Source of the DNA: Daejeonella oryzae DSM 19973
GTDB taxonomy: Bacteria > Bacteroidota > Bacteroidia > Sphingobacteriales > Sphingobacteriaceae
Direction: 5' to 3'
NCBI RefSeq assembly: GCF_000422945.1
Contig: NZ_AUHA01000008.1
Span: forward strand, 18,915 to 82,914
DNA: 64,000 nucleotides
Part shown: positions 1-64,000 of the stretch, one piece after another
Layout of the letters: the number at the start of each line of letters is the position of its first letter
Position numbering within the stretch: position 1 is the stretch's first letter
Translations under genes and position numbers: made by a program
The notes under the pieces: model-generated
Told to the model about the DNA's origin: nothing
Seen by the model: only the letters and a program-made list of their open reading frames with translations
Databases searched by the model: none

Positions 1-321
1 GAAATGCTTTTCGGCTTCATCATAATTAAACCGCTTTAATTCTACATTCCCATATATAAATTCATAAAAACCCCGGCGATGTCTGCTTAACTTATCAGGA
101 TCAGAAATTTCTTTTAAAAGTTCTTCAGCCTCGTCATATTTTTTTTCATGAAACTTACGAGCGGCCATAATTACTGTACCTTCTCTAAAATATCCCCAGA
201 TTAATAAGGCAATACCAACACCAATAATGGCCGAAATTTCATAAACTTCTTTATAGACTGTCCATAATATTAAAATTACGGCAACCGCAATGACCGCTAA
301 TCGGGCCTTTTTTGTTAACAT
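1..321 (-). CDS. TPR-like membrane protein, N-terminal part (cut by window edge)
   Basis: This is an open frame of 107 codons from an ATG at 319-321, running off the left end of the window. The product begins MLTKKARLAVIAVAVILILW, a membrane segment, followed by a second hydrophobic stretch (EISAIIGVGIALLIWGYF) and then soluble helices with paired-helix periodicity (AARKFHEKKYDEAEELLKEI, then FIYGNVELKRFNYDEAEKHF). The helices resemble tetratricopeptide repeats. The start lies 3 bp after the response regulator stop, so it is probably the last visible gene of the hem-kinase-regulator transcription unit. The function is unknown; a scaffold role at the inner membrane is only a guess. The C-terminus cannot be judged. 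Confidence 0.7.
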   Translation of the reverse strand, partial: MLTKKARLAVIAVAVILILWTVYKEVYEISAIIGVGIALLIWGYFREGTVIMAARKFHEKKYDEAEELLKEISDPDKLSRHRRGFYEFIYGNVELKRFNYDEAEKHF

Positions 322-324
322 GAA

Positions 325-1032
325 TTATTGCGAATTATCCGTGAATTTATAACCCACGCCGCGGATTGAATGAAAATAAGTCGGATTTTTTTGATCCGGT
401 TCGAAATACTTTCTAAATGTTAGAATAAAATTATCAATTGTACGGGTAGAAGGATAAACATCATAATTCCATACAGTTTCCAAAATCTGCTCACGCGAAA
501 CTGCTTCATTACGCCGCTCAATTAATAATTTAAGCAGCATTGTCTCCTTTTTGGTTAAAGGGGTAATAGTTCCATCATCATTTTTCAATTCGAAAGAATT
601 AAAATAGATGGTTTTATCACCAATTTTATAGGAGTTTAATTCTTTCAGATCATCACCTTTTAAACCTCTTTTTACCAGGATGCCTACTCTCAAAATTAAT
701 TCCTCCAAATTGAAAGGCTTCACCAGGTAATCATCCGCTCCTTTTTTTAGACCCATTACACGGTCTTCGCTTGTATTTTTAGCAGTTAAGAACATGATGG
801 GAACTTCAGAGTTTTCAAGACGAATGGTTTCAGCTACCTGGAATCCATCAATTTCGGGCAACATTACATCCAGAATGATCAGATTAAAACGTTCCTCTTT
901 AAAAATTTTGAGCGCCTTTTTGCCGTCCTGAGCAGTTGATACTTTGTAACCTTCTAATTCGAGGTTCAGTTTAATGGCTTCCAGAAGATGATCTTCATCT
1001 TCTACTAATAGAATACGTTGTTTACTTGCCAT
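325..1032 (-). CDS. OmpR/PhoB-family response regulator
   Basis: This is a 235-residue two-component response regulator. The receiver domain (about residues 5-120) has the acidic pair E11/D12, phospho-acceptor D55 in LIILDVMLPEIDG, the conserved Thr in FLTAK and the Lys of YLVKPF. A winged-helix DNA-binding domain of the OmpR type fills about 135-232 and ends in the typical IRGVGYKF. It overlaps the sensor kinase gene by 11 bp, so the two are translationally coupled and almost certainly cognate. It resembles the RprY/PhoB-like regulators of Bacteroidota, but the target genes cannot be deduced. Its place downstream of hemL suggests co-transcription with heme genes. Confidence 0.93.
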   Translation of the reverse strand: MASKQRILLVEDEDHLLEAIKLNLELEGYKVSTAQDGKKALKIFKEERFNLIILDVMLPEIDGFQVAETIRLENSEVPIMFLTAKNTSEDRVMGLKKGADDYLVKPFNLEELILRVGILVKRGLKGDDLKELNSYKIGDKTIYFNSFELKNDDGTITPLTKKETMLLKLLIERRNEAVSREQILETVWNYDVYPSTRTIDNFILTFRKYFEPDQKNPTYFHSIRGVGYKFTDNSQ

Positions 1033-1897
1033 GTGCGTTTAGTGTTACTTCGAAAACTGTTCCCGAAGGATGGTTATTTTTTACTTTTATTTGCGCCTGA
1101 TGCTTATCAAGCACTTGCTTTACGATAAATAATCCTAATCCTGTACCTTTAGTTTTTCTGGTATCCTCACTTCCCACCCGATAAAATTTTTCAAAAATAC
1201 GCGTTTTTTCGGGATCAGATATTCCAATGCCCTGATCAGCTACTTCAAATGTAACTGTTCCGTTTTTAGAAAACACTTTAACTTTAACTTCTGCACATGG
1301 CGGTGAATATTTCACAGCATTTTCAATTAAATTGGTAACTACTGACGTTAAAGCAAATTTATCGCCGCTTACAGAAAGATTATCTTCAATATCAGTACGT
1401 ATAATTTGCGAACTGCAGGTATGAACCTGTAACCGGTCGGCAACTTTTTTCACCAGATCAGAAAAATCAAAAGGTTCTTTTGGGAAAGAATAAGACTGAT
1501 TTTCAATTTTGGTGGCCAGCAGCATATTCTCTACCAGGTCGTCCAGCCTTTCGATATCTTTTAATGAATTATTAATAAAATAATGCTGTTGCTTCGCATC
1601 CAGATCCCGCTTAAGAATAGTTTGCAGATATAATTTGATTGAAGCTAATGGTGATTTCAATTCATGAGTAACCGAGAGCAGAAAATTGCGCTGCTGATTA
1701 TGCAACTTGCTTTCTTTATGCAGTGTGCGGTGAAGGTAATATGCACCCACCATAAATATCATAAAGAAAACAGCAGTTTCCCCCATGATCATTGCTAATT
1801 TTTGGGGCTGAGCTTTTACAAGCAAAATTCCCCACCAAAGCATTTGCGCTACTGCGTAAATAATTAATGCATTAAATATGATCAGGGGTTTTCTCAT
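1022..1897 (-). CDS. sensor histidine kinase
   Basis: This is a 291-residue membrane histidine kinase. Two N-terminal hydrophobic segments (about residues 5-27 and 36-56) enclose almost no periplasmic loop, so it is a short intramembrane-sensing type without a large input domain. The HisKA domain has the H-box SVTHELKSPLASIKLYLQ, and the HATPase domain has an N-box (NLIENAVKYS), a G1 box (DQGIGI), an F box (IFEKFYR) and a G2 box (KGTGLGLFIV). It lies between hemL (5 bp upstream) and the regulator gene it overlaps. The stimulus is unknown. Confidence 0.92.
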   Translation of the reverse strand: MRKPLIIFNALIIYAVAQMLWWGILLVKAQPQKLAMIMGETAVFFMIFMVGAYYLHRTLHKESKLHNQQRNFLLSVTHELKSPLASIKLYLQTILKRDLDAKQQHYFINNSLKDIERLDDLVENMLLATKIENQSYSFPKEPFDFSDLVKKVADRLQVHTCSSQIIRTDIEDNLSVSGDKFALTSVVTNLIENAVKYSPPCAEVKVKVFSKNGTVTFEVADQGIGISDPEKTRIFEKFYRVGSEDTRKTKGTGLGLFIVKQVLDKHQAQIKVKNNHPSGTVFEVTLNAHGK

Positions 1898-1902
1898 GTT
1901 AC

Positions 1903-3324
1903 TTATTCCGTCTCGTCCTGTTTTTGTCCTCTGGTACCGCCTTCTGTTGACCTTGCTGAGCGGAAAACAATATCCAGACTATCGAAAATGGCTCTCTTTG
2001 CTTTTTCGAGTTCAATTTTAGAATGGGCAGAAGATACAAAACCAACTTCGTAACCTGATGGACCTAAATAAATGCCCCGGTTTAGTAATTCCCTGTGCAT
2101 TAGTTTAAATTTATCCATGCTAGCCGGATCTATTTCTTCGGAAGTTTTAATGGTTTCCTTATCTGTGAAGGCAAACCAGAAAATTGATCCAATAGAATTT
2201 ACTTTAAACTTATAATTTCTGGCGGTTGCAAAACGCTGAATAGATTCTACAAATTCGGATGTTTTGTTATTCAGATCTTTATAAAATCCGGATTTTAAAA
2301 GCTCAGTTAGCTGGGCAATTCCTGCAGCCATGGCCACCGGATTTCCGGATAAAGTTCCGGCCTGGTATACAGAACCTTCCGGAGAAATATTACTCATCAG
2401 AGCAGCTGAAGCTCCATACATTCCCACCGGTAAACCTCCTCCAATTATTTTACCGTAAGTTATAATGTCGGGCTTAATATCATAATACCTGGCAGCTCCT
2501 TCAAAACCCAGGCGGAATCCGGTTATCACCTCATCAAATATGAGCAGCGAACCTTCTTTTGTACAAATATCTCTCAGGAAATGAATATAATCCTTATCTT
2601 GAATAAGCAGGCCGTTATTAGCCGGCACACCTTCGATTATAACAGCAGCAATCTGATCTTTAAACTGCTCAAACGCCTGCTCTACTGCAGCTTTATCATT
2701 CAATGAAACAACAATGGTTTCATCGGCAAATGATTTTGGAATTCCGGCTGAAGAAGTTTCTCCAAAAGTCACCAGGCCTGAACCTGCTTTTACCAGTAAT
2801 GAATCAACATGACCGTGGTAACATCCTTCAAATTTTAATATTTTATCCCTTTTGGTAACTCCCCTTGCTAACCTGATTGCCGACATAACCGCTTCAGTTC
2901 CTGAACTGGTAAAGCGTATTTTTTCGATGAGTTTATTATTCTTCAGAATAAGTTCAGCCAAATCATTTTCTAAAGCAGTAGGAGCTCCGAAGCTCATACC
3001 GTTTTTCATCACTTCACCTACTGACTCGCGAATTTTTGCGTTATTGTGCCCTAATATTAAAGGGCCCCATGAGCCGCAAAAATCTATAAATTGATTTCCA
3101 TCTGCATCCCAAATAAAACAGCCATCACCTTTCTGAATAAACAAGGGTATTCCGTAAACTGATTTAAATGCACGAACCGGAGAATTTACACCCCCCGGAA
3201 AATAATTTTTAGCTTTCTGATAAAGTTCAGCCGATTTTTCACGGGAAATATCCGGCCTGCTTGAGGTAGATATTGATTTTTCATCTTCTGAACCTGTAAA
3301 TATTTTTTTTAAAGAATCTAACAT
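1903..3324 (-). CDS. hemL: glutamate-1-semialdehyde 2,1-aminomutase
   Basis: HemL is the PLP enzyme that converts glutamate-1-semialdehyde to 5-aminolevulinate, the second step of the C5 route of tetrapyrrole synthesis. The 473 residues carry the family start PGGVNSPVRAFK, the PLP-binding region (SSGTEAVMSAIRLAR, DEVITGFR) and the Schiff-base Lys in TYGKIIGGGLPVGMYG. The protein is about 40 residues longer than usual HemL. It has an N-terminal extension of some 30 residues (LKKIFTGSEDEKSISTSSRP) and a polar C-terminal tail. No alternative Met is present near the conserved start, so the extension looks real. It is the fourth visible gene of the hemA-hemCD-hemB-hemL cluster, 75 bp after hemB. 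Confidence 0.95.
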   Translation of the reverse strand: MLDSLKKIFTGSEDEKSISTSSRPDISREKSAELYQKAKNYFPGGVNSPVRAFKSVYGIPLFIQKGDGCFIWDADGNQFIDFCGSWGPLILGHNNAKIRESVGEVMKNGMSFGAPTALENDLAELILKNNKLIEKIRFTSSGTEAVMSAIRLARGVTKRDKILKFEGCYHGHVDSLLVKAGSGLVTFGETSSAGIPKSFADETIVVSLNDKAAVEQAFEQFKDQIAAVIIEGVPANNGLLIQDKDYIHFLRDICTKEGSLLIFDEVITGFRLGFEGAARYYDIKPDIITYGKIIGGGLPVGMYGASAALMSNISPEGSVYQAGTLSGNPVAMAAGIAQLTELLKSGFYKDLNNKTSEFVESIQRFATARNYKFKVNSIGSIFWFAFTDKETIKTSEEIDPASMDKFKLMHRELLNRGIYLGPSGYEVGFVSSAHSKIELEKAKRAIFDSLDIVFRSARSTEGGTRGQKQDETE

Positions 3325-3399
3325 TTTTTCAACTTCTAATTCTAAATCAAACTCAAAAACTCAGCATATTAATATGTTTGAATTTTATTTTGAATTTAA

Positions 3400-4368
3400 T
3401 TACATCCACCCATTTTCTAAAATCTCGCGGGCATGGTAAGTAATGATTATACTGGCCCCGGCCCTGCTAAAAGCATACATGTTTTCCATAATTACTTTTT
3501 GTTCATCTACCCAGCCGTTTTTGGCGGCGGCTTTAACCATCGAATATTCACCGGAGACATTGTAACATGCTACCGGTAAATTTGTGTTCTGCTTTAAACG
3601 ATGAATAACATCCAAATAAGCTAACGCAGGTTTCACCATCAAAATATCCGCACCTTCTTCTTCATCCAGAAATGCCTCACGCATGGTTTCATTAGGATTT
3701 CTGAAATCCATTTGATACGCCTTTCGATCACCTTTTCCGGGTGCAGATTCTGCAGCTTCGCGAAAGGGACCATAATAAGCAGAGGCAAATTTAATGCTGT
3801 AACTCATTATGGAGGTATTTTGAAAACCATTCTGATCTAGCTTTTCACGGATGCCGCGAATACGGCCATCCATCATGTCAGAAGGAGCAACCATATCTGC
3901 GCCTGCTCTGGCATGTGACAAAGCCATTTTAGAAAGTATTTCTACAGTTTCGTCATTTTGAACATAATCATCATGCATTATTCCACAATGACCATGTGTA
4001 GTGTAAGCGCATGTACATACATCCGTAATCACGAATAAATCTTCTGAAAATTCTTTTTTCAGCTCCCTTACTGCGTGCGATACAATAGAATCTTCATGAA
4101 AAGAAGAACTTGCATCTTCCGTTTTATCTTCGCCAACCCCGAATAATAATACTTTATTAATTCCCAGCTTCAATCCCTTCTCAACATCTTTAAGTAATGT
4201 ATCAGCCGAAAAATGACTGATACCCGGCATGGCATCTATTGCATGCGTAACCTGCTTACCCGGCACAACAAAGTACGGATAAACGAACATATCTTTAGAA
4301 AGCCGGGTTTCAGCAACCATTTCCCGAATAATCGGGCTTTTTCTTAATCTTCTGGGACGAATTAACAT
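3400..4368 (-). CDS. hemB: delta-aminolevulinic acid dehydratase (porphobilinogen synthase)
   Basis: HemB condenses two 5-aminolevulinate molecules to porphobilinogen in the cytosol. The 322-residue length is normal. The start RPRRLRKSPIIREMVAET is typical. The catalytic zinc site is of the Cys type (DVCTCAYTTHGHCG). The two active-site lysines lie in SYSIKFASAYYGPFREA and LMVKPALAYLDVI. It is 37 bp downstream of hemCD on the same strand, within the heme operon. Confidence 0.97.
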   Translation of the reverse strand: MLIRPRRLRKSPIIREMVAETRLSKDMFVYPYFVVPGKQVTHAIDAMPGISHFSADTLLKDVEKGLKLGINKVLLFGVGEDKTEDASSSFHEDSIVSHAVRELKKEFSEDLFVITDVCTCAYTTHGHCGIMHDDYVQNDETVEILSKMALSHARAGADMVAPSDMMDGRIRGIREKLDQNGFQNTSIMSYSIKFASAYYGPFREAAESAPGKGDRKAYQMDFRNPNETMREAFLDEEEGADILMVKPALAYLDVIHRLKQNTNLPVACYNVSGEYSMVKAAAKNGWVDEQKVIMENMYAFSRAGASIIITYHAREILENGWM

Positions 4369-4405
4369 ATCTGATATCCTTACGGAAATTATATTTTTTT
4401 AAGAA

Positions 4406-6010
4406 TTACAGTCCAAATACTGCTTCGGCTAAACCAATCTCATCCGGAGAGAACGGAAGAATGTACTTCACTCCCATCTCATCAAACTTTTTACCAGTGG
4501 AATTTCCAATACAAATCACTTTTTGACCGGGCTCCAGCAGATTATCTGCAAAATAAGCTTCCACATTTGAGGGACTTGTAAAGATCAATACTTCAGCCAG
4601 ACTTGCCGGTACATCCTCCTCCAATACGGTTTCGTAAACGGGCAAATCAATTATTTTGGTTTCAGCAGACAGTGCTTTTTGCACGGTACGCAATGACTCT
4701 TTAGCGCCGGGAAACAATATATGCGAACCATTAGCAAGAGCTGCAAATGATTCTGCGATATCTGATGTATCAATTCCTTCATTCTCGCCATTAAATGCTG
4801 CGGTTTTCCCAAAGCGGCGAAGCATATCTTCTGAAGCACGGCCTAATACGCCAAACTTAACTTTCTTCCCTAAATTTGGATTAAGCTGGAAAAAATACTC
4901 AATCGCATTTTTACTGCTGAAAAATATCCAGTCGATATTTCTAAGAATAAAAGGATCAAGTTTATTGATAATAGGATAAGTTTTAATGAGCGAGCGATCT
5001 TCGATCTCTATAGAATGTTTTTGCATCGCTTTGCGCAGATAACTGCTTTCGGGCAATTCGCGGGTTACAAAAACTGTTTTCGGGAATTTCCGATCAGGAG
5101 AAAATTTAGAAACTATTTTTTCAGCTAAACCTTCGGTGCAGGATGCCTCTATAAACAAGCGATCCGGGAATTCATCACCTTCATTGGCCTTTGAAGTCCA
5201 AACCTGGAAAAGTCCGTTATCTTTACGGCAGTAACTGCCTAGCGGCATGTGGCATCCGCCATCAAACATGTTCAACACCTTACGCTCAACAGCAATTTCC
5301 TGGGCAACATCCGGGTGATTCATTGGCTGAAGTTTTTCAAACAATTCAGTATCGCTTTCGCGGATTTGAATAGCCAATACGCCCTGTGCAGGAGCCGGAA
5401 CCAATTCTGTAGGATCAATTTCTTCAACATGAAACTCAGAAAGATCAATTCCCAAACGCTCTACTCCGGCTTTTGCCAGCATAATTGCATCGTAATCTTC
5501 ATTCCGAAGTTTTTGAATTCGGGTAGGAACATTTCCCCGCAGTTCCTCAATCTCAAAATCAGGGCGAACGGCTAATAACTGAGCCTTACGCCGATTGGAG
5601 GAAGTTCCAACCATTCCGCCGAATTTTACAGAAAATTTGTGTTGAAGATCAACACAATCTTTTAATATCAGCAGTAATTCTGAAGGATCTTCGCGTTTTG
5701 AAACGGCAGCGATTATCAGTCCGGGAGGATGATTTGTTGGAAGATCTTTATGCGAATGAACGGCCAAATCTATAGTTCCGGCAATTAATTCATCTTCGAG
5801 TTCTTTAGTAAAAAAACCTTTTCCTTCAAGTTTATCAAAACTAAGGTTCACAATTCTATCGCCCTGCGTTTTAATGATTTTCAGCTCTGCCTCCAATCCC
5901 AATTCTGATAACTGAGATTTAACAAAATTAGCTTGCCAAAGGGCCAGGTCGCTCCCACGCGTTCCGATGATTATATTTCTTGTCACTTTATAAAAAAAAT
6001 TGTTTGGCAT
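4406..6010 (-). CDS. hemCD: hydroxymethylbilane synthase / uroporphyrinogen-III synthase fusion
   Basis: This single 534-residue frame joins two consecutive heme enzymes. Residues 10 to about 305 are HemC: the start is IIIGTRGSDLALWQA, the substrate-binding region contains GTSSNRRKAQLL and ELRGNVPTR, and the dipyrromethane-anchoring Cys lies in FDGGCHMPLGSYC. From about residue 312 (FVTRELPESSYLRKAM) to the end is HemD, with the typical WIFFSSKNAIEYFF, ILFPGAKESLR and LIFTSPSNVEAYF elements. The first domain polymerises porphobilinogen, and the second closes the unstable linear tetrapyrrole to uroporphyrinogen III. Fusion would let the intermediate be handed over directly. Translation may instead start at a GTG (codon 9), which fits the usual HemC N-terminus better. 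Confidence 0.94.
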   Translation of the reverse strand: MPNNFFYKVTRNIIIGTRGSDLALWQANFVKSQLSELGLEAELKIIKTQGDRIVNLSFDKLEGKGFFTKELEDELIAGTIDLAVHSHKDLPTNHPPGLIIAAVSKREDPSELLLILKDCVDLQHKFSVKFGGMVGTSSNRRKAQLLAVRPDFEIEELRGNVPTRIQKLRNEDYDAIMLAKAGVERLGIDLSEFHVEEIDPTELVPAPAQGVLAIQIRESDTELFEKLQPMNHPDVAQEIAVERKVLNMFDGGCHMPLGSYCRKDNGLFQVWTSKANEGDEFPDRLFIEASCTEGLAEKIVSKFSPDRKFPKTVFVTRELPESSYLRKAMQKHSIEIEDRSLIKTYPIINKLDPFILRNIDWIFFSSKNAIEYFFQLNPNLGKKVKFGVLGRASEDMLRRFGKTAAFNGENEGIDTSDIAESFAALANGSHILFPGAKESLRTVQKALSAETKIIDLPVYETVLEEDVPASLAEVLIFTSPSNVEAYFADNLLEPGQKVICIGNSTGKKFDEMGVKYILPFSPDEIGLAEAVFGL

Positions 6011-6068
6011 ACAATTAAGCCAAACATAGATATAGTAGAATAATTATCAAAAAAGAAGATTCCGCCGC

Positions 6069-7301
6069 TCAGGAATTTACATTTTTTACCAGGATATCTT
6101 TTGCTATGATCATTGGTACACTGATGTATTTCTTTTCCATGTAATTAATAATCTTTTCTAAAACCTGTCGTGAATCATCATCCAAAGCTTCAAGATCATT
6201 AGCGAAAATAGAATTCATTGCAAATTTCTTAATCTCCTTTATCTTTTCTGGAACTTCACGCATGGCTATTTCCACGCGGCGCTGTTTTAAAATTGGCCTG
6301 AATTCAAGGATATTCTCCTGTATAATACGCTCGGCATGAATAAGTTCATCATAACGCACCTGCAGATTTTTATTGGCAATTTCCTGCAAACTATGCACTT
6401 CTATAAAATGAACCGGATTATTTTCCAGAACATTGGCTGCAGTATCATTAGGCACGGCCAAATCAACAATCACTTTTTTATCTGTATCACCATTAAGTAA
6501 CGACTGATAAATTTCATTTGTAATTATAGGCTCAACAGAACTGGTACAGGTTATAATTACATCAAAGCCATTTTTATAAGTTTTCAAATCTTCCAGATCA
6601 TAGGCCTGGCCGTTCAGATCAGCAGCTAAAGATTCTGCTTTAGAACGGGTGCGGTTGAATATAGCGAAGTTTGAATATTTATGTTTCTGAAGATATTTAG
6701 AAATATTGCGGTTAGTCTCTCCTGCTCCGATAATTAAAATACGTGCTTTGTGGCACATGTTAACTTCTTTAAGCATGCGATAAGCTAAAGAAACTACAGA
6801 GATAGGGTTGCGGGAAATATTGGTATGAGTATAAACTTCCTTAGCAGTTTTAACTACCCTGTTCATGATCAAACGAAGATAATCTCCGGTAAAACCGGCA
6901 TCTTTACAGGTAGTGTAAGCTTTACGCACCTGGGCCAGAATTTCTTTTTCTCCAACAACCAAACTTTCCAATGAACATGAAATACGTAGAAGATGATTTA
7001 ATGCTTCTTCTGATTCATATATTAAAACCTGCTTTGAAAAATCCTCCAGTTTTTCATCTGCAACACAAAAATTCAGTGTCCGGATAAATTCCTTTATAAA
7101 CTCAGGAGTTATATCTAATGAGGTTGTAAAAACAAACTCTACACGATTACATGTACCAATGTAAAAGATTTCGGGAATGTCAAATTTCAACTTGACAGTT
7201 TGAAGTTTACCCTCAAGAGTCTCATTACAAATTACAAATTTTCCTAACTCTTTAAGGTCGATGTGTTTATGGGTAAACGCTATGACTTTTAAATCTTTCA
7301 A
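6069..7301 (-). CDS. hemA: glutamyl-tRNA reductase
   Basis: HemA reduces glutamyl-tRNA to glutamate-1-semialdehyde with NADPH, the first and normally rate-limiting step of C5 heme synthesis. In the 410 residues the catalytic Cys is C51 in YIGTCNRVEFVF. The linker SLVVGEKEILAQVRKAY is conserved, the NADPH site is ILIIGAGETNRN, and the C-terminal dimerisation helix is present but short. It is the first gene of the heme cluster. A TACTTTTG box lies 30 bp upstream of its start. Confidence 0.96.
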   Translation of the reverse strand: MKDLKVIAFTHKHIDLKELGKFVICNETLEGKLQTVKLKFDIPEIFYIGTCNRVEFVFTTSLDITPEFIKEFIRTLNFCVADEKLEDFSKQVLIYESEEALNHLLRISCSLESLVVGEKEILAQVRKAYTTCKDAGFTGDYLRLIMNRVVKTAKEVYTHTNISRNPISVVSLAYRMLKEVNMCHKARILIIGAGETNRNISKYLQKHKYSNFAIFNRTRSKAESLAADLNGQAYDLEDLKTYKNGFDVIITCTSSVEPIITNEIYQSLLNGDTDKKVIVDLAVPNDTAANVLENNPVHFIEVHSLQEIANKNLQVRYDELIHAERIIQENILEFRPILKQRRVEIAMREVPEKIKEIKKFAMNSIFANDLEALDDDSRQVLEKIINYMEKKYISVPMIIAKDILVKNVNS

Positions 7302-7330
7302 GTACTGTATCTTCTATGTAAAAACCGCAA

Positions 7331-7338
7331 CAAAAGTA
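7331..7338 (-). promoter_or_regulatory. candidate -7 promoter box of the heme operon
   Basis: Read on the minus strand this is TACTTTTG, an exact match to the Bacteroidota -7 consensus TAnnTTTG, about 30 bp before the hemA start. No TTG is seen at the expected -33 position, so the call rests on one element and on its placement. Confidence 0.4.
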
Positions 7339-7448
7339 ATCAATAAGGCATTTCGCACGTGTCACCCCTCTGTAAAACAGAAGTATTTAGAAAGGTTATA
7401 AATAATGCGGTAAATATGCCCATGCTGATATAATTGCGAAATTAGAAA

Positions 7449-7835
7449 ATGAACTTATTATTAAAAATGAGCTGGATCATTTTAGGGTGTTTATTTATTC
7501 TGGCCGGCCTCAATCATTTCAGAAATCCGGATACTTATCTTTTGCTGATTCCTTCATATTTTCCTTATCCGGTATTTATTAATATTGCATCAGGCATTAT
7601 CGAAATAATCCTCGGGTTTAGCCTTCTGATATCCAAAACCAGAAAATTTTCCGCATGGGGAATTATTATTTTACTAATATGTTTTATTCCGGCGCATATT
7701 TACATGATTCAAAAAGCTCCTTTTGAAATGGGTGCTTTACAAATCACGGTAACAATTGCGTGGATCAGATTGGTCATGCAGGGATTTCTTATTCTTTGGG
7801 CCTATGTTCACACAAGAAACCAAGTTAACTGTTAG
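7449..7835 (+). CDS. DoxX-like four-helix membrane protein
   Basis: This 128-residue protein consists almost entirely of four hydrophobic helices (about residues 5-22, 38-58, 66-85 and 98-120). The first helix is followed by GLNHFRNPDTYL, a typical DoxX/MauE-family motif. The family includes small inner-membrane proteins tied to redox or quinone-related functions, but individual members are poorly characterised. It is divergent from hemA (147 bp apart) and 6 bp upstream of the hydrolase gene, so the two form a likely operon. A TATAATTG sequence shortly before the start is a weak -7 candidate. Confidence 0.75.
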   Translation: MNLLLKMSWIILGCLFILAGLNHFRNPDTYLLLIPSYFPYPVFINIASGIIEIILGFSLLISKTRKFSAWGIIILLICFIPAHIYMIQKAPFEMGALQITVTIAWIRLVMQGFLILWAYVHTRNQVNC

Positions 7836-7841
7836 CAATTT

Positions 7842-8702
7842 ATGATTATAAAACAAACTTTCTGCATCCCCGGATCTGCAAATAAGCCCATGCTAATGGA
7901 CCTGACAAGCCACACTTCTCATTTAAGTGCTCCACTGGTCATATTTGTGCACGGATTTAAAGGATTTAAAGATTGGGGAACACATAATCTGGCAGCTCAG
8001 TATTTTGCTGAAAACGGATTAAGATTTCTGAAATTTAATTTTTCTCATAACGGAACTACGCCGGATCAGCCTTCGGAATTTGCAGATCTGGGTGCTTTCA
8101 GCGATAATACATTTACGAAAGAGTTTTATGATCTCGATCAGGTTATTTCTTATGCCTGCAGTGGAAAAGATTTTGAAGCAGGTAAAATGCTTTATCTAAT
8201 TGGCCACAGCCGGGGAGGCGGATTAAGTATTATTCAGGCAGAAAAAGATAGCCGAATCAAAAAACTGATCACATGGGCTTCAATTGCCGAATTTTCAAGT
8301 TTATGGAAGCGTGAACAGGTAAAAGAATGGCGTGAAAAGGGAGTTATATTTACATTCAATACCCGCACTAAACAAAACACTCCCTTAAAAGTAGATCTTC
8401 TATATGATCTGCAAAAACATCACATGGAGTATAATATACTGAAAGCTGCTCAGAAGCTAACAAAACCCTGGCTGATTATCCATGGAGATGCTGACGAAAA
8501 TGTGCAGCCGGAAAAAGCAGAACTTCTTAAATTACAGAATGCACAGGCAGAACTGCGAATAATTGACGGGGCAAATCATGTTTTCGGCGCCTCTCATCCA
8601 TTTACTGAAACCGAACTGCCTGAACAAATGATGGAGGTTTGTAAAAAAAGTGTGGATTTCTTAAAGAAAGAATTTTCTCAAATTGAGAGAGATGGACATT
8701 AA
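7842..8702 (+). CDS. alpha/beta hydrolase, dienelactone-hydrolase-like
   Basis: This is a 286-residue cytosolic serine hydrolase. It has the oxyanion-hole motif FVHGFKGFKDWG, a nucleophile elbow GHSRGGG (S123), an acid residue near HGDADENVQP and a catalytic His in GANHVFGA, the full triad of the alpha/beta hydrolase fold. No signal peptide is visible. The substrate is unknown; an esterase or small acyl-ester hydrolase is likely. The gene ends in a 4-bp tail-to-tail overlap with ispG. Confidence 0.88.
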   Translation: MIIKQTFCIPGSANKPMLMDLTSHTSHLSAPLVIFVHGFKGFKDWGTHNLAAQYFAENGLRFLKFNFSHNGTTPDQPSEFADLGAFSDNTFTKEFYDLDQVISYACSGKDFEAGKMLYLIGHSRGGGLSIIQAEKDSRIKKLITWASIAEFSSLWKREQVKEWREKGVIFTFNTRTKQNTPLKVDLLYDLQKHHMEYNILKAAQKLTKPWLIIHGDADENVQPEKAELLKLQNAQAELRIIDGANHVFGASHPFTETELPEQMMEVCKKSVDFLKKEFSQIERDGH

Positions 8703-10744
8703 ATCCCTACTTCTTCCAGTTCTATCCAGTTACCGTCTTCGCGGATAATGCCGATCAATTCATCTAGTGCGTCATCTGAGTTAACATTTTTCTTCACTAC
8801 ATCCCTGCCGCGATAGAGTGTAATTTTTCCAGGTCCGGTTCCAACATATCCATAATCTGCATCTGCCATTTCGCCCGGACCATTAACTATACATCCCATA
8901 ATTGCGATTTTTAAACCTTTTAGATGATCTGTACGATTACGGATCATTTGGGTTGTAATTTGCAGGTCGAATAATGTTCTTCCGCAACTCGGACATGAAA
9001 TATACTCGGTTTTTGATATTCGCGAACGGGTTGCCTGCAAAATCCCGAAAGAGGTTGAAAGTATGCTTGGCAGGGAAATATCGGGTGCATCCGCCCAAAT
9101 GCCGTCTCCAAAGCCATCAATTAATAATCCCCCAAGATCAGTTGCTGCGTATAATTGAAAATCTTCTACAGAAGTAAGATTTGATATTGTGGATTTTAAG
9201 TTTTTCTTCTGTAAATCTTCTACACCAACCTTATAACTTCTGTGAATAATAACCGGCATTTCCAAGCCCATTTCAGTCATTTTCAGAAAAGCCTGGCGCT
9301 GATCGGCCATGGCATTTTGAGAAGTTGTTTCAAGCACAAATACCAATGTATTATCGATAGGGAGTTGACTAAAAAGCTCTGTATCTAAATCTGCCGAAGA
9401 AATTTTTACCAGATTTAACGATGAGCAACGAACCTCAGCTTTAATATATTCCTGCAATCCGAAAAGAGGATGACAGTTTGATTTATCAGAAATTAAAATC
9501 CAGGTAGTATAATTATATAAATGTTTAAGATTGCCGGGCAATGAAAAAGAAGGCAGCTGATCTGCCAGATACACAAAATCTGTAGACTGCTCGGCCATGC
9601 TATATTTGTCGAGCAAAGGAGAATATAAATATCCAACAGCAGATAAAACAGCCGGATCTTTTAGATTTTGGGAAGATATATCAATAATTACTCTTGGAAC
9701 CTGATGCCCTCCAATAAAGGTGTTTAATTCTGTTGTGTGCCGACGATTATAAGAATAAGGACTAAAGCCTTCTCCGGAATGAATTAATTGATTATCAGAT
9801 TTACTATTCAAATTAACATCAACAGCATTTAATTGGCGGCCGGTATATCTGTTTGCTAACGCGATGGCAACCGGAGCCTCGAATTCAGGATCCTCCGTTA
9901 AAGAAACCCGAATTGTATCGCCCAAACCATCTTCCAGCAATGTGCCGATACCCACAGCAGATTTTATGCGACCGTCTTCGCCATCACCTGCTTCGGTTAC
10001 GCCCAGGTGTAAAGGATAATTCATACCCTCTTTAACCATGGTTTCAACCAGTAAACGATAAGCCTGAACCATCACCTGCGGGTTACTTGCTTTCATAGAA
10101 ACTACCAGATTGTAAAAATTCAGATCCTGGCACATTCGCATAAATTCCATCGCCGACTCCACCATTCCCTGGGGTGTATCGCCGTAATGGCTCATAATAC
10201 GGTCGGATAAAGAGCCATGGTTAGTGCCTATGCGCATAGCCGTACCATATTCTTTACAAACTTTTACAAGCGGGGTAAATTTTTTATAAATACGGTCAAG
10301 TTCCGCCCGATATTCGGTGCTTGAATATTCAAAATTTTCAAATTTCTTTTTATCAGCATAATTACCCGGATTCACCCTCACTTTTTCTACAATACGGGCA
10401 GCCACTTCGGCTGCATTTGGAGTAAAATGAATATCGGCAATTAAGGGAACATTATATCCGCGTAAGCGAAGTTCTTTTTTAATATTAGCGAGATTTTGCG
10501 CTTCTTTAACACTGGGAGCAGTAATGCGAACATAATCACAACCTGCTTCTACCATGCGAATAGTTTGTTCAACAGTTCCCAGCGTATCCATAGTATCTGT
10601 AGTAGTCATACTCTGGATTCTGATCGGATTATTTCCGCCCATTGCAATATCGCCAATAGCGACCTCACGTGTTAAAAACCGGGAATAATTTGACAGTGAA
10701 TTACAATATCGGCCTTCTAATATCTTTACAGCTTCTGGGTTCAT
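8699..10744 (-). CDS. ispG: 4-hydroxy-3-methylbut-2-enyl diphosphate synthase, long form
   Basis: IspG (GcpE) is the penultimate enzyme of the MEP isoprenoid pathway. It is a [4Fe-4S] enzyme that opens the cyclodiphosphate MEcPP to HMBPP. The TIM-barrel half (about residues 15-300) contains GDIAMGGNNPIRIQSMTTTD and RIGTNHGSLSDRI. The C-terminal cluster domain has ISCPSCGRTLFDLQ and IMGCIVNGPGEMADADYGYVG. At 681 residues it is far longer than the roughly 370-residue E. coli enzyme, because a domain of about 250 residues sits between the barrel and the cluster domain. This is the three-domain form known from plants, Chlamydiae and Bacteroidota. It appears to be a single transcription unit. Confidence 0.96.
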   Translation of the reverse strand: MNPEAVKILEGRYCNSLSNYSRFLTREVAIGDIAMGGNNPIRIQSMTTTDTMDTLGTVEQTIRMVEAGCDYVRITAPSVKEAQNLANIKKELRLRGYNVPLIADIHFTPNAAEVAARIVEKVRVNPGNYADKKKFENFEYSSTEYRAELDRIYKKFTPLVKVCKEYGTAMRIGTNHGSLSDRIMSHYGDTPQGMVESAMEFMRMCQDLNFYNLVVSMKASNPQVMVQAYRLLVETMVKEGMNYPLHLGVTEAGDGEDGRIKSAVGIGTLLEDGLGDTIRVSLTEDPEFEAPVAIALANRYTGRQLNAVDVNLNSKSDNQLIHSGEGFSPYSYNRRHTTELNTFIGGHQVPRVIIDISSQNLKDPAVLSAVGYLYSPLLDKYSMAEQSTDFVYLADQLPSFSLPGNLKHLYNYTTWILISDKSNCHPLFGLQEYIKAEVRCSSLNLVKISSADLDTELFSQLPIDNTLVFVLETTSQNAMADQRQAFLKMTEMGLEMPVIIHRSYKVGVEDLQKKNLKSTISNLTSVEDFQLYAATDLGGLLIDGFGDGIWADAPDISLPSILSTSFGILQATRSRISKTEYISCPSCGRTLFDLQITTQMIRNRTDHLKGLKIAIMGCIVNGPGEMADADYGYVGTGPGKITLYRGRDVVKKNVNSDDALDELIGIIREDGNWIELEEVGI

Positions 10745-10853
10745 GCAAACGGATAAAATTTTTCAAAAATACATATTTCATTTTACCCGGAGATTTTCGG
10801 AGAATAGAAAAAGCTCATTTGTTTTGAGAGAGCCGTTTAGTAATCTGTATTTA

Positions 10854-11459
10854 TCAGATCAGCCGCTCTTTTCTTACCAATGTTCCGGCGATTTTATCAT
10901 GAAGACATTGCTGCCGCTTATCAAAAAAGCCAATAATATACCCTATGCCTAAAGTAGCTACAGACAGTATTTTAGAAAAATTTCTGATTACTGAGCGGCC
11001 AGGTGTTATTCTAGAACCATTTTCATCGCATACCTTAACAGACATTAATACCTTTCCAAAAGTTCCCTGGCGGGCAGAGGCTTCCATATATGAGGCATAG
11101 AATATTTTTACAATCGGAATTATGGCCAGGCCTGATAAGGATATTAAAATCCGCAGATCTCGTTCATCAATAAAAGCAATAACCACAGAAGCCAGGATGA
11201 TATAAATCCCGAAAAGGATAAAATAATCTATAATTACGGCAAGCAAACGAATATCCATGGAGGCAAAGTACTGCGGGGCGACAGCAATTTCATTCCAGCC
11301 AAAAAGCCCGCGAAGTGCGGGCACTTCGTGAGCTTCTTTAAAATCATCCATTTCGCTGGTTTTAATAAATGTCCCCGGCATGATTTTTAGATTTTTTAAT
11401 TCGTCTTCCTTGTAAGGACCTGCCGGTTTGCCATTTATTACCACATAATATAAACTCAT
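10854..11459 (-). CDS. GYF_2-RDD membrane protein
   Basis: This is a 201-residue protein with two parts. Residues 1-50 match the GYF_2 type (YYVVINGKPAGPYKEDELK), a small domain thought to bind peptides. Residues from about 68 (SMDIRLLAVIIDYFILFGIY) form an RDD membrane domain with three to four hydrophobic helices and the conserved RQGTFGKVLMSVKV signature. The function is not established. It lies 2 bp after the LiaF-like gene and is the last gene of the PspC-type cluster, which suggests a part in envelope homeostasis. Confidence 0.78.
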   Translation of the reverse strand: MSLYYVVINGKPAGPYKEDELKNLKIMPGTFIKTSEMDDFKEAHEVPALRGLFGWNEIAVAPQYFASMDIRLLAVIIDYFILFGIYIILASVVIAFIDERDLRILISLSGLAIIPIVKIFYASYMEASARQGTFGKVLMSVKVCDENGSRITPGRSVIRNFSKILSVATLGIGYIIGFFDKRQQCLHDKIAGTLVRKERLI

Positions 11460-11461
11460 AT

Positions 11462-12412
11462 TTAATATCTGTTCACATTAAATTCGGAGAGTCCGCCTTT
11501 AAGATTGATCATGATTTTTTTAGCTGAAGAATCATAATTAGATGTAATATATGATCCGTCTGACTGTTTTGTGAATCCCGAGAAATCCCTTGAAGATAAA
11601 CCCGTTTCTACTTTAATGCGACATCCGGCAGATGTGGGAATACTGATTTCAACTTCAGCAACACCGGTTTCGACATCAACATTGGAAATGGTGAGGGGCT
11701 CAGGCATTTTTATTTTAAAGGAAGCCGCACCACCTTTTAACTTCACATCATTGATTTTAAAAGCTGTAAGATCAAAGTCTGCTGTTCCAGCCCCCATTTC
11801 TAAGTTAATATTCCAAACAGGTTTTGTATTTAATTTCAAATCAGCATCGTTTCCATCCATTCCTTTCATATTCCAATTGCCTTTTCTATCTCTCATCCGG
11901 AAAGTAAGAATTTCCATAGAATCTCTGCTGCTTTTTTCGAGAGTGTACGCTCCAGAATTTTGGCTTACGCTGGCATCAAATAAATTTGAAGTAGTATCAT
12001 TCAGATTATAGCTTGTTGCACCACCCTTAATATTTAATTCTGCCCGGCTTGTACTTGCGGAAAATGGTTCTGAAAACAGGTTTGCACCGCCGAGATCTTT
12101 ATCTGAGGATGAATTATTCTCCTCATCATCGGTATCATATTTAAATGACCATTTGTGCTGCTCAGAAAGCGGGCGGGTTCCCTGGTAAGTTATTAGTGCT
12201 AAAGCAAAAAGTGTGATCAGGCCGGCTATGATTGGCCCGTATTTGTTATCATCTTTATTGAATAACATATTGGTACCTATAACAATAAACATCAAAGGCC
12301 ATAATCTCCATACTGATCTCCAATAAAAATCTATTACATTATAATTATCAAGCAGGAATATCGCTCCGATAAATACAAATAAAAGTCCCCAAACTATTTT
12401 TTCTGTTTTCAT
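11462..12412 (-). CDS. LiaF-like membrane protein with C-terminal beta-rich domain
   Basis: In this 316-residue protein the first 75 residues contain four short hydrophobic stretches (WGLLFVFIGAIFLLDNYNVI, LWPLMFIVIGTNMLF and a further pair), the LiaI/LiaF-like transmembrane region often labelled DUF5668. After an acidic linker (about residues 95-110) follows a beta-rich region of about 190 residues with repeating strands such as NLEMGAGTADFDL and LKGGAASFKIKM, similar to the toast-rack domain of PspC/LiaF proteins. Such proteins sense or buffer cell-envelope stress. It sits between pspC (5 bp upstream) and the GYF-RDD gene. Confidence 0.78.
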   Translation of the reverse strand: MKTEKIVWGLLFVFIGAIFLLDNYNVIDFYWRSVWRLWPLMFIVIGTNMLFNKDDNKYGPIIAGLITLFALALITYQGTRPLSEQHKWSFKYDTDDEENNSSSDKDLGGANLFSEPFSASTSRAELNIKGGATSYNLNDTTSNLFDASVSQNSGAYTLEKSSRDSMEILTFRMRDRKGNWNMKGMDGNDADLKLNTKPVWNINLEMGAGTADFDLTAFKINDVKLKGGAASFKIKMPEPLTISNVDVETGVAEVEISIPTSAGCRIKVETGLSSRDFSGFTKQSDGSYITSNYDSSAKKIMINLKGGLSEFNVNRY

Positions 12413-12417
12413 AATTA

Positions 12418-13062
12418 TTATAATGTCTGATCTGTGTTGGTTGAGTTAGTTGCATTTGGATTAACTGAAGGCTGATCATCTGCAGTTTTAATCACTGTCG
12501 TTGGTTGTTCTGTACTTACTACAGTTGTAGAGGTTGTGGTTGTTGAAGTTTCGGCCTTTGCTTCCCAGGCTGTGTTTTCATTAACAACATCTTTGTGGGA
12601 TTCTTTTTTACCTGCTTTGGTAATTAATAAAATTCCGGGGACGATGAACACCAATGGCCATAGTTTTTCGAAATCAAACCAATAGGGAATAAAATTAAAC
12701 TGATCCAAAAGGAAGAAGGCTCCAAAAATTATCATTAACAAGCCAACAATCATTCTTCCACTGTTGCTTTTGCGGGGTTTTAAAGCCGAAGCCATACCCG
12801 GCTCATTTAAATCAGGCACATAACCCGGCGCTTTATCTTCATAAACCCGGTAATCGGCGTTGTATGATTTGTAGTTAAATGGTTTTACCGGCACAGCTAT
12901 CCAAAGTATGATATAAGCCAGAAAACCTGAAGCACCGGCTAATGTTGCTACCACAAAGGCAATTCGTACCCATGTTACATCTACATCAAAATAATCTGCA
13001 AGTCCGGCACATACGCCGGCAAGGACTTTTTCCTGTTCGTTCCGCTGAAGTTTCTTTTCCAT
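12418..13062 (-). CDS. PspC-domain protein
   Basis: In this 214-residue protein the N-terminal PspC domain is clear: KLQRNEQEKVLAGVCAGLADYF is followed by a membrane helix ending in IILWIAVPVK. A second pair of hydrophobic segments (MIVGLLMIIFGAFFLLDQFN and LWPLVFIVPGILLI) is of the LiaI/LiaF type. The last 40 residues are a Thr/Ser-rich disordered tail. PspC proteins are integral parts of phage-shock-type envelope stress responses. It heads a three-gene cluster with a good promoter at 13121-13151. No PspA or PspB homologue is present here. Confidence 0.85.
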   Translation of the reverse strand: MEKKLQRNEQEKVLAGVCAGLADYFDVDVTWVRIAFVVATLAGASGFLAYIILWIAVPVKPFNYKSYNADYRVYEDKAPGYVPDLNEPGMASALKPRKSNSGRMIVGLLMIIFGAFFLLDQFNFIPYWFDFEKLWPLVFIVPGILLITKAGKKESHKDVVNENTAWEAKAETSTTTTSTTVVSTEQPTTVIKTADDQPSVNPNATNSTNTDQTL

Positions 13063-13120
13063 TATTATAAGATTGATTGGTTTAAATTAAATGTTTCTGA
13101 ATAATCATTAATTGATAGTT

Positions 13121-13151
13121 CAAATGTATGAGGAGAAGTCATCAGAGACAA
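13121..13151 (-). promoter_or_regulatory. promoter of the pspC-like cluster (TTG-20-TACATTTG)
   Basis: On the minus strand, TTG (13149-13151) is followed after exactly 20 bp by TACATTTG (13121-13128). This matches the Bacteroidota sigma factor consensus TTG-N17-23-TAnnTTTG at both elements. The pspC start is about 60 bp downstream. It is the best-formed promoter in the first half of the window. Confidence 0.62.
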
Positions 13152-13244
13152 TATCAAATAGGCAGGGGCTATAGAGTTCTCGGTAAACAACCTGATATAA
13201 TCGGTAAAACTAATTTGCCGGAAGCCTGATTTTGAAAATATGAA

Positions 13245-13946
13245 TTAAACATCTCCTCTGGAGGGTGTAATTACAATTTCATCTGTATTGGCACCTGCAC
13301 TCATTTTCAAAGAATTTATCAGGGCAGAAGCTACATCTTCAGGATCCACAAACCTCTCGGCCGGAATTGAAGTCCCCTCCCATGAACTGGTTAAAGTAGA
13401 GCCGGGTAAAATAGCGGTTACTTTAACACCATATTTCATTAGCTCCATTCTCAATACCCTGGTTAGACCAAGCAGAGCAAACTTAGTTACACTATAAGAA
13501 CCTGCATTTTCTGCCGGGTTTATACTGGCAACAGAACATATATTAAATATATGTCCTTTTCCTTCCTCCCTCATTTTTCTGCCAAAAAACTTGCTTAGAA
13601 TCTGCGGGGCCTTAACGTTGATTTGCATTTGGCGTTCTAAAGCGCTATCATCTTCATCCAGCAAGGCAGAAGGAATGAACAGACCTGCATTATTTACAAG
13701 AACATCTGTAAAGGAAAAACCAGAAGCAACATACTGCGCAAACGCCTGCACTTCCGCTTCAATTTCAAAATCTGCCTTAAATGTTAAAATGTTTATTGCG
13801 GGATATAATTCAAGGATTTCCTTTTTAAATCTTTCCAGGTCAGTACTGTTCCGCGAACATAAAGCGAGATTATAATTATTGGCTGCAAGCTGCAGGGAAA
13901 CAGCTCGTCCTATGCCTTTGGTTGCACCAGTTACAATTGCATTCAT
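13245..13946 (-). CDS. short-chain dehydrogenase/reductase
   Basis: This 233-residue classical SDR has the cofactor motif TGATKGIGRAVSLQLA, the structural NNAG (LVNNAGLF), and the catalytic Ser in NICSVASI with Tyr and Lys in YSVTK. The CSRN after beta-2 suggests NADP(H) preference, as in 3-oxoacyl-ACP reductases (FabG-like) and sepiapterin reductase-like enzymes. The substrate cannot be inferred. It stands alone, divergent from the Mla-type transporter genes and 182 bp after the pspC cluster promoter region. Confidence 0.88.
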   Translation of the reverse strand: MNAIVTGATKGIGRAVSLQLAANNYNLALCSRNSTDLERFKKEILELYPAINILTFKADFEIEAEVQAFAQYVASGFSFTDVLVNNAGLFIPSALLDEDDSALERQMQINVKAPQILSKFFGRKMREEGKGHIFNICSVASINPAENAGSYSVTKFALLGLTRVLRMELMKYGVKVTAILPGSTLTSSWEGTSIPAERFVDPEDVASALINSLKMSAGANTDEIVITPSRGDV

Positions 13947-14092
13947 GATTTAAATTTAACAATTTAAAGGAATCCGGGGATGGAAAGCTCAGTATTGAAC
14001 AGAGCTAAATACGGGTTTTTTAACCAAAACAGGAATACAGATGATTATTTTGTATTATAATTGCATAATCTCACGAGTATAATATTCAGTTA

Positions 14093-14827
14093 ATGATCTT
14101 TCATCCCCTTGGTAAATATATTTTACTGTTAAAAGCAGCATTCCGCAGGCCGGAAAAATGGAATATCTATCGCAAAGAAATCTTTAAAGAAATGAACTAT
14201 ATAGGCGTTGGTTCCCTCGGAATTATTGCTATCATTTCTGTTTTTCTTGGAGCGGTAACTACCGTTCAAACAGCTTTCCAGCTTGTCAGCGATTTAATTC
14301 CAAAATCGGTAATTGGCGGAATTGTAAGAGATTCGTCCATTTTGGAACTTAGTCCTACTATATCCGCTATTGTATTAGCCGGAAAGGTAGGCTCAAGTGT
14401 GGCTTCCCAAATTGGCACCATGCGTGTTACCGAGCAAATAGATGCATTAGAAATCATGGGAATTAACTCACCGGGATATCTGATTCTGCCAAAAATTATC
14501 GGAGCAGTAACCACTATTCCATTGCTGGTTATTATTTCTATTAGCCTGAGTATTATGGGAGGTTATCTTGCAGGAACCGCTTCTGGAGCTGTGTCTTCCC
14601 AGGATTTTATCAATGGACTGACTACTGATTTTATTCCATTTACATTTACTGTATCGATGGTAAAATCGGTGATATTTGCTTTTATTATCGTTACCGTTTC
14701 TGCTTACCAGGGATTTTACACTAATGGCGGTGCTTTGGAAGTTGGACAATCAAGCACCAAGGCAGTTGTAATCAGCTGTATTATGATCCTTTTTTCTGAT
14801 TACGTTATTGCTCAGTTATTATTATGA
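14093..14827 (+). CDS. mlaE: MlaE-family ABC transporter permease
   Basis: This 244-residue inner-membrane permease is of the MlaE/YrbE family. It shows the conserved ELSPTISAIVLAGKVGSSVASQIGTMRVTEQIDALEIMG region and five to six hydrophobic helices. MlaE proteins pair with MlaF ATPases to move phospholipids between the membranes and maintain outer-membrane asymmetry. The stop overlaps the ATPase start by 4 bp. No MlaD (MCE) gene follows here, so the substrate-binding partner must be elsewhere. Confidence 0.92.
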   Translation: MIFHPLGKYILLLKAAFRRPEKWNIYRKEIFKEMNYIGVGSLGIIAIISVFLGAVTTVQTAFQLVSDLIPKSVIGGIVRDSSILELSPTISAIVLAGKVGSSVASQIGTMRVTEQIDALEIMGINSPGYLILPKIIGAVTTIPLLVIISISLSIMGGYLAGTASGAVSSQDFINGLTTDFIPFTFTVSMVKSVIFAFIIVTVSAYQGFYTNGGALEVGQSSTKAVVISCIMILFSDYVIAQLLL

Positions 14828-15576
14828 TAGAGGTAAAGAACATTCATAAATACTTTGGAGAAAATTATGTCTTAAAAGGCATTTCTGCCACTTTCAGGGA
14901 GGGCGTATGTAATCTGATTATTGGCGGATCCGGTTCAGGTAAAACTACATTATTAAAATGTATGGTTGGACTTCACGAACCCGAAGAAGGATCTGTAATT
15001 TATGATAGCAGGGATTTCACACGGATGAATTTTGAATCCCGGATTGAAATCAGAACGGAAATTGGAATGCTTTTTCAGGGTTCTGCCCTATTCGATTCGA
15101 TGACGGTAGAAGAAAATATCATGTTTCCGCTAAATATGTTCACAGAGCAAAGCCGCAAGGAAAAAAGAGAACGGGCAAATTTTTGTCTGGAACGGGTTAA
15201 CCTTGCCGGGAAAAATCTTCTTTTTCCTGCTGAGCTTTCCGGAGGTATGAAAAAAAGGGTAGGAATTGCACGTGCAATTGCCATGAACCCAAAATACCTT
15301 TTTGTAGATGAACCTAATTCGGGCCTCGACCCAAAAACATCTATTGTTATTGATGAGCTGATTCAGGAACTTACAGAAGAATACAATTCCACTACTGTGA
15401 TTGTAACTCATGATATGAACTCGGTAATGGGAATTGGAGAAAATATAATTTTCCTTCATCAGGGAGAAAAATGGTGGGAAGGCTCTAACAAAGAAATAGC
15501 TCATACAGATAACAAGGAGCTGAATGAATTTGTATTTGCCAGTAAGTTTATGGAATCTGCTAAAGCGAAATTCTAA
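14824..15576 (+). CDS. mlaF: MlaF-family ABC transporter ATP-binding protein
   Basis: This 250-residue ATPase carries Walker A GGSGSGKTTLLK, a Q-loop in GMLFQGSALFDSMTV, the signature LSGGMKKRVGIARAIA, Walker B YLFVDEPNSGLDP and an H-switch in VIVTHDMNSV. The ALFDSMTVEENIMFPL segment is typical of MlaF. It is translated coupled to the permease gene through an ATGA overlap and would form an MlaEF lipid-transport module at the inner membrane. Confidence 0.93.
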   Translation: MIEVKNIHKYFGENYVLKGISATFREGVCNLIIGGSGSGKTTLLKCMVGLHEPEEGSVIYDSRDFTRMNFESRIEIRTEIGMLFQGSALFDSMTVEENIMFPLNMFTEQSRKEKRERANFCLERVNLAGKNLLFPAELSGGMKKRVGIARAIAMNPKYLFVDEPNSGLDPKTSIVIDELIQELTEEYNSTTVIVTHDMNSVMGIGENIIFLHQGEKWWEGSNKEIAHTDNKELNEFVFASKFMESAKAKF

Positions 15577-15615
15577 AAAATTAATTATAACACCCAAACA
15601 CTATTTAGTACCACG

Positions 15616-16542
15616 ATGAATAGCACTTCGCAAAATCCTTTAACAGGAAACGCTGGCATTCAGTTATTAACGCCAAAACACTGGCAAGATTACGAATTAA
15701 TAGATTGCGGTGATTTCGAGAAACTCGAAAGATTTGGCAATGTCATCCTGATAAGACCTGAGCCTCAGGCTGTATGGGCAAAAGCTTACAATGAAAGTGA
15801 ATGGACCAAACTCCATCACATCCGTTTTAAGGGCCGTTCTGCAACTTCGGGAGAGTGGATTAAAAAAGATGCAAAAACTCCTGACCGGTGGCACATCAAT
15901 TATAATAACCCGGATATCAGTATCAAATTTCGTCTTGCACTAACTTCATTTAAGCATCTGGGAATCTTCCCCGAGCAGGCTGTGAACTGGGATTACATTA
16001 CCCAAAGTATAAAAAGCTTTAAAACTCAACAGCCAAAAGTTTTGAATTTATTTGCCTACACAGGCGGCGCTTCTTTAGCTGCACGTGCCGCAGGTGCAGA
16101 AACCACCCACGTTGATTCTATCAAACAGGTAGTTAGCTGGGCAAATGAAAACCAGGAATTATCCAAACTGGATAATATTCGCTGGATGGTTGAGGATGCC
16201 TTAAAATTTGTGAAGAGAGAACTTAAAAGAGGGAAAAAATACCATGGAATTATCCTGGATCCGCCGGCTTACGGCCATGGACCAAATGGTGAAAAGTGGA
16301 AACTGGAAGATAACATTCAGGAAATGATGCGTGATGTGGTTCAGCTTCTGGATGAGGAAGAGCATTTCTTAATTTTAAACACTTATTCTTTAGGATTTTC
16401 GTCGGTTATTGTTGAAAACCTGATCCGTTCATCATTGCCCCGCGTTCAAAATCTGGAAACTGGCGAACTGTATCTGCAGGCTAAATCAGGCTGCAAACTC
16501 CCGCTGGGAGTTTTTGGAAAATTCAGAAAAAATATTTGGTAA
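15616..16542 (+). CDS. class I SAM-dependent methyltransferase, RlmI/RlmL-like
   Basis: This 308-residue methyltransferase has the SAM-binding motif VLNLFAYTGGASLAARAAGA, the acidic loop HVDSIKQVVSWANEN and a catalytic-type motif LDPPAYGHGPNGEKWKLEDN. This arrangement is characteristic of rRNA cytosine-5 methyltransferases of the RlmI/RlmK family. The N-terminal PUA domain of RlmI is not apparent. Instead residues 15-110 form a beta-rich region (YELIDCGDFEKLERFG). It follows mlaF by 39 bp. Target RNA unknown. Confidence 0.83.
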   Translation: MNSTSQNPLTGNAGIQLLTPKHWQDYELIDCGDFEKLERFGNVILIRPEPQAVWAKAYNESEWTKLHHIRFKGRSATSGEWIKKDAKTPDRWHINYNNPDISIKFRLALTSFKHLGIFPEQAVNWDYITQSIKSFKTQQPKVLNLFAYTGGASLAARAAGAETTHVDSIKQVVSWANENQELSKLDNIRWMVEDALKFVKRELKRGKKYHGIILDPPAYGHGPNGEKWKLEDNIQEMMRDVVQLLDEEEHFLILNTYSLGFSSVIVENLIRSSLPRVQNLETGELYLQAKSGCKLPLGVFGKFRKNIW

Positions 16543-16632
16543 GGATAGTGCAAACCCCCCATTCGTTGAAATCTTTTTCTTTGGAAATCCATGCAGCGTA
16601 ATTACTTTGCTGAATAACTAAGCCATTATACT

Positions 16633-18213
16633 GTGAAATATATTCTATTCTTGTTTTTGCTCCTTCCCTTTTTTAGCTTTTCGCAAAAAAAAGCTGATAT
16701 CCTTCTTAAAAACGGAAAAATTATAGACGGTACCGGAAATTCATGGTTTTACGGAGATGTGGCTATACGCAAAGGAAAAATTATTGCAGTAGGAAATCTG
16801 CATAAATACAGAGCATCAAAAATAATTGATGTTCAGAGAATGATCATAGCTCCCGGTTTTATTGATGTTCATACTCACATTGAAGGCGATGAAAAGAGAA
16901 CGCCAACCGCTGATAATTTCATTTTCGATGGGGTTACGACTGTAATCACGGGTAACTGCGGTTCATCAAACACCGATTTAACAAATTACTTCCGGATGCT
17001 CGACAGCCTGAAACTATCGGTAAATGTGGCAAGTTTTATTGGTCATAATAATGTGAGGGAAGCAATATTGGGAACCGCAAACCGCGAACCCAATCCAGAG
17101 GAATTAAAAAAGATGGAATTTCTGGTTGAAGAAGGGATGAAAAACGGAGCCGTTGGTTTTTCTACGGGTTTAATTTATATACCCGGAACATATGCAAAAA
17201 CTAATGAAGTAGTTTCACTGGCAAAAGCTTCTTCTAAATATCAGGGAATTTATACATCACATATCCGCAGCGAAAGCCAGCAGGTTTTTGCCGCCATTGA
17301 AGAGGCAATTAATGTGGGTAAAGAAGCAGGTATGCCAGTTCAGATCTCACATTTCAAAATCGGCAAACCGTATTGGGGACAGTCGGATAAAACACTTGGT
17401 CAAGTAGAGAAAGCAAGAAATGAAGGTTTCGATGTAACCATAGATCAATATCCTTATACAGCCAGCAGCACATCTTTAAATTCTGTGATACCTTCCTGGG
17501 CACTTGAGAATGGAAAAGATTCTATATTATATCGATTAAAAAATCCCTTAATCCGCAAAAAAATAATTGAGGAAATGATAGGTGATATGGAAAAAAGGCA
17601 ACGATCCAATTTTGATTACGCGGTAGTTGCCCGGTTCAGAGCCGATTCTGCTTATAACGGAAAAAACATTTCTGAGATCAACTTAATGATGGGCAGAAAA
17701 GGTACCATACCCGATGAAATTGAAACCATCTTAGATCTGACTGAAAAAGGCGGGGCGTCAATGGTTTTCCACTCCATGGATGAGGCAGATGTAGAAAACA
17801 TTATGAAATATCCGTTTACAATGATTGCATCAGACTCCGGCATTCGCGATTTTGGACAGGGAGTTCCCCATCCGAGAGGATACGGCAGCAACGCCCGTGT
17901 TCTTTCGAAATATGTAAGAGAGCGCAAAGTTATCAGGATGGAGGATGCAATCCGGAGAATGACTTCATTACCAGCACAAAAATTCGGTTTTAAAAATCGC
18001 GGGCTTTTACGTGAAGGAATGGCCGCCGACATTGTTATCTTTGACCCGGTAACCGTAACAGATCAATCTACGTATGCAAAACCTCATCAATATTCAGAAG
18101 GCTTTAAATACGTTATAGTTAACGGAAAGCTGACAGTAAACAATAGTCTGCACACCGGAATACGTAACGGAAAAGTACTATTCGGACCAGGCTTTAAGCG
18201 CACAAACAACTAA
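16633..18213 (+). CDS. secreted D-aminoacylase-type amidohydrolase
   Basis: This 526-residue protein has a signal peptide (KYILFLFLLLPFFSFSQ) and a metal-dependent amidohydrolase fold. The N-terminal composite domain begins ADILLKNGKIIDGTGNSWFYG. The first metal motif is GFIDVHTHIEGD, a TGNCGSS segment follows, and the next metal ligands lie in YTSHIRSE and QISHFKIG. A late Asp lies in IASDSGIRDFG. This order fits N-acyl-D-amino-acid deacylases and D-glutamate deacylases. Export suggests a role in using D-amino-acid or peptidoglycan-derived material. The start codon is GTG; no better ATG precedes the signal peptide. Confidence 0.85.
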   Translation: MKYILFLFLLLPFFSFSQKKADILLKNGKIIDGTGNSWFYGDVAIRKGKIIAVGNLHKYRASKIIDVQRMIIAPGFIDVHTHIEGDEKRTPTADNFIFDGVTTVITGNCGSSNTDLTNYFRMLDSLKLSVNVASFIGHNNVREAILGTANREPNPEELKKMEFLVEEGMKNGAVGFSTGLIYIPGTYAKTNEVVSLAKASSKYQGIYTSHIRSESQQVFAAIEEAINVGKEAGMPVQISHFKIGKPYWGQSDKTLGQVEKARNEGFDVTIDQYPYTASSTSLNSVIPSWALENGKDSILYRLKNPLIRKKIIEEMIGDMEKRQRSNFDYAVVARFRADSAYNGKNISEINLMMGRKGTIPDEIETILDLTEKGGASMVFHSMDEADVENIMKYPFTMIASDSGIRDFGQGVPHPRGYGSNARVLSKYVRERKVIRMEDAIRRMTSLPAQKFGFKNRGLLREGMAADIVIFDPVTVTDQSTYAKPHQYSEGFKYVIVNGKLTVNNSLHTGIRNGKVLFGPGFKRTNN

Positions 18214-18214
18214 T

Positions 18215-19276
18215 ATGAAAAATAGAATACACACCACATTAACAATTGCAATTGCCTTTGCGTTCCTCGGCTCTTTGAGCAGTTGTACAGAATCAACCAG
18301 TAAAACCAATGGAATGTCCAACGTAAAGGACTCCACAGCCACTCAAACTGAAACTTCAGAAGGTGCTGCAGAAACTGAAGATAATGCTTCGGCAATTGAT
18401 ACGGCCCGATACAATCAAAAAAACCGTGAATTGGCAAACGGTGATACCAGCGGTAAATGGCCTGTAAAAAAGCAACCATATCCACTGCCGGGTGCAATAT
18501 TACCTTTCAAACGCATTGTTGTTTTTTACGGAAATTTATACTCTAAAAAAATGGGTGCATTAGGAGAATATGCTCCTAAAGAAATGTGGAGAATGTTGAA
18601 TGCTGAGGTTAAAAAGTGGGAAAAAGCAGATCCAAAAACTCCGGTACAGCCCGGTATCCATTACATAGCATCGGTAGCAAGCGGAACACCGGGTAAGGAT
18701 GGCTTTTATATTAACCGTATGCCCGAAAAGCAGATTGACTCTGCATTAGCAATAGCTAAGATGCACAATGCAATTGTGTTCTTAGACATACAGGTAGCAT
18801 TAAGTACCATTCAAAAAGAATTGCCGCGGATTGAGAAATATCTTAAAATGCCCAATGTTCATTTAGGTATTGACCCTGAATTTTCTATGAAAACAGGCGC
18901 AAGACCGGGTTCAAAAATCGGAACATATGATGCTGCGGATATTAACTATTGTTCTGATTACCTGGCTAAATTGGTTAAAGAGAATAATCTTCCTCCAAAA
19001 GTTTTTGTTATACATCGTTTTACACAAAAAATGGTAACCAATTATCAGAACATCAAACTTCGTCCCGAAGTGCAAATGGTAATGCATATGGATGGTTGGG
19101 GTGAGCCTGAGCTTAAACAGGGAACTTATCGTCATTTTATCCATAAAGAGCCTGTTCAGTTCACAGGATTTAAAATATTTTACAAGAACGATCTTAAAAA
19201 AGCCCCTAACCGCTTAATGACTCCGGAAGAACTACTGAAATTAAAGCCTCAGCCGGTTTACGTTCAGTACCAATAA
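18215..19276 (+). CDS. conserved lipoprotein of unknown function
   Basis: The 353-residue product has a lipoprotein signal peptide ending in the lipobox LSSC, then a Ser/Thr/Glu-rich linker to about residue 85. The remaining part is a compact domain with regularly spaced motifs: RIVVFYGNLYS, HYIASVASG, AIVFLDIQ, VHLGIDPEFSM, PKVFVIHRFTQKM and VMHMDGWG. The alternation of strands ending in Asp, Glu or His resembles a TIM-barrel hydrolase or glycosidase-like fold. That is an inference from pattern only. It follows the amidohydrolase by 1 bp and ends at a strong terminator, so the two are probably one operon of exported proteins. Confidence 0.75.
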   Translation: MKNRIHTTLTIAIAFAFLGSLSSCTESTSKTNGMSNVKDSTATQTETSEGAAETEDNASAIDTARYNQKNRELANGDTSGKWPVKKQPYPLPGAILPFKRIVVFYGNLYSKKMGALGEYAPKEMWRMLNAEVKKWEKADPKTPVQPGIHYIASVASGTPGKDGFYINRMPEKQIDSALAIAKMHNAIVFLDIQVALSTIQKELPRIEKYLKMPNVHLGIDPEFSMKTGARPGSKIGTYDAADINYCSDYLAKLVKENNLPPKVFVIHRFTQKMVTNYQNIKLRPEVQMVMHMDGWGEPELKQGTYRHFIHKEPVQFTGFKIFYKNDLKKAPNRLMTPEELLKLKPQPVYVQYQ

Positions 19277-19303
19277 TCAATTAAGACAATTAAATAAGTT
19301 TAG

Positions 19304-19331
19304 AAACCGGCTGCTCTCAGCCGGTTTTTTG
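19304..19331 (+). terminator. rho-independent terminator
   Basis: AAACCGGCTG and CAGCCGGTTT form a 10-bp stem around a CTCT loop, followed by a run of T. It lies 28 bp after the lipoprotein stop and closes that transcription unit. Confidence 0.9.
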
Positions 19332-19447
19332 CTTTATAAATACCAGCGGGAATAAAAAATAACAAATACTATCATTCCTATTGGTGATCCCTTTTATTTA
19401 GCTGATTTCAATAAAACCAAAATCAGAAAACAATCGTTAAGTAAGCT

Positions 19448-19993
19448 ATGAGTATGGAAGAAGCAACATTTGGAGCCGGGTGTTTTTGGTGCACGGAAGC
19501 AGTTTTTCAAAATTTAAAAGGCGTTAGTAAAGTCGTATCCGGGTACATGGGCGGGCATCACGAAAATCCCACTTACGAAGATATTTGCAATGGAACCACC
19601 GGTCATGCCGAAGTAATACAGATTGAATATGATCCGGAGATCATTTCATTTGATGAATTATTGCTTGTCTTTTTTAAGACTCATAATCCTACTACCCGGA
19701 ATCGCCAGGGAAATGATATGGGAACTCAATACCGTTCGGTTATATTTTATCATACTGCAGAACAAAAATCTGCGGCAGAAAGCATGATTGATAAACTGGA
19801 AAAGGATCTTGTATTTGACAATTCCATTGTTACAGAAATAGTTCCGGTTTCTAAATTCTATGAAGCTGAAGATTATCACCAGAATTATTTTAATCAAAAT
19901 ACCAACAAGCCTTATTGCTCTTTTGTGATTCAGCCAAAGCTTGCAAAATTCACTTCTGAATTCCGGGATAAAATTAAACCGGAAGTATTATAA
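19448..19993 (+). CDS. msrA: peptide methionine (S)-S-oxide reductase
   Basis: This 181-residue MsrA repairs the S-epimer of methionine sulfoxide in proteins. The catalytic motif GAGCFWCTEAVF (C12) is intact, followed by the family blocks GYMGGHHENPTYEDIC, TGHAEVIQIEYDP, DMGTQYRSVIFYH and FYEAEDYHQNYF. It is a cytosolic, stand-alone gene without a fused MsrB, flanked by a terminator on each side. Confidence 0.97.
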   Translation: MSMEEATFGAGCFWCTEAVFQNLKGVSKVVSGYMGGHHENPTYEDICNGTTGHAEVIQIEYDPEIISFDELLLVFFKTHNPTTRNRQGNDMGTQYRSVIFYHTAEQKSAAESMIDKLEKDLVFDNSIVTEIVPVSKFYEAEDYHQNYFNQNTNKPYCSFVIQPKLAKFTSEFRDKIKPEVL

Positions 19994-20012
19994 AATATCA
20001 ATACTAATAGTA

Positions 20013-20050
20013 ATATAGCCGCTTTATTTTTAAATAAAGCGGCTATATTT
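20013..20050. terminator. bidirectional terminator between msrA and parC
   Basis: A perfect 16-bp inverted repeat (ATATAGCCGCTTTATT / AATAAAGCGGCTATAT) around a TTTA loop is followed by a T-run on both strands. It sits exactly between the convergent msrA and parC stops. Confidence 0.92.
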
Positions 20051-20055
20051 TTTAC

Positions 20056-22866
20056 TTAAAAAAGCCCGAGCTGGCCTTTATCATCAATATCTATATCATC
20101 CGGATTGGTTATTTCTAAATCTATCTTTTTAGGATGAACTGGCTTTTCTTCCTTAATCTCCTTCCCCGGGTTTGCTTCCGAAGCAGGTTCATCCTGACTT
20201 ACAGCTTCATTTACATCGTCCTCCTCTTCAGTAATTTGCTGCTCTTCGGTAATATCAATAGCCATTGTTGATTTCTCTGATGCCATGTGCTGAACGCCAG
20301 TGGGCTCGTCAAAAACAACCGGGACATGATCCGGACTTATCTCCGGGATATTGTCAGAAATATCTTCATCCGTCTCTTCTATCAATTCAATCTTTTTAAC
20401 CTCGTGCGAACTTAAGCGATTGCCCATTGCTTTCATCCCTTTCACATCAATAGTCTCGGCCAGATTAATTTCAATTTCTTCTGAAATATTTCCCTTCCCC
20501 TTTACAATTTCCAAATGTACTTTTGGGTTGGCTGAACCGGAAATTAAAATCAGCCTGGAGCCATTCTCCTCAGAAATAAAACTTGTTTTTTTACCAATAG
20601 CGGTATTTTCAAAAGTGAAGCGTTTGAGGTATTGATTTTTAGATTTCCCATCCATATAAATGACCGAGAATACCTTGGCAGGATTATATTTTTCGATGAT
20701 TTTTAAATGATCATCAAAATGATTGTTCAGTTCAAAACTACTCAGCTCGTAAATCCCATCCTTGTTTACAGTCAGAATTTTATCGTCTCCGTCAAATTCG
20801 CCCAAAAGCTTTCCTCTTGAATCAACATTCAATCGTTTTAATATATCATCAAACCAGATCTTCCTTCCTGACAAAGTAGATATACCTTTGCTTTTGAGAC
20901 TAATCTTGCGGATAGGATATTTGCTTACAATATTACCCATTGAGCTGCGGCCTTTTATTGCATGCTCTGCAAAATCTATATCAAACTGAAGTTTTTTAAG
21001 TTTAGAATGCGGCTTTAGCTGAATGTTTACAACCTCTGCCTCTCCGTTAGGATTTGGTGTAAAATAAAGCACCTTAGAGCCTTTGCTGCCTTTGGTAAGG
21101 TCGTATTCTTTATCGCGTGTAACGCCCAAAACAGAAAATCTTTTGATATATGATGTTCCTGTTTCTCCATCTTTATAAATCAGATTATAAACTGTTCGTT
21201 CATCTCCTTTAACAAATACCTGCGCATGAATAATCCCTTTACCGGCAAACGTTTTTTCGGCCACCTTAGAAACCATGAATTTTCCATCTTCCCGAAAGAC
21301 TATTATTTCATCGAGGTCTGAGCAATCGGCAACAAATTCATCTTTTCGCAGTCCGGTTCCGATGAAACCATCCTGCCTGTTCATGTATAATTTTACATTA
21401 GCGAGTGCAACTTTAGAAGCTTCAACTTTATCAAAAATTCTGATCTCTGTTTTGCGCTCCCTTCCCGCACCATATTTACTCCGCAATTTTTCGAACCAGG
21501 CAATTACATAATCTGTGAGGTGCCTTAAATTTCTGTTCACTTCTTTGATCTCATTCTCCAAAGCTTTCATTTGTTCGTCTGACTTTTTAACATCAAAACG
21601 GGTAATGCTGCTCATCGGCTTATCAATAAGCTTTTTATAATCTTCAGGAAGAATCTGCCGGTAAAACTGAGGAAAGAATGGTGTAAAAAGTTTGTCTAAA
21701 ACCTCAATTACCACCTCAAAATTTCCGGAGCTTTCGTAATCCGGATTTTTATACATGCCTTCCTGTATAAAAATCTTGAGTAATGTGCTGTAAAATATCT
21801 TCTCTTTTAGTTCGGCGAGCTTAATCTCCAGTTCCTGTTTAATGAGGCCCTTGGTGTGCTGTGTACTTTCGATCAGAATATCATTTACACTCATAAAATA
21901 AGGCTTATCGCCTTTTATGATGCAGGTATTTGGAGAGATAGAAACTTCGCAATCTGTAAAAGCATACAGCGCATCAATAGTCACATCCGGTGATATTCCC
22001 GGTGCCAGGTGTATGATTATTTCTACATCTTTAGCTGTGTTATCTTCAATTTTTTTAATCTTGATCTTTCCCTTATCATTAGCAGAGATCACACTATCAA
22101 TTAAACCACCGGTAGTAGTTGAAAAAGGGATTTCAGTTATTGCAAGCGTTTTTTTATCTCTTTCGACGATTTTTGCACGCACCCTGATCTTTCCGCCCCG
22201 CTGCCCTTCGTTATAGTTGCTAAAATCGGCCATTCCGCCCATTTGAAAATCAGGCAGCAGATCCGGCCGTTTACCTTTTAAAACATCAATAGATGCATCG
22301 ATCAGCTCTATAAAGTTGTGAGGCATAATTTTAGTTGCCAAACCAACTGCTATACCTTCTGCGCCATGAGCCAGCAACAGCGGAAATTTAACGGGCAAAG
22401 TAACCGGCTCACGGTTACGTCCGTCATAACTTGACTGCCATTCGGTTGTATCCGGATTAAAAACTACATCTAAGGCAAACTTAGAAAGCCTGGCTTCAAT
22501 ATATCTTGGGGCAGCTGCAGAATCTCCGGTAATCGGATCACCCCAGTTTCCCTGCGTATCAATCAGTAAATTCTTCTGACCTATTTGTACCATCGCATCG
22601 CCAATAGAGGCATCGCCGTGCGGATGATATTTCATTGTATTCCCGATAACATTGGCAGCCTTATTAAACCTGCCGTCGTCCATTTCTTTTAAAGAATGAA
22701 GGATGCGGCGCTGAACAGGTTTTAACCCGTCGTGAATATGGGGTACTGCCCGGTCTAAAATTACGTAAGAGGCGTAATCCAGAAACCAGTTTTCATATAA
22801 TCCGGAAAGTGGGGTAACGGTATGTAATGTTTCGTTATTATCGTTTTGCTCTATCTCTTCACTCAT
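20056..22866 (-). CDS. parC: DNA topoisomerase IV subunit A
   Basis: This 936-residue type IIA topoisomerase A subunit has the N-terminal YASYVILDRAVPHIHDGLKPVQRRI, the winged-helix NTMKYHPHGDASIGDAM and catalytic Tyr122 in APRYIEARLSKF. It continues with a coiled-coil tower (about 400-480) and a degenerate beta-pinwheel C-terminal domain (about 500-800). The GyrA-box typical of gyrase is absent, which fits the topoisomerase IV branch. The last 100 residues are an acidic, low-complexity tail (DEDISDNIPEIS, EEEDDVNEAVS) ending in DDKGQLGLF. It decatenates daughter chromosomes together with the ParE protein at 26498-28399, which is encoded separately. Confidence 0.92.
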   Translation of the reverse strand: MSEEIEQNDNNETLHTVTPLSGLYENWFLDYASYVILDRAVPHIHDGLKPVQRRILHSLKEMDDGRFNKAANVIGNTMKYHPHGDASIGDAMVQIGQKNLLIDTQGNWGDPITGDSAAAPRYIEARLSKFALDVVFNPDTTEWQSSYDGRNREPVTLPVKFPLLLAHGAEGIAVGLATKIMPHNFIELIDASIDVLKGKRPDLLPDFQMGGMADFSNYNEGQRGGKIRVRAKIVERDKKTLAITEIPFSTTTGGLIDSVISANDKGKIKIKKIEDNTAKDVEIIIHLAPGISPDVTIDALYAFTDCEVSISPNTCIIKGDKPYFMSVNDILIESTQHTKGLIKQELEIKLAELKEKIFYSTLLKIFIQEGMYKNPDYESSGNFEVVIEVLDKLFTPFFPQFYRQILPEDYKKLIDKPMSSITRFDVKKSDEQMKALENEIKEVNRNLRHLTDYVIAWFEKLRSKYGAGRERKTEIRIFDKVEASKVALANVKLYMNRQDGFIGTGLRKDEFVADCSDLDEIIVFREDGKFMVSKVAEKTFAGKGIIHAQVFVKGDERTVYNLIYKDGETGTSYIKRFSVLGVTRDKEYDLTKGSKGSKVLYFTPNPNGEAEVVNIQLKPHSKLKKLQFDIDFAEHAIKGRSSMGNIVSKYPIRKISLKSKGISTLSGRKIWFDDILKRLNVDSRGKLLGEFDGDDKILTVNKDGIYELSSFELNNHFDDHLKIIEKYNPAKVFSVIYMDGKSKNQYLKRFTFENTAIGKKTSFISEENGSRLILISGSANPKVHLEIVKGKGNISEEIEINLAETIDVKGMKAMGNRLSSHEVKKIELIEETDEDISDNIPEISPDHVPVVFDEPTGVQHMASEKSTMAIDITEEQQITEEEDDVNEAVSQDEPASEANPGKEIKEEKPVHPKKIDLEITNPDDIDIDDKGQLGLF

Positions 22867-23099
22867 CCTTTATAAATTCTGTTAGGGATGGGTAAATATA
22901 AGTTTTACCCGCAAAATGTGCGGTAGAAGTTTTTAACAAGCGCACGAAATTTTTATAATTTTTAGGATGCTATTTTGCCCGAGGTTTATTGCAGTTCGCA
23001 GCCGGCGATGGCACTTGCAAAAAACCTAAATAATTACTTCATTTACAACATCTTATATGTTAATATTAATAGCAAAGCAACCATTTTATCAATACTTCC

Positions 23100-23789
23100 G
23101 TGTTAGTATCAGATCAAGATAATTTGGAAAACTCTTCCCAGGATTTACCGGAGGATTTGCGTGACGGATGCTTGCGTCAAGACCCTGGCAGTCAAAAAAA
23201 ACTTTATAAAAAGTTTTATGGCCTTGCAATGGCTATTTGTTTGCGCTATGCCCAGAACCGGGAAGAAGCTGTTGACATTATGAATGAAGGTTTTTACAAA
23301 GTTTTAATCCGCTTTGACAAATACGATTTTAATAAACCCTTTAAACCCTGGCTCAGTAAAGTAATGACCAACACTGCTATCGATCATTACCGAAGTAGCA
23401 TTCGCCATAGCATTCATCAGGTAGAGATCACTGAAATTAATGATTCAGGAATAGAAGCTTCTGTTTACAGCAAATTGAATTACGAGGAATTGCTCAAACT
23501 GGTGCAACAGTTGCCAAACGGATACCGTACGGTATTTAATCTGTTTGCAATTGATGGCTATACACACGAGGAAATAGGTAAAATCCTGGGAATTTCTATT
23601 GGAACTTCAAAGTCTAACCTTTTCAAAGCCCGCCAAAAATTAAAAGAATTTTTATTACAAGGAAACAATCATTTTAACAATAAACCTGAAAAGGGAAACA
23701 ATGACATAAATACCGATGAAGAAATTACATCAAGATCCTATGGATCAGTTTTTCAAGGAAGCTCTGGAATCTCCGGACCTGAATTATGA
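23100..23789 (+). CDS. ECF-type RNA polymerase sigma factor
   Basis: This 229-residue sigma-70 family factor of the ECF group has region 2 (AICLRYAQNREEAVDIMNEG and FKPWLSKVMTNTAIDHYR) and region 4 (LPNGYRTVFNLFAIDGYTHEEIGKILGIS, then SNLFKARQKLKEFL). The start is a GTG; no ATG precedes region 2. The last 25 codons overlap the next gene out of frame by 74 bp, so the C-terminal tail is dictated by the neighbour's coding needs and the two are likely translationally coupled. The neighbour carries a putative anti-sigma-like cytoplasmic N-terminus. Confidence 0.88.
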   Translation: MLVSDQDNLENSSQDLPEDLRDGCLRQDPGSQKKLYKKFYGLAMAICLRYAQNREEAVDIMNEGFYKVLIRFDKYDFNKPFKPWLSKVMTNTAIDHYRSSIRHSIHQVEITEINDSGIEASVYSKLNYEELLKLVQQLPNGYRTVFNLFAIDGYTHEEIGKILGISIGTSKSNLFKARQKLKEFLLQGNNHFNNKPEKGNNDINTDEEITSRSYGSVFQGSSGISGPEL

Positions 23790-24897
23790 GGATAAGGACT
23801 GGCAATCTTTAGAAAAATTATTAGCAGACAAATCGCGGAAACGTAATTTATTGGCCTGGCGGATGCTTGCTGGCATAGCTGCTGCTTTACTTATCTTTTT
23901 TTCTTTGTGGTTTTTCAGAGTGAATCCAGTTTCTGAGAAGGAAAATAATTATTCAAGTTTAGATAGGATAAATAAATCAGTGCCAATAGATGAGCCGAAA
24001 CCCTTATTTTCAGATAGAAAACCAGCAGAATTAAAAATATTACAGAAGCCGAATCAGCAATATTATTCCGAAAATATTTCAAGTGAAAAAAAATCTGGCA
24101 ATGGATTAACTTTAACAGATTTTACTGATGTAAAGGTACTTTCGATTCCGTATGTCACATCACTAAAAGCCAATAATAATGGTACGCCAGATACTGAAAC
24201 TATTTTAACCGACCTGTCTCTATCGAATGCCTCACAAAAATCAGCTGAAACTACTGGTCAAACGATACGTCCAAAATCCGATATTTCTTTTAGAAGAACC
24301 AGTTTCTCATTAGGATTATCTCCGGATCTGAACTCAGCCGAAAAGTTTAATACAAGTAGTTTGGGAACCAGTTTTGGAATTGGTGCAAGCTATCGTATAA
24401 CTAAAAGTGTCAATTTAAATAGCGGATTGTATTATTCTAAGAAAATATATTCCGCAAATCCTGAAAATTATAAATCTTATGAAGCTCCCTTTAATTATGC
24501 CCAATACGCCCGTTCAATTGATGCTGATTGCCGGGTGTTGGATATCCCGGTAAATATTGGATTCAACTTAGCCAACAAGCCAAAGCAAACAGTTTTTGCC
24601 AGCGTAGGGCTTTCATCCTATTTTATGATGAAGGAGAAATATACTTTTATCCGGAAAACAAATTCAGGATATCCTGCCACCGGGCCAGAACCATCTTATA
24701 CAATTGATCAAAAAAATAATCATATTTTTAGTGTAATCAATATCGCTGCAGGAATTTCAAAACCTATAGGTAAAAACACAGATATTATTATTCAACCATA
24801 TGCTAAACTTCCATTTACGGGAATCGGTCAAGGAAAAATCAACCTGCAATCGATTGGCGTCGCTTTTCAGCTAAATTACAAATTTGAGAAAAAATAA
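23716..24897 (+). CDS. membrane-anchored outer-membrane-barrel-like protein (putative anti-sigma)
   Basis: This is a 393-residue protein of mixed design. Residues 1-45 are a charged cytoplasmic-type segment (PMDQFFKEALESPDLNYEDK and DWQSLEKLL). Residues 48-67 form a single membrane helix (MLAGIAAALLIFFSLWFF). A Ser/Asn-rich linker runs to about 190, and the C-terminal 200 residues look like antiparallel strands of an OMP_b-brl family barrel (SLGTSFGIGASYRITKSVNL, SIGVAFQLNYKFEKK). Together with the overlapping sigma gene this is a common Bacteroidota pair. A role as anti-sigma factor or sensor is inference. Translation might also start at the second Met, 24 bp downstream. Confidence 0.75.
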   Translation: MKKLHQDPMDQFFKEALESPDLNYEDKDWQSLEKLLADKSRKRNLLAWRMLAGIAAALLIFFSLWFFRVNPVSEKENNYSSLDRINKSVPIDEPKPLFSDRKPAELKILQKPNQQYYSENISSEKKSGNGLTLTDFTDVKVLSIPYVTSLKANNNGTPDTETILTDLSLSNASQKSAETTGQTIRPKSDISFRRTSFSLGLSPDLNSAEKFNTSSLGTSFGIGASYRITKSVNLNSGLYYSKKIYSANPENYKSYEAPFNYAQYARSIDADCRVLDIPVNIGFNLANKPKQTVFASVGLSSYFMMKEKYTFIRKTNSGYPATGPEPSYTIDQKNNHIFSVINIAAGISKPIGKNTDIIIQPYAKLPFTGIGQGKINLQSIGVAFQLNYKFEKK

Positions 24898-25027
24898 GCA
24901 TCCTCTAAATCTTCTGAGCTAGCACTTTAATTTTCAAGTTATATTTCCGTATTGCAAACTATACCCCTCAGTCTGCGTATAAGCAATCTCAATTATAGAT
25001 TTTACTACAATTGGATTTCCCCCGCTC

Positions 25028-25903
25028 ATGTCTACAAAAATTATTTCTTTATTTATTGCCTGCGTATTTACATCTTCACTAATTTCCTGTAACAAAAATT
25101 ATGGACCGGTAATTCAGACAGAAATTGTTTTCCTGGGCCATAAGGGCGGTGGCAATAACCGCTACAATGATATAAATATAGAAAATACGGTTCCGGCAGC
25201 ACTGGAAGGAATTTCACTTCTTGACGGAGTAGAAACCGATATTCAAATGAGTTTGGATGGAACTATATGGATGTTTCATGATAGTGATTTAACCGGAGAT
25301 ATTTGCGGAGAAGGCACTTCTGATGCTTTAATCTTCCTAAACGATTCTAGCATCTCACAAATTGAATTATGCCAGGGCACCAAATCCAGCAGACTTTATA
25401 AATTATCTGAATTGATAGATGTATGGAATTCCAATCCGAAATTCTATATCTCACTGGATGTAAAAACCGATTGGTCTGCAGCAAATTTTGCCCGTATTGG
25501 CGGAAAGGATGCCTACCTCAAAAAAATGGCTGATCAACTGGCTATATTATTTAAAAATTCGTCCTCCCAAGAAAAAATAAATATAGAATTTGATAATCAG
25601 GTGCTTTTAGATCAATTAAAAACCCATCCATTTACCCAAAAAATTAAAACTTACTTAGTAAGCTACGGCGATATTGACAAAAATATTGAAAAGGCTGTTG
25701 CCTTAAATTATGATGGAATCAGTTGCGATTATACGCAGGAAACGATTACTCCTGACAAAATAAAATATGCAAAGCAAAAAGGCTTATCTGTTCAATTATG
25801 GACTCCTTACTATGAAAGTGAACTGAAATCCGCATTTAACCTGAACCCTGATTTTATCCAGACAGACAATTTAAAGGCAAAGAGATTATTAGGTGTAGAA
25901 TGA
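25028..25903 (+). CDS. glycerophosphodiester phosphodiesterase family lipoprotein
   Basis: This 291-residue protein has a lipoprotein signal peptide (lipobox SLISC, Cys21) and a GDPD TIM barrel. The catalytic motifs are FLGHKGGGNNRYND with ENT (NIENTVPAAL), GVETDIQMSLDGTIWMFHD and, towards the end, LSVQLWTPYYES. GDPD enzymes release glycerol-3-phosphate from glycerophosphodiesters. Here the enzyme would be membrane-anchored outside the cytoplasm. The HR of the usual catalytic pair is HK here, a variation that may affect activity. It ends 12 bp from the convergent cdd. Confidence 0.82.
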   Translation: MSTKIISLFIACVFTSSLISCNKNYGPVIQTEIVFLGHKGGGNNRYNDINIENTVPAALEGISLLDGVETDIQMSLDGTIWMFHDSDLTGDICGEGTSDALIFLNDSSISQIELCQGTKSSRLYKLSELIDVWNSNPKFYISLDVKTDWSAANFARIGGKDAYLKKMADQLAILFKNSSSQEKINIEFDNQVLLDQLKTHPFTQKIKTYLVSYGDIDKNIEKAVALNYDGISCDYTQETITPDKIKYAKQKGLSVQLWTPYYESELKSAFNLNPDFIQTDNLKAKRLLGVE

Positions 25904-25915
25904 TTGCCCGGCAAC

Positions 25916-26404
25916 TTAATTTACCAGTCTTTCTTCTATGAATTGAAATGGAAGAAAGTTAATGATTCCTTCTGCCAGCAAAATATTTTTACCGATACAA
26001 TAAAGCAATATCCTGATAGAGCTTTCCTGCCGCTGTTCAAAATCACTCATCACCTGCAAACATGCACCGCAAGGAGAAACCGGGCTATCAATACTAAATT
26101 TATCAGTATGAGCGGTAATTGCAATAGATTCAATAGGATCGTCAGGGAATTGAGCTCCTACGGTAAAAAGAGCTACACGTTCGGCACATAAGCCGGAAGG
26201 GAAGGCCACATTTTCCTGGTTGCTGCCATGAATAATTTTTCCGCTTTTAAGCTTTATAGCGGCGCCAACTCTAAATTCGGAATAAGGGGAATGAGAGTTT
26301 TTCATTGCCAGAACTGCTTCGTTGCATAAATCCTTGTCTGCAGAACAAAGTTCATTAACCGAGGAAAAATCGTCAAAGCTGATAGAAATATTTTTTTTCT
26401 CCAT
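25916..26404 (-). CDS. cdd: cytidine deaminase
   Basis: This is a 162-residue homotetrameric-type cytidine deaminase that converts (deoxy)cytidine to (deoxy)uridine in pyrimidine salvage. The zinc motifs are CAERVALF with its catalytic Glu, and PCGACLQVMSDF. The substrate-binding stretch SPYSEFRVGAAIKLKSG is typical. I place the start at the ATG beginning MEKKNISISFDD rather than a TTG 15 bp upstream. The gene follows parE by about 90 bp on the same strand and may be co-transcribed with it. Confidence 0.93.
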   Translation of the reverse strand: MEKKNISISFDDFSSVNELCSADKDLCNEAVLAMKNSHSPYSEFRVGAAIKLKSGKIIHGSNQENVAFPSGLCAERVALFTVGAQFPDDPIESIAITAHTDKFSIDSPVSPCGACLQVMSDFEQRQESSIRILLYCIGKNILLAEGIINFLPFQFIEERLVN

Positions 26405-26497
26405 AGATATATTAATCAAACACCCCTAACTAAAAAACAAAGGGGGTTCAATATATAACTTTCAAAGAATATCTGCGAATAAATTTACCTATGCTAA

Positions 26498-28399
26498 CTA
26501 GCCGGCAATAGCCAAGGCTTCCTCCGCTGCCCTGGCGGCTTGTTTAGAAATCTCATCTTCAGCTACAAAATCTACTTCAACACGTAAATTTTGAATAATG
26601 TGTTGTTGCCTGTCGGGTGTATTTTTGCCCATATAATATTCCAGTAAACTTTTAATGCTTTGCTCTTTTGACAAGATTACCGGATCTAAACGAATATCTT
26701 TTCCAATAAATAATTCAAATTCAATTGGTGAAATTTCTCCCAATCCTTTAAATCGGGTGATCTCCGGTTTGTTTCCAAGCTTTTGAATTGCCCTGTGCCT
26801 CTCCTCGTCGCTGTAACAGTAAATCGTTTCCTTCTTATTTCGTACCCGAAATAAAGGGGTTTGCAAAATTGATACATGTCCGGCTTTTACAAGGTCAGGG
26901 AAAAACTGCAGAAAGAAGGTCATGAGCAACAGGCGAATGTGCATTCCGTCTACATCCGCATCTGTAGCAATTACAATATTATTATAGCGGAGGTTATCCA
27001 GGCCGTCTTCAATATTTAAAGCATGCTGTAATAAATTAAACTCCTCATTTTCATAAACCACTTTTTTGGTTAAACCGAAACAGTTTAAAGGCTTTCCTTT
27101 TAAGCTAAATACTGCCTGTGTCATCACATCCCGTGATTTTGTAATCGATCCGCTTGCAGAGTCTCCCTCGGTTATAAACAACGTAGTATCCTGATGAAGT
27201 TCATTATTATCTTCGAAATGTATCTTGCAATCTCTCAATTTCTTATTATGAAGAGAAGCTTTTTTAGCCCGTTCATTAGCCAGTTTTTTAATCCCGGCAA
27301 TATCCTTACGCTCTCTTTCTGATTGCAGAATTCTTTTCAGCAGGGCATCGGCATCTGATGGGTGCTTATGCAAATAATCATCCAGCGCCTTTTTAACAAA
27401 ATCGTTTATAAATGTCCTAACTGTTGGACCATCGGGTGCCACATTCTGAGAACCTAATTTTGTTTTAGTCTGCGATTCAAATACAGGCTCTTGCACACGT
27501 ATAGAGATGGCTGATATAATTGAGCCGCGAATATCTGACGCATCAAATTCCTTCTTATAAAATTCACGAATTGTTTTTACAAGTGCTTCACGAAAAGCAG
27601 CCTGATGTGTTCCCCCCTGAGTTGTATGCTGCCCGTTTACAAAAGAATAATACTCTTCGCCATATTGCTGACCATGAGTCATGGCAATTTCAATATCCTC
27701 GCCTTTTAAATGAATAATAGGATAACGTATCGTTTCAGAATCTGAATTTCTGGTCAGGAGATCATATAATCCCCGCTCTGAAAAAAACTTTTTTCCGTTA
27801 AAATTTATAGTAAGCCCGGCATTGAGAAATACATAATTCCAGATCATGCTTTCAACAAATTCCGGAATATAATGGTAGTGTCGAAAAATGGTTTCGTCAG
27901 GATAAAATGTTACTGAAGTACCGTTCCGCTGGGTAGTATCTATTTCCGGGAAATCATTTATTAATTCGCCGTGTTTAAATTCAGCTTTTTTAGTTTTATT
28001 ATCACGATAGGATTGAACTACAAAATTAGAAGACAAGGCGTTCACAGCTTTTGTTCCGACACCGTTTAAACCAACTGATTTTTGAAAAGCCTTTGAATCA
28101 TATTTACCGCCTGTATTGATTTTTGAGACGCAGTCAATAACTTTTCCCAAAGGAATTCCACGGCCATAATCACGGATCGAAACTTTCTGATCAGTTATGT
28201 TAATATCTATTGTCCGGCCCGCACCCATCACAAACTCATCGATGGAATTATCCACAATTTCTTTTAACAGAACATAAATACCATCATCGTATGCAGAGCC
28301 ATCCCCGAGTTTACCGATGTACATTCCGGGTCTTAATCGTATATGCTCCTTCCAGTCGAGGGACCGGATGCTGTCTTCACTATAATTTATATCAGCCAT
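26498..28399 (-). CDS. parE: DNA topoisomerase IV subunit B
   Basis: This 633-residue type IIA topoisomerase B subunit has a GHKL ATPase domain ([15 protein letters not shown], then DYGRGIPLG and [17 protein letters not shown]). A transducer domain follows, then a TOPRIM domain with [12 protein letters not shown] and [16 protein letters not shown]. The C-terminus is [14 protein letters not shown]. The 633-residue length and lack of the gyrase-specific insert identify it as the ParE-type subunit, partner of the ParC at 20056-22866. A TAGATTTG promoter box lies just upstream. Confidence 0.92.
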
Positions 28400-28417
28400 G
28401 GTATTTGTTGTGGTTAC

Positions 28418-28425
28418 AAATCTAA
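28418..28425 (-). promoter_or_regulatory. candidate -7 promoter box of parE
   Basis: The minus strand reads TAGATTTG, an exact TAnnTTTG match about 18 bp before the parE start. A TTTG lies 24 bp further upstream, slightly beyond the usual spacing, so the transcript would have an almost leaderless 5' end. Confidence 0.4.
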
Positions 28426-28661
28426 AATTTTAGCATATCTATCACAGGCAAATGTTTCAACATTTTGTACCCTATACCCTCTTTTTACAACAAATGGAAA
28501 TAAATGTATATCCAATTGTACAAAACTATATACATAGAGTTGATTTTACAGGATGCTAATTGGTTGAAAACCGACACAATTATATATTTTTCCTATGTAT
28601 TAATTGAAATTCAGATTTGGCACACTATTAGAATATCTGGATTTTATAAAACAGATGAATT

Positions 28662-28847
28662 ATGGGAAATAGCAACACACAACATCAGCCTGATCCTCTT
28701 AAAAAGCAAAAAGAGCAGGAGGAAAAAGAATGGGAAAATCCCGCTAATCCCGAAAAAGCTGAAGACCGACGTGAAAGTGAACAAATTGAGAGGCAAAAGG
28801 AAGAAGCTGAACGCAGAAATGAAAATTTAACAGAAAAAGAAATATAA
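28662..28847 (+). CDS. small highly charged protein
   Basis: This is a 61-residue ORF starting MGNSNTQHQPDPLKKQ. It is almost free of hydrophobic residues and very rich in Glu, Lys, Arg, Asn and Gln (EEKEWENPANPEKAEDRR), so the product would be an intrinsically disordered or coiled-coil-like peptide. It has no recognised family. It competes with a 108-codon frame on the same strand, which has a less protein-like composition. It is followed after 22 bp by another very small ORF and a terminator. Confidence 0.5.
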   Translation: MGNSNTQHQPDPLKKQKEQEEKEWENPANPEKAEDRRESEQIERQKEEAERRNENLTEKEI

Positions 28848-28869
28848 TATCAACCTAAACCTTATTATC

Positions 28870-29010
28870 ATGAAAAAGAATCAAAATTTAGCCACTCAAA
28901 AATTAATTAAAAAATTTGACGACCAATTATTAGATATCTTATCAGCAGAATTGAGATCTGTTAAATACAGCAAGACCAAAACAATGAGCCAGGCAGTTAT
29001 TGCAGCTTAG
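28870..29010 (+). CDS. 46-residue small ORF of unknown function
   Basis: The frame starts with ATG at 28870 and ends with TAG at 29008-29010. The product begins MKKNQNLATQKLIKKFDDQL and ends KTKTMSQAVIAA, with an amphipathic helix over about residues 8-32. The upstream region is A-rich, as is usual for Bacteroidota start sites, and a strong terminator follows 22 bp after the stop. These facts make a real mini-gene plausible. A peptide leader or a small regulator are both possible. No maturation enzyme is nearby. Confidence 0.5.
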   Translation: MKKNQNLATQKLIKKFDDQLLDILSAELRSVKYSKTKTMSQAVIAA

Positions 29011-29032
29011 AAAATACTTAATTATAAAAATG

Positions 29033-29064
29033 AAGGGGCATCTGATCAGTATGCCCCTTTATTT
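29033..29064. terminator. terminator after the small ORFs
   Basis: AAGGGGCAT and ATGCCCCTT form a 9-bp stem around a 9-base loop, followed by TTTATTTT on the plus strand. The minus strand also shows a T-rich downstream side, so it may serve the convergent cupin gene as well. Confidence 0.8.
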
Positions 29065-29075
29065 TATCAATTTAA

Positions 29076-29579
29076 TTATCTTCCAAAATCGTCCTGAACT
29101 CTAACAATGTCATCTTCATCAGAAGGATTTTCCGCGTCTGTATGCTGCCAAATTTCTGCTAAAACTCCCCAGTCATCAAGGCCTACCAATCGGTGACGTT
29201 CTCCTTGTTTTAACCTAATCTCATCCCCTTTACTTAATTTTTTTACACTTCCTTCCGCATCAGTTTCGCTTGTAATAACTCCCGCATTACCCTGAATAAC
29301 TTTCCATATTTCAGCTCTTCTGTGATGGTATTGCCATGACAAGCGTTTATCCGGGGCGACCAGCAAAATCTTAGGACTTAATTTTCCTGATATTTTAAGA
29401 TCATCAGTGTTCATTCCATCAAAATATAAATCGGCAAATTTCTGTGCATCCTCCTCCTCTATCACAAAGAAACCACCCCATGGACGGGTCATATCCTTAT
29501 TTTGTATCCTTACTCCGTCTTCACTTAATTTGCTTTCAACTTCTTTAAAAACCTGCTCTTTTGTACGCACTAAATCCAT
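29076..29579 (-). CDS. cupin protein, mannose-6-phosphate isomerase type II-like
   Basis: This 167-residue protein contains a single cupin barrel of the type found at the C-terminus of mannose-1-phosphate guanylyltransferase/phosphomannose isomerase. The sequence WGGFFVIEEEDAQKFA is followed by PDKRLSWQYHHRRAEIWKVI with its metal-binding His/Glu cluster, then GERHRLVGLDDWGVLAEIW. It lacks the nucleotidyltransferase part. A sugar-phosphate isomerase or a non-catalytic sugar-binding role are both open. It is a single gene bounded by terminators. Confidence 0.78.
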   Translation of the reverse strand: MDLVRTKEQVFKEVESKLSEDGVRIQNKDMTRPWGGFFVIEEEDAQKFADLYFDGMNTDDLKISGKLSPKILLVAPDKRLSWQYHHRRAEIWKVIQGNAGVITSETDAEGSVKKLSKGDEIRLKQGERHRLVGLDDWGVLAEIWQHTDAENPSDEDDIVRVQDDFGR

Positions 29580-29607
29580 AGTAATAATTTTAAAATCAAA
29601 GTTAATA

Positions 29608-29640
29608 AAAAAGGGGGCTACATTCCTGCGCCCCCTTTTT
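29608..29640 (-). terminator. terminator of the minus-strand lipoprotein gene
   Basis: AAAAAGGGGGC and GCCCCCTTTTT pair around an 11-base loop. On the minus strand the stem is followed by a T-run. It lies between the lipoprotein stop (29658) and the cupin start, so the two genes are separate units. Confidence 0.85.
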
Positions 29641-29657
29641 CTAAATACTTAGCTTTG

Positions 29658-30254
29658 TTAGTCTACTACTTCACACCCAAAACCGCAAGTTTCAAAAATG
29701 CCACATCCTGTGTTTTTTCCTGATTTGTAAACCGCTAAAACACTATTTCTTGTTAACTTTTTAGAAACTACTAATTTATAATAGGAGATTTTGCTACCGC
29801 TTGTTCCAAAATCAAATTTTAGAATATTCTCTTTATAGCAATCCTGACTTTTATCTTCTTTTAGTGATGGTTGAAATTTTGTCCAGCTAGTCCCGTTGCC
29901 ACTAAAAGCAGCATGAGTAATATCTCCTAATTCAACACAATCGCCTAAATCTAAATTCCAATGGCTTAAATCCTGAACAGTTCCATTTTTTCCGTTGCCC
30001 GGATGAAAATTTTGAACCTGCCAGATCCATTCATAACCTCCGTCAACTTTTGTAACACTTGCTAAACGCACACTGTATGGACTTGCTGCAGATACTGACT
30101 CGCCGCTGCCATTCATTTGCACTTCTTTAACACACTGACTCATCAGTTTTTCCTGCTGATTAATTTCTTCAGCCTGTTTCTTCTCACAGCTTGAAAATGC
30201 GAAAGCTGTAAGAGCAAGGCAAAAAATTGCCGATTTTTTTAATAAATTTTCCAT
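29658..30254 (-). CDS. hypothetical lipoprotein with conserved cysteines
   Basis: This 198-residue protein has a lipoprotein signal peptide (CLALTAFAFSSC, lipid-anchored Cys23). After a polar spacer follows one domain with WIWQVQNFHPGNGKNGT, HWNLDLGDCVELG and a Cys-rich end (GCGIFETCGFGCEVVD). The paired cysteines in the mature part (C40, GDC, QDC, then GCG, TCG and GCE) suggest disulfides in the periplasm or on the surface. No family is recognised. It has its own promoter and terminator. Confidence 0.72.
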   Translation of the reverse strand: MENLLKKSAIFCLALTAFAFSSCEKKQAEEINQQEKLMSQCVKEVQMNGSGESVSAASPYSVRLASVTKVDGGYEWIWQVQNFHPGNGKNGTVQDLSHWNLDLGDCVELGDITHAAFSGNGTSWTKFQPSLKEDKSQDCYKENILKFDFGTSGSKISYYKLVVSKKLTRNSVLAVYKSGKNTGCGIFETCGFGCEVVD

Positions 30255-30299
30255 AGTTGATAGCTTAGAATAAATGATTGCGTTTTATTATTTAGATAA

Positions 30300-30331
30300 T
30301 AAAGTTATCCTAAGTATCATTTATTTTCAAA
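30300..30331 (-). promoter_or_regulatory. candidate promoter of the lipoprotein gene (TTTG-20-TAACTTTA)
   Basis: On the minus strand TTTG (30328-30331) precedes TAACTTTA (30300-30307) by exactly 20 bp. The second element differs from TAnnTTTG only in the last base. The start codon lies about 45 bp downstream. Confidence 0.45.
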
Positions 30332-30364
30332 TTATTAAGGAGATTGTACAAAAATTAGGAACGA

Positions 30365-30382
30365 TTTCTCACAAGTGAGAAA
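30365..30382. repeat. perfect 8-bp inverted repeat, possible operator
   Basis: TTTCTCAC-AA-GTGAGAAA is a perfect 18-bp dyad with no T-run, so it is not a terminator. It sits about 34 bp upstream of the -33 element of the lipoprotein promoter, a position suited to an activator site. The binding protein is unknown. Confidence 0.5.
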
Positions 30383-30569
30383 CAAAAATCAAGTATTGTT
30401 AAAAATTTATAACCGAAAAGATAATTTATATAATTAGGTTTTAGCTAAAATTCTTAAAATCACTTAAAATAACCAGCAAGATAATAACTTAAAAATATGG
30501 TTATATATTACATTTTAATCCTAATAAGAAAATCTGTATAAATTTTGCCGGAATCTTTTTCCACAAATT

Positions 30570-31820
30570 TTAATCTGCAACAGCTCTGAACATTAATGCG
30601 GCAACCGTTAAATTGGTTCGGCTATCAATTAATATGGCTCCACCATTAGATTTATTTTCCTGATACAAATCAAATGTCAGATTTCCTGCAGTTTTTAAAA
30701 CCACTCTTCCAATCTCATTTAAGTTGAACACATGAGGGCTTAACTTTTCCAGTGTATTAATATTAACCTGATAGAGAATTTCCTGAATTCGGCATTTGCT
30801 GACTTTACTATTATGTTGTATTAAATATGTTAAACCAATATCTAAAGGCTGCGAATCCATCCAGCATAAATCTGCTTCGATTAAATTAGAGTTTTTAGGA
30901 AGATTTTTTTCACCAACAATTAAATCGCCTCTGCTTACATCAACATTATCCATTAAATGGATGGTTGCCGACATTCCCGTGTTTGCATTTTCAATCTCGT
31001 TTTCAAAAGTTTCAATTTTGCTGATGACAGATCTGGATCCTGAAGGCATAATTACAACACGGTCATTTACTTTAAAAGTACCGCTTAAAACACGGCCCGC
31101 ATAGCCGCGATAATCGTGTAACTCATCTGTCTGTGGCCTGACAACCCACTGAACCGGCATTCGTGCCTGATCTAAATTTATATCTTCAGTCAGAGAAACT
31201 GATTCCAAATGATCCAGTAAGCTTTTGCCCTGAAACCAGTTCATATTCATAGACTTATTGACCACATTATCCCCTTTTAAGGCGCTCACCGGAATATATG
31301 TAACATCATGAAGATTAAGCTGTGATGCAATAGCAGAATAGGCACTTCTGATTTGATCAAATACGGTCTGATCAAAATTAACCATATCCATTTTATTGAT
31401 ACAAACAACTACATGTTTTAACTCAAGGAGAGAAACAATAAATGAATGCCGCATGGTTTGTTCAACCACACCCTTACGGGCATCAACCAGTATAATGGCC
31501 AGATTGGAATTGGAAGCGCCGGTAACCATGTTTCGGGTATACTGAATATGTCCAGGTGTATCTGCAATGATGAACTTTCTCTTTTCGGTCTGGAAGTATT
31601 TATACGCTACATCGATAGTAATTCCCTGCTCACGTTCTGCTTTCAGCCCATCGGTTAAAATAGCCAGATCAATAGTTCCGTCATCATTTTTGCGGTTTGA
31701 GCGCTGCAACGCTTCCAGCTGATCCGCCAGTATTGATTCACTATCATATAATAGGCGCCCTATCAGCGTACTTTTTCCGTCGTCAACACTTCCGGCAGTA
31801 AAAAATTTAAGTAAATCCAT
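30570..31820 (-). CDS. cysN: sulfate adenylyltransferase subunit 1 (GTPase)
   Basis: CysN is the regulatory GTPase of ATP sulfurylase, which with CysD makes adenosine 5'-phosphosulfate (APS). The 416 residues start LKFFTAGSVDDGKSTLIGR (P-loop). The G-domain motifs DTPGH (IIADTPGHIQY) and NKMD (VVCINKMDMVNF) follow, then EF-Tu-like beta-barrel domains. An open frame extends 46 codons further upstream but lies inside cysD and does not resemble CysN, so I start at the ATG 2 bp before the cysD stop. No C-terminal APS kinase (CysC) domain is present. That agrees with a pathway going directly from APS to sulfite. Confidence 0.93.
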   Translation of the reverse strand: MDLLKFFTAGSVDDGKSTLIGRLLYDSESILADQLEALQRSNRKNDDGTIDLAILTDGLKAEREQGITIDVAYKYFQTEKRKFIIADTPGHIQYTRNMVTGASNSNLAIILVDARKGVVEQTMRHSFIVSLLELKHVVVCINKMDMVNFDQTVFDQIRSAYSAIASQLNLHDVTYIPVSALKGDNVVNKSMNMNWFQGKSLLDHLESVSLTEDINLDQARMPVQWVVRPQTDELHDYRGYAGRVLSGTFKVNDRVVIMPSGSRSVISKIETFENEIENANTGMSATIHLMDNVDVSRGDLIVGEKNLPKNSNLIEADLCWMDSQPLDIGLTYLIQHNSKVSKCRIQEILYQVNINTLEKLSPHVFNLNEIGRVVLKTAGNLTFDLYQENKSNGGAILIDSRTNLTVAALMFRAVAD

Positions 31821-31821
31821 A

Positions 31822-32763
31822 TTAAAAATATCCTCCTTTTTTGCGGTCTTCCATGGCAGCTTCAGAAACTTTATCGTCCATACGGGCGCCGCGTTCTGAA
31901 ATCTTAGAAGCTTTAATCTCTTCAATAATATCATCAATCTGATCGGCTTCTGACTCAATGGCCGCCGTACAGGTCATATCTCCCACGGTTCTGAACCGCA
32001 CTTTTTTACTTGAAACAACATCCAGATGATCCATGTTCAAATGATCGGCCGCTGCCATAATCTGCCCGTTTCTGGTAATTACTTCACGACTATGAGCAAA
32101 ATAAATGGAAGGTAATGAGATTTTTTCTCTTCGGATATAGTTCCATACATCCAGTTCAGTCCAGTTACTTATCGGAAAAACCCGAACATTTTCTCCTTTA
32201 TGAATTCTTCCATTGTAAATATTCCAAAGTTCGGGGCGCTGACGTTTCGGATCCCATTGACCAAATTCATCACGAACAGAAAATATGCGTTCTTTTGCAC
32301 GGGCCTTTTCTTCATCCCGGCGGGCTCCGCCAATACAGGCATCAAAACCATGAGCTGCAATTGTATCCAGCAAAGTAGACGTTTGAAGAGAATTTCTGCT
32401 GGCATTTTTACCTTTCTGTTCAATCACTTTTCCCTGGTCAATTGAATCCTGAACATATCCAACAATCAATTTTTCATTAATCCGGTTAATCATTTCATCC
32501 CGGTAGGTAATAGTTTCGGGGAAATTATGTCCGGTATCGATATGTACCAGCGGAAAAGGAAACTTTCCGGGTCTGAAGGCTTTTTCAGCCAGTCTAACCA
32601 GCGTTATAGAATCTTTGCCGCCGGAAAACAATAAAGCTGGCTTTTCAAACTGACCTGCCACTTCACGCAAAATGTAAATGGCTTCAGATTCCAGCTGATC
32701 CAGATAATCAGCATCCTGTTTATTCATGTGTATTGGATATTGTGAATTTATTAATTCTGTCAT
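31822..32763 (-). CDS. cysD: sulfate adenylyltransferase subunit 2
   Basis: CysD is the catalytic subunit of ATP sulfurylase, of the PP-loop ATP pyrophosphatase family. The pyrophosphate loop is PALLFSGGKDSITLVRLAEKAF, with further blocks VHIDTGHNFPETITYRDE, ACIGGARRDEEKARAKERI and FPISNWTELDVWNYI. I use the ATG at 32761-32763 (MTELINS), directly after the cysH stop. An ATG 36 bp further in (MNKQDADYL) fits the E. coli length better, and an upstream ATG would overlap cysH. It lies between cysH and cysN in the sulfur operon. Confidence 0.93.
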   Translation of the reverse strand: MTELINSQYPIHMNKQDADYLDQLESEAIYILREVAGQFEKPALLFSGGKDSITLVRLAEKAFRPGKFPFPLVHIDTGHNFPETITYRDEMINRINEKLIVGYVQDSIDQGKVIEQKGKNASRNSLQTSTLLDTIAAHGFDACIGGARRDEEKARAKERIFSVRDEFGQWDPKRQRPELWNIYNGRIHKGENVRVFPISNWTELDVWNYIRREKISLPSIYFAHSREVITRNGQIMAAADHLNMDHLDVVSSKKVRFRTVGDMTCTAAIESEADQIDDIIEEIKASKISERGARMDDKVSEAAMEDRKKGGYF

Positions 32764-32764
32764 T

Positions 32765-33472
32765 TCATTTTTCTTTAGTAGCATGCAGGCCGCACTCTTT
32801 TTTATTTTGATCTTCCCACCACCAGCGGCCTGCCCTGAAATCTTCTCCTTCTTTCACAGCTCTGGTGCAGGGTGCGCAGCCAATGCTGGGAAATCCCCGG
32901 TCATGAAGTGAATTATATGGGATATTATTTTCGCGGATATAATCTTTAACCCGGTCTAAGCTCCAATCAAAAAGTGGATGAAACTTTATAATCTGGTTTT
33001 GAGAATCCCATTCCATCGCATCCATGGTTTCGCGATTTAATGATTGTTCTGCTCTGATACCGGTTATCCATATTTCATTGCCAGCAAGAGCACGCTTTAA
33101 AGGTTCAATTTTGCGAATAGAACAGCACTCTTTTCGGTTTTCTACAGATTCGTAAAAACTCGTTGGCCCCTTTCTGCTGACCATATTTCCCACCAATTCC
33201 GTATCCGGATAAAACGCATCAATGGGTTTACCATATCTTTCGATTGTTCTGCTCCATACAGAATAGGTTTCAGGAAACAGCCTGCCGGTATCAAGCGTAA
33301 ATACTTTTATGGGCAAGTGGTTAGAAAATATTATATGAGTGAGCACCTGGTCTTCCCAGCCAAAACTGCTGGAGAAAATGAGTTTACCATTGAAACGATT
33401 TGCCAAAAAAGCAAGTGATTCCGGAATGTCAAGCTTTTTTATATCCATCAATAAATTCTGCGTTAGATCCAT
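32765..33472 (-). CDS. cysH: assimilatory adenylyl-sulfate (APS) reductase
   Basis: CysH reduces the activated sulfate to sulfite with thioredoxin. The 235 residues contain SSSFGWEDQVLTH, TLDTGRLFPET, and the catalytic Cys in KECGLH (C227) near the C-terminus. The pairs C116-C117 and C199-x2-C202 form the [4Fe-4S] site that marks APS reductases and is missing from PAPS reductases. Together with the lack of cysC here, the substrate should be APS, not PAPS. It is preceded by 70 bp after metZ, containing a small TCACT/AGTGA hairpin. Confidence 0.94.
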   Translation of the reverse strand: MDLTQNLLMDIKKLDIPESLAFLANRFNGKLIFSSSFGWEDQVLTHIIFSNHLPIKVFTLDTGRLFPETYSVWSRTIERYGKPIDAFYPDTELVGNMVSRKGPTSFYESVENRKECCSIRKIEPLKRALAGNEIWITGIRAEQSLNRETMDAMEWDSQNQIIKFHPLFDWSLDRVKDYIRENNIPYNSLHDRGFPSIGCAPCTRAVKEGEDFRAGRWWWEDQNKKECGLHATKEK

Positions 33473-33542
33473 ATTATATAATTCCTATTGACTATGTAGA
33501 TTATTATTTCAAATCACTTTTATTTAGTGACCTTTTATAAAG

Positions 33543-34709
33543 TTAAATTGAGTTTTTAAGAGCCGTAAAGATATCTTCCAGAATATCATCCAAATCTTCA
33601 AGCCCTACTGAAATTCGTATCGTTCCGGGATATATTCCAATTTGAGCCCGCTCTTCATCACTCAATTTAGAATGTGTAGTAGACGCGGGATGAGTAGCAA
33701 TAGATCTCGAATCACCAAGATTGGGAGTTAAAAGAATCATTTTAAGTTCATCCATAAATATCTTGGCACGTTCAAATCCGCCTTTAACAGTAAAAGTTAC
33801 AACGCCGCCACCTTGTTTCATCTGCCTTTTGGCTAGTTCATATTGCGGGTGTGATGGCAAATGCGGGTAGCGAACTTCCTCCACTTCCTGATTTTTTTCC
33901 AGCGCTTCTGCAACCTTTAAGGCATTGCTGCAATGCCGGTCCATTCGAAGAGTAAGAGTTTCGAGGCTTTTGGAAATAGTCCATGCATTGAAAGCAGACA
34001 TTGCCGGTCCGGTATGACGGATAAAAAACATGAGTTCTTTCATAAGATCGGCTCTGCCGACCACCACACCACCTAAAACCCGGCCCTGCCCATCCATATA
34101 TTTAGTTGCCGAATGACTGACTAGGTCGGCACCGTACTCTATTGGTTTTTGGAGATAAGGTGTTGCAAAGCAATTATCCACATTGAGAATAAAATTATGT
34201 TTTTTCTTAAGTCTTCCTAACCATTCCAGATCAACTAATTCTAATCCGGGGTTTGAGGGTGTTTCCAGGAATACCATTTTAGTTTCGGGGCGAAGAGCTT
34301 TTTCAAAATATTCAGGTTTTGATGCATCTACATAAGTGGTGGTTATGCCCCATCGCGGCAGCAACTGAGTGAACAGCTGGTGAGTAGAGCCAAAAACTGA
34401 ACGAAAAGCTACAATATGATCACCGCTTCGGAGCAATCCGGCGATAGAAGCAAAAACAGCGGCCATTCCCGAGGCAAATGCAAGACCTGCTTCTGCCCCT
34501 TCCATTTCAACAATTTTATTTATAAACTCAGATGTATTTGGATTGGAATATCTGGAATATAAGTTCCCCTCAACTTCGTCAGCAAACATGGCCCGGCCGT
34601 GTTCGGCATTATCAAAAACAAAACTCGATGTAAGATAAAGCGGCACGGAATGCTCACGGTTACTTGAACGGGTTGTCTGGCTGCGGATTAATTTTGATTG
34701 TTCTCTCAT
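33543..34709 (-). CDS. metZ: O-succinylhomoserine sulfhydrylase-like PLP enzyme
   Basis: This is a Cys/Met-metabolism PLP enzyme of about 388 residues. It has the start SNREHSVPLYLTSSFVFDNA, the tetramer-forming YSRYSNPNT, the PLP region ASGMAAVFASIAGLL, FVLNVD-like LNVDNCFATPYLQKP and the Schiff-base Lys in SATKYMDGQGRVLGG. That last motif with GQGRVLGG is the MetZ signature. It would use the sulfide produced by this operon to make homocysteine from an activated homoserine. I prefer the ATG at 34707-34709; a TTG 42 bp upstream is the alternative. No homoserine acyltransferase is near. Confidence 0.9.
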   Translation of the reverse strand: MREQSKLIRSQTTRSSNREHSVPLYLTSSFVFDNAEHGRAMFADEVEGNLYSRYSNPNTSEFINKIVEMEGAEAGLAFASGMAAVFASIAGLLRSGDHIVAFRSVFGSTHQLFTQLLPRWGITTTYVDASKPEYFEKALRPETKMVFLETPSNPGLELVDLEWLGRLKKKHNFILNVDNCFATPYLQKPIEYGADLVSHSATKYMDGQGRVLGGVVVGRADLMKELMFFIRHTGPAMSAFNAWTISKSLETLTLRMDRHCSNALKVAEALEKNQEVEEVRYPHLPSHPQYELAKRQMKQGGGVVTFTVKGGFERAKIFMDELKMILLTPNLGDSRSIATHPASTTHSKLSDEERAQIGIYPGTIRISVGLEDLDDILEDIFTALKNSI

Positions 34710-34770
34710 TAGTGATGTAAAATTTGGAAATAGATCCAATTGTTTTTTCAATTCATCTAAAAATACCCAT

Positions 34771-36273
34771 TTATATTAGATTCATTATTGTACTCAAAAT
34801 GTTTTTAAGACTTGCCAGGATTACTATAATCCCTACGGAAACCATAATGACTTTTACCGAGATACGGTTTGAAAGCCGGGCTGCAAGTGGTGAAGCAATA
34901 GCGCTGCCAATAACCAGACCGAGTAAGGCATTCCAATGAAGGTTGTTAAGCATGGTAATAAAGGTTAAAGAACTCATCAGGGCGATAAAAAACCGCGAAA
35001 GCTTTACTGTGCCTAATGCATAGCGGGCATTTCTGCCTCCCGCAATTAATGAAGACAGTACAATAGAACCCCAGCCACCGCCACCAACAGCATCTATAAA
35101 TCCGCCGCCAAAACCCAATGGAATTATTTTTTGAATCTTTTTACCCGTTCTTTTTTTGTTAACATGAAAAGATTTGCGGAGAATTACCGCTCCTAAAATC
35201 AAGGTATAAAGCGATACCACCGGACGTGTATAATGACTGTAATGTTCTAATGAAGATAGAATATATGCCCCGCTTACTGCGCCGATAATTCCCGGGATTA
35301 CCAGCTTGTAAAACATACGCATATTCACATTCTTCATCCGGAAATGCATCCAGCCGGCAATTCCATTGCTCATAATTTCAGAAACATGAACGGCGGTGCT
35401 GGCAGAAGCAGGCGGAATTCCCATGGAAAGTGCAAAAGTGGTTGAAGTTACTCCGTATGACATTCCAATAGCTCCATCTATCATTGCGAAAAAAAATCCT
35501 GCAATAAGGAAATAATAAAAACTGGGATGAATATCTATAAGGTAAGATTTGAAAGCTGCATTATTCTCCCAGAACAAAACAGCAATGATTGCAATAGAAA
35601 TTACTAAAGAACTCCAAATGAGCCAGCGCATCCTTTTACTGGATGGTTGTTCTGCAACTGGTTCCACTAATATTGCCGTAGCCTTATTCAGCTCTTTCAC
35701 TTTATAAGCGAAATCACCGTTTAACTTAATTCTTAATTTATTGATCTGCTGTAGCGTATCGTCAATTTCATCAGGCAAATTTGCCTGCAGCATTTCCTTT
35801 AACCTTTTAGCAACAGTTGGCGATTTGCCATTGGTAGAAATGCCCAGCTTCAGATCACCTTTTTTAACGATAGAACCCAGATAAAAATCACAAAGATCCG
35901 GCTTATCGGCTACATTGATCAGTAAGCGCCGATGACGAGCCAATTGCCTGATCATTTCATTAATAAGCGGCTGATCTGTAGCCACAATCACCAGATCTTT
36001 GTTATCAAGATCGTTTTCTTCAAAACTGCGCTTAACAATCCTCAGCCTGGAATAAAGCTCTGCTAATTCGTTCACCTCGGGGCTAACGTGCTGCGCCACA
36101 ACAGTTATTTGAGTTTGCGGGCTGTTAGCCAGTATAGCAGACAGTTTTTCCAGTCCTACATTTCCGGCACCAACAAGCAACACGTGCAGATGATTCAATT
36201 TCAGGAATACAGGAAAAAGCTGATTCCCTGTTTCCTCAAATTCCGCGATCCCGTTATTCTTCGGCAAATTCAT
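34771..36273 (-). CDS. precorrin-2 dehydrogenase fused to TauE/SafE (TSUP) permease
   Basis: This 500-residue protein has two unrelated halves. Residues 18 to about 175 are the CysG/Met8 N-terminal type: FPVFLKLNHLHVLLVGAGNVGLEKL (NAD-binding), VIVATDQPLINEMI, LINVADKPDLCDFYLGSIV and STNGKSPTVAKRLKEML. They oxidise precorrin-2 to sirohydrochlorin. From about 219 (WLIWSSLVISIAIIAVLFW) the rest is a membrane permease with about eight helices and two TSUP motifs (GFFFAMIDGAIGMSYGVTST and GFGGGFIDAVGGGGWGSIV). TSUP proteins carry sulfite, sulfonates or related anions. Position between the methyltransferase gene (20-bp overlap) and metZ ties both halves to siroheme-dependent sulfite reduction. Confidence 0.92.
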   Translation of the reverse strand: MNLPKNNGIAEFEETGNQLFPVFLKLNHLHVLLVGAGNVGLEKLSAILANSPQTQITVVAQHVSPEVNELAELYSRLRIVKRSFEENDLDNKDLVIVATDQPLINEMIRQLARHRRLLINVADKPDLCDFYLGSIVKKGDLKLGISTNGKSPTVAKRLKEMLQANLPDEIDDTLQQINKLRIKLNGDFAYKVKELNKATAILVEPVAEQPSSKRMRWLIWSSLVISIAIIAVLFWENNAAFKSYLIDIHPSFYYFLIAGFFFAMIDGAIGMSYGVTSTTFALSMGIPPASASTAVHVSEIMSNGIAGWMHFRMKNVNMRMFYKLVIPGIIGAVSGAYILSSLEHYSHYTRPVVSLYTLILGAVILRKSFHVNKKRTGKKIQKIIPLGFGGGFIDAVGGGGWGSIVLSSLIAGGRNARYALGTVKLSRFFIALMSSLTFITMLNNLHWNALLGLVIGSAIASPLAARLSNRISVKVIMVSVGIIVILASLKNILSTIMNLI

Positions 36274-37042
36274 AAAAAGCCCTGATCGGTTGAAATAAAG
36301 GATGCAATCCCACTACGTCTCCAAAAATTATAATAGCCGGGGAGTCAATGTTTTTATCTCTTGCGGTTTCAACAATCGTGTCAACAGTTGCTACTGCTAT
36401 CTTTTCGCCTTCCATTGATCCGTTTTGAATCACCGCAACCGGTAGCCGCTGTTTTCCCTCGGCTTTAAAAATTTCTGCAATTTCTGCCAACTTTTTTATT
36501 CCCATTAAAACGATAACGGTTGCCCTTGATTTGGCTGCTTCGTAAACATCCTGAGAAACTTTACCCGAGGAAGTTGTTCCGGTTACTACCCAAAAACTTT
36601 CGCTTAAACCGCGATGTGTTACAGGAATACCCTGCAATCCCGGGACTGCTATGGAACTGGAAACACCCGGAATAACCTCGGCTGCAATACTGTAAGAAGC
36701 TGCAAAATCAAGCTCTTCGAAACCCCGGCCAAATACAAACGGGTCTCCGCCTTTAAGGCGAACCACATGTCCATAATTTAAAGCGTAATCAATCATCAGC
36801 CGGTTGACTGCATCCTGAGAATAGGAATGATCTCCTGATCTTTTTCCAACAAATACACGGGTTGCTTCCGCAGGTGCAAATTCCAGTAATTCGTCATTAA
36901 CCAGCGCATCATATAAAACCACATCAGCACTTTTGAGTGCTTTAATTGCCTTTAATGTAATTAAATCCGGATCACCGGGACCGGCGCCTACAAGCGTTAT
37001 TCTAGGTTCTTTTACAAAAGTTTTTATCTGAGTGTTTATCAT
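36254..37042 (-). CDS. cobA: uroporphyrinogen-III C-methyltransferase
   Basis: This 262-residue SUMT methylates uroporphyrinogen III at C2 and C7 to precorrin-2, the branch point from heme to siroheme. It has the glycine-rich SAM motif TLVGAGPGDPDLITLKA, DVVLYDALVNDELL, RLKGGDPFVFGRG, VIPGVSSSIAVPGLQGIPVTHRGL and VIVLMGIKKL. It is translationally coupled to the sulfite reductase gene by a 4-bp ATGA overlap and overlaps the next gene by 20 bp. Siroheme made by this and the following gene is the cofactor of the reductase encoded just upstream. Confidence 0.95.
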   Translation of the reverse strand: MINTQIKTFVKEPRITLVGAGPGDPDLITLKAIKALKSADVVLYDALVNDELLEFAPAEATRVFVGKRSGDHSYSQDAVNRLMIDYALNYGHVVRLKGGDPFVFGRGFEELDFAASYSIAAEVIPGVSSSIAVPGLQGIPVTHRGLSESFWVVTGTTSSGKVSQDVYEAAKSRATVIVLMGIKKLAEIAEIFKAEGKQRLPVAVIQNGSMEGEKIAVATVDTIVETARDKNIDSPAIIIFGDVVGLHPLFQPIRAFYEFAEE

Positions 37043-39141
37043 TCTCGAATCAGCGACTCCCTTTCCGCTTTAATTTTGGTCATAAAATCTGTTACTGCAT
37101 CCAGATAAAAGGATGCAAATTCTTTACCCGGTTCATTTTTATTGATTTGCAAAACCAGTTCGGTGAAGCTTGATTGATTCATCAGGAATGTATTCCCTTT
37201 AAATTGCTCGTCAAAATCACGGATGATTCCGGTATGCGTGCTGCTGTTTATTCCTTTATCAAGAAGTAAAGCTTTGGCCGCCCCCACAAATACACTGTAG
37301 CTATGATAAATGGAATCAGCGTAAGCGTCATTTTTAAAGGATTCTGTAGCCCATTCCAATTTTTCATCGGATTCAAGCAGCAAAGTTGCCACCAGATCTA
37401 TCATTACCCCGGCGCATTCGCCAACGCCAATGGCCGTTTTAAAAACTTCTTCGTGACCCCAGTCTATGTAATCCTGATCTTTTAAATTTCCGGTATCGGC
37501 CAGCGGCTTTAATAACTGATAGAAATAATCTTTTCCACGGCGATCATAGTAGTGATTGAAAAGTTCATCAGGCAAACTGTTTTCATGATAATCGTCGAGC
37601 ACAAATCGCAATACGATAGTGGCTCTTTTTGAGGGGACTTTAATAATCTTCTCTGCTGCACGACCGGCACCGTCTCTTAAAACGCCACCGCCCAATAACA
37701 CCTGAACTGCAGGAACCACTTTGCCATTTGCCTTTATAGAACTCCCGTGAAAACCAAGATGAGCCAGACCATGCTGCCCGCAAGAATTCATACAGCCGCT
37801 AATTTTTATCTTGATATCGCGGTTATAAACTAAATCCTCATATTCTTCATAGATGACGTTTTCGAGCACACGTGAAAGTTCTGTACTGTTTGATATCCCC
37901 AAATTACACGTATCTGTACCCGGACAAGTAGTGATATCAGCTACGCTGTCAAAGCCGGTTTCTGCAAGTTCCAGATCTACCAATCCTGAATATAATTGCG
38001 GTAAAGCCTCTTTTTTTACAAATTTCAATAGCAGTCCCTGATTTTGCGTTATCCGAATTTCATCGGCCACCAAATCCTTGATAACTTCTATAAACTTTCT
38101 GGCTTTTTCGGTGGGAATATCCCCGGTACTGACTTTGACATAAACACCAAAATATCCCTCCTGCTTTTGTTCAAAAACGTTTGTGGCCAGCCATTTATCG
38201 TAGTTCAGGTTTCCATTTGCCTCGCTAAATAAATAATCTGATTTCTCCGGAAGTTTTGGCAATGGAATTAATTCTCTGTTAATCCAATAATTTGTTGATT
38301 TATTGGCCAGTTTCTCCTCTTCAATTAAACGCAATACTTCTTCTAAACCAATTTTTTGGATCAGGAATTTAAGGCGGGCCTTATTCCTGTTATTACGTTC
38401 TCCATGACGATCAAAAACACGGAGAACAGTTTCTATATAAGGAATGAGCTCTTCTTCAGCTAAAAATTCATTTACAGCATGAGCCAAATAAGGCTGTGCT
38501 CCTAGACCTCCGCCGAGCAGAACTTTAAAACCTCTGATCTCCTGTCCGTTTTCAATTTTCAGTTTCGGAATAAAACCTAAATCGTGAATGAAAGTAAAAG
38601 CAGTATCAGCTTCGCTGGACGAAAATGCAATTTTAAACTTACGACCCATTTCCTGACAGATGGGATTACGCAAAAAATATTCAAATACAGCGTGTGCATA
38701 AGGCGAAACATCAAAAGGCTCCTCAGGGTCAATTCCGGATGTTGCGGATGCTGTTACATTTCTAACGGTATTGCCACAAGCTTCCCGAATGGTGATTTCA
38801 TCCTGTTCCAGTTTTTCCCAGAGTTCGGGAGTTTTATCCAGGCTTACATAATGTATTTGAATATCCTGGCGGGTGGTGAGGTGGAGATTTCCGCTTGCAT
38901 ATTCATCAGAAATATCTGCAATACGCAGCAGTTGCCTGAAAGTAACTTTACCAAATGGCAATTTAATTCGAATCATTTGTACTCCGGGCTGGCGCTGTCC
39001 GTAAATGCCCCGGGCAAGCCTTAAACTCCTGAACTTATCATCGTGAATTTTACCCTCACGGTATAACCTGATCTTCTTTTCAAGATCTATGATATCTTTT
39101 TGAACTACAGGATTTTCTAATTCGGTTCTGAAACTTTGCAT
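37039..39141 (-). CDS. siroheme sulfite reductase with C-terminal HEPN-like domain
   Basis: This is a 700-residue hemoprotein of the nitrite/sulfite reductase family, first gene of the sulfur operon. The ferredoxin-like domains and siroheme-binding repeats are visible (RQPGVQMIRIKLPFGKVTFR, TTRQDIQIHYVSL, NVTASATSGIDPEEP). The [4Fe-4S]-siroheme ligands are C406-x5-C412 and C450-x3-C454. The context (APS reductase, ATP sulfurylase) makes sulfite the substrate. After about residue 560 the protein continues for about 140 residues beyond the usual catalytic core. That part (YADSIYHSYSVFVGAAKALL, HTGIIRDFDEQF) resembles a HEPN helical domain. Its purpose is unknown. Confidence 0.9.
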   Translation of the reverse strand: MQSFRTELENPVVQKDIIDLEKKIRLYREGKIHDDKFRSLRLARGIYGQRQPGVQMIRIKLPFGKVTFRQLLRIADISDEYASGNLHLTTRQDIQIHYVSLDKTPELWEKLEQDEITIREACGNTVRNVTASATSGIDPEEPFDVSPYAHAVFEYFLRNPICQEMGRKFKIAFSSSEADTAFTFIHDLGFIPKLKIENGQEIRGFKVLLGGGLGAQPYLAHAVNEFLAEEELIPYIETVLRVFDRHGERNNRNKARLKFLIQKIGLEEVLRLIEEEKLANKSTNYWINRELIPLPKLPEKSDYLFSEANGNLNYDKWLATNVFEQKQEGYFGVYVKVSTGDIPTEKARKFIEVIKDLVADEIRITQNQGLLLKFVKKEALPQLYSGLVDLELAETGFDSVADITTCPGTDTCNLGISNSTELSRVLENVIYEEYEDLVYNRDIKIKISGCMNSCGQHGLAHLGFHGSSIKANGKVVPAVQVLLGGGVLRDGAGRAAEKIIKVPSKRATIVLRFVLDDYHENSLPDELFNHYYDRRGKDYFYQLLKPLADTGNLKDQDYIDWGHEEVFKTAIGVGECAGVMIDLVATLLLESDEKLEWATESFKNDAYADSIYHSYSVFVGAAKALLLDKGINSSTHTGIIRDFDEQFKGNTFLMNQSSFTELVLQINKNEPGKEFASFYLDAVTDFMTKIKAERESLIRE

Positions 39142-39153
39142 GCGCCATTAATT

Positions 39154-39186
39154 AAAAAACCTCTTCTGCTTTTTGGGCTGAGGAGG
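39154..39186 (-). terminator. intrinsic terminator in the sulfur-operon leader (attenuator)
   Basis: On the minus strand CCTCCTCAGC and GCAGAAGAGG form a 10-bp stem (one mismatch, one G-T pair) around a 7-base loop, followed directly by TTTTTT. It lies only 12 bp before the sulfite reductase start codon and downstream of a short ORF, so it would stop transcription inside the operon leader. This is the placement of an attenuator or riboswitch platform, not of an end-of-gene terminator, although it could also end rrf2 transcripts. Confidence 0.7.
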
Positions 39187-39221
39187 CTAGTAATATTTTA
39201 TATTAAATTATCTATGAATCT

Positions 39222-39278
39222 TCAAAATTGCACCAATTGCATAATCAGGCAACATAGTGGCATATTTGAAAGGCTCAT
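39222..39278 (-). CDS. 18-residue leader peptide with adjacent Cys codons
   Basis: ATG at 39276-39278 to TGA at 39222-39224 encodes MSLSNMPLCCLIMQLVQF. Two consecutive Cys codons (TGT TGC) lie at positions 9-10 of 18, and three of the residues are Met. It begins about 20 bases after a predicted transcription start, the bases before the ATG are A-rich as is normal for Bacteroidota starts, and the stop is 36 bp before the terminator hairpin. This order (promoter, Cys-containing short ORF, terminator, sulfur-assimilation operon) fits ribosome-mediated attenuation sensing charged Cys-tRNA. Translation of the ORF is not proven. Confidence 0.5.
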   Translation of the reverse strand: MSLSNMPLCCLIMQLVQF

Positions 39279-39303
39279 ATTTAATTTGTTATTTTTCACG
39301 GTT

Positions 39304-39311
39304 CAAATATA
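39304..39311 (-). promoter_or_regulatory. candidate -7 promoter box of the sulfur operon
   Basis: The minus strand reads TATATTTG, an exact TAnnTTTG match. A transcript starting a few bases downstream would give a 5' UTR of roughly 20 bases before the leader ORF. The upstream region is AT-rich without a clear TTG at -33, which would suit a promoter dependent on an activator or the Rrf2 protein. Confidence 0.45.
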
Positions 39312-39352
39312 TATAAAGTATATAGATTTAGTAGTCTTTATTTAAAAAAATA

Positions 39353-39799
39353 TTAAATCACGGTTTTTGAGTCAGAAAGCGTGTTTTCACGCTCGATTAC
39401 ATCGGCAATACTCGTTTCTGTTAGAATTTTAAGGGAAGCATTTCGAACCTCCATAAACACATCGCGGATACCGCAGGTTTCTTCATTCATACATTCTTCG
39501 CATCGCTGATAAAAATTTAGGCTAACACAGGGCAACAAAGCAATTGGGCCTCCGGTAATACGCAAAACCTGGGCAAGTACTATTTCTTTAGGATCTTTAA
39601 TTAAACTGTATCCTCCGCCTGCTCCTTTTTTACTGTACAGTAAACCAGCATTACGGAGGTCGAGCAATATTTGCTCTAAGAATTTTTTAGGGATGTGTTC
39701 TTCGGCTGCAATTCGGGAAATCTGCATAGGCTCATTACCAAAATTTTTACCCATCACGACCAGAGCCTTGATAGCGTAACGTGTTTTTTTGCTCAGCAT
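39353..39799 (-). CDS. Rrf2-family transcriptional regulator
   Basis: In this 148-residue protein the winged-helix N-terminus is typical of Rrf2 (KKTRYAIKALVVMGKNFG, IAAEEHIPKKFLEQILLDLR, GGGYSLIKDPKEI). Four cysteines follow the DNA-binding part: C91, C100, C103 and C109. IscR and NsrR bind an Fe-S cluster with three Cys in this region, whereas CymR, which represses cysteine genes in Bacillus, has none. Position 211 bp upstream of the sulfite reductase operon suggests it controls that operon and senses sulfur or Fe-S status. It lies 3 bp after uvrA and so may be transcribed with it. Confidence 0.88.
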   Translation of the reverse strand: MLSKKTRYAIKALVVMGKNFGNEPMQISRIAAEEHIPKKFLEQILLDLRNAGLLYSKKGAGGGYSLIKDPKEIVLAQVLRITGGPIALLPCVSLNFYQRCEECMNEETCGIRDVFMEVRNASLKILTETSIADVIERENTLSDSKTVI

Positions 39800-39802
39800 A
39801 GT

Positions 39803-42628
39803 TTAATTTACAATCTCTTTAAGGGATTTACCTAATCGTTGGCTTAAATAATTTGCAGTATACGATTCAGGCTTCTTCACCATATCTTCGGGCGTGCCTT
39901 CAAAAACTACTGTACCGCCTTTATCACCACCTTCTGGACCAATATCAATGACCCAGTCGGCGCATTTAATCACATCCATATTATGCTCAATTACAATAAT
40001 TGTATTGCCCTGCTCCAGTAATGCATTAAAGGATTTCAGGAGCTTTTTAATATCATGAAAATGCAAACCTGTAGTAGGTTCATCAAATATGAAAAGGGTT
40101 TTGCTGCTGTTATTTCCCTTGATCAGGAAAGATGCCAGTTTTATACGCTGGGCTTCACCGCCGGATAAAGTATTGGATGATTGACCCAAATGAACGTAAC
40201 CCAATCCCACATCAACAAGCGGGCGAATTTTATTTAAAATCTTAGGCTCGGAACTAAAAAACTCCAAAGCTTCATCAATGGTCATATCCAAAACTTCAGA
40301 AACATTTTTATCGTTGTAGGTCACATCCAGAACATGTTGTTTAAAGCGTTTACCGTTACATGCTTCGCATGGAAGAAAAATATCTGCCATAAATTGCATT
40401 TCAATTTTCACCTCACCCTCGCCCTGGCAAACATCACACCTACCGCCTTCTACATTAAATGAAAACGCTGCCGGTTTTAGTCCCGAGGCTTTTGCAGCAC
40501 CCTGCGATGAAAACAAATTTCTAATCTCATCCCAGGCTTTAACATAGGTAACCGGATTTGAACGCGATGATCTTCCGATAGGATTCTGGTCAACAATTTC
40601 AACCTGTTCAATTTTACTATAATCACCTTCCAGACTATCATAAGATCCTGTTTGTTCTCCGGTATAATTACCGATGGCTTTTTGCAATGCAGGATGCAGG
40701 ATTCGTTTAACCAGCGATGTTTTACCTGAACCTGAAACGCCGGAAACAACTGTTAATACGTTAAGCGGAAATTTCACAGAAATATCCTTAAGATTATTTT
40801 CTCTAGCTCCTTTAATTTCAATGAAATCATTCCATTTACGCCGGTGTTTAGGAATCTCAATTTCAGCTTTTCCGCTTAAATATTGTCCGGTTAAACTAGC
40901 TTTATCTTTTAATATCTCTTTGAAAGTTCCTGTAAAAACCAGATTGCCTCCATGGGTACCCGCTTCGGGGCCAATATCAATAATATGATCAGCTGCCTGC
41001 ATAATTTCTTCTTCGTGCTCAACCACAATTACCGTGTTCCCAACATCCCGTAAGGATTTTAAAACAGTAATGAGGCGATTTGTATCCCGGGGATGAAGGC
41101 CAATACTGGGCTCGTCCAACACATAAATGGATCCAACCAAAGAACTGCCAAGAGAAGTTGCCAAATTTATCCGCTGGGATTCTCCTCCGGATAAGGTATT
41201 GGAAAGTCGATTTAAAGTGAGGTAACTCAAACCAACATCATTTAAAAATTTAATGCGGCTGGTTATTTCCATCAGCAATCGCTTGCCTATTTTCTGCCGG
41301 GTTTCATCAAGCTGGATGGTCTCAAAAAACTCCAAAGCTTTATCGAGCGGCATGAGTACAATATCAGTGATTGATTTTTCAGCAACTTTTACGAAAGAAG
41401 TATCTGGTCTTAACCGGCTGCCTTTACAATCTGGACAATTGGTTTTGCCGCGATATCGTGATAACATTACGCGATATTGAATTTTATAAGTCTGAGTTTC
41501 CAGTTCTTTAAAAAAATCATTCAGACCCTGAAAATATTTGTTACCTGTCCACAAAACCGCTTTCTGATCTTCGGTCAGCTGATTATAAGATCGGTGAATC
41601 GGGAAATCAAATTTTAATGCCGATTTAATCAATTTTTCGAGCCATTCTTTCATTTTTTCGCCCCGCCACGGTGCTAAGGCACCATCATATACCGATTTGC
41701 TTTTATCAGGAATAACAAGGTCTTCATCAATTCCGATTACTTTTCCATATCCTTCGCATCGCTTACAAGCTCCAAAAGGATTGTTAAAACTAAAAAAATT
41801 AGGAGTAGGCTCTTCAAAGCGGATTCCATCAAGCTCAAACCGGTCACAAAAAACGTTTAGCTTTCCACTTTCCTCAACCATGCAATCGCCCTTTCCTTCA
41901 AAAAAAGCTGTTTGTACAGAATCTGCAATGCGGCTTAAGGTTTCGTCATCTCCGGAAACAGAAACACGGTCGATAACAATTTTAACATGGGTTTCATCAT
42001 CAAGTTTCTTACTGGTGATGGTTTTGTCTTCAAGCAGATCTTCTATTTTAAATAGCTCGCCGTCTACTACCACACGTACAAAGCCTTTCTGAAGCAAAAC
42101 GGCAAGTTCTTCTTTTAATGAACGATCATTATGCGGATAAAGCGGGCATAAAATAGTTACCGATGTATCCTGTGGAAACGAAGAAATAAAATCGACCACA
42201 TCGGCAACGGTATCTTTCTTAACCAAAGCTCCTGATACAGGTGAAAATGTTTTTCCTACACGGGAAAAGAGCAGTTTTAAATAATCATAAATTTCTGTAG
42301 ACGTACCAACGGTTGACCGCGGATTACTAGTAATTACCTTCTGCTCAATAGCAATTGCAGGGGCAATACCTTTAATATAATCTACGTCAGGCTTATTCAT
42401 GCGGCCCATAAACTGACGGGCATAGGATGAAAGACTTTCAACGTATCGCCTCTGCCCTTCTGCATAAAGTGTATCAAAAGCAAGGGAAGATTTGCCGGAA
42501 CCCGACATACCGGTTATTACAACCAGCTTATTTTTAGGAATTGCAACATCAATGTTTTTAAGATTGTGTACCCTTGCTCCTTTTATAATGATATATTTTT
42601 GTGGATCTTTTTCAGCTTCTTTACTCAT
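39803..42628 (-). CDS. uvrA: excinuclease ABC subunit A
   Basis: UvrA is the damage-recognition ATPase of nucleotide excision repair. The 941 residues contain two ABC modules: Walker [20 protein letters not shown] and [15 protein letters not shown], signatures [12 protein letters not shown] and [12 protein letters not shown]. The zinc modules are [10 protein letters not shown] with CPDCKGSRL and [14 protein letters not shown] with CEACNGKRF. Length and domain order are normal. A TATTTTTG promoter box lies about 60 bp upstream. Confidence 0.97.
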
Positions 42629-42686
42629 GAATAAACCTATTCGTTATGTAATTACGTATGTTAAGGATATAATTAAACCTTGGATG

Positions 42687-42694
42687 CAAAAATA
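42687..42694 (-). promoter_or_regulatory. candidate -7 promoter box of uvrA
   Basis: The minus strand reads TATTTTTG, an exact TAnnTTTG match about 60 bp upstream of the uvrA start. No TTG is seen at -33. Confidence 0.4.
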
Positions 42695-42871
42695 CGTCTA
42701 GATAGATTAATAATACTGATTTAAGTTTTATTCTTTGATTTAGAAAAAATTTGGTTCTTTTGGGGATAAATACATCACATATTCACTAACATACAGGAGA
42801 AATACTATCGCAAAAACTCTACATTAAAAACTTTTTCATCACACATAAAGGAAATTTAAAGTAGCAGTCCT

Positions 42872-43456
42872 ATGAAACTTCAATTGAAGAGCGATCAGGA
42901 TTTGATCCATCAATATATTCAGGGGCAGGAAATCTGCCTGGAAGAATTGATTAGAAGACACAAATCCAAAATTTATACATCCATCTATCTGCTAGTTAAA
43001 GATTCATATCTTGCTGAAGACATTTTTCAGGATACTTTTATTAAAGTTATTAACACTTTAAAGGCAGGAAAATATAACGAAGAAGGAAAATTTTTACCCT
43101 GGGTAATGCGTATTGCCCATAATTTGGTTATTGATTATTTCCGTAAGGAAAAACGGACACCGGTTGTTACCAATGTAGATGGTTTTGACATTTTCGAAGT
43201 TTTGCAGTTTAACGATGAAAGCATGGAAGACCGTATGGTGAGAGACCAGACGCATAAAGACCTTAAAGGACTTATTCATCTTTTACCTTCTGAACAAAAA
43301 GAAGTGCTTATTATGCGTCATTACGGTGAACTAAGTTTTAAAGAAATTGCTGAGATTACAGAAGTAAGTATCAATACGGCATTAGGAAGGATGAGATATG
43401 CACTCAACAATCTTCGTAAAATGATATTAACCAAAGAGTTAAGTCTTAAAAATTAA
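42872..43456 (+). CDS. ECF-type RNA polymerase sigma factor
   Basis: This 194-residue sigma factor has region 2 (SKIYTSIYLLVKDSYLAEDIFQDTF and FLPWVMRIAHNLVIDYFRKE) and region 4 (LPSEQKEVLIMRHYGELSFKEIAEITEVSI followed by LGRMRYALNNLRKM). It belongs to the short ECF-like group common in Bacteroidota. No anti-sigma gene with a membrane helix follows; the next ORF encodes only 64 residues. The targets are unknown. Confidence 0.9.
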   Translation: MKLQLKSDQDLIHQYIQGQEICLEELIRRHKSKIYTSIYLLVKDSYLAEDIFQDTFIKVINTLKAGKYNEEGKFLPWVMRIAHNLVIDYFRKEKRTPVVTNVDGFDIFEVLQFNDESMEDRMVRDQTHKDLKGLIHLLPSEQKEVLIMRHYGELSFKEIAEITEVSINTALGRMRYALNNLRKMILTKELSLKN

Positions 43457-43540
43457 AGCAACAATTTTGTTACTCTAATTCGTAAAATTGATAAAATATA
43501 GGCATTGCAATTGCGTTTTTATTTAAATTAAAAACGCAAT

Positions 43541-43735
43541 ATGCTTATGATTAAAACTTCTACACGACCCTCTGGTTCTTTACTTAAAGAAATAGTTACG
43601 AGCAGCGATGCCGAAGACTTAAATGAAGAAGATCTTAAATTTTACAATTTTATTAAGCCTGATTTAAATAAAATTGATCTTCATCCTAATCAGTCATCGA
43701 TCAATAAAATACTAAACTATTCTAAATCACTGTAA
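43541..43735 (+). CDS. small acidic protein downstream of sigma factor
   Basis: This ORF of 64 codons encodes a soluble product (TRPSGSLLKEIVTSSDAEDL, then KPDLNKIDLHPNQSSINKIL) with no membrane helix. It lies 84 bp after the sigma gene and is closed by a strong terminator 13 bp after its stop, which supports it as a real gene. The second ATG, 6 bp into the frame, is an alternative start. It may act as a small regulator of the sigma factor, but that is only inferred from position. Confidence 0.6.
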   Translation: MLMIKTSTRPSGSLLKEIVTSSDAEDLNEEDLKFYNFIKPDLNKIDLHPNQSSINKILNYSKSL

Positions 43736-43748
43736 AGAATAAAAACAC

Positions 43749-43770
43749 AAACCCCTCAGATGAGGGGTTT
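43749..43770 (+). terminator. rho-independent terminator
   Basis: AAACCCCTCA and TGAGGGGTTT form a perfect 10-bp stem around a GA loop, or a slightly larger loop, followed by TATTGTT. It ends the sigma factor and small protein unit. Confidence 0.85.
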
Positions 43771-43828
43771 ATTGTTAAATAATATGTGATTTATTTCGAT
43801 GCGAATATCTGTTGTCTATATTTGAAAC

Positions 43829-44584
43829 ATGTTAAGACAAGACCGATACAAGGCATTTGTTGACTATTTTTCTACGCATCAACCTCTGGCAGAAACAGAA
43901 TTACAGTACCGCAATCCGTATGAATTATTGGTAGCAGTAATTTTATCGGCACAATGCACGGATAAACGAATTAATCAGATAACCCCTAAATTATTTGACC
44001 GATTTCCCACTCCACAAATTTTAGCTGAAGGCCCGCTGGAGGACATTTTCTCCCTGATTAAAAGTGTAAGCTATCCGAATAATAAAGCAAAGCATTTGCT
44101 GGGAATGGCAAACAAGATAGTTCAGGATTATAACGGGGAAATACCATCGAATATAATTGAACTCCAAAAACTGCCCGGCGTGGGCAGAAAAACTGCTAAT
44201 GTAATAGTCTCCGTAATATACAATGCGCCTGCTATGGCGGTAGATACCCATGTATTTCGAGTTTCTAATCGAATTGGACTGACAATTCGTGCAAAAACAC
44301 CTTTGGAAGTAGAAAAGCAATTGGTTAAATTTCTTCCAGAAGATAAAATTTATATAGCCCATCATTGGCTCATTTTGCACGGAAGATATATTTGCGTGGC
44401 AAGAAGTCCTAAATGCAGCATTTGCCCATTAACTTCATTATGTAAATATTACGAGCAACAAAACTCGGTTTCGGCGCTTAAAAGGTCTGAAGCTGCTGAA
44501 AAGAAAAAAGCCGCGGAGAACATTCAAAAAAGAAAATTTAAAAAGATAATTTCAGGAATTAAAAAATTTGAAGTACAGGAATAA
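43829..44584 (+). CDS. nth: endonuclease III
   Basis: Nth is a DNA glycosylase/AP lyase that removes oxidised pyrimidines. The 251 residues contain the helix-hairpin-helix LQKLPGVGRKTANVIVSVIY with catalytic Lys, the catalytic Asp in AVDTHVFRVSNRIGL and the [4Fe-4S] ligands in CVARSPKCSICPLTSLC. A basic C-terminal tail of about 35 residues (EAAEKKKAAENIQKRKFKKI) exceeds the usual length and may aid DNA binding. It lies upstream of recA on the same strand. Confidence 0.95.
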   Translation: MLRQDRYKAFVDYFSTHQPLAETELQYRNPYELLVAVILSAQCTDKRINQITPKLFDRFPTPQILAEGPLEDIFSLIKSVSYPNNKAKHLLGMANKIVQDYNGEIPSNIIELQKLPGVGRKTANVIVSVIYNAPAMAVDTHVFRVSNRIGLTIRAKTPLEVEKQLVKFLPEDKIYIAHHWLILHGRYICVARSPKCSICPLTSLCKYYEQQNSVSALKRSEAAEKKKAAENIQKRKFKKIISGIKKFEVQE

Positions 44585-44642
44585 TATTACAAAGAATGGA
44601 TTATATGAATTTATTAATAACTTCATAGCTACCGAAAATGAC

Positions 44643-44674
44643 TTTGAGAATTGATAATATTTTTAGTATTTTCG
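44643..44674 (+). promoter_or_regulatory. recA promoter (TTTG-20-TATTTTCG)
   Basis: TTTG (44643-44646) is followed after 20 bp by TATTTTCG (44667-44674), one base off the TAnnTTTG consensus. The recA start is 40 bp downstream. No inverted repeat resembling a LexA site is seen around it. Confidence 0.5.
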
Positions 44675-44713
44675 CATTGTAAATAAAATTTAAAAAGCAC
44701 GCAAACTAAAATA

Positions 44714-45730
44714 ATGAGCAATACAGATAAATTAAAAGCCTTACAACTCACCCTTGACAAACTTGAGAAATCATACGGAAAGGGAACTGTTATGAAATTA
44801 GGGGATAATCCGGTAGAAGCTATGGAATCTATCTCAACCGGTTCTATTGGACTTGATATCGCCCTTGGTATTGGAGGTCTTCCGAAAGGGAGAGTAATTG
44901 AAATTTACGGTCCTGAATCATCGGGTAAAACTACTTTAGCAATTCACGCAATCGCTGAAGCTCAGAAAAAAGGCGGTATTGCTGCATTTATTGATGCAGA
45001 ACATGCTTTTGATAAATTTTATGCACGTAAATTAGGTGTAGACATAGAAAATCTTTTAATCTCACAACCTGATAACGGCGAGCAAGCTCTTGAAATAGCA
45101 GATAATTTAATCCGCTCTGGCGCAATTGATATTATTGTTATTGACTCAGTTGCCGCTTTAGTTCCAAAAGCAGAAATTGAAGGAGAAATGGGAGATTCGA
45201 AAATGGGATTACACGCCCGTTTAATGTCACAGGCTCTTCGTAAACTTACCGGAACAATTTCCAAAACCGGATGCTGCTGTATTTTCATCAATCAATTGAG
45301 AGAGAAGATTGGTGTCATGTTTGGAAACCCTGAAACTACAACAGGTGGCAATGCATTGAAATTTTACGCTTCCGTCCGTTTAGATATTCGCCGGATTTCT
45401 CAAATTAAAGATTCTGATGAAGTATCCGGAAACCGGGTTAAAGTAAAAATCGTTAAAAATAAAGTTGCTCCACCTTTCCGTATTGCAGAGTTCGATGTCA
45501 TGTTTGGGCAGGGAATTTCGAAAGCCGGGGAAATTATTGATCTGGGCGTTGAGTTTGATATTATCAAAAAGGCAGGATCATGGTTCAGCTACGGAGATAC
45601 AAAATTAGGTCAGGGTCGTGATGGCGTAAAACAGATTTTATTAGATAATCCTGATCTTATGGATGAGCTTGAAGGTAAGATTAAAGCAATCGTAACAGGA
45701 GAAAAATTAGAAGAAAAAATGCAGTCATAA
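44714..45730 (+). CDS. recA: recombinase RecA
   Basis: RecA forms filaments on single-stranded DNA for homologous recombination and SOS signalling. The 338 residues carry the Walker [21 protein letters not shown], Walker [13 protein letters not shown], the L1/L2 DNA-binding loops around [20 protein letters not shown] and [20 protein letters not shown], and the normal core length. The C-terminal acidic tail is short. It has its own promoter and a strong terminator. Confidence 0.98.
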
Positions 45731-45756
45731 AAATACTGCGACTAAAATATATTCAG

Positions 45757-45790
45757 AAACCGCAAACCGTCTAGGTTGCGGTTTTTTTTT
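45757..45790 (+). terminator. recA terminator
   Basis: AAACCGCAAACC pairs with GGTTGCGGTTT (one bulged base) around GTCTA and is followed by nine T. The T-run touches the stop codon of the convergent small membrane protein gene. Confidence 0.88.
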
Positions 45791-45971
45791 ATTGGGTCTT
45801 TAAAAAGTTGGAATAAACTGTTAAAGCGACCACAATTGCTGCAGTAACAATAACACCAAGTACAATCAAACCAATTATTCCTTTTCGCTTATCCTGCTTC
45901 ATTACATAAATCAGTAATGCTATCAGAGGGATAACAAAGATTACAAAGAAAATAATACTGACAGGATTCAT
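45789..45971 (-). CDS. small two-helix membrane protein
   Basis: This is a 60-residue protein starting at the ATG of MNPVSIIFFVIFVIPLIALL. It has two hydrophobic helices (about residues 4-23 and 32-52) joined by a positively charged turn (MKQDKRKG). A TTG 9 bp upstream is a weaker start. No family is recognised. It stands alone between recA and tsaD. Confidence 0.6.
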   Translation of the reverse strand: MNPVSIIFFVIFVIPLIALLIYVMKQDKRKGIIGLIVLGVIVTAAIVVALTVYSNFLKTQ

Positions 45972-46098
45972 AGTTAACAATTAATTTCAGCGAATATGGA
46001 ACTTAAAAACTGATTAAAATAATACTGCTGTTCATTTTATCATTTCTTAAAAATAAAAATGACCTCATCCATTACAAATGGAAGCTTTTCAAATAAAA

Positions 46099-47100
46099 TT
46101 AAAAAACCATTCTGGCCATTGGAGCCACCTCCTGAGAGACGAAGTCTGATTTTAGAAACTTATAATATCCGGCCATCGCAATCATCGCAGCATTATCTGT
46201 GCAATACTCAAACTTGGGAATAAACACATTCCAGTTGTTTTCACCGGCAACTTCCAGTAAGCTTTTCCTTAACCCCGAATTTGCAGAAACGCCGCCTGCA
46301 ATGGCAATATCAGAAATTTGAAATTGACGAGCCGCCTTCTTCAATTTATTTAACAAGATGGTAACAATGCGATGCTGAACTGATGCACATACATCATTTA
46401 TTCTGTTCTCTAAAAATCCAGGATTCTTTTTCAATTCATCTCTTACGAAATAAAGGATAGACGTTTTTAATCCGCTAAAGCTGAAATCAAGTCCCGGTAT
46501 TTGAGGTTCTGGAAACTTAAAAGCCAAATGATCACCTTCAGCAGCATATTTATCAATTAAGGGTCCGCCGGGATAGGGCAAACCAAGGATTTTAGCTGTT
46601 TTATCAAAAGCTTCCCCGGCCGCATCATCGGTTGTTTGACCTACAATTTCCATATCGAAATAATCTTTAACTAAAACTATTTGCGTATGTCCGCCTGAAA
46701 CTGTAAGACATAAAAAAGGAAATGAAGGCTTAGGTTCATCAATAAAATGAGCAAGTATATGCGCCTGCATATGGTTAACTTCGATAAGCGGAATAGTATT
46801 TGCCAATGCAAATCCTTTAGCAAATGAAGTCCCAACTAAAAGAGATCCTAATAAACCGGGGCCTCTTGTAAAAGCTATGGCATCAATGTCATTTTTGTGT
46901 ACTTTAGCGATCGAAATTGCCTGATGTACAACGGGAACAATATTTTGTTGATGAACCCTGGAGGCAAGTTCCGGAACAACGCCACCGTAGTGTTTGTGAA
47001 TCAGCTGATTTGCAATAACATTGGAGCAAATTTTGCCGTTGATACATATTGCAGCAGATGTGTCGTCGCAGGAGGATTCAATACCGAGTATAATTGGCAA
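46099..47100 (-). CDS. tsaD: tRNA N6-adenosine threonylcarbamoyltransferase
   Basis: TsaD transfers the threonylcarbamoyl group to A37 of ANN-decoding tRNAs. The 333 residues begin LGIESSCDDTSAAI and contain the metal-binding HMQAHILAHF, CLTVSGGHTQIVL, DDAAGEAFDKTAKILGLPYPGG, FSFSGLKTSIL and IAGGVSANSGLR. The only suitable start codon is TTG at 47098-47100. It is divergent from tamB, with 81 bp between the assigned starts. Confidence 0.96.
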   Translation of the reverse strand: MPIILGIESSCDDTSAAICINGKICSNVIANQLIHKHYGGVVPELASRVHQQNIVPVVHQAISIAKVHKNDIDAIAFTRGPGLLGSLLVGTSFAKGFALANTIPLIEVNHMQAHILAHFIDEPKPSFPFLCLTVSGGHTQIVLVKDYFDMEIVGQTTDDAAGEAFDKTAKILGLPYPGGPLIDKYAAEGDHLAFKFPEPQIPGLDFSFSGLKTSILYFVRDELKKNPGFLENRINDVCASVQHRIVTILLNKLKKAARQFQISDIAIAGGVSANSGLRKSLLEVAGENNWNVFIPKFEYCTDNAAMIAMAGYYKFLKSDFVSQEVAPMARMVF

Positions 47101-47181
47101 AACCGAATGAGTTAAATTATTGTTTGACTTTTTTATTTAAAACACAAAACTATCAAAAAAGTATTAAAAATAACTTTATGG

Positions 47182-50100
47182 GTGCTTGCTACAATATTAT
47201 TATTATTAGCGGCCTTAGTATTTTCATTACAATTTAAGCCGGTACAAACGTATGTGGCTAAAAAAGCTGCCCAATATCTTTCAAAAGAATTAAACACCCG
47301 GGTTGAAGTTAAAAGTTTATACATCAAACCGTTTAAATCAGTTGTATTGGAGGGTTTGTATGTTGAAGATCTGGAAAAAGACACCTTAATATTTTCTCCA
47401 AAATTCACTCTGGATGTTTCTGAGTTTTCCTTAAAGAACCGGAAAATAGCTGTCGCCACGGCGCAAATGGATGATGGAAAATTTTATATTAAACAATATA
47501 AAGACACCACCACCAACCTGGAATTTATTATTAATTATTTTGATACCGGCACAACAAAGCCCCGGAAAAAACCGCGGAAATCTTATGATATAACTTTTGA
47601 TAAAATTGTATTAAACGGCATCGATTTTAAATATAAAAACTTCAATGTTGATACTGTAATCAAAGGCATTAACTTCAACGACCTGCATCTCCGCAATCTT
47701 AACACAACAGTTACAGGTCTCGACACTAAAAATCATTTGGTAAAGGCCCATTTTAAAAATCTCACATTTAAAGAAAAAAGCGGATTTTATTTAAAAAATC
47801 TGACCACAAACGCCACCATCGACAGCAATCAAATGCAATTCAGTGATTTGCTGTTAGAAACACCGGAATCCAGAATCTCTGATTTTTTATTATTTAAATA
47901 TTCAAAGTTTAAGGATTTTAGTCAGTTTATAAGCAAGGTGCATATGACTGCACAATTTAAAAATTCTAAAATCTATTCAAAAGATGTAGCCTATTTTGTT
48001 CCTCAAATGAATAAAATGGATCTTGATTTACGTGTTGATGGCAGCATAAAAGGATATGTAGATAATCTTAAAGCAAAACAACTTGCTGTTAAAGTTGGCC
48101 GAACAACCTATATGAAAGGAGATTTTGATGTGAAGGGGTTACCTGATATCAATAAAACACTACTGAATCTCAATTTTGATCAGGTTTACACAAACAAGAA
48201 GGATATTGATTATATCGTATCAAAAGCCACAGGCAAAAATAAAGTGATTACTCCAGTCATTCTGCAAAAATTTGGGAATATCAATTTTAAAGGACGTTTT
48301 TCAGGATTCACAAATGATTTTATTGCATATGGAGAATTTAAAACTGCTCTGGGCAGAGTCGTTTCTGATATAAATATGAAAATACCGGCTAAAGGTCAGC
48401 CGGTATATAGCGGAGTAGTTAAAACTTATGACTTCGACCTGGGAAATTTGCTTGATCAGAAAAAACTGGGAAGGACTACACTGGTTGCAAATATTAAAGG
48501 AAGCGGATTTAATTTAAAAACTGTTAAAGAGCAAATAAAAGGCGACATTACTTATTTTGATTTTAATGGCTACAGATATACGAATATACTTTTGGATGGT
48601 ACTTATGCAAATAATTTGTTCGACGGACAAATCAAAGTTAATGACCGCAATGTAAAATTAGATTTTCAGGGAGGTGTTAACTTAAATCCCAAAGTTCCGG
48701 TTTTTGATTTTAAGGCCAATATCAGAGGGGCTAATTTATATGCTTTAAATTTCACTAAAGACACAGTACAGGTTGATGCAGATTTCAACACAAATTTTAC
48801 CGGAAATAATCTGGATAATATTCAGGGAAGTTTTGATATACGTAAAATCAGACTTACCAATACCGAACATTCATTTGTTGTAGATTCATTGCAATTATCC
48901 GCCATTGGTATAGGAAAAAGCCGCGAGTTAAAAATAAATTCAGACATCCTTGATGCAAGTATTAAAGGTGAATATGATCTTAATACACTTCCATCTTATT
49001 TTAAATCAGTAGCCAAAACCTATATTCCTTCTTTACAGGTAAGATATGTGAAGCCCAAACCCCAGAATTTTGAGTTCAATTTAACATTAAAATATTTTGA
49101 ACCCATCAGTTTACTGTTTATACCCGAACTTAAAATACCGGAGCAAGCCAGCATTACAGGACAATTCAACTCTGAACAAAATATTGCAAATCTAAGCGGT
49201 TTTTCAAAACTGGTTACTTATAATAAGTTAAAATTCAACAACCTGATTATTGACCAGACCACTACCCCACTGGCGCTTAACTTGTTTATTACTTCTGATC
49301 AGGTTGATATAACCGATAGCCTTTATATAAAGAATGTAAACATTGCCAATATTTTAAGTAATGACAGCCTGAAATTAAACATTAAACTTTCTGATAAAGA
49401 TGCGATCAACCAGCTCGATTTAAACGGCTTGGTTGAATTCAGTAAAGTTGCTGATTCAACGGCAAAATTGAGTTTACTGCCATCTGACGTTATAATAAAC
49501 CGCGAAACATGGCGCATTCAGTATAAAGTATCGTTCAATTTTGAAGATGGTAAAACGATAATCCGCGATTTTGAACTTTTCAGAGATAATCAGCTGCTGA
49601 CTGTAAATGGAATTATTTCCACAGATCCGGACGATGAACTCATTATTGGTTTTAATAAATTCAAACTCACTACGTTTAATCCGCTTACCAGGTCATTGGG
49701 AATAAATTTGAGCGGCGAGCTCAATGGAAATGCAAAATTAGCGGCAATAAGTAAAACCCCGCGAATTGAAGCCGCTTTAATAATTGATACGTTAAAGTAT
49801 AATGACATTCTAATTGGTGATTTAAACCTGGATGCCGATTTTGATAATTCTACCAAACTGGTAAATGTGAAGATGGATATCATGAACGATGATATTAAAG
49901 CGTTGGATCTTCAGGGCACGTACAACGCAAATAGTGACCAAAACAATCTGGATATGGATGTCAAAATGCGGGACAACCAGGTAATCATATTTCAGCCTTT
50001 TTTAAAGAAACTGGTTTCAAATTTAACGGGTAAAGTTTCGGCTGATCTGAAAATTACAGGAAAATTAAAAACGCCTAAAATAAACGGTTCATTGAAATTG

Positions 50101-51585
50101 AATAATGCCGGCATGACTGTTAACTACCTCAAAACGCCGTATCACTTGAGTGATGAAGTATCTGTTAATAACAGTGTAATAAGTTTAAATAACCTGATAA
50201 TAAAAGATATTAACGAGCATGAAGCAATAGCTAACGGCACCGTTGATATGAATAATATCAATAATCCAGAAATCCATATAACTATAGTTGCCAACAATTT
50301 TATGGCGCTTAATACTACTTCGAAAGATAATCCCTTGTATTATGGAATTGCTTACGGTTCTGGGGTATTTAAATTTAATGGCCCAACGGACAATATGAAA
50401 ATTGACATAGATGCCAGCACACAAGCCGGAACAGTATTTAATATCCCTCTAAATTCATCTGCAACTGTTAGAGAAAACGATTTTATCAATTTTGTTGCCA
50501 AGGATTCTACACTAACCGTTAAGAAAGAAACCTCATTTATGGGGTTAACCATGAATTTTGACCTTCGTGTTGATGAAAATAGCGAAGTGAATATATTCAC
50601 AGATTTAGGAAAATTAAGCGGAAGGGGGGATGCAGAACTTGCCTTAAGAATCACCAGTCTTGGAGATTTTGAAATGTATGGTGATTATGTAATCAGTAAA
50701 GGAAAATTCGAATTTATCGCTCAGGATTTTATCAATAAAATATTTGAAATTAATAAAGGCGGTTCTATAAGGTGGACAGGAAATCCTACGGAAGCAGCCA
50801 TTAATTTAGATGCTGCATACAGTGCAAGGCCGAGTTTACAACCCCTTTATACTGCAGCCGGTCGTACAGATGGAATTGACCAGCGGGTATTAGCGGAAGC
50901 GGTCATGAAATTAAAAGGTTCCTTATTACAGCCAGATATCGTTTTTGATATTAATTTTCCTGCTGATGCTTATATCAAAGATGAGCTTCAGAGCTATTTT
51001 AGCGATGTAAACAACGTTAACCAGCAAGCCCTAAGTTTGATTATCAGAAGAAGTTTTGCACCAGGAACCGGAGCTGATCTATTTTCTCTGACTCCTACAT
51101 TTATTAACGCCGGTACCGAATTATTTTTCAACCAACTTAATAATGTAATTACTCAAACGCTTAACTTAAATTTTGTGGATTTCAATATCCGCTCTTTCAA
51201 TGATGCGAGTGCTTCATTAAGATTATTAAACGGAAGGCTGTTGCTAACCGGCGGAGTTACAGACCCACGCTCTTTACAAGATTTTGACGTGCTGGGAGGT
51301 TCATCAGTTGCCCGCGATGTGGAAGCCCAATATCTATTAAACAAAGATGGAAGCCTGGTTTTAAAGGCATCTCAGCGCTTGAACAATCGCAATTTCCTGA
51401 ATTCAAATATTGAATATGTGAATGCACTGGGATTGCTGTATCGTCAGGATTTTGATAACGTAAATGAATTTCTCCGAACTTTAATTGGTAAAAAGCGAAG
51501 TGAAGAGCGTCGTAAAAAAGAATTGGAAGAAAACAAAAAACCAATTGCTGTAAAATTACCTGAAGAAAACGAAAAGAAAAAGTAG
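47182..51585 (+). CDS. tamB: TamB-like translocation/assembly module protein
   Basis: This is a very long (1467 residues) protein of the AsmA/TamB group. It has an N-terminal membrane anchor, then repeated beta-strands forming an extended taco-like rod across the periplasm, and a C-terminal TamB/DUF490 domain (FVDFNIRSFNDASASLRLLN, LGLLYRQDFDNVNEFL) that contacts an Omp85 partner or the outer membrane. TamB-like proteins carry phospholipids or aid outer-membrane protein assembly. The tail is Lys/Glu-rich. The listed start is GTG at 47182, but the frame is open upstream and reads KKVLKITLW directly before it, the usual charged start of such anchors. Translation may therefore begin at the ATC at 47152. 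No ATG, GTG or TTG is available there. Confidence 0.88.
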   Translation: MLATILLLLAALVFSLQFKPVQTYVAKKAAQYLSKELNTRVEVKSLYIKPFKSVVLEGLYVEDLEKDTLIFSPKFTLDVSEFSLKNRKIAVATAQMDDGKFYIKQYKDTTTNLEFIINYFDTGTTKPRKKPRKSYDITFDKIVLNGIDFKYKNFNVDTVIKGINFNDLHLRNLNTTVTGLDTKNHLVKAHFKNLTFKEKSGFYLKNLTTNATIDSNQMQFSDLLLETPESRISDFLLFKYSKFKDFSQFISKVHMTAQFKNSKIYSKDVAYFVPQMNKMDLDLRVDGSIKGYVDNLKAKQLAVKVGRTTYMKGDFDVKGLPDINKTLLNLNFDQVYTNKKDIDYIVSKATGKNKVITPVILQKFGNINFKGRFSGFTNDFIAYGEFKTALGRVVSDINMKIPAKGQPVYSGVVKTYDFDLGNLLDQKKLGRTTLVANIKGSGFNLKTVKEQIKGDITYFDFNGYRYTNILLDGTYANNLFDGQIKVNDRNVKLDFQGGVNLNPKVPVFDFKANIRGANLYALNFTKDTVQVDADFNTNFTGNNLDNIQGSFDIRKIRLTNTEHSFVVDSLQLSAIGIGKSRELKINSDILDASIKGEYDLNTLPSYFKSVAKTYIPSLQVRYVKPKPQNFEFNLTLKYFEPISLLFIPELKIPEQASITGQFNSEQNIANLSGFSKLVTYNKLKFNNLIIDQTTTPLALNLFITSDQVDITDSLYIKNVNIANILSNDSLKLNIKLSDKDAINQLDLNGLVEFSKVADSTAKLSLLPSDVIINRETWRIQYKVSFNFEDGKTIIRDFELFRDNQLLTVNGIISTDPDDELIIGFNKFKLTTFNPLTRSLGINLSGELNGNAKLAAISKTPRIEAALIIDTLKYNDILIGDLNLDADFDNSTKLVNVKMDIMNDDIKALDLQGTYNANSDQNNLDMDVKMRDNQVIIFQPFLKKLVSNLTGKVSADLKITGKLKTPKINGSLKLNNAGMTVNYLKTPYHLSDEVSVNNSVISLNNLIIKDINEHEAIANGTVDMNNINNPEIHITIVANNFMALNTTSKDNPLYYGIAYGSGVFKFNGPTDNMKIDIDASTQAGTVFNIPLNSSATVRENDFINFVAKDSTLTVKKETSFMGLTMNFDLRVDENSEVNIFTDLGKLSGRGDAELALRITSLGDFEMYGDYVISKGKFEFIAQDFINKIFEINKGGSIRWTGNPTEAAINLDAAYSARPSLQPLYTAAGRTDGIDQRVLAEAVMKLKGSLLQPDIVFDINFPADAYIKDELQSYFSDVNNVNQQALSLIIRRSFAPGTGADLFSLTPTFINAGTELFFNQLNNVITQTLNLNFVDFNIRSFNDASASLRLLNGRLLLTGGVTDPRSLQDFDVLGGSSVARDVEAQYLLNKDGSLVLKASQRLNNRNFLNSNIEYVNALGLLYRQDFDNVNEFLRTLIGKKRSEERRKKELEENKKPIAVKLPEENEKKK

Positions 51586-51593
51586 CTTAAAGC

Positions 51594-52799
51594 TTAACTA
51601 TTTTTCATAATGGTATGTCCCATTTTATCCCTCTTTGTTTTTAAATAAAGATCGTTGTGCTCGTTGGATTTAATTTCAATCGGAACATTATCTACCACTT
51701 CTAATCCGTATCCAATAAGTCCGGCTCTTTTCGTTGGATTATTAGACATTAAACGCATCTTTTTAACTCCTAAACTACGAAGCATTTGCGCACCTATTCC
51801 ATAATCACGCTGATCCATTTTAAAGCCAAGCTGCAAATTAGCATCAACCGTATCTAAGCCATTTTCCTGCAGGTTATAAGCATGCAACTTATTAATAAGA
51901 CCAATCCCTCTACCTTCCTGATTCATGTAAATCACAACTCCCTTACCTTCTTCCTGAATCATCTCCATGGCTTTGTGTAATTGAGGGCCGCAATCACAGC
52001 GGCATGAACCAAAAATATCTCCGGTTATGCATGAACTATGAACACGTACCAAAACCGGCTCATCCGGCTCCCATCTTCCTTTAACAAGTGCAATATGGTG
52101 ATCTCCGGTATTTATCTGTGTATAAGCAACCATTTCAAAATCACCATAATCGGTTGGAAGTTTTACTGAAACCTCTTTTTTAATCAGCGATTCAGTATTC
52201 AAACGGTAGGATATCAAATCCTCTATAGAAATAATTTTGAGATCAAACTGCTTGGCGATAAGCATCAAATCCGGAAGACGAGCCATTTCACCATCTTCAT
52301 TCATTATCTCCACAATGATTCCTGCAGGTTCAAAACCGGCAAGTCTGGCCAGATCCACGGCAGCTTCAGTATGCCCTGCACGTCTTAATACACCCCCTTT
52401 TTTAGCTCGTAACGGAAATATATGCCCCGGCCTACCTAAATCTTCAGGCTTGGTATTTATATCTGCTAAAGCCAGTGTAGTTTTAGAACGGTCTGAAGCA
52501 GAAATACCTGTGGTACATCCATTTCCAATTAAATCTACAGAAACGGTAAAATTAGTTTCATGGGTTGCAGTATTGTTGCCAACCATCAAATCGAGTCTTA
52601 ATTCATCGCAACGCTCTTCTGTTAAAGGGGCGCAAATTAAGCCGCGACCATGGCGGGCCATGAAATTAATCACTTCCGGACTAGCATTTTGTGCAGCAGT
52701 TAAAAAATCGCCTTCATTTTCGCGATCTTCATCATCTACAACAATAATCACTTTACCGGCTTTTATATCATTTATTGCTTCTTCAATTGTATTGAGCAT
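51594..52799 (-). CDS. ribBA: bifunctional DHBP synthase / GTP cyclohydrolase II
   Basis: This is a 401-residue riboflavin-biosynthesis fusion. The N-terminal RibB half has [35 protein letters not shown] and [21 protein letters not shown]. It makes 3,4-dihydroxy-2-butanone 4-phosphate. The C-terminal RibA half has the zinc site [17 protein letters not shown] and [18 protein letters not shown]. It opens GTP. Length and order are normal for the family. It is a single gene converging on tamB (8 bp between stops). No FMN riboswitch is recognised in the 219 bp upstream. Confidence 0.97.
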
Positions 52800-53018
52800 T
52801 ATTGTTGGAGTTAGGCGAACAGGGTAATTGAAATTTTATTTAAGATATCAGTAGAAAATCAGGGAAATTTCGTCCTTGTCCGAGCTTGAAATCAAAGGTA
52901 CAAATCTAATTATTTTCTTTCGTTATGCATTCCTAAGGAAATTAAATCCGTCAACACAATGCAATAAAGAAATCCCGGCGAAAGATGAATAAGAAAATGT
53001 GTTTGGGATAATCTGAAT

Positions 53019-54452
53019 TTATTCTGATAATTTTTTCTTTTTGGGAATTAGCTTTTTCAAAAACTCTTTGTAAAAGTCAACATCAAATAATACCGAATCA
53101 ACTGTTGCCTTGTAAGTGAGGAAAATACCTAATGGTGTAAGAGTAATAATAGCTAGCCACATCCCCAGCATTGGAGATAAGGTACCTTCCTTTACAGATT
53201 TTTCGCCAATGGTTGATACAATATGATACACCAGAAAAAATAGCACTGAAACTACAACCGGTAACCCCAATCCTCCCCTGCGGATTATGGCACCCAACGG
53301 CGCACCAATGAAAAATAAGAGAAGGCAGGAAACCGACAGGGTGAATTTTTTATGAAACTCAATCATAAACCCTCTAACACGGTCCTCATTTTCATCATCA
53401 AAAGTTCTTTTATTTACAATTACTTCTTTAACAGAAACTAATCTGCTCTTGGCATTTTGGATAGCCAGCGTTCTGCTGTCTGAAGGAACTAAATCCAAAA
53501 TATCCTTGTACTCTTTTATTGCAGCCGGTTTAATTGGCTGCTCTTTTTTGAGAGGCGGATTAATTGGATCATAAAACATTTTAATGTCTTTGTAGGCAGT
53601 TTTTAAATTACTATCAATTTTCACATTAAATGAATCACGGTAAAATTTTAACTGCTTTAGATTAAGCATTGCATAATTCGACTTAAACAAATTCTCATCT
53701 GTCCGCTGCATCTTAAATCCAGAAAGGTCAAACTTTTGCTCGGTTTCTTTAAATCTGAAACGCATTAAACGTTGCCGCTGATTATAGTTGGCCCCATCTC
53801 CAGGAGTTTCTTCATATCGCACGCCATTGCTTAATTTAAGAACCAGCGTCTGGTCATCATCGGTTCGGTACATCCGGCCTTTTTGAGCCATCAAAACACT
53901 TCCATTACTGGTATTATGATCGTAAATAATTAAATTATGAAGTGTTTGACCGTCAGAATCTTTCTTTTTTACCCGCAAAGAATATCCGGGAATACTACTG
54001 TTGAAAATGCCTTCGTCAATTAAGAAAGAAGATTTTTGATTCCTGACATCATAAAGCAGAGATCCCATTTTCAGATTTGCGACCGGTAGCATATAATCTG
54101 AAAATAAAAAAGCACTCACACTTAATATGCTTACTACTACTACAAGAGGCATCATTGCTTTTTGCAAAGAAATGCCTGCAGATTTAATAGCAACAAGTTC
54201 ATAATTTTCACCAAGACTACCGAAAGTCATGATCGAAGAGAGAAGGATAGCCAGTGGAAGCGCCATAGCTACGTTGGTAGCAGAGGCATATAATAATAGT
54301 TCTAAAATTACATACCAATCAAATCCTTTACCAATCAAATCATCGATGTATTTAAACAAAAACAACATCAATAAAATGAACATTACAATGAAAAACGTAA
54401 CGATAAAAGGTCGGAGAAATGCCTTAAATACTAATAAGTATACTTTTTTCAC
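53019..54452 (-). CDS. LptF/LptG-family permease
   Basis: This 477-residue inner-membrane protein of the YjgP/YjgQ family forms the transmembrane part of the lipopolysaccharide exporter LptBFG. It has three N-terminal helices (FIVTFFIVMFILLMLFLFKY, then ATNVAMALPLAILLSSIMTFG and later VSILSVSAFLFSDYMLPVAN). A periplasmic beta-jellyroll of about 230 residues follows, then three C-terminal helices (LLLFFIGAPLGAIIRRGGLG onward). The start codon is GTG. Which of LptF or LptG it is cannot be decided. It sits 25 bp after the START-like gene on the same strand. Confidence 0.9.
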   Translation of the reverse strand: MKKVYLLVFKAFLRPFIVTFFIVMFILLMLFLFKYIDDLIGKGFDWYVILELLLYASATNVAMALPLAILLSSIMTFGSLGENYELVAIKSAGISLQKAMMPLVVVVSILSVSAFLFSDYMLPVANLKMGSLLYDVRNQKSSFLIDEGIFNSSIPGYSLRVKKKDSDGQTLHNLIIYDHNTSNGSVLMAQKGRMYRTDDDQTLVLKLSNGVRYEETPGDGANYNQRQRLMRFRFKETEQKFDLSGFKMQRTDENLFKSNYAMLNLKQLKFYRDSFNVKIDSNLKTAYKDIKMFYDPINPPLKKEQPIKPAAIKEYKDILDLVPSDSRTLAIQNAKSRLVSVKEVIVNKRTFDDENEDRVRGFMIEFHKKFTLSVSCLLLFFIGAPLGAIIRRGGLGLPVVVSVLFFLVYHIVSTIGEKSVKEGTLSPMLGMWLAIITLTPLGIFLTYKATVDSVLFDVDFYKEFLKKLIPKKKKLSE

Positions 54453-54477
54453 ATCACAAAAATAGAGAATTAAATCC

Positions 54478-54858
54478 CTAAGCTCCTAAAACACTTACTA
54501 AATATTGAATTTGATTATCCCAAATCAACGTTCTGTCCTGAATGGTATCGTCGGTTGCAAAATCTGTTATGGACAATGCTACATCATTTGTTAGTTCATC
54601 CTGCACAATTTCCATTTCAAAATAACAGTGTGGTTCGTCATCAAGCCATTTAAATTTTACAAGTTTATTTTCTTTTATAGACAGAAGTTTAGCTTTTTGT
54701 TCTTCATCATCCCAGGTAAATGTATAGATCTGATCACGATAAGTTACATCATCTGCAAACCATTGTGCCAGCCCGTTTGGTTCGTTTAAAAATGTAAATA
54801 ATATTTTAGGAGACGAATTCACTTCGTACTCAAGATTAAACTTCTTCTTTTCCAGCAT
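54478..54858 (-). CDS. START-like domain protein
   Basis: This 126-residue single-domain protein of the SRPBCC/START-like family is common in Bacteroidota. The sequence FNLEYEVNSSPKILFTFLNE is followed by LAQWFADDVTYRDQIYTFTW and ends with helix IWDNQIQYLVSVLG. The fold has a hydrophobic cavity. The ligand and role are unknown. It is encoded just upstream of the LptF/G-type permease, so a part in lipid or envelope biology is a possibility. Confidence 0.8.
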   Translation of the reverse strand: MLEKKKFNLEYEVNSSPKILFTFLNEPNGLAQWFADDVTYRDQIYTFTWDDEEQKAKLLSIKENKLVKFKWLDDEPHCYFEMEIVQDELTNDVALSITDFATDDTIQDRTLIWDNQIQYLVSVLGA

Positions 54859-54896
54859 TCTGTATCTTACTAAATGAATTTGTGACTTTTTTTACA

Positions 54897-54932
54897 TTTG
54901 TTTCTAAAGAAAAGTATTTTCCGCTATATTTG
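54897..54932 (+). promoter_or_regulatory. tRNA promoter (TTTG ... TATATTTG)
   Basis: TATATTTG (54925-54932) matches TAnnTTTG exactly and ends 27 bp before the tRNA. TTTG (54897-54900) lies 24 bp upstream of it, a slightly long spacing. Confidence 0.5.
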
Positions 54933-54958
54933 CAACTCTCTTTTAAAAGCCAATTAAC

Positions 54959-55032
54959 GGCGGGGTAGCTCAGATGGTTAGAGCGCAGGATTCATAACCC
55001 TGAGGTCGGCAGTTCGATTCTGCTCCCCGCTA
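54959..55032 (+). tRNA. tRNA with CAT anticodon (elongator tRNA-Met)
   Basis: The 74 bases fold as a cloverleaf. The acceptor stem GGCGGGG pairs with CCCCGCT, the D arm is GCTC/GAGC, the anticodon loop is TTCATAA, and the T arm is GGCAG/CTGCT around TTCGATT. The 3' CCA is not encoded. The anticodon stem lacks the three G-C pairs and the unpaired first base of initiator tRNA, and pair 1-72 is G-T, so elongator Met is the likely identity. An Ile2 (lysidine) type is less likely. The closing pair of the anticodon stem is an A31-C39 mismatch. Confidence 0.93.
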
Positions 55033-55035
55033 CAC

Positions 55036-55059
55036 AAAGCCCCACACGGGGCTTTTTTT
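55036..55059 (+). terminator. tRNA terminator
   Basis: AAAGCCCC and GGGGCTTT form an 8-bp stem around ACAC, followed by a T-run, three bases after the tRNA. Confidence 0.9.
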
Positions 55060-55171
55060 AATTTCATAATTTAATGTTTTTGATGTATAATTTAAGCTAT
55101 TAAAAAAATATATTTACGAGCTCCAAATCAACTCATTAAATCACAAAAGAAAATAGCAATAGAATTTACGA

Positions 55172-55837
55172 ATGAAAAATAAAAACGGGTTAACACCAAC
55201 TTTTTTTTGCGTACCCGATATAACTGGTTTTACAAAATTTATTGCTACTTCTGATATTAACTTTAGTAAAGAGGTGATTCCTGCCTTACTTCGAAAATTA
55301 ATTGAAGCAAATATGGTAGGAATGAATGTTGCCGAAATTGAAGGCGATGCTATTTTCTTTTACAAAACAGGCAGGCTACCATCTATTCAGAAAGTTGCCG
55401 ATCAATGTAAACACATTTTTCAAACATTTTCAGATTTTTTAAAGCAGCTTCAGGAAGCTCAACCCGAAAATTATGAGAAGTATTTGGGCGATAACCAATT
55501 AGGGCTCAAAATAGTTATCCACTTTGGCCATATCAGCTTTTCAAATATAAAAGGAAGGGTAAAGCTTTTAGGAGAAGATGTAATTATAGCTCATAAACTT
55601 CTTAAAAACGGAATTTATGAGTTAAACTATGTTCTGTTAACCGATAAATATCTCTCAAAAGTAAAAACCAGCAAAAATCTTGAAAAGTATTTTCACTGGC
55701 AGGAACTTAAAGCGGGCTCTGAACAATATGATTACATCGGAGAAGTGGGATATAGATATATTACACTTGATGAGATGGAATTTATGCAGGATGTTGAACT
55801 AGTACCTTCACTAAAATCTAGTAAGAAAACATCATAA
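55172..55837 (+). CDS. DUF2652 protein, class III nucleotide cyclase-like
   Basis: This 221-residue soluble protein shows the spacing of class III nucleotide cyclases. FCVPDITGFTKF (D16) corresponds to the first metal motif, and VAEIEGDAIFFY (D59) to the second-metal GD hairpin. IHFGHISFSNIKGRVKLLGE, then DVIIAHKLL, corresponds to the GdxVNxAaRL helix. Both metal-binding Asp are present. The Asn and Arg that normally stabilise the transition state are replaced by I138 and K142. It may be a divergent cyclase or a non-catalytic nucleotide sensor. It overlaps by 20 bp, tail to tail, with an HD/Pycsar-effector-like gene. The annotated family name is from memory of the motif pattern. Confidence 0.75.
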   Translation: MKNKNGLTPTFFCVPDITGFTKFIATSDINFSKEVIPALLRKLIEANMVGMNVAEIEGDAIFFYKTGRLPSIQKVADQCKHIFQTFSDFLKQLQEAQPENYEKYLGDNQLGLKIVIHFGHISFSNIKGRVKLLGEDVIIAHKLLKNGIYELNYVLLTDKYLSKVKTSKNLEKYFHWQELKAGSEQYDYIGEVGYRYITLDEMEFMQDVELVPSLKSSKKTS

Positions 55838-57002
55838 TAATTACAAATCCTACGGCACATACAATCATTCCGCCCATAAAAATATTATATGACCAGGTAA
55901 GCAAACGATATTTTCTTACCAAAACGCTTCCCAGGTGATAAATATCAACCGACATGTTATCATATAATTCTGTTTTTTCATCCTTTAAGAGTTTAATCTG
56001 ATCAACAAATTCACGCAGCTGCAGTTGAGCAAAATTCCCGAAAAATAAAATACTGCTTTCCTTTTTACTGAGTTCATATTTTTCTTTGGAAGTAACATTT
56101 GGCCTTGCAGATAAAATTGCAAAAACTACTGCCAGTAAACTGGTTATCAGAAGGAAAGCCATTGGAAAAACAAATCGGATACTTCCAACTTCACTCGAGC
56201 TTGAGAATGTAAAACCGGTACCAAACAATGTAATAACCAGGGATATTATAATCGTATTAATACTAATCATAATATTTGCTTTATTATCTGCGATGGATGT
56301 AAGGCTGATATGATACGCATAAACGGATCGATAAAGTGTTTCGATACCACGACCTTCCTTTACCGGTTTGGCATTTTGCTTGGTAACAAGTTTTGCTTCC
56401 TTTTCATTTAATTCATCTATAAGCCTGCGTTGTTCGAGAATATTTTCTTCCCTCTGAGTATCAAATTTCGATATTGCTTCTTCTGTTTTAAAAGTAGTGT
56501 TTATCAGAAATTGTAACTGAAGCTGGGCCCATTCTAATTCAGAATAGGTTTTCTGAAGAATTCGTTCCCATTCTATCCGTAGCAAATCTGCCCGGTGGCA
56601 AAACTTTTTGGTTCCCAGATTAATATAATCGGCATCATGCAAAATTTCCTGTAAAGATCCGTCAGGAATAACACCATGTTTGGTTGATAAAATCAGCGAT
56701 TCAATCTCAGCAATATCTTCGTCAGGATAATTTCCTTCGAGATAGCTTTTCATTATTTTAACACTCTCTTCTTCGTGACCCTGATATGTTTCAATATATC
56801 CTGTATCATGAAACCAGGCGGCAAGCATTAATACTTCGTAATTTCTGCTGGTTAAATTATATGATTTAGAAAGTTTTTTACATCCTTTTACAGTATCGAG
56901 TGTATGGTTATAGTTATGATAAACATAATCGTTAGGAAGTTTCTCTTTATAAAGATTAAATACATATTCCGCAACGTCTTTTACCATAGGATTATTTTTC
57001 AT
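55818..57002 (-). CDS. HD phosphohydrolase fused to Pycsar-effector-like membrane domain
   Basis: In this 394-residue protein, residues 10-170 are an HD domain with H33, the H65-D66 pair in AAWFHDTGY, H109 and D123/D125 in ILHDADYINLG. The residues for metal-dependent cyclic-nucleotide or nucleotide hydrolysis are therefore complete. A coiled segment (about 175-215) leads to a membrane domain. That domain starts YRSVYAYHISLTSIADNKAN, has two helices (ISINTIIISLVITLFGTGF and FPMAFLLITSLLAVVFAIL), a cytosolic stretch and a final helix (NIFMGGMIVCAVGFVIIMMF). This matches the PycTM effector type of Pycsar antiphage systems. HD-PycTM fusions occur widely in Bacteroidota; their role is not settled. 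Confidence 0.82.
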   Translation of the reverse strand: MKNNPMVKDVAEYVFNLYKEKLPNDYVYHNYNHTLDTVKGCKKLSKSYNLTSRNYEVLMLAAWFHDTGYIETYQGHEEESVKIMKSYLEGNYPDEDIAEIESLILSTKHGVIPDGSLQEILHDADYINLGTKKFCHRADLLRIEWERILQKTYSELEWAQLQLQFLINTTFKTEEAISKFDTQREENILEQRRLIDELNEKEAKLVTKQNAKPVKEGRGIETLYRSVYAYHISLTSIADNKANIMISINTIIISLVITLFGTGFTFSSSSEVGSIRFVFPMAFLLITSLLAVVFAILSARPNVTSKEKYELSKKESSILFFGNFAQLQLREFVDQIKLLKDEKTELYDNMSVDIYHLGSVLVRKYRLLTWSYNIFMGGMIVCAVGFVIIMMFSY

Positions 57003-57115
57003 GTTATTAGATTAAAAATTTAATGATTTATCAGTAAAAACTGTGCCATGGTGTTTTTAGAGTCCGATTTATTTAATTTGGTATGATTATAGTAAATTAC
57101 CTTAAAAAATCAACT

Positions 57116-58018
57116 ATGAATAAACCTATATTATTATTACTAGCTGTTTCAGCTTTAGCATGCAATAATCCTATAAATCCAAACTCATCTTCTGAGGATA
57201 AATCTACCAAAAAAGTTGTAGAGCTGAAATACGATAAAATTCATGAAATGCCGGGAGAACTTGATGAAATATCAGGTATCACTTTTTTAAATGATTCAGT
57301 GGTCGCTGCTATAGAAGATGAAAATGGAATTCTGTATTTTTATAATATAAAGCAGGAAAAGATTGAACGGAAGATAGATTTCGGGAAAGCGGATGATTAT
57401 GAAGATGTAGTTTTAGCCAATAATGATATTTACATTATTAATAGTTCTGGTGAGATTTTCCAGGTAAAGAATTTTGATTCTGAAAAACCTGTAATTAAAA
57501 ATTTTAAAACTGCTTTTGGTAAAAAGAATGATATTGAAGGAATGGCTTTCGAGTCAAAAAAAAATCGTTTATTAATCGGAGTTAAAGGCAATAATCTGGA
57601 TAAATCTGAGGAAAATAAACAAGTGTATGCTTTTGACTTAAATACAATGCAGTTAATTCCAGAAGCTGTATACAAAATACAATTAAATGAAATTGAATCA
57701 TATTTTGAAGGAGATGCCATAGAAGAAAGTTCCAAGAAATTTTTAAAAGCTTTAGGTAATAAAAATATGAGTAAAGTTTTTAACATATCAGCTCTGACTG
57801 TTAATTCGCTAAGCGGCGAAATATTTATTCTTTCCTCATTAAATAATTTGATTGCTGTTTTATCTCCGGACGGAAGCTTAAAAAGCATTTATAAATTAGA
57901 TAAAGACTTTAAACAACCCGAAGGAATTGCGTTCTCTGGCGATGGCAAATTGTATATTTCAAACGAAAGCGGCGGTAAAGGATCAGGTAATATCATTGAA
58001 ATGAACTATGCAAATTAA
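57116..58018 (+). CDS. SdiA-regulated-like beta-propeller lipoprotein
   Basis: This protein of about 300 residues is best started at the ATG of MNKPILLLLAVSALAC, a lipoprotein signal peptide. An upstream ATG 33 bp earlier would spoil it. The mature part shows repeating propeller strands: LDEISGITFLNDSVVAAIED, YEDVVLANNDIYIIN, IEGMAFESKKNRLLIGVKG, LTVNSLSGEIFILSS and PEGIAFSGDGKLYISNESGG. This resembles the SdiA-regulated/YjiK family. The function is unknown. It overlaps the next lipoprotein gene by 11 bp, indicating translational coupling. Confidence 0.78.
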   Translation: MNKPILLLLAVSALACNNPINPNSSSEDKSTKKVVELKYDKIHEMPGELDEISGITFLNDSVVAAIEDENGILYFYNIKQEKIERKIDFGKADDYEDVVLANNDIYIINSSGEIFQVKNFDSEKPVIKNFKTAFGKKNDIEGMAFESKKNRLLIGVKGNNLDKSEENKQVYAFDLNTMQLIPEAVYKIQLNEIESYFEGDAIEESSKKFLKALGNKNMSKVFNISALTVNSLSGEIFILSSLNNLIAVLSPDGSLKSIYKLDKDFKQPEGIAFSGDGKLYISNESGGKGSGNIIEMNYAN

Positions 58019-61000
58019 AATCATACGATCGCTTTTAATTGTACTGTCATGCTATACTTTGAATGCATGCATTAGTACTAAACCTTATTATGACAAAAGT
58101 CAAAAAAACTGGCAAAGTGCCAACAGCCCCGATACGCTTGAATTAAAATATACGGTTTTTTTAATTGGAGATGCCGGAACCCCGGAGAACGATAAGCAGG
58201 AACCAGTTTTAAAATTATTACAATCGCAGGTATTTCAACAGGATACTTTGATGAGCCCCGGTGGTGGCGCTGACTCCGTTATACAAACTTCAAATCCAAA
58301 AGATGTTGTAATCTTTTTAGGAGATAATATTTACGAAACAGGCCTGCCCGAGCCTACAGCTTCGGACCGTAAAGAAAAAGAACGCCGGATTACCGAGCAA
58401 ATGAATACGGTTAAAGGTTTTAAGGGACAGAAAATTATTATCCCCGGAAATCATGACTGGAACGAAGGCCGTCCGGGAGGCTTACAAGCCATAAATCGCC
58501 AGGAAGAGTTTGTTGAACAATATCTTGATTCGGCTGATGTGTTTTTGCCAACCAACGGTTGCGGCGGTCCGGTAGAACTCCAGTTGAATGACGACTTGGT
58601 GGTTATTGTTGTGGATAGCGAATGGTGGCTCACAAAATATGATAAACCTTTGGCTCCGGATAATGGCTGTACTTCTTCCGATCGTTTAGATTTAATCCAG
58701 CAGGTTCAGGATATTGTAATAAGAAATAGAGGAAAAAACATTGTTTTAGCCCAACATCATCCTCTTTACAGCAATGGACGCCATGGCGGTTATTTTACAT
58801 TGAAAGATTACATTTTCCCTCTAACCCTTGTCAGAGATAATTATTATATCCCTCTTCCTGTAATCGGATCGATATACCCACTGATGAGACAATACGGAGT
58901 TTCTCGTCAGGATCTATCCAATAAAGATTATCAGCAATTAAAACGTGGCTTGTTGTCTGTAATGGAGGACGAAAAAAATATAGTAATTGCTACCGGTCAT
59001 GAGCATGCGCTTCAATTAAATAAATACAAGGATATTAACCATATTATCAGCGGAGCAGGAAGTAAGTCTACTTCGGTTATAAAAGGGAATGAGGCATTAT
59101 TTGCATATGGTGGCGGTGGTGCTAAAGGTTTTGCACGTTTAAATTATTACAGCAACGGTCAATGTTGGGTAGAATTCTGGGAGCCAGAAGGAGATGGTTC
59201 TACAGGTAAAATAGTTTTCAGATCTCCTCTGTATGCTATTCCATCTAAATCTGAAGAAAAAACACCTGAACAACAACTTGTAAGCTATGTAGATAGCACC
59301 AAAATGGTTGTTGCAGGTTCGGAATATAAAGCCGGTAATTTTAAAAGAACTTTATTCGGCGAGCATTACCGGGATACCTGGGCAACTCCTATTAATGTTA
59401 AATATTTGGATCTGAATTTATATGCAGGCGGATTAACTCCTCTTAAAATGGGGGGAGGAAAGCAAACCACCAGTTTACAGTTGGAAGGTAAAGATGGGAA
59501 TATATATCAATTCAGAACGGTCGATAAAAATCCTGCTGCTTTGTTGCCGGAAAGTTTTCTAAAAACATTTGCAGAAGATCTTGTACAGGATCAGATTTCT
59601 TCAGCTCATCCTTACGGAGCATTAATGATTCCGGATATGGCAAAATCTGTTGGAATATATCATGCAAATCCGCAATTGGTTTATATGCCTTATTCTACAC
59701 TTCTTGGTCCTTATATCCAGCAGGTTGGAGGCAAATTAGGTATTATAGAGGCCAGGCCTGATGAAGATGTTTCTGATTTCAATTCATTTGGAAATGCAAA
59801 AAATGCTGTAAGTACAAATAAAATGTACAAAGAAATACAGGATGATAATGATAATGAAGTAGATCAGAAAATGTTTCTTCGTGCCCGTTTATTTGATCTA
59901 TTAATTGGTGATTGGGATCGGCATGAAGATCAGTGGAGATGGGCAGAGTTTAAAAAAACCAAAGGAACTTTATTCCGTCCTATTCCCAGAGACAGAGACC
60001 AGGCCTTTACAAAATTTGACGGATTGATTCCAAGTTTGATAAGCGGAATATTGCCGGATATTCAAACTTTTGGAATGACTATTAAAGATCCTGCTGAACT
60101 GTCTATAGCAGCCAGAAATCTTGACAGAAATCTTTTAAATAAATTATCTAAAGCAGATTGGCTTGAAATTGCCTCAGATATTCAAAAGAAATTAACGGAT
60201 GAAGTAATTAATCAGTCGGTTGCTAAAATGCCGGTAGAGGTTTACAGCAAATCAGGACCGGAAATTATCGAAAAATTAAAATCTCGTCGTAACCAGTTAT
60301 CTGATGTAGCCGAGAAATATTATAAAGTTCTTTCGGACGAAGTAACCGTAGTGGGAACCAACAAAAAAGAGTTTTTTAAAGTCGAAAGAGGAGAAAAAAG
60401 TGTTCACTTAACTGTTTTTAAAATTGATAAGAATGATAAAATTGATCAGAAAATCTTCGATCGTACTTTTGATACGGATGAAACCAATGAACTGAATCTG
60501 TTTGCATTAGAAGGAAAAGACAGTATACTGATTGAAGGGTCATCAGCAAATGATTTCAAAATCAGAGTTATTGGCGGGGAAGGTAAAGATGCTTTAGTTG
60601 ATAATGGCAATGGCGGAAGAACACTTTTTTATGATCAGTCTACGGAAGATAACAATGTTGTTTCGGGGGCTAATACTGCATTGAGATTATCTGATAAAGC
60701 CTGGATCAATGAGTATAATTTAAATTCATTTACGTACGATAAAGCAGGCATAATACCATCCTTTGACTTTAATGCAGATGACGGTCTATTTATAGGTGGC
60801 GGTTATGGAATCAAGCATTATGGATTTCGAAAAGAACCCTACAGTTTTGACCAAAGTATCTCCGGAAATTATGCACCCAAAACAGGGGCCTATTCTATTC
60901 GTTATAACGGTAATTTTTACAGCATATTCGCTCCGAATTTGGATATCGTTGTAAATGCTGCTTTTAATGGTCCGAAATATACATTTAACTATTACGGGCA

Positions 61001-61778
61001 GGGTAACTCCTCTTTAAATGTAGGTGATGACATTGATTATTTTCGTGTTCGCACTAATAACTTAAGTGTCCGATCTTTTCTGCAATACCGGTTTACAAAA
61101 GCGTTTAAAGTTGGTATTGGTCCCGGTTACGAGTATTTCAGGGTTGAAAAACCTGACAATAAATACGTCAGTTCATCCTCATTCCCTGATCAGGAAGATA
61201 TTATTGACCCATCTACATTTTTATCGCTACGATCTTATGCTATTATAGATTTTGTTAATAACCCTACCTTTCCGGGATCAGGTGTACGCTGGAAGATGGA
61301 AGGTAATTATATGAACGAAATCAAAAATTCTAAAGACAGATTCTTACAGCTTAGATCTGATATATCTTTTTATGCCACACCTAATTTTAGATTTCCGGTT
61401 ACCGCCGCTGTACGAATTGGGGGAGCTACGAACATAGGCGACTATAAATTTTTCCAGGCTAATTCTCTTGGCAATAATACAAACTTAAGAGGTTTCAGGA
61501 ACAATCGATTTTCCGGCAGATCATATTTATATCAAAATTCTGAGCTAAGATTTAAAGTGAGCAATTTCAGAAATTACATCTTTACAGGAAACCTTGGATT
61601 ATTTGGCTTCTTTGATTCAGGTAGAGTCTATTCCGACAATCCGGAATCGAATGAATGGCATAAAGCTTATGGTCCGGGAGTATGGTTTAACTTCTTTAAC
61701 AAGTTCTTACTTTCTACAAGTTATGGAATTTCTGAAGAGGGAAAATACTTCAGTTTTAAAAGCGGAATGTCATTTTAA
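58008..61778 (+). CDS. giant lipoprotein: metallophosphoesterase, kinase-like segment, Omp85-like barrel
   Basis: This 1256-residue protein has a lipoprotein signal (CYTLNAC). Residues about 48-350 are a calcineurin-type metallophosphoesterase: VFLIGDAGTPEND, FLGDNIYETG, IPGNHDWNEG, LAQHHPLYSNGRHGG and ATGHEHALQL give the full metal site. A middle region (about 420-750) contains LLIGDWDRHEDQWRW (D635-D641) and PIPRDRDQAF (D662, D664), resembling the catalytic and metal loops of HipA/CotH/Fam20-like kinases. From about 920 to the end is a beta-barrel with FNADDGLFIGGGYGIK and the final strands of an Omp85/surface-antigen domain (SLGNNTNLRGFRNNRFSGRS). It is probably outer-membrane anchored. 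The substrate is unknown. Confidence 0.82.
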   Translation: MQIKIIRSLLIVLSCYTLNACISTKPYYDKSQKNWQSANSPDTLELKYTVFLIGDAGTPENDKQEPVLKLLQSQVFQQDTLMSPGGGADSVIQTSNPKDVVIFLGDNIYETGLPEPTASDRKEKERRITEQMNTVKGFKGQKIIIPGNHDWNEGRPGGLQAINRQEEFVEQYLDSADVFLPTNGCGGPVELQLNDDLVVIVVDSEWWLTKYDKPLAPDNGCTSSDRLDLIQQVQDIVIRNRGKNIVLAQHHPLYSNGRHGGYFTLKDYIFPLTLVRDNYYIPLPVIGSIYPLMRQYGVSRQDLSNKDYQQLKRGLLSVMEDEKNIVIATGHEHALQLNKYKDINHIISGAGSKSTSVIKGNEALFAYGGGGAKGFARLNYYSNGQCWVEFWEPEGDGSTGKIVFRSPLYAIPSKSEEKTPEQQLVSYVDSTKMVVAGSEYKAGNFKRTLFGEHYRDTWATPINVKYLDLNLYAGGLTPLKMGGGKQTTSLQLEGKDGNIYQFRTVDKNPAALLPESFLKTFAEDLVQDQISSAHPYGALMIPDMAKSVGIYHANPQLVYMPYSTLLGPYIQQVGGKLGIIEARPDEDVSDFNSFGNAKNAVSTNKMYKEIQDDNDNEVDQKMFLRARLFDLLIGDWDRHEDQWRWAEFKKTKGTLFRPIPRDRDQAFTKFDGLIPSLISGILPDIQTFGMTIKDPAELSIAARNLDRNLLNKLSKADWLEIASDIQKKLTDEVINQSVAKMPVEVYSKSGPEIIEKLKSRRNQLSDVAEKYYKVLSDEVTVVGTNKKEFFKVERGEKSVHLTVFKIDKNDKIDQKIFDRTFDTDETNELNLFALEGKDSILIEGSSANDFKIRVIGGEGKDALVDNGNGGRTLFYDQSTEDNNVVSGANTALRLSDKAWINEYNLNSFTYDKAGIIPSFDFNADDGLFIGGGYGIKHYGFRKEPYSFDQSISGNYAPKTGAYSIRYNGNFYSIFAPNLDIVVNAAFNGPKYTFNYYGQGNSSLNVGDDIDYFRVRTNNLSVRSFLQYRFTKAFKVGIGPGYEYFRVEKPDNKYVSSSSFPDQEDIIDPSTFLSLRSYAIIDFVNNPTFPGSGVRWKMEGNYMNEIKNSKDRFLQLRSDISFYATPNFRFPVTAAVRIGGATNIGDYKFFQANSLGNNTNLRGFRNNRFSGRSYLYQNSELRFKVSNFRNYIFTGNLGLFGFFDSGRVYSDNPESNEWHKAYGPGVWFNFFNKFLLSTSYGISEEGKYFSFKSGMSF

Positions 61779-61800
61779 TGATATTGTAATTAAATTTAAA

Positions 61801-61836
61801 AAAGGCCTGTCAAAACTATTTGACAGGCCTTTTTTA
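61801..61836. terminator. bidirectional terminator
   Basis: AAAGGCCTGTCAAA and TTTGACAGGCCTTT form a perfect 14-bp stem around ACTA, with T-runs on both strands. It lies between the convergent giant lipoprotein and subtilase genes. Confidence 0.93.
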
Positions 61837-61847
61837 GGAAGAATCAT

Positions 61848-63488
61848 TTAGTTAACTTCAGATTGAGAATTTGAAGATTGTGATTTAGACATTTTTTCTG
61901 CAAGTAAAATAGCGTTATACGCATTTACAATTCCACCCGAAACACTGATCTCATCAAATGAAACCTTTTTTGAACTTCCATTTTCTTTGATCTTCACCTT
62001 TTGCTCTACTTTAGAAACAGAATTCATAATTGCCTCCTTAACCTGCAAGGCACTTAAATACGGATAATATGACCAAATCAGAGCAGCCAAACCCGCAACA
62101 ACCGGAGAAGCCATACTGGTTCCATCATTTTCCTTATATTTTGAATCAGGCATTGTTGAATTAATTTTTACTCCCGGGGCAAATACATCTACTGTTTTCT
62201 TTCCAAAATTTGAAAAATCCGCAACCAGATCTTCATCATTTTTCCATCCGGAAGCTCCAACTTCAATCCACAAAGGGGCTTTACCCATATTTACACCAAT
62301 GCTATCGACAAAGAGCCTGTTTGGGAAATTATTTTCCTTATCTGTGTTCAAGCCATCATTACCTGCGGCATGTATCAATAAAACATTTTTAGACATTGCA
62401 TATTTGACAGCTTCATCAACTACTTTCTTATCCCATGAATAAGATTTACCGAAACTCATATTGATAATTTTGGCGTTATTATCTACTGCATATCTGATTG
62501 CATTGGCAACATCCTTATCTCGCTCATCTCCATCAGGTACTGCTCTGATTCCCATAATTTTAACATTGTCTGCAACGCCTTTAATTCCCAAATTATTAAT
62601 ACGGGAAGCTGCAATAATTCCAGCAACATGAGTACCATGCTCCGCATCAGGGCCGGTTATATCTGGATTACCATAAATACGTTCATTACTATCTGAGTAA
62701 TTATCTCCGACAGAATCTCTGGAATTATAATCTAAATTTAAATGATACTTAAGTAGAGTACTATAATATTTAAAACCTTCTGTCAAATCTTCCTGAATTT
62801 CATTTAAAGTGGTACCGTCTTTAAGTTCTGATTTAAGTGCCTTTAAGACGCGGCTTTCTATGTCATTTGCAGGTTTATATTTATCAAAATCTGCTAATAC
62901 CGGATTATTGATTTTCATTTTAGCTGTAATCTCTTCAAGATATCTTTTAAAAAGCATTGTGTTTTCATAACCCATCTGCGCTTTTTGCAATTCATCCATA
63001 TATGCTGCAATTAACTTTTGATATTGCACAAATTCCTTACGCTCCTCTTCATTAAAAGGTGTACTATTCAGCGCTGCAGAATATTTGGGCTGTAATTTTT
63101 TTACGAGTCGGGTAAGCTCCATATTATCGTACTGGACATTTTTATTGGGTGATCCAATAAAATTCCAGCCATTTATATCATCTGCATATCCATTCTTATC
63201 ATCATCTACTCCATTGCCCGGAATCTCTTTTTCATTAATCCACATAGATGTTTTAAGATCTTCATGTACCTCAAATATTCCTCCATCAATTACAGCTACT
63301 ATAATTGGCATGGCAACTTTTCCTTTGAGTAAATTATATGCCTTTTCGGTGCTTATTCCAAATACTCCGTCAGTCTTAAGGTCAAGATTTTGCCAATTAT
63401 CCTTAGGCTTTTCTTTAGATTGTGCCACTACAAATAGCGGAGACAAACCTATAAATATGATACAAACTACTTTATTTGTAAATCTCAT
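61848..63488 (-). CDS. secreted subtilisin-like serine protease (S8)
   Basis: This 546-residue protein has a signal peptide (VVCIIFIGLSPLFVVAQ) and a subtilase domain with the complete triad: Asp68 in IIVAVIDGGIFEVHED, His in GPDAEHGTHVAGIIAAS and Ser in DGTSMASPVVAGLAALIW. Between Asp and His there is an unusually long helical insert of about 200 residues (from about 105 to 280; KKLQPKYSAALNS, EDLTEGFKYYSTLLKYHLNL). The oxyanion Asn is in LIHAAGNDGLNTDKENN. It ends in a Ser-rich tail. The substrate is unknown; a periplasmic or surface protease is likely. Confidence 0.9.
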   Translation of the reverse strand: MRFTNKVVCIIFIGLSPLFVVAQSKEKPKDNWQNLDLKTDGVFGISTEKAYNLLKGKVAMPIIVAVIDGGIFEVHEDLKTSMWINEKEIPGNGVDDDKNGYADDINGWNFIGSPNKNVQYDNMELTRLVKKLQPKYSAALNSTPFNEEERKEFVQYQKLIAAYMDELQKAQMGYENTMLFKRYLEEITAKMKINNPVLADFDKYKPANDIESRVLKALKSELKDGTTLNEIQEDLTEGFKYYSTLLKYHLNLDYNSRDSVGDNYSDSNERIYGNPDITGPDAEHGTHVAGIIAASRINNLGIKGVADNVKIMGIRAVPDGDERDKDVANAIRYAVDNNAKIINMSFGKSYSWDKKVVDEAVKYAMSKNVLLIHAAGNDGLNTDKENNFPNRLFVDSIGVNMGKAPLWIEVGASGWKNDEDLVADFSNFGKKTVDVFAPGVKINSTMPDSKYKENDGTSMASPVVAGLAALIWSYYPYLSALQVKEAIMNSVSKVEQKVKIKENGSSKKVSFDEISVSGGIVNAYNAILLAEKMSKSQSSNSQSEVN

Positions 63489-63660
63489 ATGATATCCTGT
63501 TAAAATTAAATATTTATTAAAATACGTAAATTATCATGCCATGGTTCATTTCATGATAAACCAAGATTAAAAATTACAGTAAAATGTAGGATGTATAGAT
63601 CTTCTGAATATATCCTCGACTCTTTCAAGAGAATATTAATTAAATAACCGATTTTTTTTA

Positions 63661-63696
63661 ACAAAAAAAAGCCTTGTCTTTAAGGGACAAGGCTTT
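63661..63696 (-). terminator. rRNA operon terminator
   Basis: GCCTTGTC and GACAAGGC (63671-63693) form an 8-bp stem, extended by A-T pairs. On the minus strand it is followed by a run of eight T, about 15 bases after the 5S gene. Confidence 0.9.
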
Positions 63697-63708
63697 GATT
63701 ATAAAATT

Positions 63709-63815
<107 letters not shown>

Positions 63816-63979
63816 AAAGCTTTTGAGCTTCCGTTCATCCGTTTGAAGTTCCTTGGAACTACTCACTTCTGAATTTCACTACTAATATCTTAACACACTG
63901 GAAAAAGTACTTGAATAAGAAAACAACAATATATTCTATCTGCCTTATGCATGCCAAGCCGCAAGGGTTTGGGTGCATG

Positions 63980-64000
63980 AAGAAAGCTTCGGGTAATTAG
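63980..64000 (-). rRNA. rrl: 23S ribosomal RNA, extreme 3' end
   Basis: The minus strand at the window edge begins CTAATTACCCGAAGCTTTC, which resembles the last bases of Bacteroidota 23S rRNA. Only about 20 bases lie in the window. The roughly 165 bp between it and 5S is spacer, without a recognisable tRNA. Confidence 0.65.

Follow-up and report, generated by a model that had tools for sequence, protein, structure and literature searches.

A candidate cysteine attenuator with a covarying antiterminator upstream of sulfate-assimilation genes in Daejeonella oryzae and other Bacteroidia

The window analyzed here, a stretch of 64,000 nucleotides from Daejeonella oryzae DSM 19973, carries a sulfate-assimilation gene cluster on its minus strand. 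The first gene of the cluster (37039..39141, minus strand) encodes a 700-amino-acid protein of the sulfite/nitrite reductase family (Pfam NIR_SIR, 1.1e-46; NIR_SIR_ferr, 4.8e-33), referred to below as the sulfite reductase. The rest of the cluster (30570..37042, minus strand) encodes a uroporphyrinogen-III methyltransferase, a CysG-N/TauE fusion, an O-succinylhomoserine sulfhydrylase-like protein, an APS/PAPS reductase, CysD, and CysN. Gene order and spacing suggest that the cluster is expressed as one transcript. The C-terminal residues 587 to 644 of the sulfite reductase match the Pfam HEPN domain (5.9e-6), and the fusion gene (34771 to 36273, minus strand) joins a CysG N-terminal (siroheme) domain to a TauE/SafE sulfite-exporter domain in one 500-amino-acid protein. 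Upstream of the cluster and on the same strand lies a gene for an Rrf2-family regulator (39353..39799, minus strand; Pfam PF02082, 9.5e-37; NCBIfam rrf2_super above its cut-off). The encoded protein is CymR/IscR-like but scores below the cut-offs of those equivalog models.

The regulator and sulfite reductase genes are separated by a minus-strand leader of approximately 170 nt. Read in the direction of transcription, its parts are preceded by ACTAAATCTATAT (39320..39332, minus strand), a candidate operator recognized by its match to a conserved promoter motif found in relatives, and begin with a -7 promoter box, TATATTTG, of the Bacteroidota TAnnTTTG type (39304..39311, minus strand; box type as in PMC9723704). 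The initial annotation of this leader listed the box, an 18-codon open reading frame (ORF) with two adjacent Cys codons, a hairpin, and six T. All four elements are present, but the ORF is longer than was proposed: the frame of the ATG-started ORF MSLSNMPLCCLIMQLVQF (39278-39222, minus strand) remains open upstream to a GTG at 39299, yielding a leader ORF of 25 codons, MKNNKLNMSLSNMPLCCLIMQLVQF (39222..39299, minus strand). The tandem Cys codons TGT TGC (39249..39254, minus strand) are the predicted stall site. They are followed by a region that we call segment 2 (39211..39237, minus strand), which can pair with the 5′ arm of the terminator to give an interrupted antiterminator (duplex, -8.0 kcal/mol). 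Folding places this 5′ arm and the loop in segment 3 (39172..39191, minus strand), which is common to both hairpins. The terminator hairpin itself, GCCTCCTCAGCCCAAAAAGCAGAAGAGGT (39159..39187, minus strand; -8.5 kcal/mol), contains a C.A mismatch and runs into a U tract of six T (39154..39159, minus strand), the first of which closes the hairpin in the fold. As originally described, the hairpin and U run end 12 bases before the sulfite reductase ATG (39141). The accompanying argument that a terminator directly before a first gene must be conditional does not hold, because such a position alone is no proof of conditional control.

To determine how broadly this arrangement is conserved, we collected the regions upstream of sulfite reductase orthologues from 187 loci (30 + 30 + 20 + 80 named + 27 new). 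Left out were L001 (whose DNA is already in L002), L041 (5 nt of upstream sequence), and 22 regions that duplicated another in the last 150 nt, leaving 164 distinct regions of the 187 loci. A strict test required that the last 330 nt contain a terminator-like hairpin and that a Cys-Cys short ORF end no more than 90 nt before it. Such a hairpin was detected in 117 of the 164 regions, and a Cys-Cys upstream ORF (uORF) stood ahead of it in 79 of these 117. When only the 170 nt ahead of each real terminator were shuffled, a Cys-Cys uORF arose in 86 of 2,340 trials. For the window sequence alone, the combination of features is therefore only modestly unlikely, and it is conservation that lifts it above chance. 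The remaining 85 of the 164 regions failed the strict test. By inspection, the test missed L009, L062, and L114, and it counted L018 only by way of a short internal ORF; leaders that bear Cys codons without a Cys-Cys run (L004, L011, L072, and others) also stand outside the 79.

The 80 named loci were scored by a rule in which the uORF starts 1 to 15 nt past a box. A Cys-Cys run was present in 21/44 Pedobacter loci (another 10 had Cys but no run), 19/25 Mucilaginibacter loci (2 more with Cys but no run), 2/2 Parapedobacter loci, 1/1 Daejeonella locus, 0/1 Olivibacter locus, and 2/7 less precisely titled metagenome-assembled genomes (2 more with Cys). Across the class, the gene was found in 43 of 159 genomes, 38 of them outside the family of the window. 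Loci were fetched from 25 of these 38 genomes (L164 to L188), and 13 of the 25, spread over 10 family groups, carried the element. Six groups (g3, g5, g7, g12, g17, and g21) lacked it in all 21 fetched loci. The only other cysteine gene covered was cysE, which had a strong match in 9 of 10 same-genus genomes searched; no Cys-Cys or Cys-x-Cys short ORF was present in the 300 nt upstream of cysE in these nine, indicating that the element does not precede every cysteine gene.

The coding content of the uORFs was examined in a set chosen blind to Cys, which comprised ORFs of 8 to 45 codons with ATG or GTG exactly 4 nt past TAnnTTTG (58 of the 164 regions). In this set, Cys accounted for 12.7% of codons in frame (2.5% expected from composition) and for 7.8% and 1.3% in the other two frames, the 7.8% probably arising from in-frame ATG followed by T or C. 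Cys was present in 56 and Cys-Cys in 41 of the 58. Across 129 same-length pairs of 83 uORFs, Cys was the most conserved residue (0.76); it was retained at 237 compared positions, where the third base differed in 30, and lost at 153. Conserved Cys codons with third-position drift, together with a conserved terminator, were what the initial annotation had expected of related leaders, and both were found. We rejected a chance ORF on the basis of the shuffles (86/2,340 against 79/117) and of the Cys content of the 58-uORF set.

The start of the uORF is tightly placed relative to the promoter. A TAnnTTTG-type box lies upstream in 73 of the 79 attenuator loci, and in 40 of these 73 the first in-frame start follows it by 4 nt, the commonest gap among relatives and that of the GTG at 39299 in the window; shuffled spacers gave the same gap in 60 of 3,650 cases. 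The box of Flavobacterium psychrophilum has been reported to span -12 to -5 (PMC9723704, section 15), so a 4-nt gap would place the start codon at +1. We therefore predict that transcription starts at, or a few bases from, the uORF start codon and that the leader peptide is translated from a leaderless mRNA. The same section describes leaderless mRNAs as a minority class in F. psychrophilum (5.5%).

In relatives, a segment near the uORF stop codon and the 5′ arm of the terminator have complementary sequences, whose letters differ by lineage. The segment 2/arm pairs are UUGAAGA/UCUUCAA in L005, from the genus group of the window; GUGGCUG/CAGCCAC in L066; GGAGGCUGU/ACAGCCUCC in L074; and GCGGAAG/CUUCCGC in L175, outside the family. 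Over all 79 leaders, mean pairing was -11.25 kcal/mol with the leader's own arm, -8.0 with shuffled segment 2, and -8.84 with swapped arms. For the 57 leaders less than 80% alike, own pairing averaged -11.77 against -9.24 (sd 0.32) for permuted partners, and for the 46 less than 70% alike, -12.37 against -9.66; in both sets 0 of 5,000 permutations were as low, with the reservation that the leaders are related and the permutations therefore not fully independent. The signal in single leaders was modest: 28/79 beat 95% of shuffles (median rank, 0.12), and 21/79 beat 90% of swapped arms. The first reading of the sequence had found no strong antiterminator by eye; a covarying one exists across relatives, but that of the window is interrupted. 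In relatives, segment 2 starts a median of 21 nt past the first Cys codon, and the stop codon ends a median of 5 nt after this start. This spacing fits classical attenuation, in which a stalled ribosome would free segment 2 and a ribosome at the stop codon would mask it.

Taken together, these results make it probable that the leader is a ribosome-mediated transcription attenuator for the sulfate-assimilation genes, as the initial annotation had suspected; recurrence in relatives and the covarying antiterminator both support that idea at the level of sequence. When cysteine is short, the ribosome would stall at the Cys codons for want of Cys-tRNA; segment 2, left uncovered, would pair with the 5′ arm of the terminator, and RNA polymerase would read into the sulfate-assimilation genes. 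With ample cysteine, the ribosome would instead travel as far as the stop codon and cover segment 2, and the terminator would form. Translation of the uORF, stalling, conditional termination, and the response to cysteine (perhaps methionine) are all predicted steps. Each of the classical sequence features of an attenuator that we examined is present: a short leader ORF with tandem codons for the pathway product; an intrinsic terminator between this ORF and the first gene, weak and mismatched in the window; a mutually exclusive antiterminator, found across relatives and interrupted in the window; and the spacing between Cys codons, stop codon, and segment 2 given above.

The window's own copy is among the weakest, and its regulatory range may therefore be small. 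Its hairpin (-8.5 kcal/mol) is weaker than that of all but one (L016) of the 79 attenuator leaders and was not picked up by a simple terminator scan. The whole leader folds no better than shuffled sequence (z = -1.28; 23/200 shuffles as good). The C.A mismatch of the terminator corresponds to a T-A pair in L004, and the same base breaks the antiterminator, a loss partly compensated by the short pairs UUGG-CCAA, GC-GC, and UAG-CUA. We modeled the fold with a ribosome in place. With the ribosome at the first Cys codon and RNA present up to the loop, the antiterminator formed (-6.9 kcal/mol); with the ribosome at the stop codon, the terminator formed (-9.6). When the whole leader downstream of the stalled ribosome was allowed to fold, the window favored the terminator (-11.4), and the same outcome was obtained in 6/8 modeled leaders, that of the window included. 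Switching would therefore depend on the order of synthesis, that is, on folding during transcription.

That the window copy has decayed or is decaying is a real possibility. In the genus group, the gene is present in 17 genomes, and 11 of the 16 examined have a Cys-Cys uORF at the promoter. Two further leaders of the group, L004 and L011, contain Cys without a Cys-Cys run, and two others, L012 and the closest relative fetched, L003, lack both the uORF and the terminator. In L018 (G124), the promoter-proximal uORF ends early and the Cys codons lie in another frame, while the terminator and segment 2 are kept; this frame change is either a natural mutation or an assembly error. The absences in L003 and L012, the displaced Cys codons of L018, and the single base that disrupts both hairpins in the window are what would be expected if the family were a true cysteine attenuator whose window copy terminates weakly and retains no useful switching. 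Against this, the frame, tandem Cys codons, spacing, and U run of the window are all intact, and the compensating pairs leave a duplex of about -8.0 kcal/mol that only 5 of 100 shuffles of segment 2 equal. We consider so complete a loss of function unlikely in the window.

A different mode of action, in which the leaderless uORF acts on translation or mRNA stability and the hairpin is secondary, has a precedent in mycobacteria, where leaderless polycysteine short ORFs are cited by later papers as translational attenuators. We regard it as improbable here, given that 79 of the 164 regions combine the Cys-Cys uORF with a hairpin that has a U tail and an arm covarying with segment 2. Still less credible is the reading that the hairpin terminates the Rrf2 gene, which in the window does lie just upstream on the same strand, and that the uORF is there by chance. 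The promoter box precedes the uORF, the U run is only 12 nt from the ATG, and the uORF content is far from chance; moreover, 67 attenuator loci come with 1 kb or more of sequence upstream, and in 24 of them this stretch shows no Rrf2 match, on which count we rejected the reading. A terminator-bearing 5′ leader before a sulfur gene is a common setting for riboswitches, but control by a metabolite riboswitch (a SAM riboswitch included) or T-box is the least plausible explanation and was rejected, since what is conserved is a set of codons and a switchable arm and no curated covariance model matched (no Rfam family at gathering score in 14 loci; in the window, 38900-39600, only chance-level matches, all below gathering scores).

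In addition to the attenuator, the promoter region contains a conserved motif. The motif ACTAnnTCTATA precedes the -7 box; lineages that lack the attenuator have it just before the ATG instead. Many loci of the element-free groups (g3, g5, g7, g12, g17, and g21) have a motif like ATTAACTCTATAG 16 to 29 nt before the ATG, and in attenuator-bearing lineages a related motif, ACTAnnTCTATAT, begins 19 to 22 nt before the box. One or the other type was detected in 78 of the 164 regions (13.6 expected from shuffles), divided between 40/79 attenuator loci and 38/85 others. A natural guess is that the motif is an operator for the neighboring Rrf2 protein; this regulator is a possible repressor of the operon. 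Some loci also carry the element in duplicate. A search of 17 loci selected from outside the family showed, in L169 to L173, L178, and L185, a serial arrangement of two units, each consisting of a Cys-Cys uORF and a terminator behind it; the second uORF of L169 and of L178 came from other analyses of these loci. Such serial units occur in 7 of the 13 positive loci outside the family.

The uORFs are rich not only in Cys. In-frame Met, start codons excluded, made up 9.7% of codons in the 58-uORF set (114/1,177), an enrichment of about six-fold; the other two frames had 1.2% and 0.4%, and flanking sequence had 1.5%. The enrichment held on either side of the Cys codons (9.6% ahead of the first, 11.0% past the last), and Met adjoined 44 of 88 Cys runs. 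Its conservation (0.58) was not above that of Asn or Phe. Because the cluster would supply sulfide for both amino acids, joint sensing of Cys and Met by the leader peptide is plausible, although the internal ATGs could more simply be spare start codons. We offer only tentatively the wider proposal of a class-wide Bacteroidia attenuator for sulfur amino acids, one that is leaderless, responds to charging with both Cys and Met, stands beside a motif possibly bound by Rrf2, and is doubled in several families.

We also inspected leaders of other amino acid genes in related genomes. Of 16 trpE loci, 7 gave no ORF, and Trp-Trp leaders were found in 6 of the remaining 9 (L275, L276, L278, L279, L281, and L284, the last from the window's own genome). 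Their ORFs start 6 nt past a TAnnTTTG box, and a terminator-like hairpin is visible downstream. Leader-peptide attenuation looks general in the lineage, which favors the attenuator reading of the Cys-Cys leader. The Trp-Trp leaders share with the Cys-Cys element a short ORF after the box, tandem regulatory codons, and a terminator. They differ in sensing Trp and in having no Met enrichment (3 of 142 residues in the six leaders, counted by hand). Among 11 hisG loci, the script gave no ORF for 5 and no match for 6; His-rich short ORFs were seen by eye in the hisG leaders L249 and L251. Among 15 ilvD loci, 8 gave no ORF, and the lone match (L272) was unlike a leader.

Attenuation-like short ORFs have been described in 5′ leaders of Bacteroidota, both in F. 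psychrophilum, where they stand before amino acid operons (PMC9723704), and in Bacteroides thetaiotaomicron (PMC7366714). Leader-peptide attenuation has thus already been suggested for the phylum in general terms, and this kind of control is known there; the accessible text of these two reports names no cysteine case. Among the matches listed from the open-licence literature, we found no cysteine attenuator of Bacteroidota and no description of a +1 start, a covarying antiterminator, or serial units. Shine-Dalgarno sequences are reported, in the text available, to be lacking in the flavobacterium studied. If the leader ORF does begin at +1, it would show how initiation of a regulatory peptide is ensured in bacteria that lack Shine-Dalgarno sequences. 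Testable predictions follow from the serial units and from the combined Cys/Met content, and Pedobacter and Mucilaginibacter strains in culture carry strong copies, so that tests are practical.

Cysteine-coding leaders are known in other phyla. The mycobacterial short ORFs, as described in papers citing Canestrari et al. (2020), are attributed to translational attenuation, with a translation speed that depends on cysteine. They share with the Bacteroidia element contiguous Cys codons in a short ORF before cysteine genes; this ORF is leaderless in mycobacteria and only predicted to be so in Bacteroidia. The Bacteroidia element differs in phylum and in having a terminator and a covarying antiterminator. 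In Actinobacteria, cys operons are likewise preceded by leader ORFs that contain Cys runs, without conserved terminator hairpins according to the available text of PMC1262725, whereas a terminator belongs to the Bacteroidia element. A similar layout is seen in uORFC-8-2 of Rhodobacterales, in which two tandem Cys codons are followed by an intrinsic terminator and for which ribosome-mediated attenuation has been proposed (PMC8632094, as far as its text is available); that uORF precedes cysS in Alphaproteobacteria, whereas the one described here precedes a sulfite reductase gene in Bacteroidia. As these sources present them, the cysteine leaders of Actinobacteria thus lack a conserved terminator and that of Rhodobacterales controls a tRNA synthetase, whereas the Bacteroidia leader would represent the whole classical switch, covarying antiterminator included, acting on sulfate assimilation; attenuation in this phylum has been little charted.
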